Assembly (NCBI GenBank): GCA_946699065.1
Contig: CAMPDV010000243.1
Location: forward strand, 1-64,000
Origin: Loxodes magnus
Lineage: Eukaryota; Ciliophora; Karyorelictea; Loxodida; Loxodidae
DNA: 64,000 nucleotides
Reading direction: 5' to 3'
Part shown: positions 1 through 64,000 of the stretch, piece after piece
Layout of the letters: each line of letters starts with the position of its first letter
Position numbering within the stretch: position 1 is the stretch's first letter
Position numbers and translations under genes: made by a program
The notes under the pieces: model-generated
Told to the model about the DNA's origin: nothing
What the model saw: only the letters and a program-made list of their open reading frames with translations
Databases searched by the model: none

Positions 1-3000
1 ATTATGATCTTCAGACTCTTTTACTTGCTGTTCTACGTTTATTTCTTTTAAATCTAACTTCTAGTATTTATACAATTACTTATTGATCTTAAGACTCTTT
101 TACTTCCTTTTCTACTTTATTTTTCTTTGAATTCTCATCTCTCTAATTTTCTATTATAACTTTAAATTATGATCTTCAGACTCTTTTACTTGCTTTTCTA
201 CTTCACTTTTCTTTGAAATCTCATCTCTCTTTCTCATTTTATTACTTTCAATTATGATCTTCAGACTCTTTTACTTTCTTTTCTACTTCACTTTTCTTTG
301 AAATCTCATCTCTCTTTCTCTTTTATTCCTTTCAATTATGATCTTCAGACTCTTATACTTCCTTTTCCACTTCACTTTTCTTTGAAATCTAACTTCTAGT
401 ATTTAATACAATTACTTATTGATCTTCAGACTCTTTTACTTCCTTTTCTACTTCATTTTTCTTTGAAATCTCATCTCTCTTTCTCATTTTATTACTTTCA
501 ATTATGATCTTAAGACTCTTTTACTTCCTTTTCTACTTCACTTTTCTTTGAAATCTCATCTCTCTTTCTGCTTTTTATTACTTTCAATTATGATCTTAAG
601 ACTCTTTTACTTGCTGTTCTACGTTTTTTTCTTTTAAATCTAACTTCTAGTATTTGATACAATTACTTATTGATCTTCAGACTCTTTTACTTCCTTTTCT
701 ACTTCATTTTTCTTTGAAATCTCATCTCTCTTTCTCATTTTATTACTTTAAATTATGATCTTCAGACTCTTTTACTTCCTTTTCTACTTTATTTTTCTTT
801 GAAATCTCATCTCTCTTTCTCATTTTATAACTTTCAATTATGATCTTAAGACTCTTATACTTCCTTTTCCACTTCACTTTTCTTTGAAATCTAACTTCTA
901 GTATTTATACAATTACTTATTGATCTTCAGACTCTTTTACTTCCTTTTCTACTTCACTTTTCTTTGAAATCTCATCTCTCTTACTCATTTTATTACTTTC
1001 AATTATGATCTTCAGACTCTTTTACTTCCTTTTCCACTTCACTTTTCTTTGAAATCTAACTTCTAGTATTTATACAATTACTTATTGATCTTCAGACTCT
1101 TTTACTTGCTTTTCTACTTCACTTTTCTTTGAAATCTCATCTCTCTTTTTTATTTTATTACTTTCAATTATGATCTTCAGACTCTTTTACTTCCTTTTCT
1201 ACTTCACTTTTCTTTGAAATCTCATCTCTCTTTCTCATTTTATTACTTTAAATTATGATCTTCAGACTCTTTTACTTCCTTTTCTACTTCACTTTTCTTT
1301 GAAATCTCATCTCTCTTTCTCATTTTATTACTTTCAATTATGATCTTCAGACTCTTTTACTTCCTTTTCTACTTTATTTTTCTTTGAAATCTCATCTCTC
1401 TTTCTCATTTTATAACTTTCAATTATGATCTTAAGACTCTTATACTTCCTTTTCCACTTCACTTTTCTTTGAAATCTAACTTCTAGTATTTATACAATTA
1501 CTTATTGATCTTCAGACTCTTTTACTTCCTTTTCTACTTCATTTTTCTTTGAAATCTCATCTCTCTTTCTCATTTTATTACTTTCAATTATGATCTTAAG
1601 ACTCTTTTACTTCCTTTTCTACTTCACTTTTCTTTGAAATCTCATCTCTCTTTCTCATTTTATTACTTTCAATTATGATCTTAAGACTGTTTTACTTCCT
1701 TTTCCACTTCACTTTTCTTTGAAATCTAACTTCTAGTATTTAATACAATTACTTATTGATCTTCAGACTCTTTTACTTCCTTTTCTACTTCACTTTTCTT
1801 TGAAATCTCATCTCTCTTTCTCATTTTATTACTTTCACTTATGATCTTCAGACTCTTTTACTTGCTGTTCTACTTCATTTTTCTTTGAAATCTCATCTCT
1901 CTTTCTCATTTTATTACTTTCAATTATGATCTTAAGACTCTATTACTTCCTTTTCTACTTCATTTTTCTTTGAAATCTCATCTCTCTTTCTCATTTTATT
2001 ACTTTCAATTATGATCTTAAGACTCTTTTACTTCCTGTTCTACTGCACTTTTCTTTGAAATCTCATCTCTCTTACTCATTTTATTACTTTCAATTATGAT
2101 CTTCAGACTCTTTTACTTCCTTTTCTACTTCACTTTTCTTTGAAATCTCATCTCTCTTTCTCATTTTATTACTTTCAATTATGATCTTCAGACTTTTTTA
2201 CTTCCTGTTCTACTTCATTTTTCTTTGAAATCTCATCTCTCTTTCTCATTTTATTACTTTCAATTATGATCTTAAGACTCTTTTACTTCCTTTTCTACTT
2301 TATTTTTCTTTGAAATCTCATCTTCTTTCTTATTTTATTACTTTCAATTATGATCTTCAGACTCTTTTACTTCCTTTTCTACTTTATTTTTCTTTGAAAT
2401 CTCATCTTCTTTCTCATTTTCTTACTTTCAATTATGATCTTCAGACTCTTTTACTTCCTTTTCTACTTCACTTTTCTTTGAAATCTCATCTCTCTTTCTT
2501 ATTTTATTACTTTCAATTATGATCTTAAGACTCTTTTACTTCCTTTTCTACTTCATTTTTCTTTGAAATCTCATCTCTCTTTCTCATTTTCTTACTTTCA
2601 ATTATGATCTTCAGACTCTATTACTTCCTTTTCTACTTCACTTTTCTTTGAAATCTCATCTCTCTTTCTCATTTTCTTACTTTCAATTATGATCTTCAGA
2701 CTCTTTTACTTCCTTTTCTACTTCACTTTTCTTTGAAATCTCATCTCTCTTTCTTATTTTATTACTTTCAATTATGATCTTAAGACTCTTTTACTTGCTT
2801 TTCTACTTCACTTTTCTTTGAAATCTCATCTCTCTTTCTCATTTTATTACTTTCAATTATGATCTTCAGACTCTTTTACTTCCTTTTCTACTTCATTTTT
2901 CTTTGAAATCTCATCTCTCTTTCTTATTTTATTACTTTCAATTATGATCTTCAGACTTTTTTACTTCCTGTTCTACTTCATTTTTCTTTGAAATCTCATC

Positions 3001-3849
3001 TCTCTTTCTCATTTTATTACTTTCAATTATGATCTTCAGACTCTTTTACTTCCTGTTCTACTTCACTTTTCTTTGAAATCTCATCTCTCTTTCTCATTTT
3101 CTTACTTTCAATTATGATCTTCAGACTCTTTAACTTCCTTTTCTACTTCACTTTTCTTTGAAATCTCATCTCTCTTTCTTATTTTATTACTTTCAATTAT
3201 GATCTTAAGACTCTTTTACTTCCTTTTCTACTTCATTTTTCTTTGAAATCTCATCTCTCTTTCTCATTTTATTACTTTCAATTATGATCTTAAGACTCTT
3301 TTACTTACTTTTCTACTTCACTTTTCTTTGAAATCTCATCTCTCTTTATCATTTTATTACTTTCAATTATGATCTTCAGACTCTTTTACTTCCTTTTCTA
3401 CTTCATTTTTCTTTGAAATCTCATCTCTCTTTCTCATTTTCTTACTTTCAATTATGATCTTCAGACTCTTTTACTTCCTGTTCTACTTCACTTTTCTTTG
3501 AAATCTCATCTCTCTTTCTCATTTTATTACTTTCAATTATGATCTTAACACTCTTTTACTTGCTTTTCTACTTCACTTTTCTTTGAAATCTCATCTCTCT
3601 TTCTTATTTTATTACTTTCAATTATGATCTTCAGACTCTTTTACTTCCTTTTCTACTTCACTTTTCTTTGAAATCTCATCTCTCTTTCTCATTTTATTAC
3701 TTTCAATTATGATCTTAAGACTCTTTTACTTGCTTTTCTACTTCACTTTTCTTTGAAATCTCATCTCTCTTTCTCATTTTATTACTTTCAATTATGATCT
3801 CAAGACTCTTTTACTTCCTTTTCTACTTCATTTTTCTTTGAAATCTCAT

Positions 3850-6800
3850 CTCTCTTTCTTATTTTATTACTTTCAATTATGATCTTCAGACTCTTTTACT
3901 TCCTTTTCTACTTCATTTTTCTTTGAAATCTCATCTCTCTTTCTCATTTTATTACTTTCAATTATGATCTTAAGACTCTTTTACTTGCTGTTCTACGTTT
4001 TTTTCTTTTAAATCTAACTTCTAGTATTTGATACAATTACTTATTGATCTTCAGACTCTTTTACTTCCTTTTCTACTTCATTTTTCTTTGAAATCTCATC
4101 TCTCTTTCTCATTTTATTACTTTCAATTATGATCTTAAGACTCTTTTACTTCCTTTTCTACTTCACTTTTCTTTGAAATCTCATCTCTCTTTCTCATTTT
4201 ATTACTTTCAATTATGATCTTAAGACTGTTTTACTTCCTTTTCCACTTCACTTTTCTTTGAAATCTAACTTCTAGTATTTAATACAATTACTTATTGATC
4301 TTCAGACTCTTTTACTTCCTTTTCTACTTCACTTTTCTTTGAAATCTCATCTCTCTTACTCATTTTATTACTTTCAATTATGATCTTCAGACTCTTTTAC
4401 TTCCTTTTCTACTTCATTTTTCTTTGAAATCTCATCTCTCTTTCTCATTTTATTACTTTCAATTATGATCTTCAGACTCTTTTACTTCCTTTTCTACTTC
4501 ACTTTTATTTGAAATCTCATCTCTCTTTCTCATTTTATTACTTTCAATTATGATCTTAAGACTCTTTTACTTCCTGTTCTACTGCACTTTTCTTTGAAAT
4601 CTCATCTCTCTTTCTCATTTTATTACTTTCAATTATGATCTTAAGACTCTTTTACTTGCTGTTCTACTTCATTTTTCTTTTAAATCTAACTTCTAGTATT
4701 TGATACAATTACTTATTGATCTTCAGACTCTTTTACTTCCTTTTCTACTTCACTTTTCTTTGAAATCTCATCTCTCTTTCTCATTTTATTACTTTCAATT
4801 ATGATCTTCAGACTCTTTTACTTCCTTTTCTACTTCACTTTTATTTGAAATCTCATCTCTCTTTCTCATTTTATTACTTTCAATTATGATCTTAAGACTC
4901 TTTTACTTCCTGTTCTACTGCACTTTTCTTTGAAATCTCATCTCTCTTTCTCATTTTATTACTTTCAATTATGATCTTAACACTCTTTTACTTGCTTTTC
5001 TACTTCACTTTTCTTTGAAATCTCATCTCTCTTTCTCATTTTATTACTTTCAATTATGATCTTCAGACTCTTTTACTTCCTTTTCTACTTCACTTTTCTT
5101 TGAAATCTCATCTCTCTTTCTCATTTTATTACTTTCAATTATGATCTTAAGACTCTTTTACTTCCTGTTCTACTTCACTTTTCTTTGAAATCTCATCTCT
5201 CTTTCTTATTTTATTACTTTCAATTATGATCTTAAGACTCTTTTACTTCCTGTTCTACTGCACTTTTCTTTGAAATCTCATCTCTCTTTCTCATTTTATT
5301 ACTTTCAATTATGATCTTAAGACTCTTTTACTTCCTTTTCTACTTTATTTTTCTTTGAATTCTCATCTCTCTAATTTTCTATTATAACTTTAAATTATGA
5401 TCTTCAGACTCTTTTACTTGCTTTTCTACTTCACTTTTCTTTGAAATCTCATCTCTCTTACTCATTTTATTACTTTCAATTATGATCTTCAGACTCTTTT
5501 ACTTGCTGTTCTACTTCACTTTTCTTTGAAATCTCATCTCTCTTTCTCATTTTATTACTTTCAATTATGATCTTCAGACTCTTTTACTTCCTTTTCTACT
5601 TCACTTTTATTTGAAATCTCATCTCTCTTTCTCATTTTATTACTTTCAATTATGATCTTAAGACTCTTTTACTTCCTGTTCTACTGCACTTTTCTTTGAA
5701 ATCTCATCTCTCTTACTCATTTTTTTATTACTTTCAATTATGTTCTTCGGACTCTTTTACTTCCTTTTCTACTTCACTTTTATTTGAAATCTCATCTCTC
5801 TTTCTCATTTTATTACTTTCAATTATGATCTTAAGACTCTTTTACTTTCTGTTCTACTGCACTTTTCTTTGAAATCTCATCTCTCTTACTCATTTTATTA
5901 CTTTCAATTATGTTCTTCGGACTCTTTTACTTCCTTTTCTACTTCATTTTTCTTTGAAATCTCATCTCTCTTTCTCATTTTATTACTTTCAATTATGATC
6001 TTCAGACTCTTTTACTTCCTTTTCTACTTCACTTTTATTTGAAATCTCATCTCTCTTTCTCATTTTATTACTTTCAATTATGATCTTAAGACTCTTTTAC
6101 TTCCTGTTCTACTGCACTTTTCTTTGAAATCTCATCTCTCTTTCTCATTTTATTACTTTCAATTATGATCTTAAGACTCTTTTACTTGCTGTTCTACTTC
6201 ATTTTTCTTTTAAATCTAACTTCTAGTATTTGATACAATTACTTATTGATCTTCAGACTCTTTTACTTCCTTTTCTACTTCACTTTTCTTTGAAATCTCA
6301 TCTCTCTTTCTCATTTTATTACTTTCAATTATGATCTTCAGACTCTTTTACTTCCTTTTCTACTTCACTTTTATTTGAAATCTCATCTCTCTTTCTCATT
6401 TTATTACTTTCAATTATGATCTTAAGACTCTTTTACTTCCTGTTCTACTGCACTTTTCTTTGAAATCTCATCTCTCTTACTCATTTTATTACTTTCAATT
6501 ATGTTCTTCGGACTCTTTTACTTCCTTTTCTACTTCATTTTTCTTTGAAATCTCATCTCTCTTTCTCATTTTTTTATTACTTTCAATTATGATCTTAAGA
6601 CTCTTTTACTTGCTGTTCTACTGCACTTTTCTTTGAAATCTCATCTCTCTTACTCATTTTATTACTTTCAATTATGTTCTTCGGACTCTTTTACTTCCTG
6701 TTCTACTTCACTTTTCTTTGAAATCTCATCTCTCTTTCTCATTTTATTACTTTCAATTATGATCTTCAGACTCTTTTACTTCCTGTTCTACTTCACTTTT

Positions 6801-8190
6801 ATTTGAAATCTCATCTCTCTTTCTCATTTTATTACTTTCAATTATGATCTTAAGACTCTTTTACTTGCTGTTCTACTTCATTTTTCTTTTAAATCTAACT
6901 TCTAGTATTTGATACAATTACTTATTGATCTTCAGACTCTTTTACTTGCTTTTCTACTTCACTTTTCTTTGAAATCTCATCTCTCTTTCTCATTTTATTA
7001 CTTTCAATTATGATCTTAACACTCTTTTACTTGCTTTTCTACTTCACTTTTCTTTGAAATCTCATCTCTCTTACTCATTTTATTACTTTCAATTATGATC
7101 TTCAGACTCTTTTACTTCCTTTTCTACTTCATTTTTCTTTGAAATCTCATCTCTCTTTCTCATTTTATTACTTTCAATTATGATCTTCAGACTCTTTTAC
7201 TTCCTTTTCTACTTCACTTTTATTTGAAATCTCATCTCTCTTTCTCATTTTATTACTTTCAATTATGATCTCAAGACTCTTTTACTTCCTTTTCTACTTC
7301 ATTTTTCTTTGAAATCTCATCTCTCTTTCTTATTTTATTACTTTCAATTATGATCTTCAGACTCTTTTACTTCCTTTTCTACTTCATTTTTCTTTGAAAT
7401 CTCATCTCTCTTTCTCATTTTATTACTTTCAATTATGATCTTAAGACTCTTTTACTTGCTGTTCTACGTTTTTTTCTTTTAAATCTAACTTCTAGTATTT
7501 GATACAATTACTTATTGATCTTCAGACTCTTTTACTTCCTTTTCTACTTCATTTTTCTTTGAAATCTCATCTCTCTTTCTCATTTTATTACTTTCAATTA
7601 TGATCTTAAGACTCTTTTACTTCCTTTTCTACTTCACTTTTCTTTGAAATCTCATCTCTCTTTCTCATTTTATTATTACTTTCAATTATGATCTTAAGAC
7701 TGTTTTACTTCCTTTTCCACTTCACTTTTCTTTGAAATCTAACTTCTAGTATTTAATACAATTACTTATTGATCTTCAGACTCTTTTACTTCCTTTTCTA
7801 CTTCACTTTTCTTTGAAATCTCATCTCTCTTACTCATTTTATTACTTTCAATTATGATCTTCAGACTCTTTTACTTCCTTTTCTACTTCATTTTTCTTTG
7901 AAATCTCATCTCTCTTTCTCATTTTATTACTTTCAATTATGATCTTCAGACTCTTTTACTTCCTTTTCTACTTCACTTTTATTTGAAATCTCATCTCTCT
8001 TTCTCATTTTATTACTTTCAATTATGATCTTAAGACTCTTTTACTTCCTGTTCTACTGCACTTTTCTTTGAAATCTCATCTCTCTTTCTCATTTTATTAC
8101 TTTCAATTATGATCTTAAGACTCTTTTACTTGCTGTTCTACTTCATTTTTCTTTTAAATCTAACTTCTAGTATTTGATACAATTACTTAT
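3850..8190. repeat. Higher-order duplication within the satellite, offset about 3,471 bp
   Basis: The ordered series of unit variants at about 3850-4720 (including ttgctgttctacg followed by the taacttctag unit) reappears at about 7320-8190. The marker ttaagactcttttacttgct lies at 3970 and again at 7441, an offset of 3,471 bp. After about 8150 the second copy contains an extra internal repeat block before the series resumes. This shows segmental copying of many units at once. Confidence 0.6.
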
Positions 8191-11100
8191 TGATCTTCAG
8201 ACTCTTTTACTTCCTTTTCTACTTCACTTTTCTTTGAAATCTCATCTCTCTTTCTCATTTTATTACTTTCAATTATGATCTTCAGACTCTTTTACTTCCT
8301 TTTCTACTTCACTTTTATTTGAAATCTCATCTCTCTTTCTCATTTTATTACTTTCAATTATGATCTTAAGACTCTTTTACTTCCTGTTCTACTGCACTTT
8401 TCTTTGAAATCTCATCTCTCTTTCTCATTTTATTACTTTCAATTATGATCTTAAGACTCTTTTACTTGCTGTTCTACTTCATTTTTCTTTTAAATCTAAC
8501 TTCTAGTATTTGATACAATTACTTATTGATCTTCAGACTCTTTTACTTCCTTTTCTACTTCACTTTTCTTTGAAATCTCATCTCTCTTTCTCATTTTATT
8601 ACTTTCAATTATGATCTTCAGACTCTTTTACTTCCTTTTCTACTTCACTTTTATTTGAAATCTCATCTCTCTTTCTCATTTTATTACTTTCAATTATGAT
8701 CTTAAGACTCTTTTACTTCCTGTTCTACTGCACTTTTCTTTGAAATCTCATCTCTCTTTCTCATTTTATTACTTTCAATTATGATCTTAACACTCTTTTA
8801 CTTGCTTTTCTACTTCACTTTTCTTTGAAATCTCATCTCTCTTTCTCATTTTATTACTTTCAATTATGATCTTCAGACTCTTTTACTTCCTTTTCTACTT
8901 CACTTTTCTTTGAAATCTCATCTCTCTTTCTCATTTTATTACTTTCAATTATGATCTTAAGACTCTTTTACTTCCTGTTCTACTTCACTTTTCTTTGAAA
9001 TCTCATCTCTCTTTCTCATTTTATTACTTTCAATTATGATCTTAAGACTCTTTTACTTCCTTTTCTACTTCACTTTTATTTGAAATCTCATCTCTCTTTC
9101 TCATTTTATTACTTTCAATTATGATCTTAAGACTCTTTTACTTTCTGTTCTACTGCACTTTTCTTTGAAATCTCATCTCTCTTACTCATTTTATTACTTT
9201 CAATTATGTTCTTCGGACTCTTTTACTTCCTTTTCTACTTCACTTTTATTTGAAATCTCATCTCTCTTTCTCATTTTATTACTTTCAATTATGATCTTCA
9301 GACTCTTTTACTTGCTTTTCTACTTCACTTTTCTTTGAAATCTCATCTCTCTTTCTCATTTTATTACTTTCAATTATGATCTTCAGACTCTTTTACTTGC
9401 TGTTCTACTTCACTTTTCTTTGAAATCTCATCTCTCTTTCTCATTTTATTACTTTCAATTATGATCTTCAGACTCTTTTACTTCCTTTTCTACTTCACTT
9501 TTATTTGAAATCTCATCTCTCTTTCTCATTTTATTACTTTCAATTATGATCTTAAGACTCTTTTACTTCCTGTTCTACTGCACTTTTCTTTGAAATCTCA
9601 TCTCTCTTACTCATTTTATTACTTTCAATTATGTTCTTCGGACTCTTTTACTTCCTTTTCTACTTCACTTTTATTTGAAATCTCATCTCTCTTTCTCATT
9701 TTATTACTTTCAATTATGATCTTAAGACTCTTTTACTTTCTGTTCTACTGCACTTTTCTTTGAAATCTCATCTCTCTTACTCATTTTATTACTTTCAATT
9801 ATGTTCTTCGGACTCTTTTACTTCCTTTTCTACTTCATTTTTATTTGAAATCTCATCTCTCTTTCTCATTTTATTACTTTCAATTATGATCTTAAGACTC
9901 TTTTACTTCCTGTTCTACTGCACTTTTCTTTGAAATCTCATCTCTCTTTCTCATTTTATTACTTTCAATTATGATCTTAAGACTCTTTTACTTCCTGTTC
10001 TACTGCACTTTTCTTTGAAATCTCATCTCTCTTTCTCATTTTATTACTTTCAATTATGATCTTAAGACTCTTTTACTTGCTGTTCTACTTCATTTTTCTT
10101 TTAAATCTAACTTCTAGTATTTGATACAATTACTTATTGATCTTCAGACTCTTTTACTTCCTTTTCTACTTCACTTTTCTTTGAAATCTCATCTCTCTTT
10201 CTCATTTTATTACTTTCAATTATGATCTTCAGACTCTTTTACTTCCTTTTCTACTTCACTTTTATTTGAAATCTCATCTCTCTTTCTCATTTTATTACTT
10301 TCAATTATGATCTTAAGACTCTTTTACTTCCTGTTCTACTGCACTTTTCTTTGAAATCTCATCTCTCTTACTCATTTTATTACTTTCAATTATGTTCTTC
10401 GGACTCTTTTACTTCCTTTTCTACTTCATTTTTCTTTGAAATCTCATCTCTCTTTCTCATTTTATTACTTTCAATTATGATCTTAAGACTCTTTTACTTG
10501 CTGTTCTACTGCACTTTTCTTTGAAATCTCATCTCTCTTACTCATTTTATTACTTTCAATTATGTTCTTCGGACTCTTTTACTTCCTGTTCTACTTCACT
10601 TTTCTTTGAAATCTCATCTCTCTTTCTCATTTTATTACTTTCAATTATGATCTTCAGACTCTTTTACTTCCTGTTCTACTTCACTTTTATTTGAAATCTC
10701 ATCTCTCTTTCTCATTTTATTACTTTCAATTATGATCTTAAGACTCTTTTACTTGCTGTTCTACTTCATTTTTCTTTTAAATCTAACTTCTAGTATTTGA
10801 TACAATTACTTATTGATCTTCAGACTCTTTTACTTGCTTTTCTACTTCACTTTTCTTTGAAATCTCATCTCTCTTTCTCATTTTATTACTTTCAATTATG
10901 ATCTTCAGACTCTTTTACTTCCTGTTCTACTTCACTTTTCTTTGAAATCTCATCTCTCTTTCTCATTTTATTACTTTCAATTATGATCTTCAGACTCTTT
11001 TACTTCCTTTTCTACTTCACTTTTATTTGAAATCTCATCTCTCTTTCTCATTTTATTACTTTCAATTATGATCTTAAGACTCTTTTACTTCCTGTTCTAC

Positions 11101-13190
11101 TGCACTTTTCTTTGAAATCTCATCTCTCTTACTCATTTTATTACTTTCAATTATGTTCTTCGGACTCTTTTACTTCCTTTTCTACTTCACTTTTATTTGA
11201 AATCTCATCTCTCTTTCTCATTTTATTACTTTCAATTATGATCTTAAGACTCTTTTACTTTCTGTTCTACTGCACTTTTCTTTGAAATCTCATCTCTCTT
11301 ACTCATTTTATTACTTTCAATTATGTTCTTCGGACTCTTTTACTTCCTTTTCTACTTCATTTTTCTTTGAAATCTCATCTCTCTTTCTCATTTTATTACT
11401 TTCAATTATGATCTTAAGACTCTTTTACTTGCTGTTCTACGTTTTTTTCTTTTAAATCTAACTTCTAGTATTTGATACAATTACTTATTGATCTTCAGAC
11501 TCTTTTACTTGCTTTTCTACTTCACTTTTCTTTGAAATCTCATCTCTCTTTTTTATTTTATTACTTTCAATTATGATCTTCAGACTCTTTTACTTCCTTT
11601 TCTACTTCACTTTTCTTTGAAATCTCATCTCTCTTTCTCATTTTATTACTTTCAATTATGATCTTAAGACTCTTTTACTTCCTTTTCTACTTCACTTTTC
11701 TTTGAAATCTCATCTCTCTTTCTCATTTTATTACTTTCAATTATGATCTTCAGACTCTTTTACTTCCTGTTCTACTTCACTTTTATTTGAAATCTCATCT
11801 CTCTTTCTCATTTTATTACTTTCAATTATGATCTTCAGACTCTTTTACTTCCTTTTCTACTTCACTTTTCTTTGAAATCTCATCTCTCTTTCTCATTTTA
11901 TTACTTTCAATTATGATCTTCAGACTCTTTTACTTCCTGTTCTACTTCACTTTTATTTGAAATCTCATCTCTCTTTCTCATTTTATTACTTTCAATTATG
12001 ATCTTCAGACTCTATTACTTCCTTTTCTACTTCACTTTTCTTTGAAATCTCATCTCTCTTTCTCATTTTATTACTTTCAATTATGATCTTCAGACTCTTT
12101 TACTTGCTTTTCTACTTCACTTTTCTTTGAAATCTCATCTCTCTTTCTCATTTTATTACTTTCAATTATGATCTTCAGACTCTTTTACTTCCTTTTCTAC
12201 TTCACTTTTCTTTGAAATCTCATCTCTCTTTCTCATTTTATTACTTTCAATTATGATCTTCAGACTCTTTTACTTCCTTTTCTACTTCATTTTTCTTTGA
12301 AATCTCATCTCTCTTTCTCATTTTATTACTTTCAATTATGATCTTCAAACTCTTTTACTTGCTGTTCTACTTCATTTTTCTTTTAAATCTAACTTCTAGT
12401 ATTTGATAGAATTACTTATTTATCTTAAGACTCTTTTACTTGCTGTTCCACTTCACTTTTCTTTGAAATCTAACTTCTAGTATTTAATACAATTACTTAT
12501 TGATCTTCAGACTCTTTTACTTCCTTTTCTACTTCACTTTTTCTTTGAAATCTCATCTCTCTTTCTCATTTTATTACTTTCAATTATGATCTTAAGACTC
12601 TTTTACTTGCTTTTCTACTTCACTTTTCTTTGAAATCTAACTTCTAGTATTTGATACAATTACTTATTGATCTTAAGACTCTTTTACTTGCTTTTCTACT
12701 TCATTTTCTTTGAAATCTCATCTCTCTTTCTCATTTTATTACTTTCAATTATGATCTTAAGACTCTTTTACTTCCTTTTCTACTTCACTTTTCTTTGAAA
12801 TCTCATCTCTCTTTCTCATTTTATTACTTTCAATTATGATCTTCAGACTCTTTTACTTCCTTTTCTACTTCACTTTTCTTTGAAATCTCATCTCTCTTTC
12901 TCATTTTATTACTTTCAATTATGATCTTCAGACTCTTTTACTTCCTTTTCTACTTCATTTTTCTTTGAAATCTCATCTCTCTTTCTCATTTTATTACTTT
13001 CAATTATGATCTTAAGACTCTATTACTTCCTTTTCTACTTCACTTTTCTTTGAAATCTCATCTCTCTTTCTCATTTTATTACTTTCAATTATGATCTTAA
13101 GACTCTTTTACTTCCTGTTCTACTGCACTTTTCTTTGAAATCTCATCTCTCTTACTCATTTTATTACTTTCAATTATGTTCTTCGGACTC
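5742..13190. repeat. Satellite sub-block with the tgttcttcgg unit variant
   Basis: Inside the satellite, units reading attatgttcttcggactc instead of attatgatcttcagactc are seen only between about 5742 and 13190 (e.g. 5742, 5911, 6500, 6672, 9209, 9630, 10393, 11155, 13178). They usually follow a unit carrying ctgcacttttc. Confinement of a diagnostic variant to one interval indicates local amplification and homogenisation rather than uniform turnover of the array. Confidence 0.75.
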
Positions 13191-16100
13191 TTTTACTTCC
13201 TTTTCTACTTCACTTTTATTTGAAATCTCATCTCTCTTTCTCATTTTATTACTTTCAATTATGATCTTAAGACTCTTTTACTTCCTTTTCTACTTCATTT
13301 TTCTTTGAAATCTCATCTCTCTTTCTCATTTTATTACTTTCAATTATGATCTTCAGACTCTATTACTTCCTTTTCTACTTCACTTTTCTATGAAATCTCA
13401 TCTCTCTTTCTCATTTTATTACTTTCAATTATGATCTTCAAACTCTTTTACTTGCTGTTCTACTTCATTTTTCTTTTAAATCTCATCTCTCTTTCTCATT
13501 TTCTTACTTTCAATTATGATCTTCAGACTCTTTTACTTACTGTTCTACTTCACTTTTCTTTGAAATCTCATCTCTCTTACTCATTTTATTACTTTCAATT
13601 ATGATCTTCAGACTCTTTTACTTCCTTTTCTACTTCATTTTTCTTTGAAATCTCATCTCTCTTTCTCATTTTATTACTTTCAATTATGATCTTAAGACTC
13701 TATTACTTCCTTTTCTACTTCACTTTTCTTTGAAATCTCATCTCTCTTTCTCATTTTATTACTTTCAATTATGATCTTCAGACTCTTTTACTTCCTTTTC
13801 TACTTCACTTTTCTTTGAAATCTCATCTCTTTTTCTCATTTTATTACTTTCAATTATGATCTTAAGACTCTTTTACTTGCTTTTCTACTTCACTTTTCTT
13901 TGAAATCTCATCTCTCTTTCTCATTTTATTACTTTCAATTATGATCTTCAGACTCTTTTACTTCCTTTTCTACTTCATTTTCTTTGAAATCTCATCTCTC
14001 TTTCTCATTTTATTACTTTCAATTATGATCTTAAGACTCTTTTACTTGCTGTTCTACGTTTTTTTCTTTTAAATCTAACTTCTAGTATTTGATACAATTA
14101 CTTATTGATCTTCAGATTCTTTTACTTCCTTTTCTACTTCACTTTTCTTTGAAATCTCATCTCTCTTTCTTATTTTATTACTTTCAATTATGATCTTCAG
14201 ACTCTTTTACTTCCTTTTCTACTTCATTTTTCTTTGAAATCTCATCTCTCTTTCTCATTTTATTACTTTCAATTATGATCTTAAGACTCTTTTACTTGCT
14301 GTTCCACGTTTTTTTCTTTTAAATCTAACTTCTAGTATTTGATACAATTACTTATTGATCTTCAGACTCTTTTACTTCCTTTTCTACTTCACTTTTCTTT
14401 GAAATCTCATCTCTCTTTCTCATTTTATTACTTTCAATTATGATCTTAAGACTCTTTTACTTCCTTTTCTACTTCACTTTTTTTTGAAATCTCATCTCTC
14501 TTTCTCATTTTATTACTTTCAATTATGATCTTAAGACTCATTTGCTTCCTTTTCTACTTCACTTTTCTTTGAAATCTAACTTCTAGTATTGTATACAATT
14601 ACTTATTGATCTTAAGACTCTTTTACTTGCTTTTCTACTTCATTTTTCTTTGAAATCTCATCTCTCTTTCTCATTTTATTACTTTCAATTATGATCTTAA
14701 GACTCTTTTACTTGCTTTTCTACTTCACTTTTCTTTGAAATCTCATCTCTCTTTCTCATTTTATTACTTTCAATTATGATCTTAAGACTCTATTACTTCC
14801 TTTTCTACTTCACTTTTCTTTGAAATCTCATCTCTCTTTCTCATTTTATTACTTTCAATTATGATCTTAAGACTCTATTACTTCCTTTTCTACTTCACTT
14901 TTCTTTGAAATCTCATCTCTCTTTCTCATTTTATTACTTTCAATTATGATCTTAAGACTCTTTTACTTCCTTTTCTACTTCATTTTTCTTTGAAATCTCA
15001 TCTCTCTTTCTCATTTTATTACTTTCAATTATGATCTTCAGACTCTATTACTTCCTTTTCTACTTCACTTTTCTATGAAATCTCATCTCTCTTTCTCATT
15101 TTATTACTTTCAATTATGATCTTCAAACTCTTTTACTTGCTGTTCTACTTCATTTTTCTTTTAAATCTCATCTCTCTTTCTCATTTTCTTACTTTCAATT
15201 ATGATCTTCAGACTCTTTTACTTGCTGTTCTACTTCACTTTTCTTTGAAATCTCATCTCTCTTACTCATTTTATTACTTTCAATTATGATCTTCAGACTC
15301 TTTTACTTCCTTTTCTACTTCACTTTTCTTTGAAATCTCATCTCTCTTTCTCATTTTATTCCTTTCAATTATGATCTTCAGACTCTATTACTTCCTTTTC
15401 TACTTCACTTTTCTTTGAAATCTCATCTCTCTTTCTTATTTTATTACTTTCAATTATGATCTTCAGACTCTTTTACTTCCTTTTCTACTTCATTTTTCTT
15501 TGAAATCTCATCTCTCTTTCTCATTTTATTACTTTCAATTATGATCTTAAGACTCTATTACTTCCTTTTCTACTTCACTTTTCTTTGAAATCTCATCTCT
15601 CTTACTCATTTTATTACTTTCAATTATGATCTTCAGACTCTTTTACTTCCTTTTCTACTTCATTTTTCTTTGAAATCTCATCTCTCTTTCTCATTTTATT
15701 ACTTTCAATTATGATCTTAAGACTCTTTACTTGCTTTTCTACTTCACTTTTCTTTGAAATCTCATCTCTCTTTCTCATTTTATTACTTTCAATTATGATC
15801 TTCAGACTCTTTTACTTCCTTTTCTACTTCACTTTTCTTTGAAATCTCATCTCTCTTACTCATTTTATTACTTTCAATTATGATCTTCAGACTCTTTTAC
15901 TTCCTGTTCTACTTCACTTTTCTTTGAAATCTCATCTCTCTTTCTTATTTTATTACTTTCAATTATGATTTTCAGACTCTTTTACTTCCTTTTCTACTTC
16001 ACTTTTCTTTGAAATCTCATCTCTCTTTCTCATTTTATTACTTTCAATTATGATCTTAAGACTCTTTTACTTACTTTTCTACTTCACTTTTCTTTGAAAT

Positions 16101-19100
16101 CTCATCTCTCTTTCTCATTTTATTACTTTCAATTATGATCTTAAGACTCTTTTACTTGCTTTTCTACTTCACTTTTCTTTGAAATCTCATCTCTCTTTTT
16201 TATTTTATTACTTTCAATTATGATTTTCAGACTCTTTTACTTCCTTTTCTACTTCACTTTTCTTTGAAATCTCATCTCTCTTTCTCATTTTATTACTTTC
16301 AATTATGATCTTCAGACTCTTTTACTTCCTTTTCTACTTCATTTTTCTTTGAAATCTCATCTCTCTTTCTCATTTTATTACTTTCAATTATGATCTTAAG
16401 ACTCTTTTACTTGCTGTTCTACGTTTTTTTCTTTTAAATCTAACTTCTAGTATTTGATACAATTACTTATTGATCTTCAGATTCTTTTACTTCCTTTTCT
16501 ACTTCACTTTTCTTTGAAATCTCATCTCTCTTTCTCATTTTATTACTTTCAATTATGATCTTCAGACTCTTTTACTTCCTTTTCTACTTCACTTTTCTTT
16601 GAAATCTCATCTCTCTTTCTCATTTTATTACTTTCACTTATGATCTTCAGACTCTTTTACTTCCTTTTCTACTTCATTTTTCTTTGAAATCTTATCTCTC
16701 TTTCTCATTTTATTACTTTCAATTATGATCTTCAGACTCTTTACTTGCTTTTCTACTTCACTTTTCTTTGAAATCTCATCTCTCTTTCTCATTTTATTAC
16801 TTTCAATTATGATCTTCAGATTCTTTTACTTCCTTTTCTACTTCACTTTTCTTTGAAATCTCATCTCTCTTTCTCATTTTATTACTTTCAATTATGATCT
16901 TCAGACTCTTTTACTTCCTTTTCTACTTCACTTTTCTTTGAAATCTCATCTCTCTTTCTCATTTTATTACTTTCACTTATGATCTTAAGACTCTTTTACT
17001 TCCTTTTCTACTTCATTTTTCTTTGAAATCTTATCTCTCTTTCTCATTTTATTACTTTCAATTATGATCTTAAGACTCTATTACTTCCTTTTCTACTTCA
17101 CTTTTCTTTGAAATCTCATCTCTCTTTCTCATTTTATTACTTTCAATTATGATCTTAAGACTCTTTTACTTGCTGTTCTACTTTACTTTTCTTTGAAATC
17201 TCATCTCTCTTTCTCATTTTATTACTTTCAATTATGATCTTAAGACTCTTTTACTTGCTGTTCTACGTTTTTTTCTTTTAAATCTAACTTCTAGTATTTG
17301 ATACAATTACTTATTGATCTTCAGATTCTTTTACTTCCTTTTCTACTTCACTTTTCTTTGAAATCTCATCTCTCTTTCTCATTTTATTACTTTCAATTAT
17401 GATCTTCAGACTCTTTTACTTCCTTTTCTACTTCACTTTTCTTTGAAATCTCATCTCTCTTTCTCATTTTATTACTTTCACTTATGATCTTCAGACTCTT
17501 TTACTTCCTGTTCTACTTCACTTTTCTTTGAAATCTCATCTCTCTTTCTCATTTTATTACTTTCAATTATGATCTTCAGACTCTTTTACTTCCTTTTCTA
17601 CTTCATTTTTCTTTTAAATCTAACTTCTAGTATTTGATAGAATTACTTATTGATCTTAAGACTCTATTACTTCCTTTTCTACTTCATTTTTCTTTGAAAT
17701 CTCATCTCTCTTTCTCATTTTATTACTTTCAATTATGATCTTAAGACTCTTTTACTTCCTTTTCTACTTCACTTTTCTTTGAAATCTCATCTCTCTTTCT
17801 CATTTTATTACTTTCAATTATGATCTTCAGACTCTATTACTTCCTTTTCTACTTCATTTTTCTTTGAAATCTCATCTCTCTTTCTCATTTTATTACTTTC
17901 AATTATGATCTTAAGACTCTTTTACTTCCTTTTCTACTTCACTTTTCTTTGAAATCTCATCTCTCTTTCTCATTTTATTCCTTTCAATTATGATCTTAAG
18001 ACTCTTTACTTGCTTTTCTACTTCACTTTTCTTTGAAATCTCATCTCTCTTTCTCATTTTATTACTTTCAATTATGATCTTCAGACTCTTTTACTTCCTT
18101 TTCTACTTCACTTTTCTTTGAAATCTCATCTCTCTTTCTCATTTTATTACTTTCACTTATGATCTTCAGACTCTTTTACTTCCTGTTCTACTTCACTTTT
18201 CTTTGAAATCTCATCTCTCTTTCTCATTTTATTACTTTCAATTATGATCTTCAGACTCTTTTACTTCCTTTTCTACTTCATTTTTCTTTTAAATCTAACT
18301 TCTAGTATTTGATAGAATTACTTATTGATCTTAAGACTCTATTACTTCCTTTTCTACTTCACTTTTCTTTGAAATCTCATCTCTCTTTCTCATTTTATTA
18401 CTTTCAATTATGATCTTAAGATTCTTTTACTTCCTTTTCTACTTCACTTTTCTTTGAAATCTCATCTCTCTTTCTCATTTTATTACTTTCAATTATGATC
18501 TTCAGACTCTATTACTTCCTGTTCTACTTCACTTTTCTTTGAAATCTTATCTCTCTTTCTCATTTTATTACTTTCAATTATGATCTTCAGACTCTTTTAC
18601 TTCCTGTTCTACTTCACTTTTCTTTGAAATCTCATCTCTCTTTCTCATTTTATTACTTTCAATTATGATCTTAAGACTCTTTTACTTCCTGTTCTACTTC
18701 ACTTTTCTTTGAAATCTCATCTCTCTTTCTCATTTTATTACTTTCAATTATGATCTTAAGACTCTTTTACTTGCTGTTCTACTTCATTTTTCTTTTAAAT
18801 CTAACTTCTAGTATTTGATACAATTACTTATTGATCTTCAGACTCTTTTACTTCCTGTTCTACTGCACTTTTCTTTGAAATCTCATCTCTCTTTCTCATT
18901 TTATTACTTTCAATTATGATCTTCAGACTCTTTTACTTCCTGTTCTACTTCACTTTTCTTTGAAATCTCATCTCCCTTTCTCATTTTATTACTTTCAATT
19001 ATGATCTTCAGACTCTTTTACTTCCTTTTCTACTTCACTTTTCTTTGAAATCTCATCTCTCTTTCTCATTTTATTACTTTCAATTATGATCTTCAGACTC

Positions 19101-22100
19101 TATTACTTCCTTTTCTACTTCACTTTTCTTTGAAATCTCATCTCTCTTTCTCATTTTATTACTTTCAATTATGATCTTCAGACTCTTTTACTTCCTTTTC
19201 TACTTCACTTTTCTTTGAAATCTCATCTCTCTTTCTCATTTTATTACTTTCAATTATGATCTTAAGACTCTATTACTTCCTTTTCTACTTCACTTTTCTT
19301 TGAAATCTCATCTCTCTTTCTCATTTTATTCCTTTCAATTATGATCTTCAGACTCTATTACTTCCTTTCTACTTCACTTTTCTTTGAAATCTCATCTCTC
19401 TTTCTCATTTTATTACTTTCACTTATGATCTTCAGACTCTTTTACTTCCTGTTCTACTTCACTTTTCTTTGAAATCTCATCTCTCTTTCTCATTTTATTA
19501 CTTTCAATTATGATCTTCAGACTCTTTTACTTCCTTTTCTACTTCACTTTTCTTTGAAATCTCATCTCTCTTTCTCATTTTATTACTTTCAATTATGATC
19601 TTCAGACTCTTTTACTTCCTTTTCTACTTCACTTTTCTTTGAAATCTCATCTCTCTTTCTCATTTTATTACTTTCACTTATGATCTTCAGACTCTTTTAC
19701 TTCCTGTTCTACTTCACTTTTCTTTGAAATCTCATCTCTCTTTCTCATTTTATTACTTTCAATTATGATCTTCAGACTCTTTTACTTCCTTTTCTACTTC
19801 ATTTTTCTTTTAAATCTAACTTCTAGTATTTGATAGAATTACTTATTGATCTTAAGACTCTATTACTTCCTTTTCTACTTCACTTTTCTTTGAAATCTCA
19901 TCTCTCTTTCTCATTTTATTACTTTCAATTATGATCTTCAGACTCTTTTACTTCCTTTTCTACTTCACTTTTCTTTGAAATCTCATCTCTCTTTCTCATT
20001 TTATTACTTTCAATTATGATCTTCAGACTCTTTTACTTCCTGTTCTACTTCACTTTTCTTTGAAATCTCATCTCTCTTTCTCATTTTATTACTTTCAATT
20101 ATGATCTTAAGACTCTTTTACTTCCTTTTCTACTTCACTTTTTTTTGAAATCTCATCTCTCTTTCTCATTTTATTACTTTCAATTATGATCTTAAGACTC
20201 ATTTGCTTCCTTTTCTACTTCACTTTTCTTTGAAATCTAACTTCTAGTATTGTATACAATTACTTATTGATCTTAAGACTCTTTTACTTGCTTTTCTACT
20301 TCATTTTTCTTTGAAATCTCATCTCTCTTTCTCATTTTATTACTTTCAATTATGATCTTAAGACTCTTTTACTTGCTTTTCTACTTCACTTTTCTTTGAA
20401 ATCTCATCTCTCTTTCTCATTTTATTACTTTCAATTATGATCTTCAGACTCTTTTACTTCCTTTTCTACTTCACTTTTCTTTGAAATCTCATCTCTCTTT
20501 CTCATTTTATTACTTTCAATTATGATCTTCAGACTCTATTACTTCCTTTTCTACTTCACTTTTCTTTGAAATCTCATCTCTCTTTCTCATTTTATTACTT
20601 TCAATTATGATATTCAGACTCTTTTACTTGCTGTTCTACTTCATTTTTCTTTGAAATCTCATCTCTCTTTCTCATTTTATTACTTTCAATTATGATCTTC
20701 AGACTCTTTTACTTCCTGTTCTACTTCACTTTTCTTTGAAATCTCATCTCTCTTTCTCATTTTATTACTTTCAATTATGATCTTAAGACTCTTTTACTTC
20801 CTTTTCTACTTCACTTTTCTTTGAAATCTCATCTCTCTTTCTCATTTTATTACTTTCAATTATGATCTTCAGACTCTTTTACTTCCTTTTCTACTTCATT
20901 TTTCTTTGAAATCTCATCTCTCTTTCTCATTTTATTACTTTCAATTATGATCTTAAGACTCTATTATTTCCTTTTCTACTTCACTTTTCTTTGAAATCTC
21001 ATCTCTCTTTCTCATTTTATTACTTTCAATTATGATCTTCAGACTCTATTACTTCCTTTTCTACTTCACTTTTCTTTGAAATCTCATCTCTCTTTCTCAT
21101 TTTATTACTTTCAATTATGATCTTCAGACTCTTTTACTTCCTTTTCTACTTCACTTTTCTTTGAAATCTCATCTCTCTTTCTCATTTTATTCCTTTCAAT
21201 TATGATCTTCAGACTCTATTACTTCCTTTTCTACTTCACTTTTCTTTGAAATCTTATCTCTCTTTCTCATTTTATTACTTTCAATTATGATCTTCAGACT
21301 CTTTTACTTCCTTTTCTACTTCATTTTTCTTTGAAATCTCATCTCTCTTTCTCATTTTATTACTTTCAATTATGATCTTCAGACTCTTTTACTTCCTGTT
21401 CTACTTCACTTTTCTTTGAAATCTCATCTCTCTTTCTCATTTTATTACTTTCAATTATGATCTTCAGACTCTTTTACTTCCTTTTCTACTTCACTTTTCT
21501 TTGAAATCTCATCTCTCTTTCTCATTTTATTACTTTCAATTATGATCTTCAGACTCTTTTACTTCCTGTTCTACTTCACTTTTCTTTGAAATCTCATCTC
21601 TCTTTCTCATTTTATTACTTTCAATTATGATCTTCAGACTCTTTTACTTCCTGTTCTACTTCACTTTTCTTTGAAATCTCATCTCTCTTTCTCATTTTAT
21701 TACTTTCAATTATGATCTTAAGACTCTTTTACTTCCTTTTCTACTTCACTTTTCTTTGAAATCTCATCTCTCTTTCTCATTTTATTACTTTCAATTATGA
21801 TCTTCAGACTCTTTTACTTCCTGTTCTACTTCACTTTTCTTTGAAATCTCATCTCTCTTTCTCATTTTATTACTTTCAATTATGATCTTCAGACTCTTTT
21901 ACTTCCTTTTCTACTTCACTTTTCTTTGAAATCTCATCTCTCTTTCTCATTTTATTACTTTCAATTATGATCTTCAGACTCTTTTACTTCCTGTTCTACT
22001 TCACTTTTCTTTGAAATCTCATCTCCCTTTCTCATTTTATTACTTTCAATTATTATCTTCAGACTCTTTTACTTCCTGTTCTACTTCACTTTTCTTTGAA

Positions 22101-25100
22101 ATCTCATCTCTCTTTCTCATTTTATTACTTTCAATTATGATCTTCAGACTCTTTTACTTCCTTTTCTACTTCACTTTTCTTTGAAATCTCATCTCTCTTT
22201 CTCATTTTATTACTTTCAATTATGATCTTCAGACTCTTTTACTTCCTGTTCTACTTCACTTTTCTTTGAAATCTCATCTCTCTTTCTCATTTTATTACTT
22301 TCAATTATGATCTTCAGACTCTTTTACTTCCTGTTCTACTTCACTTTTCTTTGAAATCTCATCTCTCTTTCTCATTTTATTACTTTCAATTATGATCTTA
22401 AGACTCTTTTACTTCCTTTTCTACTTCACTTTTCTTTGAAATCTCATCTCTCTTTCTCATTTTATTACTTTCAATTATGATCTTCAGACTCTATTACTTC
22501 CTGTTCTACTTCACTTTTCTTTGAAATCTCATCTCTCTTTCTCATTTTATTACTTTCAATTATGATCTTCAGACTCTTTTACTTCCTTTTCTACTTCATT
22601 TTTCTTTGAAATCTCATCTCTCTTTCTCATTTTATTACTTTCAATTATGATCTTCAGACTCTTTTACTTCCTTTTCTACTTCATTTTTCTTTGAAATCTC
22701 ATCTCTCTTTCTCATTTTATTACTTTCAATTATGATCTTCAGACTCTTTTACTTCCTGTTCTACTTCACTTTTCTTTGAAATCTCATCTCTCTTTCTCAT
22801 TTTATTACTTTCAATTATGATCTTCAGACTCTTTTACTTGCTTTTCTACTTCATTTTTCTTTGAAATCTTATCTCTCTTTCTCATTTTATTACTTTCAAT
22901 TATGATCTTAAGACTCTATTATTTCCTTTTCTACTTCACTTTTCTTTGAAATCTCATCTCTCTTTCTCATTTTATTCCTTTCAATTATGATCTTCAGACT
23001 CTTTTACTTCCTTTTCTACTTCATTTTTCTTTGAAATCTTATCTCTCTTTCTCATTTTATTACTTTCAATTATGATCTTCAGACTCTTTTACTTCCTTTT
23101 CTACTTCACTTTTCTTTGAAATCTCATCTCTCTTTCTCATTTTATTACTTTCAATTATGATCTTCAGACTCTTTTACTTCCTGTTCTACTTCACTTTTCT
23201 TTGAAATCTAACTTTTAGTATTGTATACAATTACTTATTGATCTTAAGACTCTTTTACTTGCTTTTATACTTCACTTTTCTTTGAAATCTCATCTCTCTT
23301 TCTCATTTTATTACTTTCAATTATGATCTTCAGACTCTTTTACTTCCTGTTCTACTTCACTTTTCTTTGAAATCTCATCTCTCTTTCTCATTTTATTACT
23401 TTCAATTATGATCTTCAGACTCTTTTACTTCCTGTTCTACTTCACTTTTCTTTGAAATCTCATCTCTCTTTCTCATTTTATTACTTTCAATTATGATCTT
23501 AAGACTCTTTTACTTCCTTTTCTACTTCACTTTTCTTTGAAATCTCATCTCTCTTTCTCATTTTATTACTTTCAATTATGATCTTCAGACTCTATTACTT
23601 CCTGTTCTACTTCACTTTTCTTTGAAATCTCATCTCTCTTTCTCATTTTATTACTTTCAATTATGATCTTCAGACTCTTTTACTTGCTTTTCTACTTCAT
23701 TTTTCTTTGAAATCTCATCTCTCTTTCTCATTTTATTACTTTCAATTATGATCTTCAGACTCTTTTACTTCCTTTTCTACTTCATTTTTCTTTGAAATCT
23801 CATCTCTCTTTCTCATTTTATTACTTTCAATTATGATCTTCAGACTCTTTTACTTCCTGTTCTACTTCACTTTTCTTTGAAATCTCATCTCTCTTTCTCA
23901 TTTTATTACTTTCAATTATGATCTTCAGACTCTTTTACTTGCTTTTCTACTTCATTTTTCTTTGAAATCTTATCTCTCTTTCTCATTTTATTACTTTCAA
24001 TTATGATCTTCAGACTCTATTATTTCCTTTTCTACTTCACTTTTCTTTGAAATCTCATCTCTCTTTCTCATTTTATTACTTTCAATTATGATCTTCAGAC
24101 TCTATTACTTCCTTTTCTACTTCACTTTTCTTTGAAATCTCATCTCTCTTTCTCATTTTATTACTTTCAATTATGATCTTCAGACTCTTTTACTTCCTTT
24201 TCTACTTCATTTTTCTTTGAAATCTCATCTCTCTTTCTCATTTTATTACTTTCAATTATGATCTTAAGACTCTATTATTTCCTTTTCTACTTCACTTTTC
24301 TTTGAAATCTCATCTCTCTTTCTCATTTTATTACTTTCAATTATGATCTTCAGACTCTATTACTTCCTTTTCTACTTCACTTTTCTTTGAAATCTCATCT
24401 CTCTTTCTCATTTTATTACTTTCAATTATGATCTTCAGACTCTTTTACTTCCTTTTCTACTTCACTTTTCTTTGAAATCTCATCTCTCTTTCTCATTTTA
24501 TTACTTTCACTTATGATCTTCAGACTCTTTTACTTCCTTTTCTACTTCATTTTTCTTTGAAATCTTATCTCTCTTTCTCATTTTATTACTTTCAATTATG
24601 ATCTTCAGACTCTTTTACTTCCTTTTCTACTTCATTTTTCTTTGAAATCTCATCTCTCTTTCTCATTTTATTACTTTCAATTATGATCTTCAGACTCTTT
24701 TACTTCCTGTTCTACTTCACTTTTCTTTGAAATCTCATCTCTCTTTCTCATTTTATTACTTTCAATTATGATCTTCAGACTCTTTTACTTCCTTTTCTAC
24801 TTCACTTTTCTTTGAAATCTCATCTCTCTTTCTCATTTTATTACTTTCAATTATGATCTTCAGACTCTTTTACTTCCTGTTCTACTTCACTTTTCTTTGA
24901 AATCTAACTTTTAGTATTGTATACAATTACTTATTGATCTTAAGACTCTTTTACTTGCTTTTATACTTCACTTTTCTTTGAATTCTCATCTCTCTTTCTC
25001 ATTTTATTACTTTCACTTATGATCTTCAGACTCTTTTACTTCCTTTTCTACTTCATTTTTCTTTGAAATCTTATCTCTCTTTCTCATTTTATTACTTTCA

Positions 25101-28100
25101 ATTATGATCTTCAGACTCTTTTACTTCCTGTTCTACTTCACTTTTCTTTGAAATCTCATCTCTCTTTCTCATTTTATTCCTTTCAATTATGATCTTCAGA
25201 CTCTATTACTTCCTTTTCTACTTCACTTTTCTTTGAAATCTCATCTCTCTTTCTCATTTTATTACTTTCAATTATGATCTTCAGACTCTTTTACTTCCTT
25301 TTCTACTTCACTTTTCTTTGAAATCTCATCTCTCTTTCTCATTTTATTACTTTCAATTATGATCTTCAGACTCTTTTACTTGCTTTTCTACTTCACTTTT
25401 CTTTGAAATCTCATCTCTCTTTCTCATTTTATTCCTTTCAATTATGATCTTCAGACTCTATTACTTCCTTTTCTACTTCACTTTTCTTTGAAATCTTATC
25501 TCTCTTTCTCATTTTATTACTTTCAATTATGATCTTCAGACTCTTTTACTTCCTGTTCTACTTCACTTTTCTTTGAAATCTCATCTCTCTTTCTCATTTT
25601 ATTACTTTCAATTATGATCTTAAGACTCTTTTACTTCCTTTTCTACTTCACTTTTCTTTGAAATCTCATCTCTCTTTCTCATTTTATTACTTTCAATTAT
25701 GATCTTCAGACTCTTTTACTTCCTGTTCTACTTCACTTTTCTTTGAAATCTCATCTCTCTTTCTCATTTTATTCCTTTCAATTATGATCTTCAGACTCTA
25801 TTACTTCCTTTTCTACTTCACTTTTCTTTGAAATCTCATCTCTCTTTCTCATTTTATTACTTTCAATTATGATCTTCAGACTCTATTACTTCCTTTTCTA
25901 CTTCACTTTTCTTTGAAATCTCATCTCTCTTTCTCATTTTATTACTTTCAATTATGATCTTCAGACTCTATTACTTCCTTTTCTACTTCACTTTTCTTTG
26001 AAATCTCATCTCTCTTTCTCATTTTATTACTTTCAATTATGATCTTCAGACTCTTTTACTTCCTGTTCTACTTCACTTTTCTTTGAAATCTTATCTCTCT
26101 TTCTCATTTTATTACTTTCAATTATGATCTTCAGACTCTATTACTTCCTGTTCTACTTCACTTTTCTTTGAAATCTCATCTCTCTTTCTCATTTTATTCC
26201 TTTCAATTATGATCTTCAGACTCTATTACTTCCTTTTCTACTTCACTTTTCTTTGAAATCTCATCTCTCTTTCTCATTTTATTACTTTCAATTATGATCT
26301 TCAGACTCTTTTACTTCCTTTTCTACTTCACTTTTCTTTGAAATCTTATCTCTCTTTCTCATTTTATTACTTTCAATTATGATCTTCAGACTCTTTTACT
26401 TCCTGTTCTACTTCACTTTTCTTTGAAATCTCATCTCTCTTTCTCATTTTATTCCTTTCAATTATGATCTTCAGACTCTATTACTTCCTTTTCTACTTCA
26501 CTTTTCTTTGAAATCTCATCTCTCTTTCTCATTTTATTACTTTCAATTATGATCTTCAGACTCTTTTACTTCCTGTTCTACTTCACTTTTCTTTGAAATC
26601 TCATCTCTCTTACTCATTTTATTACTTTCAATTATGATCTTCAGACTCTTTTACTTCCTGTTCTACTTCACTTTTCTTTGAAATCTCATCTCTCTTTCTC
26701 ATTTTATTACTTTCAATTATGATCTTCAGACTCTTTTACTTCCTGTTCTACTTCACTTTTCTTTGAAATCTCATCTCTCTTTCTCATTTTATTACTTTCA
26801 ATTATGATCTTCAGACTCTATTACTTCCTTTTCTACTTCACTTTTCTTTGAAATCTCATCTCTCTTTCTCATTTTATTACTTTCAATTATGATCTTCAGA
26901 CTCTTTTACTTCCTGTTCTACTTCACTTTTCTTTGAAATCTTATCTCTCTTTCTCATTTTATTACTTTCAATTATGATCTTCAGACTCTATTACTTCCTG
27001 TTCTACTTCACTTTTCTTTGAAATCTCATCTCTCTTTCTCATTTTATTCCTTTCAATTATGATCTTCAGACTCTATTACTTCCTGTTCTACTTCACTTTT
27101 CTTTGAAATCTCATCTCTCTTTCTCATTTTATTACTTTCAATTATGATCTTCAGACTCTTTTACTTCCTTTTCTACTTCATTTTTCTTTGAAATCTTATC
27201 TCTCTTTCTCATTTTATTACTTTCAATTATGATCTTAAGACTCTTTTACTTCCTGTTCTACTTCACTTTTCTTTGAAATCTCATCTCTCTTTCTCATTTT
27301 ATTACTTTCAATTATGATCTTCAGACTCTATTACTTCCTTTTCTACTTCACTTTTCTTTGAAATCTCATCTCTCTTTCTCATTTTATTACTTTCAATTAT
27401 GATCTTAAGACTCTATTACTTCTTTTTCTACTTCACTTTTCTTTGAAATCTCATCTCTCTTACTCATTTTATTACTTTCAATTATGATCTTCAGACTCTT
27501 TTACTTCCTTTTCTACTTCACTTTTCTTTGAAATCTCATCTCTCTTTCTCATTTTATTCCTTTCAATTATGATCTTAAGACTCTTTTACTTCCTGTTCTA
27601 CTTCACTTTTCTTTGAAATCTCATCTCTCTTTCTCATTTTATTACTTTCAATTATGATCTTCAGACTCTATTACTTCCTGTTCTACTTCACTTTTCTTTG
27701 AAATCTCATCTCTCTTTCTCATTTTATTCCTTTCAATTATGATCTTCAGACTCTATTACTTCCTTTTCTACTTCACTTTTCTTTGAAATCTCATCTCTCT
27801 TTCTCATTTTATTACTTTCAATTATGATCTTCAGACTCTTTTACTTCCTTTTCTACTTCATTTTTCTTTGAAATCTTATCTCTCTTTCTCATTTTATTAC
27901 TTTCAATTATGATCTTCAGACTCTTTTACTTCCTGTTCTACTTCACTTTTCTTTGAAATCTCATCTCTCTTTCTCATTTTATTACTTTCAATTATGATCT
28001 TCAGACTCTTTTACTTCCTGTTCTACTTCACTTTTCTTTGAAATCTCATCTCTCTTTCTCATTTTATTACTTTCAATTATGATCTTCAGACTCTTTTACT

Positions 28101-31100
28101 TCCTGTTCTACTTCACTTTTCTTTGAAATCTCATCTCTCTTTCTCATTTTATTACTTTCAATTATGATCTTCAGACTCTTTTACTTCCTTTTCTACTTCA
28201 CTTTTCTTTGAAATCTCATCTCTCTTTCTCATTTTATTACTTTCAATTATGATCTTCAGACTCTTTTACTTCCTGTTCTACTTCACTTTTCTTTGAAATC
28301 TCATCTCTCTTTCTCATTTTATTACTTTCAATTATGATCTTCAGACTCTTTTACTTCCTGTTCTACTTCACTTTTCTTTGAAATCTCATCTCTCTTTCTC
28401 ATTTTATTACTTTCAATTATGATCTTCAGACTCTTTTACTTCCTTTTCTACTTCACTTTTCTTTGAAATCTCATCTCTCTTTCTCATTTTATTACTTTCA
28501 ATTATGATCTTAAGACTCTATTACTTCCTTTTCTACTTCACTTTTCTTTGAAATCTCATCTCTCTTTCTCATTTTATTACTTTCACTTATGATCTTAAGA
28601 CTCTTTTACTTCCTGTTCTACTTCACTTTTCTTTGAAATCTCATCTCTCTTTCTCATTTTATTACTTTCAATTATGATCTTAAGACTCTTTTACTTCCTT
28701 TTCTACTTCACTTTTCTTTGAAATCTCATCTCTCTTTCTCATTTTATTACTTTCAATTATGATCTTCAGACTCTTTTACTTCCTTTTCTACTTCACTTTT
28801 CTTTGAAATCTCATCTCTCTTTCTCATTTTATTACTTTCAATTATGATCTTCAGACTCTATTACTTCCTTTTCTACTTCACTTTTCTTTGAAATCTCATC
28901 TCTCTTTCTCATTTTATTACTTTCAATTATGATCTTCAGACTCTTTTACTTCCTTTTCTACTTCATTTTTCTTTGAAATCTCATCTCTCTTTCTGCTTTT
29001 TATTACTTTCAATTATGATCTTAAGACTCTATTACTTCCTTTTCTACTTCACTTTTCTTTGAAATCTCATCTCTCTTACTCATTTTATTACTTTCAATTA
29101 TGATCTTAAGACTCTATTACTTCCTTTTCTACTTCATTTTTCTTTGAAATCTCATCTCTCTTTCTCATTTTATTACTTTCAATTATGATCTTCAGACTCT
29201 TTTACTTCCTTTTCTACTTCACTTTTCTTTGAAATCTAACTTCTAGTATTGTATACAATTACTTATTGATCTTAAGACTCTTTTACTTGCTTTTCTACTT
29301 CACTTTTCTTTGAAATCTCATCTCTCTTTCTGCTTTTTATTCCTTTCAATTATGATCTTCAGACTCTTTTACTTCCTTTTCCACTTCACTTTTCTTTGAA
29401 ATCTCATCTCTCTTTCTCATTTTATTACTTTCAATTATGATCTTCAGACTCTTTTACTTCCTTTTCTACTTCACTTTTCTTTGAAATCTAACTTCTAGTA
29501 TATGATACAATTACTTATTGATCTTCAGACTCTTTTACTTGCTTTTCTACTTCACTTTTCTTTGAAATCTCATCTCTCTTTCTCATTTTATTACTTTCAA
29601 TTATGATCTTAAGACTCTTTTACTTCCTGTTCTACTTCACTTTTCTTTGAAATCTCATCTCTCTTTCTCATTTTATTACTTTCAATTATGATCTTCAGAC
29701 TCTTTTACTTCCTTTTCTACTTCATTTTTCTTTGAAATCTCATCTCTCTTTCTCATTTTATTACTTTCAATTATGATCTTAAGACTCTTTTACTTCCTTT
29801 TCTACTTCACTTTTCTTTGAAATCTAACTTTTAGTATTGTATACAATTACTTATTGATCTTAAGACTCTTTTACTTGCTTTTCTACTTCACTTTTCTTTG
29901 AATTCTCATCTCTCTAATTATCTATTATAACTTTAAATTATGATCTTCAGACTCTTTTACTTTTTTTTTTACTTCACTTTTCTTTGAAATCTCATCTCTC
30001 TTTCTCATTTTATTACTTTCACTTATGATCTTAAGACTCTATTACTTCCTTTTCTACTTCACTTTTCTTTGAAATCTCATCTCTCTTTCTCATTTTATTA
30101 CTTTCAATTATGATCTTCAGACTCTTTTACTTCCTATTCTACTTCACTTTTCTTTGAAATCTCATCTCTCTTTCTCATTTTATTACTTTCAATTATGATC
30201 TTAAGACTCTATTACTTCTTTTTCTACTTCACTTTTCTTTGAAATCTCATCTCTCTTACTCATTTTATTACTTTCAATTATGATCTTCAGACTCTTTTAC
30301 TTCCTTTTCTACTTCACTTTTCTTTGAAATCTCATCTCTCTTTCTCATTTTATTACTTTCAAATATGATCTTAAGACTCTTTTACTTGCTGTTCTACGTT
30401 TATTTCTTTTAAATCTCATCTCTCTTTCTCATTTTTTTACTTTCAATTATGATTTTCAGACTCTTTTACTTGCTGTTCTACGTTATTTTTCTTTGAAATC
30501 TCATCTCTCTTTCTCATTTTATACTTTCAATTATGATCTTAAGACTCTTTTACTTCCTTTTCTACTTCACTTTTCTTTGAAATCTCATCTCTCTTACTCA
30601 TTTTATTACTTTCAATTATGATCTTAAGACTCTATTACTTCCTTTTCTACTTCACTTTTCTTTGAAATCTCATCTCTCTTTCTCATTTTATACTTTCAAT
30701 TATGATCTTCAGACTCTTTTACTTCCTTTTCTACTTCATTTTTCTTTGAAATCTCATCTCTCTTTCTCATTTTATTACTTTCAATTATGATCTTAAGACT
30801 CTATTACTTCTTTTTCTACTTCACTTTTCTTTGAAATCTCATCTCTCTTACTAATTTTATTACTTTCAATTATGATCTTAAGACTCTATTACTTCTTTTT
30901 CTACTTCACTTTTCTTTGAAATCTCATCTCTCTTTCTCATTTTATTACTTTCAATTATGATCTTCAGACTCTTTTACTTCCTGTTCTACTTCACTTTTCT
31001 TTGAAATCTCATCTCTCTTTCTCATTTTATTACTTTCAATTATGATTTTCAGACTCTTTTACTTGCTGTTCTACGTTATTTTTCTTTGAAATCTCATCTC

Positions 31101-31640
31101 TCTTTCTCATTTTATACTTTCAATTATGATCTTAAGACTCTTTTACTTCCTTTTCTACTTTATTTTTCTTTGAAATCTAACTTCTAGTATATGATACAAT
31201 TACTTATTGATCTTCAGACTCTTTTACTTGCTTTTCTACTTCACTTTTCTTTGAAATCTCATCTCTCTTTCTCATTTTATTACTTTCAATTATGATCTTC
31301 AGACTCTTTTACTTCCTGTTCTACTTCATTTTTCTTTGAAATCTCATCTCTCTTTCTCATTTTATTACTTTCAATTATGATCTTCAGACTCTTTTACTTG
31401 CTTTTCCACTTCACTTTTCTTTGAAATCTCATCTCTCTTTCTCATTTTATTACTTTCAATTATGATCTTAAGACTCTTTTACTTCCTTTTCTACTTTATT
31501 TTTCTTTGAAATCTAACTTCTAGTATTTGATACAATTACTTATTGATCTTCAGACTCTTTTACTTCCTTTTCTACTTCACTTTTCTTTGAAATCTCATCT
31601 CTCTTTCTCATTTTATTACTTTCTATTTGATTCTTCAGAC

Positions 31641-32200
31641 TCTTTTACTTCCTTTCTTTCTGCATTTTTTAAAGTTGAGACTTTATTTTTTAATTTAGTT
31701 TTTTTAATAGTTAATTTATACTTTATTTAATTATTTATTTTATCTATTTTTTTGTTTTATTCTTATTTTAATTTTTTTTTTGCTTGTTTCTTCTTATATT
31801 ATATGAATTGCTTTAACATTTACTTATTTTTTCATTATTTTTCTTACTTTTATATTATTTTTCGAATTTTTGATCGTTTTTAATTGATATTTTTACAATC
31901 ATATAATTTTTTTTATTTAAAAGTTATGCATAACTATACTGTTTTCAATTTTTTATTCTCATTTAAACTGTTATATATGACAATTTTTTTTTTTTTTATA
32001 ATTTCTTTTTTTGTTTTTCATAACTAATAAATTTTTGACATATCTTTTTAATTTAAAAGCAATTTTTTTTATTGTTCTATCCCAAATTTCTATTCATTTT
32101 AAATTTAGGGCAAAAAAAGACTTTTATATTTTACCCTTTTTTTAGAATTTTTTTTAAATTTTTTTTTGAAGCATTTTTTTTTAATTTTCACTGCTTTAAA
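31641..32200. other. T-rich low-complexity flank of the satellite
   Basis: About 560 bp of almost pure T/A with long T runs (e.g. around 31990) and no repeat periodicity or motif that I recognise. The strand bias of the satellite, T-rich on the plus strand, continues into it. No gene is seen. Confidence 0.6.
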
Positions 32201-32239
32201 GCTTGATATTTTTTTTTTGGCTCGTTGCTTCCCGAAAAT

Positions 32240-33240
32240 CTCTTGTAGTGCAAAACTCTGAGCAAAATAAGGCTTTTACTTTTTTTTCCAAACAATTTTT
32301 TTTCTTTAAGATTTCCAAATTACATATAAAAAAGAAATCTCAGTTCCAAATTCTAAGTTTATTCCGTCCGAAAAAAGTCTTGCAGTGTAAAAAGCTGAGC
32401 AAAAAAACGAAATTATTTTTTTCATGATTTAATGCTTTAGATACTCTTATTCGCCATTCTTTTTGCTCTAAAATTCGAAAAAAAATACCAAATTCAATTC
32501 TTAAAATTTTGAATGACCAAAATCAGCAATTTATAAAATCAAAAAGATTCAAAACCAAAATCAAAAAAAAATGTTCAAAAAATTTTATTTTTCCTGTTTT
32601 TTTCGAAAACCTTTTTTACTTTAAAACTTTTGCTCAAAAAAATTTATTCCTTTCTGACCTTTTACCAATCCCGAAATCCCCCAGTTTGTTCCGTCCCAAC
32701 TCAGACCTATAGTGTAAAACGTTGAGCAAAAAAAGGCTTTCACACTTTTTCAATTTAAAGCTGCTCGTCATCTTATTTTTCCTTTTATTTAACTCTACAA
32801 ATGAAATTTAAAAAAAATTTCAGAGTCAAATCGAAAAATTTTTATCACAACCCGTTCAAAAAACAATTATTATAACCAAAATCAAAAGAAATTTGAACCC
32901 TGGATAAAAAAAAAATTTCAAGTCCAAACTAAAAAAAATTCAAAATCCAAAATCAAAAATCAAAAAACTTTTGAATTCAATATCAAAAATTTTCAAACCA
33001 AAACTAATATTTTCAAAACCAAAACTAAAATTTTCAAAATCAAAATCAAAAAAATTGTCTCTTATTTTTTTTATTCCCATTTTTTTCAAAAACCTTTTAT
33101 ACTTTAAAACTTTTTCTTAAAAATTTTATTCCTTTCTTACCCTTTACCAATCCCGAAATCCCCCATCTTGTTCCGTCCCAATTCAGCCCTATAGTGTAAA
33201 ACGCTGAGCAAAAAAAGGCTTTGACGTTTTTCACGATTTC
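32240..33240. repeat. Degenerate dispersed direct repeats with a gtgtaaaacgctgagcaaaa core
   Basis: Four copies of a core like agtgtaaaacgctgagcaaa followed by aaaggctttnac lie at about 32246, 32383, 32710 and 33192. Two of them sit at the end of a longer shared block: about 32572-32760 and about 33055-33240 share a section ending with ccaatcccgaaatccccca and ttccgtccca. The intervening DNA is A-rich with many aaaatcaaaa tracts. No coding sequence is convincing on either strand. These look like decayed members of an interspersed repeat family. Confidence 0.6.
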
Positions 33241-33336
33241 AGGGCTTCTAACTCATGAAAATTTAAAATGAAAGAAATTCAAATATTGTAAACTATAAAA
33301 TTTCCTATCGTAAGAAAATACATAATACAACTTGAA

Positions 33337-33362
33337 AATAATAATAATAATAATAATAATAA
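33337..33362. repeat. (AAT)n microsatellite
   Basis: Eight to nine tandem copies of a trinucleotide aat in AT-rich intergenic DNA. Nothing else of note. Confidence 0.9.
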
Positions 33363-33429
33363 GATTAAAACAAACGTAAACAAATTTTATAAATAAATAA
33401 CAAAATGTAATTGCACGCTGCTCAAAAAT

Positions 33430-33850
33430 TTTCTAGTACTGGACTATAAAATTTAAAATTTTTTAACTCTAGTACTTACTTCAAAAAATTTTCTGACACT
33501 TCAAAAATTTAAAATTTTTTAACTTTGAAACATACTCCAAAAAAATTCCTAACACTAGAAAAATTTAAAAATTTTAATCTTGGAAACTTACTTCGAAAAT
33601 TTTCTAGTACTGTGCTAGAAAATTTAAAATTTTTTAACTCTTGTACTTACTCCAAAATTTTTCTGACACTTCAAAAATTTAAAATTTTTTAACTTTGAAA
33701 CATACTCCAAAAAATTTTCTAACACTTTAAAATTTTTTTATTTTTGAAACATACTCCAAAAATTTTTCGAAAACTATAAAAAATTAAAATTTTTTTAACT
33801 CTAAAACATACTCCAAAATTTTTTTCTAACACTAGAAATATTTAAAAAAT
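33430..33850. repeat. Degenerate tandem repeat, period about 55-60 bp
   Basis: About seven imperfect units each contain atttaaaattttttaact followed by a tact(t/c)c block and an attttct(a/g)acac block; the anchor occurs at about 33451, 33507, 33562, 33622 and 33677. Units alternate between 'ctagtactt' and 'tttgaaacat' versions, hinting at an older dimer or trimer. It is AT-rich and no coding potential is evident. Confidence 0.6.
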
Positions 33851-34051
33851 TCTCTAAACACTTTTTTTGCAAATTTAAACTTTTGCTTAAAAAAATACTA
33901 AGTTCAGAAAAGACTTTGAAAAAAATTCTAAAACGTTGAAAAATTTTTTCTTTGAATTTTATAACAAAAAGAAATACTTCTTTAGAATTAAAAACTTAAC
34001 AATTTTTTAAATTCTTAAATATAAATATTAAATTGTTTTAATTCATAATGC
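33851..34051. other. AT-rich 3' flank of the RING-WD40 gene
   Basis: About 200 bp of A/T-rich DNA downstream (in minus-strand sense) of the gene end at 34052. It contains A and T runs but no motif I can call as a terminator or polyadenylation signal with confidence. Confidence 0.4.
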
Positions 34052-36635
34052 TCACTTGCTGTATCTCTATTTGTTCTCCACACTCATTGTTACATTAGCC
34101 ATTACGCAATTCTAAAATCTTAATCCATAGTCTGCATAAACTTTGCTCCAGTCAACCTAAATAATTAATTGGTAGATTCAAACTTACCTATTATTAGTTA
34201 TTAGTGTCTAGTCCATTCAATATCCTTCCTAAGTTCCATCTTCTAATGATGTAATTACTGGTTGCACTTCCCCAATTCCAATGACTTGTACTCGATACCA
34301 ACCATTAGTTGTCCCTAGATAATGATAAACTTCCTGCATAGTCAGAATTGTTTAAGACACAGACACACTAAGAAGTAGATACGTTTCAAATTCTTATTGT
34401 TAAATCAGCTGATCCAGATAAGATAAACTTATTGTCCCTAGAGAAAATAACCGATAACACAGCATTAGTATGTCCCGATAAGACCTTTATACATTATTAT
34501 GTCTTAGAGTTCCATAGTCTCACCGTCTAATCATAACTTTCCGATACGATGAACTCTGAATCACTGGATATAGCCACAGATGATACAGAACTAATGTGAC
34601 CACTCATGGTCTTACAGGTACTTGTCTTGACGTCCCATAGTCTCACCGTATTATCATAACTTTCCGATACGATGAACTCTGAATCACTGGATATAGCCAC
34701 AGATGATACATAACTAGTGTGACCACTCATGGTCTTACAGGTACCTGTCTTGACGTCCCATAGTCTCACCGTCATATCATGACTTCCCGATACGATGAAC
34801 TCTGAATCACTGGATATAGCCACAGCTAATACAGAACTAGTGTGACCACTCATGGTCTTACAGGTACCTGTCTTGACGTCCCATAGTCTCACCGTCTAAT
34901 CATAACTTCCCGATGCGATGAACTCTGAATCACTGGATATAGCCACAGATCATACAGAACTAGTGTGACCACTCATGGTCTAACAGATACCTGTCTTGAC
35001 GTCCCATAGTCTCACCGTCTAATCATAACTTCCCGATACGATGAACTCTGAATCACTGGATATAGCCACAGATCATACAGAACTAGTGTGACCACTCAAA
35101 ATGTGAGGATGCTCAGTTATTATTGAAGACAGGTTAGCGTTAGAGAAGTCACAGTTGATGAATTTTGTGTTACGGAGATTGGCGGTAGTTAAGTTGGAGT
35201 TAGAGAAATTACAATTTGTGAAAGAGGTGTCAGAGAAATCAGCATTAGAAAGGTCGGTGTTTGAGAAATTCTAATTGGTGAACGCGAAGTTCAAGTAGTT
35301 TAACATTGTTAGCGAGTTTGATGTTAATTATGTTACTCCTTATTAAGATTTACAAAGTTGCATAATTTAAATTAACTTGTTTGGAATTTTTTAGTCAGTT
35401 ATTTATGGTAACTTTAACAAAATTTGACCTTAATTAATTAATCCTGGCTTGATTAACGGATTGTATTTCAACGTTGCTATATTGAAATTCTCATCTTTTA
35501 TTTGGTTTAAGAACTTATTTAAATTGTCAAATGTTAGATTTGAGAAATCAGATATTACATACTTGAGTAAGTTTTATTATTCATTACATACTTAAATTAA
35601 TTGACTTTCATTTTTAAAGACATTCTATAAATTTACTACTTTTTACTCTATTACTTAGACTAACTCTCTGGCTTCGATTAATTATTTTTCCTTCTATGAT
35701 AGATCTAACTTTACTAAAGAATCTTTAACTTGAACTTATTAGTTTCGTTATTTTTAATCTATTGTTTGGTCTTATTATTGATACTGAATATTTTAAGATT
35801 CTTAAATGACCTTTTGCTCTTTCATTTAAACGTCTGCCTAACCTTTTTAGTTATCTACATGCTTTTCTACTTAACTAAGACCTCTTACTGCTTTGAATTG
35901 CTTGAAAAACTTTTCAATTAACTACTCTGCCTTCTTCAAAGTTAAGAATTTTCCTTTTACGTTCTCTTTTAAATAGCTGAATAGATTGAATTGACATGCT
36001 TAGATATTGTTTCTTAAAGTTTAAATGTCCATTGGTTGTTTCTAATCTCTCTTAAACTAAGCTATTTCATTTAGAATTTACTGGAATTGTTCTTAAATAT
36101 GATTATTTTATCTTTAATATTATTGCTATTCCATTCTTTAGGCTTAAAATTATTAAACATTATTTGCATCTTTAAGCTAAGATAAACGCTATAATAGATT
36201 CTCTAATTTACTATTACTAAGAGAAAACGAGTCTATTACAGATTTAAATATTGACTGAACTGATAATGACTGGATATGCTTCATAAACTATTAACTTTCC
36301 GAAATAATTTCTCTCACCATAAGTTAGTAATTCTATTTCTAAGAATATTAATCCTGTAACCACTTGAACTACTCATTGATTTGTACTTAATCAATTAATT
36401 CATTTTACTGAATTTGTATGTTTTAATGGTCTGGCTCTTAAACTACATGCCCTTGAAACTATTCAGGATTAATGTTAAAAATTTGTTAATGAATTCGGCA
36501 TTTGATTTCTTACTAAAACTAATATATTGTTTTAAGACAAATTAAACAAGAAATGCAACCACAAGGTAATTGCTTAGATACTCTCTCGTCTTAATCGAAT
36601 TGCTTTTTACAGTTTGGACATTGATTGTTATCCAT
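34052..36635 (-). CDS. RING-like finger / coiled coil / pentapeptide / WD40 protein (850 aa, one intron)
   Basis: With TAA and TAG read as Gln, the minus strand is open from ATG at 36635 through 816 codons, then a 31-nt intron, then 34 codons to a TGA at 34052-34054. Residues 6-49 carry a RING-like zinc ligand set: C6-x2-C9-x15-C25-x1-C27-x2-C30-x2-C33-x12-C46-x2-H49. Residues about 60-440 are Gln/Lys/Glu-rich with heptad-like stretches, probably coiled coil. Residues about 447-509 are pentapeptide repeats (FSNTDL, SNADF, TNCNF, SNANL type). From about 513 there are five near-identical 41-residue WD40 blades, then two divergent ones, seven in all, a complete propeller. In-frame TGA codons at residues 521, 562 and 750 fall where Trp is expected; residue 750 is the Trp of the RIWN dyad. 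The domain order resembles a TRIM-like E3 ubiquitin ligase with WD40 as substrate receptor (inference). If TGA were only a stop, the product would end at residue 520, just inside blade 1. The start is chosen because the first zinc ligand follows it by five residues. Confidence 0.85.
34157..34187 (-). other. 31-nt phase-0 intron in the RING-WD40 gene
   Basis: The minus strand has a GTAAGT donor at 34187 and a TTTAG acceptor ending at 34157. The interval is 31 nt, so removing it shifts the frame. The downstream exon then reads VDWSKVYADYGLRF and ends at TGA 34052. Unspliced, the continuation is compositionally poorer and has an extra in-frame TGA directly after the acceptor. Very short GT-AG introns are common in ciliates. 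The frame arithmetic and the splice motifs agree; there is no transcript evidence. Confidence 0.65.
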
Positions 36636-37136
36636 TTATAAAGATTTTAAAAAAATTTAGTATATAGAAACTAATTATATTGAAATAAAGATTGATCAAA
36701 TATTTTTATTATTTAAAAAAAAGATTTAAAATTTAAAAATTAAAAAAAAAATTTTAAGATATAATTAAAAAACTATTATGTTACACAAAATATTTTAGTA
36801 CTATGAATTAAAAAAATTAAAATATTTATATGAATATCAAAAAATAAATATATAATTCTAAAAAAACAATTCTAGAAATTAATTAAGATAATCTGAAAAT
36901 ATTATATTAAGAAAAAAAACTTTGCTATAATAAAAAAAATAAACTTGCCATACATAATGCCAATATATTAATGACTGAAATACAAAGAGATAAAAAAGCA
37001 AATTTGAATAAATAAAAATTATTAGCACTTCTTTTATGAATAGCACTTTTATAAATAATATTTCATATTAAGAAAAATGCTTACATGTTTCTTGTTATAA
37101 TTTTATTATCATAATAAGATACGTCACCTTCAATAT
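36636..37136. other. A-rich 5' flank of the RING-WD40 gene
   Basis: About 500 bp of very A-rich DNA immediately upstream (minus-strand sense) of the ATG at 36635. It should contain the promoter and 5' UTR, but I can identify no specific element. Confidence 0.4.
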
Positions 37137-37397
37137 ATGGGAAATCTTCTTATTAAATATGAACCTCGACTCTTAAATTAAATGCACTTATCCTCCTATA
37201 AAAGGTCCAAATAAGTATAATTATTAAGTCATCAGTAGACAGGGAAGTAAAACGTTTATACATCTTGTGAGAATACTTAAGAAAGTTAGGGTTATCTCTT
37301 CCTAATTTGTCCACTGTTTTTTTGTGGTGGCAATTTATTGTGAGAGATTACTTGTTATGTAGTATACACTACACCAAATGTTCAATGGTTCTCCTGA
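37137..37397 (+). CDS. Doubtful 86-residue ORF
   Basis: Reading TAA/TAG as Gln and one TGA as Trp, the plus strand is open from ATG 37137 to TGA 37395-37397. The composition (many Leu, Gln, Cys, Ser) is not distinctive and no domain is recognised. Under this code most AT-rich stretches are open, so this is weak. The same interval contains a TATAAAAGG box, which argues that part of it may be promoter or RNA gene instead. Confidence 0.12.
37198..37205 (+). promoter_or_regulatory. TATA-box-like TATAAAAG
   Basis: A good match to a TATA box (tataaaagg) in a slightly GC-richer patch. About 110-120 bp downstream lies ctgtttttttgtggtgg near 37315, a U-tract flanked by G resembling an Sm-binding site. 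Together they could mark a small nuclear RNA gene, but I cannot match it to a known snRNA. This is inference from two short motifs. Confidence 0.2.
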
Positions 37398-37739
37398 CAA
37401 CTTCCTATATCCATTTTTTTAATATAAAGATTATTATGGAAATTTTAAAAATTATAACTATAAACAAAAACATATTATAAATCAATTGATCTATGAAAAT
37501 AATATTTGAAATATTCGATGAGAAATGTTTAAAATAAAATATATAACTTAAACAAAAAATGTTGGATAAAATCATAAACATCTTTTATAAAACTCATAAA
37601 TATAAGAATAAGTATGAAAATACTATACTTATAACCACGTTATCTTTTAAAAAAAATAATATTCTTATTAAACTTAACACTAACTTTCCAATGAACCAGA
37701 AAAAAGAAATGAAATGCTTCTTAAAAATAATTGAAAAGA
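37398..37739. other. A-rich intergenic stretch
   Basis: Low-complexity A-rich DNA. A plus-strand reading frame begins with ATG at 37559 and runs into the GC-rich island, but it is Lys/Asn/Ile-rich as expected from base composition and has no motif. I see nothing supportable in it. Confidence 0.4.
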
Positions 37740-38012
37740 TGGTGGGAGCTGAGAATGACCTTCGTGAAAACACGTTCTGGTTTTATGGCTAGGAACAAGT
37801 TCCTTTCCTGTCGTTGAGAAGGTCCCTGGTTAGAGTTATTTTCTGAATGGAATACTGTCTTTGAGATTATCCGCTCTTGGTAGGGGCTTGAAGCCTGTCT
37901 GCTTATAGCGATGGAGCTCCCTAGCAGCTGTGCCTGGAGCACAACAGGATATCCCCGTTATTCCATAAAAAGATAGCGTCGGGCCTCGCAATCCGAAAGG
38001 AGTTTCCGGTCC
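37740..38012. ncRNA. GC-richer hairpin-rich island, possible structured RNA (unidentified)
   Basis: About 270 bp stand out sharply from AT-rich surroundings by base composition. Short inverted repeats are frequent: cgtg-aaaa-cacg near 37765, ggaac-aa-gttcc near 37792, ggggcttgaagcc near 37884, ggagctcc near 37913, ccgaaagg near 37993. No long motif-bearing reading frame is found on either strand. I compared it from memory with spliceosomal RNAs, SRP RNA, RNase P and rRNA signatures and recognised none. The strand is undetermined. It could also be a relic of a mobile element. Confidence 0.3.
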
Positions 38013-38239
38013 AAAAACTTTTATAGTTGAAATTGATTAATTGCTTCTTAAATATTCGAAACTTTAATATTATAGAATAAGCTTAAAATATAAAAAATAA
38101 CCAAATATAACGAGAAGTCGAAGAAATTACAACTGAAAAAAAAGTACAAATATAAACAGATAGTTAAGGTAATATTTAACCTAAATTAAGAATTTATAAA
38201 GACTAATAACTGATTAAATAAATCAAAATCGAATTATTA

Positions 38240-38540
38240 ATATTAAAATTTAAATAGGGTGAAAAACCCTTTCCTTCGGATGTTGCTTGGAGGCCCAGCA
38301 AGGCAAATAAAAAATAAGCGCAGACGGAGAATAAATCGGAGAAAGAGAACTCAATGACAAGAGAAAGAGATGTAATAAGTTGAAGAACTCTGAATACCAA
38401 GAGGAAACTTTCTTCATTATAGGTCGGGGAAATGTACCCGTAATCGCATATTGCATCCTATGCTTTGGAAGGAAAAATTATAGGGACTGCAGGAAGGGAA
38501 AACAGGGAAGAGAAACATAAAATTTTTTTTCGACATTAAA
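38240..38540. other. Second GC-richer island with hairpins
   Basis: It contains agggt-gaaaa-accct (about 38256-38270), ttgct-tggaggccc-agcaa (about 38283-38301) and purine-rich segments such as gggaaaacagggaagag. Composition differs from the flanks. No protein motif is seen. It may belong with the island at 37740-38012 and the hairpin at 38555 as one RNA-type locus. Confidence 0.3.
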
Positions 38541-38554
38541 TAAAATTAATTTAA

Positions 38555-38588
38555 AGAGCTGCGCACCAACGAGAGTGCTACGCGCTCT
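38555..38588. other. Bulged inverted repeat (RNA-like hairpin)
   Basis: The segment pairs agagc with gctct, gcg with cgc and cac with gtg around an eight-base loop, with single-sided bulges. It sits alone in A/T-rich DNA. It is short and not tRNA-like. It could be the end of a small RNA gene or a terminator-like structure. Confidence 0.35.
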
Positions 38589-38599
38589 ATAATTAAAAT

Positions 38600-39004
38600 T
38601 TTTTTTAATTTAAATAAATAACAATAAAACTTTACTCCTATTAAAGAAAATTAAATGCTTTTTGTAGCATTTCATAAGATCAGAATAACAACACTTAAAA
38701 CATGCAAACAAATCAGATAGAAATTAATATAAGACCGCAAAAAAAATAGAAAATAAGCAAAAATTATAAACTAAAATGACTATAATAGAGTAAAAACTGA
38801 AACAATGATAATTAAAAAAGAAATTATCAGAAATCTTAAAAGAAAAAGAAATAAACTAAATAAAAAAATTAAATTTGTTTTAGATGATAAAAGGCATATA
38901 AATCGACAACATAAGAAAGTTATAAAAGAAAAAAAAATACTAGAAGTTTAAAAGTAAAACTATAAATGCTGAAGAAAGAGTTTATGAATGAATGAATTAA
39001 CCAA
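38600..39004. other. A-rich intergenic stretch
   Basis: About 400 bp of A-rich low-complexity DNA. Both strands read openly under the ciliate code but give only Lys/Asn- or Phe/Leu/Ile-rich sequence that mirrors base composition. No feature is supported. Confidence 0.4.
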
Positions 39005-40294
39005 TCAATTAATTTACGTGGTTTCACCATTGATAGTTGAACCATAAATTAAGAGAAAATCAAAAGTAAGAGTATTCTTGGAAATTATCTTATCAAACCA
39101 GAATCTTCTAAATTTTCTTTTATTTATTCTAAATTTTTCTTCCAATAGATTCATTATATCCTAATCTGAATAATTAGATTCAATCTCCATCATTAGGTCT
39201 TTTTAAAACAGTAGAATTCTATTTCTATCCATTACTTTTCCAACTCTTTCATTTGTCTTTAGATAGTTAAGCTATCTGTTAGTCTTTTCTGAGGGCATCG
39301 CAAGTTCCTTTTCCCATTTTTTAGAATTGTTATAAAGTTGCTAAATCATATTTTCATTTTTGTCCTCTTGATAAATTATTATAAATTTAAATATGCTCGT
39401 TGGATCCTGCTCTATAGTCTTTACCGTTTTTTTCTAATAAGGAAGAACTTTTTAAATATAACTCAATTTTCTTTTCTCTTATATATCTTTCAGAAAATTT
39501 TTAATGTGACAATCTATTTCTTTTCTTTTGATTACTTGTAGAGTTCGTATCAGATTTTCGAATTTGTAATTTTCTCACACTATTTCTTCAAGCCTGAGTT
39601 TAAGAAGGCTTATTTTTATTAGTTATTACTGATAATTACGTTCGTGATATTTTCTATTAACTATTCTTTTTCTTCTTTGTATTATCTTCAATCTTCTATT
39701 ATATGGATCTTATCTTTCTTTCTTTCTTTCTTTCTTTCTATAGTTGCAGAATTAGCATGCTTCACTCTCTATTAGATTTTTTTTCTTTCTTTTCATTGTT
39801 TATTCTGCTCCATTACATTTGGCCCATAGCATAAATAAGTATCAAATTTTCTGTTTTCTGTGTTTGTTGAATCTTGGATAATTTGGTATTCCTTGTATGA
39901 ATTGTTCAATTAATTCACTCTAATTTTTTGCAGGTGATCATATTCTACATTCGTGTAATGGAATTTACTTCATTATGGAACTTTATCGCTTTTTATTATT
40001 AATTTTTCATCTATTCCTTTTCATTTTTCTTGTATTATTATTTCGTCATTGAACTGTAGTGCCTCGATTACCTTCCTTGAGTTATGTTTCAAATATATAG
40101 TTATTCCTCTTTGTTAATTGACATATTCATCCATCCAATGTTGATTCTTAGCTTAGGAACAATTTTCTTCTGAACATTATCATACGTTATCACATGTAAT
40201 TTTGTAGTTTAAGGAAAATCAGTTCATTCTCTAGGATTTCGTTTTATGCTCTAAAAGGCCCATCTACTACAGCTCTTAATGATCTAATCTACAT
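39005..40294 (-). pseudogene. Probable transposon-derived gene relic with FLYWCH-like zinc-finger signature
   Basis: All three minus-strand frames lack hard stops, so frame choice rests on motifs. In the frame with ATG at 40263, the N-terminal part reads FSLNYKITCDNV-[TGA]-QCSEENCSQAK. If TGA (40180-40182) is Trp, this gives the aromatic...W-x-C...C-x-A pattern of FLYWCH fingers found in MULE-type transposases and domesticated relatives. Another frame (ATG at 40294 to TGA at 39005, 429 codons) is compositionally more protein-like in its C-terminal part (acidic/basic, DIMNLLEEKFRI). A gene with frameshifts would explain both. No catalytic DDE motif was identified. It could instead be a single intact unknown gene in one of these frames. 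Confidence 0.3.
39714..39739. repeat. (TTTC)n microsatellite
   Basis: About six and a half copies of a cttt tetranucleotide within the FLYWCH-like relic; slippage here is a plausible source of frame disruption in that region. Confidence 0.9.
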
Positions 40295-40301
40295 GATTTC
40301 C

Positions 40302-40321
40302 AATTAATTAATTAATTAATT
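40302..40321. repeat. (AATT)n tract, possible 3' tail of the retrotransposon
   Basis: Five copies of aatt lie about 110 bp beyond the terminal TGA (40432) of the reverse-transcriptase fragment, on its 3' side. Many non-LTR elements end in a short simple repeat, so this could be the element's 3' terminus. This is inference from position. Confidence 0.4.
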
Positions 40322-40431
40322 GAAATATAATATTTTCAATATTTAAGTATAGTGAGACATAGTTGCAATAGATATAGTTTAGACTATAAATATTACAAAT
40401 ATGTTGAAAGATAAAAGTTTATAAATTTCAA

Positions 40432-41757
40432 TCAAGTTTTTTCTTGTTCTTTCTCTATCATATATTTTTATTCATTTTCTTGATTAAATTTTTCTTTTTT
40501 TCCTTCTAGAAACTCTTCTAACAACTCATTTTGTAGTTTAAACATTTCAAGACGCTTTTTTAGTAATTTTAAATTAAAATTTTTGATTAATTTGTCTATT
40601 TTAGGAATTTGATTTTTTGAAAAATGTTTGTTTATATAGTTTTAGTCATAAAGAATTAGTTTCTTTTTGTCTTTTTCTTTAAGAGCTTTATGAATTTCGA
40701 ATTCCTCAATAATATCTGTATTTTATTAGCAATAAAAAATAAGATAAGTTTCATCAAAATCTTAGCCACATAAGCAAATAATGCTATATCTAACGTTAAT
40801 GTAACGATTACTGAGTTCTTATTGAAAATTATAAGAAAAATTTCTTAGTTTATAGATGAAAATATAGTCTCTCTAATATAGTGTTTATTATATTTAGTGT
40901 AAGTATTTTCAGGAAATACACTTAAATTATTTTCTATTTAGTCTATAATTCTTTTTGCTGTTGGCATAAGTGTATTTATAGAGAGACATTCCATTAAGAA
41001 TTTATGTTTTATTTTTTATTCCGTGAGTTTATAAAAATCCATATTATTCTAAACATGTGACATGTCAAAATTATACAAATTGATACATTTCTTTATATGT
41101 TTCTAGTATGGTAAATTAAATTTAGTGTCTTTTTCTAATAAAAAGCTGTGTCCTAGTTAGGATTTTCTTTGCTGTATTATATTACTTTTTAATAAAAGTG
41201 CATTAACTTTTGGGTTACCTTATGTGTAAAAGGAAGCCAGTTTAAGTCAATAAAGCATGAATCATTGAATGTGAATTCTTAAGATCTAAACGCCTATCTT
41301 GAAATAAACCTTTACGATTTTGCTATCTTGCTTTTTATTCCTTTAATTCCAGAAATAGTAGCTCACGGAGTAATATCACTTCCATATTAAACTTTAGGCA
41401 AAATAAAAGTTCTATAAAGAATTTTGAAGCCGAGAGGGGATACTAAAACATATTTAGAAAGTATTAAAGTAGCTTTTTAAATTGCTACTCTGTGTTTGGT
41501 AGCTACTGCTGTACTATGTAATTAGTAATTTTATTTTATTCCTAACTAATATCCTAAATAGTTAACTTCATCTTTTTAAGCAATTTAAATTCCATTGAAC
41601 TTTAGAGTAATAGAAGGTTAGCTTTCTTTTCATTTATTTTTTTTCCAGAATTCTATTACTTCACATATATCTACATTAATTGTAAGTTTTATTAAATCAA
41701 AAACTGTAGATGTAGCTTGTAATAATTTTTAGCCATTTTTCTAGGAAGAGGACAATT
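40432..41757 (-). pseudogene. 5'-truncated non-LTR (LINE-type) retrotransposon, reverse transcriptase C-terminal part
   Basis: The minus-strand translation starts at the WD40 junction and shows the end of an RT palm/thumb: LTINVDICEVIEFW, then ITLKFNGI, then DEVNYLGYQLG, LPKVQYGSDITP, and a region ending FIDLNWLPFT. These are typical of the block after the catalytic motifs in LINE RTs; the FxDD catalytic core itself is absent, so the copy is 5'-truncated. A C-terminal Cys-containing segment (ICLCG...YLIFYC) and a basic coiled-coil-like tail end at TGA 40432. Two single-base frameshifts are needed, near 41221 and near 40862. TGA codons at 41630 and 41363 would be Trp under the proposed code; the second gives DITPW, which suits the family. 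The element is dead in this copy regardless of code. Confidence 0.75.
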
Positions 41758-44700
41758 CGATGAACTCTGAATCACTGGATATAGCAACAGATCATACATA
41801 ATCTGTGTGACCACTCATGGTCTTACAGATACCTGTCTTGACGTCCCATAGTCTCACCGTATAATCATGACTTCCCGATACGATGAACTCTGAATCACTG
41901 GATATAGCCACAGATCATACATAATCTGTGTGACCACTCATGGTCTTACAGGTACCTGTCTTGACGTTCCATAGTCTCACCGTCTAATCATGACTTCCCG
42001 ATACGATGAACTCTGAATCACTGGATATAGCCACAGCTTATACTCAATCTGTGTGACCACTCATGGTCTTACAGGTACCTGTCTTGACGTCCCATAGTCT
42101 CACCGTCTAATCATAACTTCCCGATACGATGAACTCTGAATCACTGGATATAGCCACAGATCATACAGAACTAGTGTGACCACTCATGGTCTTACAGGTA
42201 CCTGTCTTGACGTCCCATAGTCTCACCGTCTAATCATAACTTCCCGATACGATGAACTCTGAATCACTGGATATAGCCACAGATCATACAGAACTAGTGT
42301 GACCACTCATGGTCTTACAGATACCTGTCTTGACGTCCCATAGTCTCACCGTCTAATCATAACTTCCCGATACGATGAACTCTGAATCACTCGATATATC
42401 CACAGATCATACATAATCTGTGTGACCACTCATGGTCTTACAGGTACCTGTCTTGACGTCCCATAGTCTCACCGTATAATCATAACTTCCCGATACTATG
42501 AACTCTGAATCACTCGATATATCCACAGATCATACATAATCTGTGTGACCACTCATGGTCTTACAGATACCTGTCTTGACGTCCCATAGTCTCACCGTCT
42601 AATCATGACTTCCCGATACGATGAACTCTGAATCACTGGATATAGCCACAGCTTATAATCAATCTGTGTGACCACTCATGGTCTTACAGATACCTGTCTT
42701 GACGTCCCATAGTCTCACCGTCTAATCATGACTTCCCGATACTATGAACTCTGAATCACTGGATATAGCCACAGATAATACATAACTAGTGTGACCACTC
42801 ATGGTCTTACAGATACCTGTCTTGACGTCCCATAGTCTCACCGTATAATCATGACTTCCCGATACGATGAACTCTGAATCACTGGATATAGCCACAGATC
42901 ATACATAATCTGTGTGACCACTCATGGTCTTACAGGTACCTGTCTTGACGTTCCATAGTCTCACCGTCTAATCATGACTTCCCGATACGATGAACTCTGA
43001 ATCACTGGATATAGCCACAGATGATACAGAACTAATGTGACCACTCATGGTCTTACAGATACCTGTCTTGACGTCCCATAGTCTCACCGTATAATCATGA
43101 CTTCCCGATACGATGAACTCTGAATCACTGGATATAGCCACAGATCATACATAATCTGTGTGATCACTCATGGTCTTACAGATAGCTGTCTTGACGTCCC
43201 ATAGTCTCACCGTCTAATCATAACTTCCCGATACGATGAACTCTGAATCACTGGATATAGCCACAGATCATACAGAACTAGTGTGACCACTCATGGTCTT
43301 ACAGGTACCTGTCTTGACGTCCCATAGTCTCACCGTCTAATCTCCACTTCCCGATACGATGAACTCTGAATCACTGGATATAGCCACAGCTTATACTCAA
43401 TCTGTGTGACCACTCATGGTCTTACAGGTACCTGTCTTGACGTCCCATAGTCTCACCGTCTAATCTCCACTTCCCGATACGATGAACTCTGAATCACTGG
43501 ATATAGCCACAGATCATACAGAACTAGTGTGACCACTCATGGTCTAACAGATACCTGTCTTGACGTCCCATAGTCTCACCGTCTAATCATGACTTCCCGA
43601 TACGATGAACTCTGAATCACTGGATATAGCCACAGATCATACAGAACTAGTGTGACCACTCATGGTCTTACAGGTACCTGTCTTGACGTCCCATAGTCTC
43701 ACCGTATAATCATGACTTCCCGATACGATGAACTCTGAATCACTGGATATAGCCACAGATCATACAGAACTAGTGTGACCACTCATGGTCTTACAGGTAC
43801 CTGTCTTGACGTCCCATAGTCTCACCGTTTAATCATGACTTCCCGATACGATGAACTCTGAATCACTGGATATAGCCACAGATCATACATAATCTGTGTG
43901 ATCACTCATGGTCTTACAGATAGCTGTCTTGACGTCCCATAGTCTCACCGTCTAATCATAACTTCCCGATACGATGAACTCTGAATCACTGGATATAGCC
44001 ACAGATCATACAGAACTAGTGTGACCACTCATGGTCTTACAGGTACCTGTCTTGACGTCCCATAGTCTCACCGTATAATCATGACTTCCCGATACGATGA
44101 ACTCTGAATCACTGGATATAGCCACAGATCATACATAATCTGTGTGACCACTCATGGTCTTACAGGTACCTGTCTTGACGTTCCATAGTCTCACCGTCTA
44201 ATCTCCACTTCCCGATACGATGAACTCTGAATCACTGGATATAGCCACAGATCATACAGAACTAGTGTGACCACTCATGGTCTAACAGATACCTGTCTTG
44301 ACGTCCCATAGTCTCACCGTCTAATCATGACTTCCCGATACGATGAACTCAGAATCACTGGATATATCCACAGATCATACAGAACTAGTGTGACCACTCA
44401 TGGTCTTACAGGTACCTGTCTTGACGTCCCATAGTCTCACCGTATAATCATGACTTCCCGATACGATGAACTCTGAATCACTGGATATAGCCACAGATCA
44501 TACAGAACTAGTGTGACCACTCATGGTCTAACAGATACCTGTCTTGACGTCCCATAGTCTCACCGTATAATCATGACTTCCCGATACGATGAACTCTGAA
44601 TCACTAGATATAGCCACAGATCATACAGAACTAGTGTGACCACTCATGGTCTAACAGATACCTGTCTTGACGTCCCATAGTCTCACCGTCTAATCATGAC

Positions 44701-47700
44701 TTCCCGATACGATGAACTCTGAATCACTGGATATAGCCACAGATCATACATAACTAGTGTGACCACTCATGGTCTTACAGGTACCTGTCTTGACGTCCCA
44801 TAGTCTCACCGTATAATATACACTTCCGAATACGATGAACTCTGAATCACTGGATATAGCCACAGATCATACATAATCTGTGTGACCACTCATGGTCTAA
44901 CAGATACCTGTCTTGACGTCCCATAGTCTCACCGTCTAATCATGACTTCCCGATACGATGAACTCAGAATCACTGGATATATCCACAGATAATACATAAC
45001 TAGTGTGACCACTCATGGTCTTACAGGTACCTGTCTTGACGTCCCATAGTCTCACCGTATAATCATGACTTCCCGATACGATGAACTCAGAATCACTGGA
45101 TATAGCCACAGATCATACAGAACTAGTGTGACCACTCATGGTCTTACAGGTACCTGTCTTGACGTCCCATAGTCTCACCGTATAATCATGACTTCCCGAT
45201 ACGATGAACTCTGAATCACTGGATATAGCCACAGCTTATACTCAATCTGAGTGACCACTCATGGTCTAACAGATACCTGTCTTGACGTCCCATAGTCTCA
45301 CCGTCTAATCATAACTTCCCGATACGATGAACTCTGAATCACTGTATATAGCCACAGCATTTACATAACTAGTGTGACCACTCATGGTCTTACAGGTACC
45401 TGTCTTGAAGTCCCATAGTCTCACCGTCTAATCTCCACTTCCCGATACTATGATTTCTGAATCACTGGATATAGCCACAGCATGTATATAATTAGTGTAA
45501 CCACTCATGGTCTAACAGATACCTGTCTTGACGTCCCATAGTCTCACCGTCTAATCATGACTTCCCGATACGATGAACTCTGAATCACTGGATATAGCCA
45601 CAGATCATACAGAACTAGTGTGACCACTCATGGTCTTACAGGTACCTGTCTTGACGTTCCATAGTCTCACCGTCTAATCATGACTTCCCGATACGATGAA
45701 CTCTGAATCACTGGATATAGCCACAGATCATACATAATCTGTGTGACCACTCATGGTCTTACAGGTACCTGTCTTGACGTCCCATAGTCTCATCGTATAA
45801 TCATGACTTCCCGATACGATGAACTCAGAATCACTGGATATAGCCACAGCAGATACATAACTAGTGTGACCACTCATGGTCTTACAGGTACCTGTCCTGA
45901 CGTCCCATAGTCTCACCGTATAATCATGACTTCCCGATACGATGAACTCTGAATCACTGGATATAGCCACAGCTTATAATCAATCTGTGTGACCACTCAT
46001 GGTCTTACAGGTACCTGTCTTGACGTCCCATAGTCTCACCGTATAATATACACTTCCGAATACGATGAACTCTGAATCACTGGATATAGCCACAGATAAT
46101 ACAGAACTAGTGTGACCACTCATGGTCTTACAGGTACCTGTCTTGACGTCCCATAGTCTCACCGTATAATCATTACTTCCCGATACGATGAACTCTGAAT
46201 CACTGGATATAGCCACAGATCATACAATATTAGTGTGACCACTCATGGTCTTACAGGTACCTGTCTTGACGTCCCATAGTCTCACCGTATAATCATGACT
46301 TCCCGATACGATGAACTCAGAATCACTGGATATAGCCACAGCTTATACTCAATCTGTGTGACCACTCATGGTCTTACAGATACCTGTCTTGACGTCCCAT
46401 AGTCTCACCGTCTAATCATTACTTCCCGATACTATGAACTCTGAATCACTCGATATAGCCACAGATGATACAGAACTAGTGTGACCACTCATGGTCTTAC
46501 AGATACCTGTCTTGAAGTCCCATAGTCTCACCGTCTAATCTCCACTTCCCGATACGATGAACTCTGAATCACTGGATATAGCCACAGATGATACAGAACT
46601 AATGTGACCACTCATGGTCTTACAGATACCTGTCTTGACGTCCCATAGTCTCACCGTCTAATCATGACTTCCCGATACGATGAACTCTGAATCACTGGAT
46701 ATAGCCACAGATGATACAGAACTAATGTGACCACTCATGGTCTTACAGATACCTGTCTTGACGTCCCATAGTCTCACCGTATAATCATAACTTCCCGATA
46801 CTATGAACTCTGAATCACGGGATATAGCCACAGATCATACAGAACTAGTGTGACCACTCATGGTCTTACAGGTACCTGTCTTGACGTCCCATAGTCTCAC
46901 CGTATAATCATGACTTCCCGATACGATGAACTCTGAATCACTGGATATAGCCACAGATCATACATAATCTGTGTGACCACTCATGGTCTTACAGGTACCT
47001 GTCTTGACGTTCCATAGTCTCACCGTCTAATCATGACTTCCCGATACGATGAACTCTGAATCACTGGATATAGCCACAGATGATACAGAACTAATGTGAC
47101 CACTCATGGTCTTACAGATACCTGTCTTGACGTCCCATAGTCTCACCGTATAATCATGACTTCCCGATACGATGAACTCTGAATCACTGGATATAGCCAC
47201 AGATCATACATAATCTGTGTGACCACTCATGGTCTTACAGGTACCTGTCTTGACGTTCCATAGTCTCACCGTCTAATCATGACTTCCCGATACGATGAAC
47301 TCTGAATCACTGGATATAGCCACAGCTTATACTCAATCTGTGTGACCACTCATGGTCTAACAGATACCTGTCTTGACGTCCCATAGTCTCACCGTCTAAT
47401 CATAACTTCCCGATACGATGAACTCTGAATCACTGTATATAGCCACAGCATTTACATAACTAGTGTGACCACTCATGGTCTTACAGGTACCTGTCTTGAA
47501 GTCCCATAGTCTCACCGTCTAATCTCCACTTCCCGATACTATGATTTCTGAATCACTGGATATAGCCACAGCATGTATATAATTAGTGTAACCACTCATG
47601 GTCTAACAGATACCTGTCTTGACGTCCCATAGTCTCATCGTATAATCATGACTTCCCGATACGATGAACTCAGAATCACTGGATATAGCCACAGCAGATA

Positions 47701-50700
47701 CATAACTAGTGTGACCACTCATGGTCTTACAGGTACCTGTCCTGACGTCCCATAGTCTCACCGTATAATCATGACTTCCCGATACGATGAACTCTGAATC
47801 ACTGGATATAGCCACAGCTTATAATCAATCTGTGTGACCACTCATGGTCTTACAGGTACCTGTCTTGACGTCCCATAGTCTCACCGTATAATATACACTT
47901 CCGAATACGATGAACTCTGAATCACTGGATATAGCCACAGATAATACAGAACTAGTGTGACCACTCATGGTCTTACAGGTACCTGTCTTGACGTCCCATA
48001 GTCTCACCGTCTAATCATGACTTCCCGATACGATGAACTCTGAATCACTGGATATAGCCACAGATCATACATAATCTGTGTGACCACTCATGGTCTTACA
48101 GATACCTGTCTTGACGTCCCATAGTCTCACCGTATAATCATGACTTCCCGATACGATGAACTCTGAATCACTGGATATAGCCACAGATCATACATAATCT
48201 GTGTGACCACTCATGGTCTAACAGATACCTGTCTTGACGTCCCATAGTCTCACCGTCTAATCATAACTTCCCGATACGATGAACTCTGAATCACTCGATA
48301 TATCCACAGATCATACATAATCTGTGTGACCACTCATGGTCTTACAGGTACCTGTCTTGACGTCCCATAGTCTCACCGTATAATCATAACTTCCCGATAC
48401 TATGAACTCTGAATCACTCGATATATCCACAGATCATACATAATCTGTGTGACCACTCATGGTCTTACAGATACCTGTCTTGACGTCCCATAGTCTCACC
48501 GTCTAATCATGACTTCCCGATACGATGAACTCTGAATCACTGGATATAGCCACAGATGATACAGAACTAATGTGACCACTCATGGTCTTACAGATACCTG
48601 TCTTGACGTCCCATAGTCTCACCGTATAATATACACTTCCGAATACGATGAACTCTGAATCACTGGATATAGCCACAGATAATACAGAACTAGTGTGACC
48701 ACTCATGGTCTTACAGATACCTGTCTTGACGTCCCATAGTCTCACCGTATAATCATGACTTCCCGATACGATGAACTCTGAATCACTGGATATAGCCACA
48801 GATCATACAGAACTAGTGTGACCACTCATGGTCTAACAGATACCTGTCTTGACGTCCCATAGTCTCACCGTCTAATCATGACTTCCCGATACGATGAACT
48901 CAGAATCACTGGATATATCCACAGATCATACAGAACTAGTGTGACCACTCATGGTCTTACAGATACCTGTCTTGACGTCCCATAGTCTCACCGTATAATC
49001 ATGACTTCCCGATACGATGAACTCTGAATCACTGGATATAGCCACAGATCATACATAATCTGTGTGATCACTCATGGTCTTACAGATAGCTGTCTTGACG
49101 TCCCATAGTCTCACCGTCTAATCATAACTTCCCGATACGATGAACTCTGAATCACTGGATATAGCCACAGATCATACAGAACTAGTGTGACCACTCATGG
49201 TCTTACAGGTACCTGTCTTGACGTCCCATAGTCTCACCGTCTAATCTCCACTTCCCGATACGATGAACTCTGAATCACTGGATATAGCCACAGCTTATAC
49301 TCAATCTGTGTGACCACTCATGGTCTTACAGGTACCTGTCTTGACGTCCCATAGTCTCACCGTCTAATCTCCACTTCCCGATACGATGAACTCTGAATCA
49401 CTGGATATAGCCACAGATCATACAGAACTAGTGTGACCACTCATGGTCTAACAGATACCTGTCTTGACGTCCCATAGTCTCACCGTCTAATCATGACTTC
49501 CCGATACGATGAACTCTGAATCACTGGATATAGCCACAGATCATACAGAACTAGTGTGACCACTCATGGTCTTACAGGTACCTGTCTTGACGTCCCATAG
49601 TCTCACCGTATAATCATGACTTCCCGATACGATGAACTCTGAATCACTGGATATAGCCACAGATCATACAGAACTAGTGTGACCACTCATGGTCTTACAG
49701 GTACCTGTCTTGACGTCCCATAGTCTCACCGTTTAATCATGACTTCCCGATACGATGAACTCTGAATCACTGGATATAGCCACAGATCATACATAATCTG
49801 TGTGATCACTCATGGTCTAACAGATACCTGTCTTGACGTCCCATAGTCTCACCGTCTAATCATGACTTCCCGATACGATGAACTCTGAATCACTGGATAT
49901 AGCCACAGATCATACATAATCTGTGTGACCACTCATGGTCTTACAGGTACCTGTCTTGACGTCCCATAGTCTCACCGTCTAATCTCCACTTCCCGATACG
50001 ATGAACTCTGAATCACTGGATATAGCCACAGCTTATACTCAATCTGTGTGACCACTCATGGTCTTACAGGTACCTGTCTTGACGTCCCATAGTCTCACCG
50101 TCTAATCTCCACTTCCCGATACGATGAACTCTGAATCACTGGATATAGCCACAGATCATACAGAACTAGTGTGACCACTCATGGTCTAACAGATACCTGT
50201 CTTGACGTCCCATAGTCTCACCGTCTAATCATGACTTCCCGATACGATGAACTCAGAATCACTGGATATATCCACAGATCATACAGAACTAGTGTGACCA
50301 CTCATGGTCTTACAGGTACCTGTCTTGACGTCCCATAGTCTCACCGTATAATCATGACTTCCCGATACGATGAACTCTGAATCACTGGATATAGCCACAG
50401 ATCATACAGAACTAGTGTGACCACTCATGGTCTAACAGATACCTGTCTTGACGTCCCATAGTCTCACCGTCTAATCTCCACTTCCCGATACGATGAACTC
50501 TGAATCACTAGATATAGCCACAGATCATACAGAACTAGTGTGACCACTCATGGTCTAACAGATACCTGTCTTGACGTCCCATAGTCTCACCGTCTAATCA
50601 TGACTTCCCGATACGATGAACTCTGAATCACTGGATATAGCCACAGATCTTACAGAATCTGTGTGACCACTCATGGTCTTACAGGTACCTGTCTTGACGT

Positions 50701-53700
50701 CCCATAGTCTCACCGTATAATATACACTTCCGAATACGATGAACTCTGAATCACTGGATATAGCCACAGATCATACAGAACTAGTGTGACCACTCATGGT
50801 CTAACAGATACCTGTCTTGACGTCCCATAGTCTCACCGTCTAATCATGACTTCCCGATACGATGAACTCTGAATCACTGGATATAGCCACAGATCATACA
50901 TAATCTGTGTGACCACTCATGGTCTTACAGGTACCTGTCTTGACGTCCCATAGTCTCACCGTATAATCATGACTTCCCGATACGATGAACTCTGAATCAC
51001 TGGATATAGCCACAGATCATACTCAATCTGTGTGACCACTCATGGTCTTACAGGTACCTGTCTTGACGTCCCATAGTCTCACCGTATAATCATGACTTCC
51101 CGATACGATGAACTCTGAATCACTGGATATAGCCACAGCTTATACTCAATCTGAGTGACCACTCATGGTCTAACAGATACCTGTCTTGACGTCCCATAGT
51201 CTCACCGTCTAATCATAACTTCCCGATACGATGAACTCTGAATCACTGTATATAGCCACAGCATTTACATAACTAGTGTGACCACTCATGGTCTTACAGG
51301 TACCTGTCTTGAAGTCCCATAGTCTCACCGTCTAATCTCCACTTCCCGATACTATGATTTCTGAATCACTGGATATAGCCACAGCATGTATATAATTAGT
51401 GTAACCACTCATGGTCTAACAGATACCTGTCTTGACGTCCCATAGTCTCACCGTCTAATCATGACTTCCCGATACGATGAACTCTGAATCACTGGATATA
51501 GCCACAGATCATACAGAACTAGTGTGACCACTCATGGTCTTACAGGTACCTGTCTTGACGTTCCATAGTCTCACCGTCTAATCATGACTTCCCGATACGA
51601 TGAACTCTGAATCACTGGATATAGCCACAGATCATACATAATCTGTGTGACCACTCATGGTCTTACAGGTACCTGTCTTGACGTCCCATAGTCTCATCGT
51701 ATAATCATGACTTCCCGATACGATGAACTCAGAATCACTGGATATAGCCACAGCAGATACATAACTAGTGTGACCACTCATGGTCTTACAGGTACCTGTC
51801 CTGACGTCCCATAGTCTCACCGTATAATCATGACTTCCCGATACGATGAACTCTGAATCACTGGATATAGCCACAGCTTATAATCAATCTGTGTGACCAC
51901 TCATGGTCTTACAGGTACCTGTCTTGACGTCCCATAGTCTCACCGTATAATATACACTTCCGAATACGATGAACTCTGAATCACTGGATATAGCCACAGA
52001 TAATACAGAACTAGTGTGACCACTCATGGTCTTACAGGTACCTGTCTTGACGTCCCATAGTCTCACCGTCTAATCATTACTTCCCGATACGATGAACTCT
52101 GAATCACTGGATATAGCCACAGATCATACAGAATCTGTGTGACCACTCATGGTCTAACAGATACCTGTCTTGACGTCCCATAGTCTCACCGTCTAATCTC
52201 CACTTCCCGATACGATGAACTCTGAATCACTGGATATAGCCACAGATCATACAGAACTAGTGTGACCACTCATGGTCTTACAGGTACCTGTCTTGACGTC
52301 CCATAGTCTCACCGTATTATCATAACTTTCCGATACGATGAACTCTGAATCACTGGATATAGCCACAGATCATACAGAACTAGTGTGACCACTCATGGTC
52401 TTACAGGTACCTGTCTTGACGTCCCATAGTCTCACCGTCTAATCTCCACTTCCCGATACGATGAACTCTGAATCACTGGATATAGCCACAGCTTATACTC
52501 AATCTGTGTGACCACTCATGGTCTTACAGGTACCTGTCTTGACGTCCCATAGTCTCACCGTCTAATCTCCACTTCCCGATACGATGAACTCTGAATCACT
52601 GGATATAGCCACAGATCATACAGAACTAGTGTGACCACTCATGGTCTAACAGATACCTGTCTTGACGTCCCATAGTCTCACCGTCTAATCATGACTTCCC
52701 GATACGATGAACTCAGAATCACTGGATATATCCACAGATCATACAGAACTAGTGTGACCACTCATGGTCTTACAGGTACCTGTCTTGACGTCCCATAGTC
52801 TCACCGTATAATCATGACTTCCCGATACGATGAACTCTGAATCACTGGATATAGCCACAGATCATACAGAACTAGTGTGACCACTCATGGTCTTACAGGT
52901 ACCTGTCTTGACGTCCCATAGTCTCACCGTATAATCATGACTTCCCGATACGATGAACTCTGAATCACTGGATATAGCCACAGATCATACAGAACTAGTG
53001 TGACCACTCATGGTCTAACAGATACCTGTCTTGACGTCCCATAGTCTCACCGTATAATCATGACTTCCCGATACGATGAACTCTGAATCACTGGATATAG
53101 CCACAGATCATACAGAACTAGTGTGACCACTCATGGTCTTACAGGTACCTGTCTTGACGTCCCATAGTCTCACCGTCTAATCTCCACTTCCCGATACGAT
53201 GAACTCTGAATCACTGGATATAGCCACAGATCATACAGAACTAGTGTGACCACTCATGGTCTAACAGATACCTGTCTTGACGTCCCATAGTCTCACCGTC
53301 TAATCATGACTTCCCGATACGATGAACTCAGAATCACTGGATATATCCACAGATCATACAGAACTAGTGTGACCACTCATGGTCTTACAGGTACCTGTCT
53401 TGACGTCCCATAGTCTCACCGTCTAATCATGACTTCCCGATACGATGAACTCTGAATCACTGGATATAGCCACAGATCATACATAACTAGTGTGACCACT
53501 CATGGTCTTACAGGTACCTGTCTTGACGTCCCATAGTCTCACCGTATAATCATGACTTCCCGATACGATGAACTCTGAATCACTGGATATAGCCACAGCT
53601 TATACTCAATCTGTGTGACCACTCATGGTCTTACAGGTACCTGTCTTGACGTCCCATAGTCTCACCGTATAATCATGACTTCCCGATACGATGAACTCTG

Positions 53701-56700
53701 AATCACTGGATATAGCCACAGCTTATACTCAATCTGTGTGACCACTCATGGTCTAACAGATACCTGTCTTGACGTCCCATAGTCTCACCGCCTAATCGTC
53801 ACTTCCCGATACGATGAACTCTGAATCACTGGATATAGCCACAGCATATACGTTACTCGTGTGACCACTCATGGTCTTACAGGTACCTGTCTTGACGTCC
53901 CATAGTCTCACCGCCTAATCGTCACTTCCCGATACGATGAACTCTGAATCACTGGATATAGCCACAGCAGATACATAACCCGTGTGACCACTCATGGTCT
54001 TACAGGTACCTGTCTTGACGTCCCATAGTCTCACCGTATAATCATTACTTCCCGATAGGATGAACTCTGAATCACTGGATATAGCCACAGCAGATACATA
54101 ACCCGTGTGACCACTCATGGTCTTACAGGTACCTGTCTTGACGTCCCATAGTCTCACCGTCTAATCATGACTTCCCGATACGATGAACTCAGAATCACTG
54201 GATATATCCACAGATCATACAGAACTAGTGTGACCACTCATGGTCTTACAGGTACCTGTCTTGACGTCCCATAGTCTCACCGTATAATCATGACTTCCCG
54301 ATACGATGAACTCTGAATCACTGGATATAGCCACAGATGATACATTACTCGTGTGACCACTCATGGTCTTACAGGTACCTGTCTTGACGTCCCATAGTCT
54401 CACCGTATAATATACACTTCCGAATACGATGAACTCTGAATCACTAGATATAGCCACAGATCATACAGAACTAGTGTGACCACTCATGGTCTAACAGATA
54501 CCTGTCTTGACGTCCCATAGTCTCACCGTCTAATCATAACTTCCCGATACGATGAACTCTGAATCACTGGATATAGCCACAGATCATACATAACTAGTGT
54601 GACCACTCATGGTCTTACAGGTACCTGTCTTGACGTCCCATAGTCTCAATGTATAATATACACTTCCGAATACGATGAACTCTGAATCACTGGATATAGC
54701 CACAGATCATACAGAACTAGTGTGACCACTCATGGTCTAACAGATACCTGTCTTGACGTCCCATAGTCTCACCGTCTAATCATGACTTCCCGATACGATG
54801 AACTCAGAATCACTGGATATATCCACAGATCTTACAGAATCTGTGTGACCACTCATGGTCTTACAGGTACCTGTCTTGACGTCCCATAGTCTCACCGTCT
54901 AATCATAACTTCCCGATACGATGAACTCTGAATCACTGGATATAGCCACAGCAGATACATAACTAGTGTGACCACTCATGGTCTTACAGGTACCTGTCTT
55001 GACGTCCCATAGTCTCACCGTATAATCATGACTTCCCGATACGATGAACTCTGAATCACTGGATATAGCCACAGCTTATACTCAATCTGTGTGACCACTC
55101 ATGGTCTAACAGATACCTGTCTTGACGTCCCATAGTCTCACCGTCTAATCATAACTTCCCGATACGATGAACTCTGAATCACTGTATATAGCCACAGCAT
55201 TTACATAACTAGTGTGACCACTCATGGTCTTACAGGTACCTGTCTTGAAGTCCCATAGTCTCACCGTATAATCATGACTTCCCGATACGATGAACTCTGA
55301 ATCACTGGATATAGCCACAGATCATACAGAACTAGTGTGACCACTCATGGTCTAACAGATACCTGTCTTGACGTCCCATAGTCTCACCGTCTAATCTCCA
55401 CTTCCCGATACGATGAACTCTGAATCACTGGATATAGCCACAGCTTATACTCAATCTGTGTGACCACTCATGGTCTTACAGGTACCTGTCTTGACGTCCC
55501 ATAGTCTCACCGTATAATCATGACTTCCCGATACGATGAACTCTGAATCACTGGATATAGCCACAGCTTATACTCAATCTGTGTGACCACTCATGGTCTT
55601 ACAGGTACCTGTCTTGACGTCCCATAGTCTCACCGTATAATCATGACTTCCCGATACGATGAACTCAGAATCACTGGATATAGCCACAGATCATACAGAA
55701 CTAGTGTGACCACTCATGGTCTTACAGGTACCTGTCTTGACGTCCCATAGTCTCACCGTCTAATCATTACTTCCCGATACTATGAACTCTGAATCACTCG
55801 ATATAGCCACAGATCATACAGAACTAGTGTGACCACTCATGGTCTTACAGATACCTGTCTTGACGTCCCATAGTCTCACCGTCTAATCATTACTTCCCGA
55901 TACTATGAACTCTGAATCACTCGATATAGCCACAGATGATACAGAACTAGTGTGACCACTCATGGTCTTACAGGTACCTGTCTTGACGTCCCATAGTCTC
56001 ACCGTATTATCTCAACTTCCCGATACGATGAACTCTGAATCACTGGATATAGCCACAGATCATACAGAATCTGTGTGACCACTCATGGTCTTACAGATAC
56101 CTGTCTTGACGTCCCATAGTCTCACCGTATTATCTCAACTTCCCGATACGATGAACTCAGAATCACTGGATATAGCCACAGATCATACAGAACTAGTGTG
56201 ACCACTCATGGTCTTACAGGTACCTGTCTTGACGTCCCATAGTCTCACCGTCTAATCATTACTTCCCGATACGATGAACTCAGAATCACTGGATATAGCC
56301 ACAGATCATACAGAACTAGTGTGACCACTCATGGTCTTACAGATACCTGTCTTGAAGTCCCATAGTCTCACCGTCTAATCTCCACTTCCCGATACTATGA
56401 ACTCTGAATCACTGGATATAGCCACAGCATGTATATAATTAGTGTGACCACTCATGGTCTAACAGATACCTGTCTTGACGTCCCATAGTCTCACCGTATT
56501 ATCGTCACTTCCCGATACGATGAACTCTGAATCACTGGATATAGCCACAGCAGATACATAACTAGTGTGACCACTCATGGTCTTACAGGTACCTGTCCTG
56601 ACGTCCCATAGTCTCACCGCCTAATCATAACTTCCCGATACGATGAACTCTGAATCACTGGATATAGCTACAGATCTTACAGAATCTGTGTGACCACTCA

Positions 56701-59700
56701 TGGTCTTACAGGTACCTGTCTTGACGTCCCATAGTCTCACCGTATAATCATGACTTCCCGATACGATGAACTCAGAATCACTGGATATAGCCACAGCAGA
56801 TACATAACTAGTGTGACCACTCATGGTCTTACAGGTACCTGTCCTGACGTCCCATAGTCTCACCGTCTAATCATGACTTCCCGATACGATGAACTCTGAA
56901 TCACTGGATATAGCCACAGCTTATACTCAATCTGTGTGACCACTCATGGTCTTACAGGTACCTGTCTTGACGTCCCATAGTCTCACCGTATAATATACAC
57001 TTCCGAATACGATGAACTCTGAATCACTGGATATAGCCACAGCAGATACATAACTAGTGTGACCACTCATGGTCTTACAGGTACCTGTCTTGACGTCCCA
57101 TAGTCTCACCGTATTATCATGACTTCCCGATACGATGAACTCTGAATCACTGGATATAGCCACAGCTTATACTCAATCTGTGTGACTACTCATGGTCTTA
57201 CAGGTACCTGTCTTGACGTCCCATAGTCTCACCGTCTAATTCACACTTCCGAATACGATGAACTCTGAATCACTGGATATAGCCACAGCTTATACTCAAT
57301 CTGTGTGACCACTCATGGTCTTACAGGTACCTGTCTTGACGTCCCATAGTCTCACCGTATAATCATGACTTCCCGATACGATGAACTCTGAATCACTGGA
57401 TATAGCCACAGCAGATACATAACTAGTGTGACCACTCATGGTCTTACAGGTACCTGTCCTGACGTCCCATAGTCTCACCGTATAATCATGACTTCCCGAT
57501 ACGATGAACTCAGAATCACTGGATATAGCCACAGATCATACAGAATCTGTGTGACCACTCATGGTCTTACAGGTACCTGTCTTGACGTCCCATAGTCTCA
57601 CCGTCTAATCATTACTTCCCGATACGATGAACTCTGAATCACGGGATATAGCCACAGCATATACATTACTCGTGTGACCACTCATGGTCTTACAGGTACC
57701 TGTCTTGACGTCCCATAGTCTCACCGTATAATCATGACTTCCCGATACGATGAACTCAGAATCACTGGATATAGCCACAGATCATACAGAACTAGTGTGA
57801 CCACTCATGGTCTTACAGGTACCTGTCTTGACGTCCCATAGTCTCACCGTATTATCTCAACTTCCCGATACGATGAACTCTGAATCACGGGATATAGCCA
57901 CAGATGATACAGAACTAGTGTGACCACTCATGGTCTTACAGGTACCTGTCTTGACGTCCCATAGTCTCACCGTATAATCATGACTTCCCGATACGATGAA
58001 CTCTGAATCACTGGATATAGCCACAGCATATACATAACTAGTGTGACCACTCATGGTCTTACAGGTACCTGTCTTGACGTCCCATAGTCTCACCGTATTA
58101 TCTCAACTTTCCGATACGATGAACTCTGAATCACTGGATATAGCCACAGCAGATACATAACTAGTGTGACCACTCATGGTCTTACAGGTACCTGTCCTGA
58201 CGTCCCATAGTCTCACCGCCTAATCTACACTTCCCGATACGATGAACTCTGAATCAATGGATATAGCCACAGATCTTACAGAATCTGTGTGACCACTCAT
58301 GGTCTAACATGTACCTGTCTTGACGTCCCATAGTCTCACCGTCTAATATACACTTCCGAATACGATGAACTCTGAATCACTGGATATAGCCACAGATAAT
58401 ACAGAACTAGTGTGACCACTCATGGTCTAACAGATACCTGTCTTGACGTCCCATAGTCTCACCGTATAATCATGACTTCCCGATACGATGAACTCTGAAT
58501 CACTGGATATAGCCACAGATGATACAGAACTAGTGTGACCACTCATGGTCTTACAGGTACCTGTCTTGACGTCCCATAGTCTCACCGTCTAATAAACACT
58601 TCCGAATACGATGAACTCTGAATCACTGGATATAGCCACAGCTTATACTCAATCTGTGTGACCACTCATGGTCTTACAGGTACCTGTCTTGACGTCCCAT
58701 AGTCTCACCGTATAATCATGACTTCCCGATACGATGAACTCTGAATCACTGGATATAGCCACAGCATATACATAACTAGTGTGACCACTCATGGTCTAAC
58801 AGATACCTGTCTTGACGTCCCATAGTCTCACCGTCTAATCATGACTTCCCGATACGATGAACTCAGAATCACTGGATATAGCCACAGCTTATACTCAATC
58901 TGTGTGACCACTCATGATCTTACAGGTACCTGTCTTGACGTCCCATAGTCTCACCGTCTAATCATTACTTCCCGATACTATGAACTCTGAATCACTGGAT
59001 ATAGCCACAGCATATACATTACTCGTGTGACCACTCATGGTCTTACAGGTACCTGTCTTGACGTCCCATAGTCTCACCGTATAATCATTACTTCCCGATA
59101 CGATGAACTCTGAATCACTGGATATAGCCACAGATCATACAATATTAGTGTGACCACTCATGGTCTTACAGGTACCTGTCTTGACGTCCCATAGTCTCAC
59201 CGTCTAATCATTACTTCCCGATACTATGAACTCTGAATCACTGGATATAGCCACAGATCATACAGAACTAGTGTGACCACTCATGGTCTTACAGATACCT
59301 GTCTTGACGTCCCATAGTCTCACCGTATAATCATAACTTCCCGATACGATGAACTCTGAATCACTGGATATAGCCACAGCTTATACTCAATCTGTGTGAC
59401 CACTCATGGTCTAACAGATACCTGTCTTGACGTCCCATAGTCTCACCGTCTAATCATGACTTCCCGATACTATGAACTCAGAATCACTGGATATAGCCAC
59501 AGATCATACAGAACTAGTGTGACCACTCATGGTCTTACAGGTACCTGTCTTGACGTCCCATAGTCTCACCGTATTATCTCAACTTCCCGATACGATGAAC
59601 TCTGAATCACTGGATATAGCCACAGATCATACAGAACTAGTGTGACCACTCATGGTCTTACAGATACCTGTCTTGACGTCCCATAGTCTCACCGTATAAT

Positions 59701-62700
59701 CATAACTTCCCGATACGATGAACTCTGAATCACTGGATATAGCCACAGCTTATACTCAATCTGTGTGACCACTCATGGTCTTACAGGTACCTGTCTTGAC
59801 GTCCCATAGTCTCACCGTCTAATTCACACTTCCGAATACGATGAACTCTGAATCACTGGATATAGCCACAGCTTATACTCAATCTGTGTGACTACTCATG
59901 GTCTTACAGGTACCTGTCTTGACGTCCCATAGTCTCACCGTCTAATTCACACTTCCGAATACGATGAACTCTGATCACTGGATATAGCCACAGCTTATAC
60001 TCAATCTGTGTGACCACTCATGGTCTAACAGATACCTGTCTTGACGTCCCATAGTCTCACCGTCTAATCATGACTTCCCGATACGATGAACTCAGAATCA
60101 CTGGATATAGCCACAGATCATACATAACTAGTGTGACCACTCATGGTCTTACAGATACCTGTCTTGACGTCCCATAGTCTCACCGTCTAATCATTACTTC
60201 CCGATACTATGAACTCTGAATCACTGGATATAGCCACAGATGATACAGAACTAATGTGACCACTCATGGTCTTACAGGTACCTGTCTTGACGTCCCATAG
60301 TCTCACCGTATAATCATGACTTCCCGATACGATGAACTCTGAATCACTGGATATAGCCACAGATGATACAGAACTAGTGTGACCACTCATGGTCTTACAG
60401 GTACCTGTCTTGACGTCCCATAGTCTCACCGTCTAATAAACACTTCCGAATACTATGAACTCTGAATAACTGGATATGGCCACAGATGATACAGAACTAG
60501 TGTGACCACTCATGGTCTTACAGATACCTGTCTTGACGTCCCATAGTCTCACCGTATTATCTCAACTTTCCGATACGATGAACTCTGAATCACTGGATAT
60601 AGCCACAGCAGATACATAACTAGTGTGACCACTCATGGTCTTACAGGTACCTGTCTTGACGTCCCATAGTCTCACCGTATTATCTCAACTTTCCGATACG
60701 ATGAACTCTGAATCACTGGATATAGCCACAGCAGATACATAACTAGTGTGACCACTCATGGTCTTACAGGTACCTGTCCTGACGTCCCATAGTCTCACCG
60801 TCTAATCATAACTTCCCGATACTATGAACTCTGAATCACTGGATATAGCCACAGATCATACAATATTAGTGTGACCACTCATGGTCTTACAGGTACCTGT
60901 CTTGACGTCCCATAGTCTCACCGTATAATCATTACTTCCCGATACTATGAACTCTGAATCACTGGATATAGCCACAGATGATACAGAACTAATGTGACCA
61001 CTCATGGTCTAACAGATACCTGTCTTGACGTCCCATAGTCTCACCGTATTATCATGACTTCCCGATACGATGAACTCTGAATCACTGGATATAGCCACAG
61101 CTTATACTCAATCTGTGTGACCACTCATGGTCTTACAGGTACCTGTCTTGACGTCCCATAGTCTCACCGTATAATCATGACTTCCCGATACTATGAACTC
61201 TGAATAACTGGATATGGCCACAGATGATACAGAACTAGTGTGACCACTCATGGTCTTACAGATACCTGTCTTGACGTCCCATAGTCTCACCGTCTAATCA
61301 TGACTTCCCGATACGATGAACTCTGAATCACTGGATATAGCCACAGATCATACAATATTAGTGTGACCACTCATGGTCTTACAGGTACCTGTCTTGACGT
61401 CCCATAGTCTCACCGTCTAATCATTACTTCCCGATACTATGAACTCTGAATCACTGGATATAGCCACAGATCTTACAGAATCTGTGTGACTACTCATGGT
61501 CTTACAGGTACCTGTCTTGACGTCCCATAGTCTCACCGTCTAATTCACACTTCCGAATACGATGAACTCTGAATCACTGGATATAGCCACAGCTTATACT
61601 CAATCTGTGTGACTACTCATGGTCTTACAGGTACCTGTCTTGACGTCCCATAGTCTCACCGTCTAATTCACACTTCCGAATACGATGAACTCTGAATCAC
61701 TGGATATAGCCACAGCTTATACTCAATCTGTGTGACCACTCATGGTCTTACAGATACCTGTCTTGACGTCCCATAGTCTCACCGTATTATCTCAACTTCC
61801 CGATACGATGAACTCAGAATCACTGGATATAGCCACAGATCATACAGAACTAGTGTGACCACTCATGGTCTTACAGGTACCTGTCTTGACGTCCCATAGT
61901 CTCACCGTCTAATTCACACTTCCGAATACGATGAACTCTGAATCACTGGATATAGCCACAGCTTATACTCAATCTGTGTGACCACTCATGGTCTTACAGG
62001 TACCTGTCTTGACGTCCCATAGTCTCACCGTCTAATCTCCACTTCCCGATACGATGAACTCTGAATCACTGGATATAGCCACAGATCATACAGAACTAGT
62101 GTGACCACTCATGGTCTAACAGATACCTGTCTTGACGTCCCATAGTCTCACCGTATAATATACACTTCCCGATACGATGAACTCAGAATCACTGGATATA
62201 TCCACAGATCATACAGAACTAGTGTGACCACTCATGGTCTTACAGGTACCTGTCTTGACGTCCCATAGTCTCACCGTATAATCATGACTTCCCGATACGA
62301 TGAACTCTGAATCACTGGATATAGCCACAGATCATACAGAACTAGTGTGACCACTCATGGTCTAACAGATACCTGTCTTGACGTCCCATAGTCTCACCGT
62401 ATAATATACACTTCCGAATACGATGAACTCTGAATCACTAGATATAGCCACAGATCATACAGAACTAGTGTGACCACTCATGGTCTAACAGATACCTGTC
62501 TTGACGTCCCATAGTCTCACCGTCTAATCATAACTTCCCGATACGATGAACTCTGAATCACTGGATATAGCCACAGATCATACATAACTAGTGTGACCAC
62601 TCATGGTCTTACAGGTACCTGTCTTGACGTCCCATAGTCTCACCGTATAATATACACTTCCGAATACGATGAACTCTGAATCACTGGATATAGCCACAGA

Positions 62701-64000
62701 TCATACAGAACTAGTGTGACCACTCATGGTCTAACAGATACCTGTCTTGACGTCCCATAGTCTCACCGTCTAATCATGACTTCCCGATACGATGAACTCA
62801 GAATCACTGGATATATCCACAGATAATACATAACTAGTGTGACCACTCATGGTCTTACAGGTACCTGTCTTGACGTCCCATAGTCTCACCGTATAATCAT
62901 GACTTCCCGATACGATGAACTCTGAATCACTGGATATAGCCACAGCTTATACTCAATCTGTGTGACCACTCATGGTCTTACAGGTACCTGTCTTGACGTC
63001 CCATAGTCTCACCGTATAATCATGACTTCCCGATACGATGAACTCTGAATCACTGGATATAGCCACAGCTTATACTCAATCTGTGTGACCACTCATGGTC
63101 TAACAGATACCTGTCTTGACGTCCCATAGTCTCACCGTCTAATCATAACTTCCCGATACGATGAACTCTGAATCACTGTATATAGCCACAGCATTTACAT
63201 AACTAGTGTGACCACTCATGGTCTTACAGGTACCTGTCTTGAAGTCCCATAGTCTCACCGTATAATCATGACTTCCCGATACGATGAACTCTGAATCACT
63301 GGATATAGCCACAGATCATACAGAACTAGTGTGACCACTCATGGTCTAACAGATACCTGTCTTGACGTCCCATAGTCTCACCGTCTAATCTCCACTTCCC
63401 GATACGATGAACTCTGAATCACTGGATATAGCCACAGCTTATACTCAATCTGTGTGACCACTCATGGTCTTACAGGTACCTGTCTTGACGTCCCATAGTC
63501 TCACCGTATAATATACACTTCCGAATACGATGAACTCTGAATCACTGGATATAGCCACAGATAATACAGAACTAGTGTGACCACTCATGGTCTTACAGGT
63601 ACCTGTCTTGACGTCCCATAGTCTCACCGTATAATCATGACTTCCCGATACGATGAACTCTGAATCACTGGATATAGCCACAGCTTATACTCAATCTGTG
63701 TGACCACTCATGGTCTTACAGGTACCTGTCTTGACGTCCCATAGTCTCACCGTATAATCATGACTTCCCGATACGATGAACTCAGAATCACTGGATATAG
63801 CCACAGATCATACAGAACTAGTGTGACCACTCATGGTCTTACAGGTACCTGTCTTGACGTCCCATAGTCTCACCGTCTAATCATTACTTCCCGATACGAT
63901 GAACTCAGAATCACTGGATATAGCCACAGATCATACAGAACTAGTGTGACCACTCATGGTCTAACAGATACCTGTCTTGACGTCCCATAGTCTCACCGTC
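41758..64000 (-). CDS. Giant WD40 repeat protein or repeat reservoir (partial, 5' end outside window)
   Basis: Each unit encodes a 41-residue WD40 blade: RLWDVKTG(T/I)C(K/Q)TMSGH, then two variable residues, V, two variable residues, VAISSDSEFIVSGS, then a variable triplet before TV. TAG/TAA occur in frame as Gln (DQTV, CQTM, VQAV). TGA occurs in frame at three sites where Trp is canonical: GHTD-W-V, SSV-W-SV, SGS-W-DNTV. Read this way the array is a single open frame from the single-base deletion near 59974 down to the retrotransposon junction, with 32 more units upstream of it in another frame. The start, any N-terminal domain and any real stop are not in the window. It resembles the five upstream blades of the RING gene at 34052-36635. 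It may be a giant gene truncated by the retrotransposon, or a non-expressed donor array. Long WD40 proteins usually have 7-14 blades; about 180 would be extreme. Confidence 0.5.
43060..52060. repeat. Higher-order duplication in the WD40 array, offset 5,904 bp (48 units)
   Basis: Rare markers recur at exactly 5,904 bp = 48 x 123: gatagctgtcttgac at 43181 and 49085; actgtatatagcc at 45341 and 51245; ataatatacacttcc at 44812 and 50716; and the VRTGTC/TMRLWD unit pair at 45728 and 51632. The copies span about 43060-46150 and about 48960-52060 with mostly shared unit order. Smaller in-phase copies of the same markers lie at 43919 (+6 units), 47432 (+17 units), 55181 (+32 units from 51245) and 63175. 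Confidence 0.8.
59965..59985 (-). other. Single-base deletion in the WD40 array
   Basis: One unit reads aactctgatcactgg where all other units have an additional a (ctgaatcac). Unit spacing is 122 instead of 123 here. It shifts the minus-strand frame; the shifted frame meets a TGA at 59947-59949 nine codons later. It is either a real frameshift separating 32 upstream units from 149 downstream ones or a consensus error in a highly repetitive assembly. Confidence 0.85.

Follow-up and report, generated by a model that had tools for sequence, protein, structure and literature searches.

Selection on the WD40 repeats of the Podospora HNWD genes has been described at two codon pairs, 7/9 around codon 8 and 25/27 around codon 26 (PMC1805685, PMC2873952), and a rule for interaction hotspots in WD40 blades combines the motif (V/L/I)-R1-R2-(V/L/I) with the position that precedes the tetrad Asp (PMC3419727). 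A review of satellite DNA names rDNA spacers and transposons among its seeds (PMC5615363). For the karyorelict ciliate Loxodes magnus, a 706-Mbp MAC assembly and a code in which UAR is Q and UGA is W or stop have been reported; the main text of that paper contains none of the terms 'wd40', 'satellite', 'ring finger', 'pentapeptide' and 'gene family' (PMC11441545), and a literature search for Loxodes papers mentioning WD40 found none. Here, we analyse a window of 64,000 nucleotides, the first 64,000 positions of L. magnus contig CAMPDV010000243.1 (C243:1-64000), which holds both a long tandem array of WD40 blades and a gene with the same blades, together with other contigs of the same assembly (C142, C303, C6, C4, C438 and C154). 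The assembly searched comprises 705,730,643 bases (705.7 Mb) in 7,843 contigs and reads with UAR as Q and UGA as W.

The blade array in the window

The array and its one aberrant unit are as follows.
41758..64000, minus strand: tandem array of 123-bp (41-codon) WD40 blade units (TRF and unit parsing)
59894..60015, minus strand: 122-bp unit, with a 1-bp deletion that shifts the array frame (unit spacing)

An array of about 181 blades over 22 kb had been predicted from the letters of the window, and it was confirmed: TRF gives a period of 123, 180.8 copies and 92% matches over 41758-64000, and the minus strand parses into 179 full units of 123 bp and one of 122 bp, with a single spacing in the array that is not a multiple of 123. 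The unit consensus, GHTSSVWSVAISSDSEFIVSGSHDQTVRLWDVKTGTCKTMS, is readable only with TAG as Q and TGA as W; the array frame stays open only if TAA and TAG are Q and TGA is W, and an in-frame TGA is present in 127 of the 179 full units. By DNA, 106 of these 179 units are distinct, and by protein 96.

Seven of the 41 codons (4, 5, 7, 8, 23, 24 and 25; 17% of the columns) hold 63% of the nucleotide diversity of the array, with pN 0.319 versus pS 0.107, and the backbone has a pairwise pN/pS of 0.53. The residues that the original prediction had listed are present at these hot codons. Its claim that variation is confined to a few surface codons stands as a concentration but not as a confinement, as variation also occurs elsewhere, largely silent at codons 3, 15 and 18 and replacing residues at 36 and 38. 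Pooled across all codons, the diversity is about equal over codon positions 1, 2 and 3 (0.0735, 0.0819 and 0.0701). As foreseen, the variable sites correspond to the hotspots of the WD40 top face and to the pairs selected in Podospora (PMC3419727, PMC1805685, PMC2873952); in our own mapping by the rule of PMC3419727, codons 5, 7 and 23 would be the R1-2, R1 and D-1 hotspots of that face.

Linkage disequilibrium among the window units is strong within three blocks (z 33, 28 and 58) and weak to moderate across them, which points to short-tract shuffling of unit blocks. Together with the family-wide homogenisation of the blade backbone described below, this supports in part the combinatorial make-up and concerted evolution that had been proposed. 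Two runs of identical units, one of 8 and one of 7, lie 48 units apart and reveal segmental duplication.

On the minus strand, the stretch 40900-41758 of the window is open and fused in frame to the array at its 3' edge. To the eye, this stretch resembles the terminal part of a reverse transcriptase from a non-LTR retrotransposon; a Pfam search of the ORF fused to the array edge (41758 to about 40900) gave no match.

A dispersed family of single-propeller genes

The same blades occur in a gene of the window, with the following parts.
34215-36635, minus strand: family member with RING-like cluster, pentapeptide repeats and one seven-bladed propeller; same blades as the array
35118..36635, minus strand: N-terminal 506 codons, with RING-like Cys/His cluster, a long Q-rich, coiled-coil-looking middle and pentapeptide repeats (14 copies)
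36471..36635, minus strand: RING-like Cys/His cluster (C6 C9 C25 C27 C30 C33 C46 H49), unchanged in all 14 copies
35127..35303, minus strand: pentapeptide repeats (PF00805), in 14 of 14 copies
34215..35117, minus strand: seven-bladed WD40 propeller of the window gene, five array-type blades (about 34479-35093) and then two divergent C-terminal blades

The N-terminus as query gave 383 first-look candidates, of which only 40 were scored, at 87-92% identity, and the pentapeptide end gave 519, of which only 40 were scored, at 83-92%. The gene sample is of 52 copies, all among the nearest to the window gene. One of them, L016, is frameshifted ahead of the blades. The propeller region is open in 45 of the 51 others (43 at 300-307 residues, two at 260); among the remaining six, L095, L100, L104 and L106 have frame changes among the blades, L099 has one past blade 7 and L107 is cut by the contig end. 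One seven-blade propeller, of five array-type and two C-terminal blades, is thus the rule in the sampled genes. In 14 N-termini, Q is encoded by TAA 693 times, TAG 211, CAA 262 and CAG 105. The Trp of blade 6 is encoded by UGA in all 31 motif-matched places among 51 loci scanned, in genes that are otherwise open, and the reading of the copies as pseudogenes under a UGA-stop code was therefore set aside.

The structure model of the window-gene propeller has 28 strands in a closed fold of seven four-stranded blades (pLDDT 93.1, pTM 0.91), and its nearest folds are WDR5 (TM about 0.86), PAFAH1B1 and designed seven-bladed propellers. At the other end of the protein, the eight invariant Cys/His residues suggest a RING, with weak model matches: zf-RING_2 matched 4 of 14 N-termini with a best E of 0.015, below the cut-off; a zinc-ribbon model did better in one (0.0027); and the nearest PDB RING by sequence, that of TRIM32, is a weak match (E 0.67). 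Across the 14 N-termini, hmmscan against Pfam (E up to 0.1) returned 10 families, with no NACHT and no HET, and relatives of the N-terminus sought among viral contigs gave none that was confirmed. The family genes are probably recognition proteins with a variable propeller, and the RING-like end may signal.

Several further features of the copies were observed. Of the 35 copies on contigs of at least 100 kb, 26 are within 40 kb of an end, where 13.8 would be expected (P 5e-5); this excess may reflect a subtelomeric home, or contigs may merely break in nearby satellites. A tandem repeat with a period of about 56 bp, rich in A and T, lies 3' of the family gene at window positions 33448-33847, and similar-looking sequence, by eye, follows several sampled copies. 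In L100 (C438:97110-98065) the blades change frame and seemingly continue as an array, which may show how an array begins to form.

Selection in the genes

The N-terminus is conserved in 14 copies with a dN/dS of 0.24. For the blades, pN and pS were compared in 171 blades from 45 genes. The hot codons 4, 5, 7, 8, 23 and 25 have a pN/pS of 2.15 versus 0.31 for the backbone, and the ratio of hot pN to backbone pS is 4.2 (2.9-5.9 in 40 bootstraps of 15 genes). Codons 6 and 24 are nearly invariant, with Asp24 retained in 170 of the 171 blades. Synonymous diversity is 0.35 in the N-terminus versus 0.12 in the blade backbone, and concerted evolution, by which the backbone is homogenised family-wide, is visible in these sequences. 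Backbones are no closer within genes than between them (70 of 400 shuffles), whereas hot sites are closer within than between (0 of 400 shuffles). Of the 45 propellers, 44 have a fingerprint of their own, the 158 six-site combinations of the blades include 145 distinct ones, and the two blade halves that hold the hot blocks assort independently across genes (z 1.2).

Blade arrays across the genome

The array continues past position 64000 of C243. All six 10-kb pieces between 64 and 124 kb are array, as are all nine probes placed between 140 and 179.6 kb, and the edge lies near 180 kb, so that the array is about 138 kb long. On C142, 14 of 15 probes (50-480 kb and 10 kb) are array, with the one miss at 10 kb. 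A 30-mer of the unit, ACGGTGAGACTATGGGACGTCAAGACAGGT, has 361,330 exact matches in the genome, in both orientations and on many contigs, and its reversed control has 0. Because only part of the sampled units hold this 30-mer exactly (153 of 180 in the window and, further on, 399 of about 488), we estimate a genome total of about 430,000 units, roughly 50 Mb; 361,330 units alone amount to 44 Mb, and the blade satellite makes up about 6 to 8% of the assembly.

Arrays differ in the set of alleles that they carry, with 5.4 to 10.9 differences within arrays and 10.6 between them. The tetrad residue Asp24 is lost in the C243 array only and kept in 14 of 14 other array samples; loss of Asp24 and Thr36 as a general trait of the satellite was accordingly rejected as peculiar to C243. 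At codon 23, the genome counts (TAT 117,081; GCA 56,564; CAT 43,553; GCT 500) rank as in 127 gene blades (TAT 36, GCA 21, CAT 14, GCT 2). Spacings other than 123 recur: in C243 between 64 and 124 kb there are 12 of 122 bp among 486, others are in C142a and near C6:38 kb, and of 13 further array samples five have such spacings and eight have none.

Long tandem arrays may be imperfectly assembled, exact array lengths may be wrong, and the size difference between the L. magnus MIC and MAC assemblies was ascribed by its authors to misassembled low-complexity repeats (PMC11441545). We nevertheless give hardly any credence to the explanation that misassembly of repeats made the length or content of the array, as the exact 30-mers are found by the hundred thousand in both orientations on many contigs, and array-specific allele sets and linkage blocks within units are unlike collapse or chimerism.

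Two other repeats or neighbours of arrays were noted. Positions 1-31655 of the window are an 85-bp satellite of 374 copies, with a period that 3 does not divide; one 32-mer from this satellite has 7,215 genome matches, far rarer than the blade 30-mer, and on C154 its spacing is 90 bp. Ahead of the C4 array, the stretch L090 (C4:2224900-2226300) resembles a different WD40 protein (TIKVWDLKAE...) and not the N-terminus of the family.

The arrays as probable satellite DNA

Gene blades and arrays differ in their backbones. Estimated from distinct variants, backbone omega in arrays is 0.77 in the window, 0.88 at 64-124 kb, 0.90 over 686 units and 1.01 for variants under 2%, versus 0.46 in gene blades, where 0 of 4000 simulations were as low. 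Outside the hot codons, 111 of the 179 window units have a residue that is absent from all 167 gene blades, as do 276 of 474 units further along and 11 of 33 units of C142, compared with 30 of 167 gene blades when each gene is left out in turn. With the frameshifts, these values do not sustain the original prediction that the array itself is a repertoire under diversifying selection. Some constraint on arrays, inherited or current, does appear visible, because pN/pS is 0.53 in the window and omega is 0.71 in 14 other array samples (P = 0.035).

A single translated ORF of well over 181 blades, a giant receptor under diversifying selection, would account for the almost perfectly kept 123-bp phase and for the excess of pN over pS at the hot codons of the array, and UGA and UAR can be sense in L. 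magnus. It is, however, very improbable. Frameshifts of 1 bp recur within and between arrays; an N-terminal domain sought in about 1 kb beyond the far edge of the C243 array (about 180 kb) was not seen; the C142 array lies next to a family copy with a frameshift ahead of its blades; and the sampled genes, as a rule, have one seven-blade propeller. The frameshifts and the near-neutral backbone led us to reject this giant-ORF reading.

We consider it likely that the array is instead an untranslated satellite of WD40-blade monomers, derived from the dispersed receptor-like gene family. The arrays are tandem and of very high copy, as the count of 361,330 30-mers attests, and the frameshifts and the omega of 0.77-1.01 argue that they are not maintained as coding, though omega is 0.71 elsewhere. 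The very exact unit length counts against the satellite reading, as do the eight further samples with no spacing other than 123 and the retention of Asp24 outside C243. On the best reading, the selected repertoire would be the dispersed single-propeller genes and not the array.

Apparent kinship of genes and neighbouring arrays

Silent cassettes act as donors in antigenic variation. Untranslated blade arrays might similarly form a silent donor bank that supplies blades or blade parts to neighbouring genes through gene conversion; we regard this as rather unlikely, and it is compatible with the satellite reading, not exclusive of it. The window gene has six private codon states, of which five are found in the C243 array, and its Ile36 and Gln38 occur in that array and in no other sampled one. 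Exclusivity of the private alleles to C243 was rejected, as three of these states (Glu21, Ser35 and Met25) are also in other arrays, and the C243 sample of 653 units versus 11-57 elsewhere favours sharing. Blades 1-4 of the window gene are 1, 1, 3 and 2 differences from array units and 4, 3, 5 and 4 from the closest blade of another gene, but the gene may itself have seeded the C243 array. An array on C6, 12 kb from gene L082, has the Asn14, Cys7 and codon 23/25 states of L082. Ranked by closeness to the C243, C303 and near-C6 arrays, the gene that shares the contig comes 2nd, 14th and 3rd of 44, the third pair having been picked after the pattern matches were seen and the C303 pair ranking only 14. 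The independent assortment of hot blocks in genes would also suit a donor bank, whereas the nearest relatives of gene blades do not: of 123, 77 are nearer another gene, 24 are nearer sampled array units and 22 are ties.

The sequences thus support a local kinship of genes and same-contig arrays, which either direction of exchange fits. The arrays would have been seeded from neighbouring receptor genes and perhaps exchange with them. That some 430,000 silent blades constitute a genomic bank rewriting hundreds of single-propeller recognition genes by local gene conversion, as a eukaryotic cassette system that varies a binding surface without a dedicated enzyme, we hold to be unlikely.

The satellite reading suggests the following course of events. 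In the genes, selection would diversify the top-face codons 4, 5, 7, 8, 23 and 25 of five interchangeable 41-residue blades, while recombination would hold the remaining blade alike family-wide and the two C-terminal blades would stay fixed, so that each propeller would show a different binding surface. The propeller would bind a variable partner and the RING-like end would relay the signal, perhaps by ubiquitination. Blades of individual gene copies would be amplified in tandem, and the arrays so formed, some reaching hundreds of kilobases, would then drift, acquire frameshifts and homogenise locally. The hypervariable pattern of the array would accordingly be a fossil of selection acting in the genes, with the caution that an array may be silent even where its diversity is restricted to surface codons.

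Comparison with known systems

The ciliate family works like the NWD/HNWD genes of Podospora anserina (HET-D, HET-E and HET-R) as regards the surface that it diversifies, but its domains place it outside that family. Both have near-identical WD40 repeats, selection on two codon pairs that flank a conserved residue (here 5/7 around V6 and 23/25 around D24, the counterparts of 7/9 and 25/27, with pN/pS 2.16 at codons 5, 7, 23 and 25) and concerted evolution within and between genes, seen here in the low synonymous diversity of the backbone. The NACHT NTPase and N-terminal HET domain of the fungal proteins, however, have no match in the 14 N-termini, which carry the RING-like cluster and pentapeptide repeats. 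Repeat numbers vary in Podospora, whereas the sampled ciliate genes have a fixed five plus two blades, and the 10 Podospora genes stand against hundreds of candidate ciliate copies and megabase-scale blade arrays outside genes. The use of the same surface positions in fungi and a ciliate is apparent convergence. Hypervariable WD40 recognition, known from allorecognition in fungi, would extend to a ciliate whose effector architecture differs.

RING E3 ligases such as the TRIM proteins have an N-terminal RING and a C-terminal binding domain. The ciliate family resembles them in its N-terminal RING-like Cys/His cluster and C-terminal binding domain, and differs in its intervening pentapeptide repeats and in the weakness of its putative RING matches. 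The Highly-Repetitive WD40 proteins (Hu et al. 2017) share high blade identity and diversity at predicted interaction hotspots; that survey is of proteins, chiefly prokaryotic, and an untranslated blade satellite was not found in the part of it available.

Like satellite DNA, the arrays are tandem, of very high copy, locally homogenised and near-neutral. Unlike other satellite DNA, they have a monomer that corresponds exactly to one structural unit of a protein and whose variation still bears the marks of selection on protein contacts. The L. magnus arrays would represent a satellite whose building block is the binding unit under selection in a living gene family, in which both directions of exchange are testable across strains.
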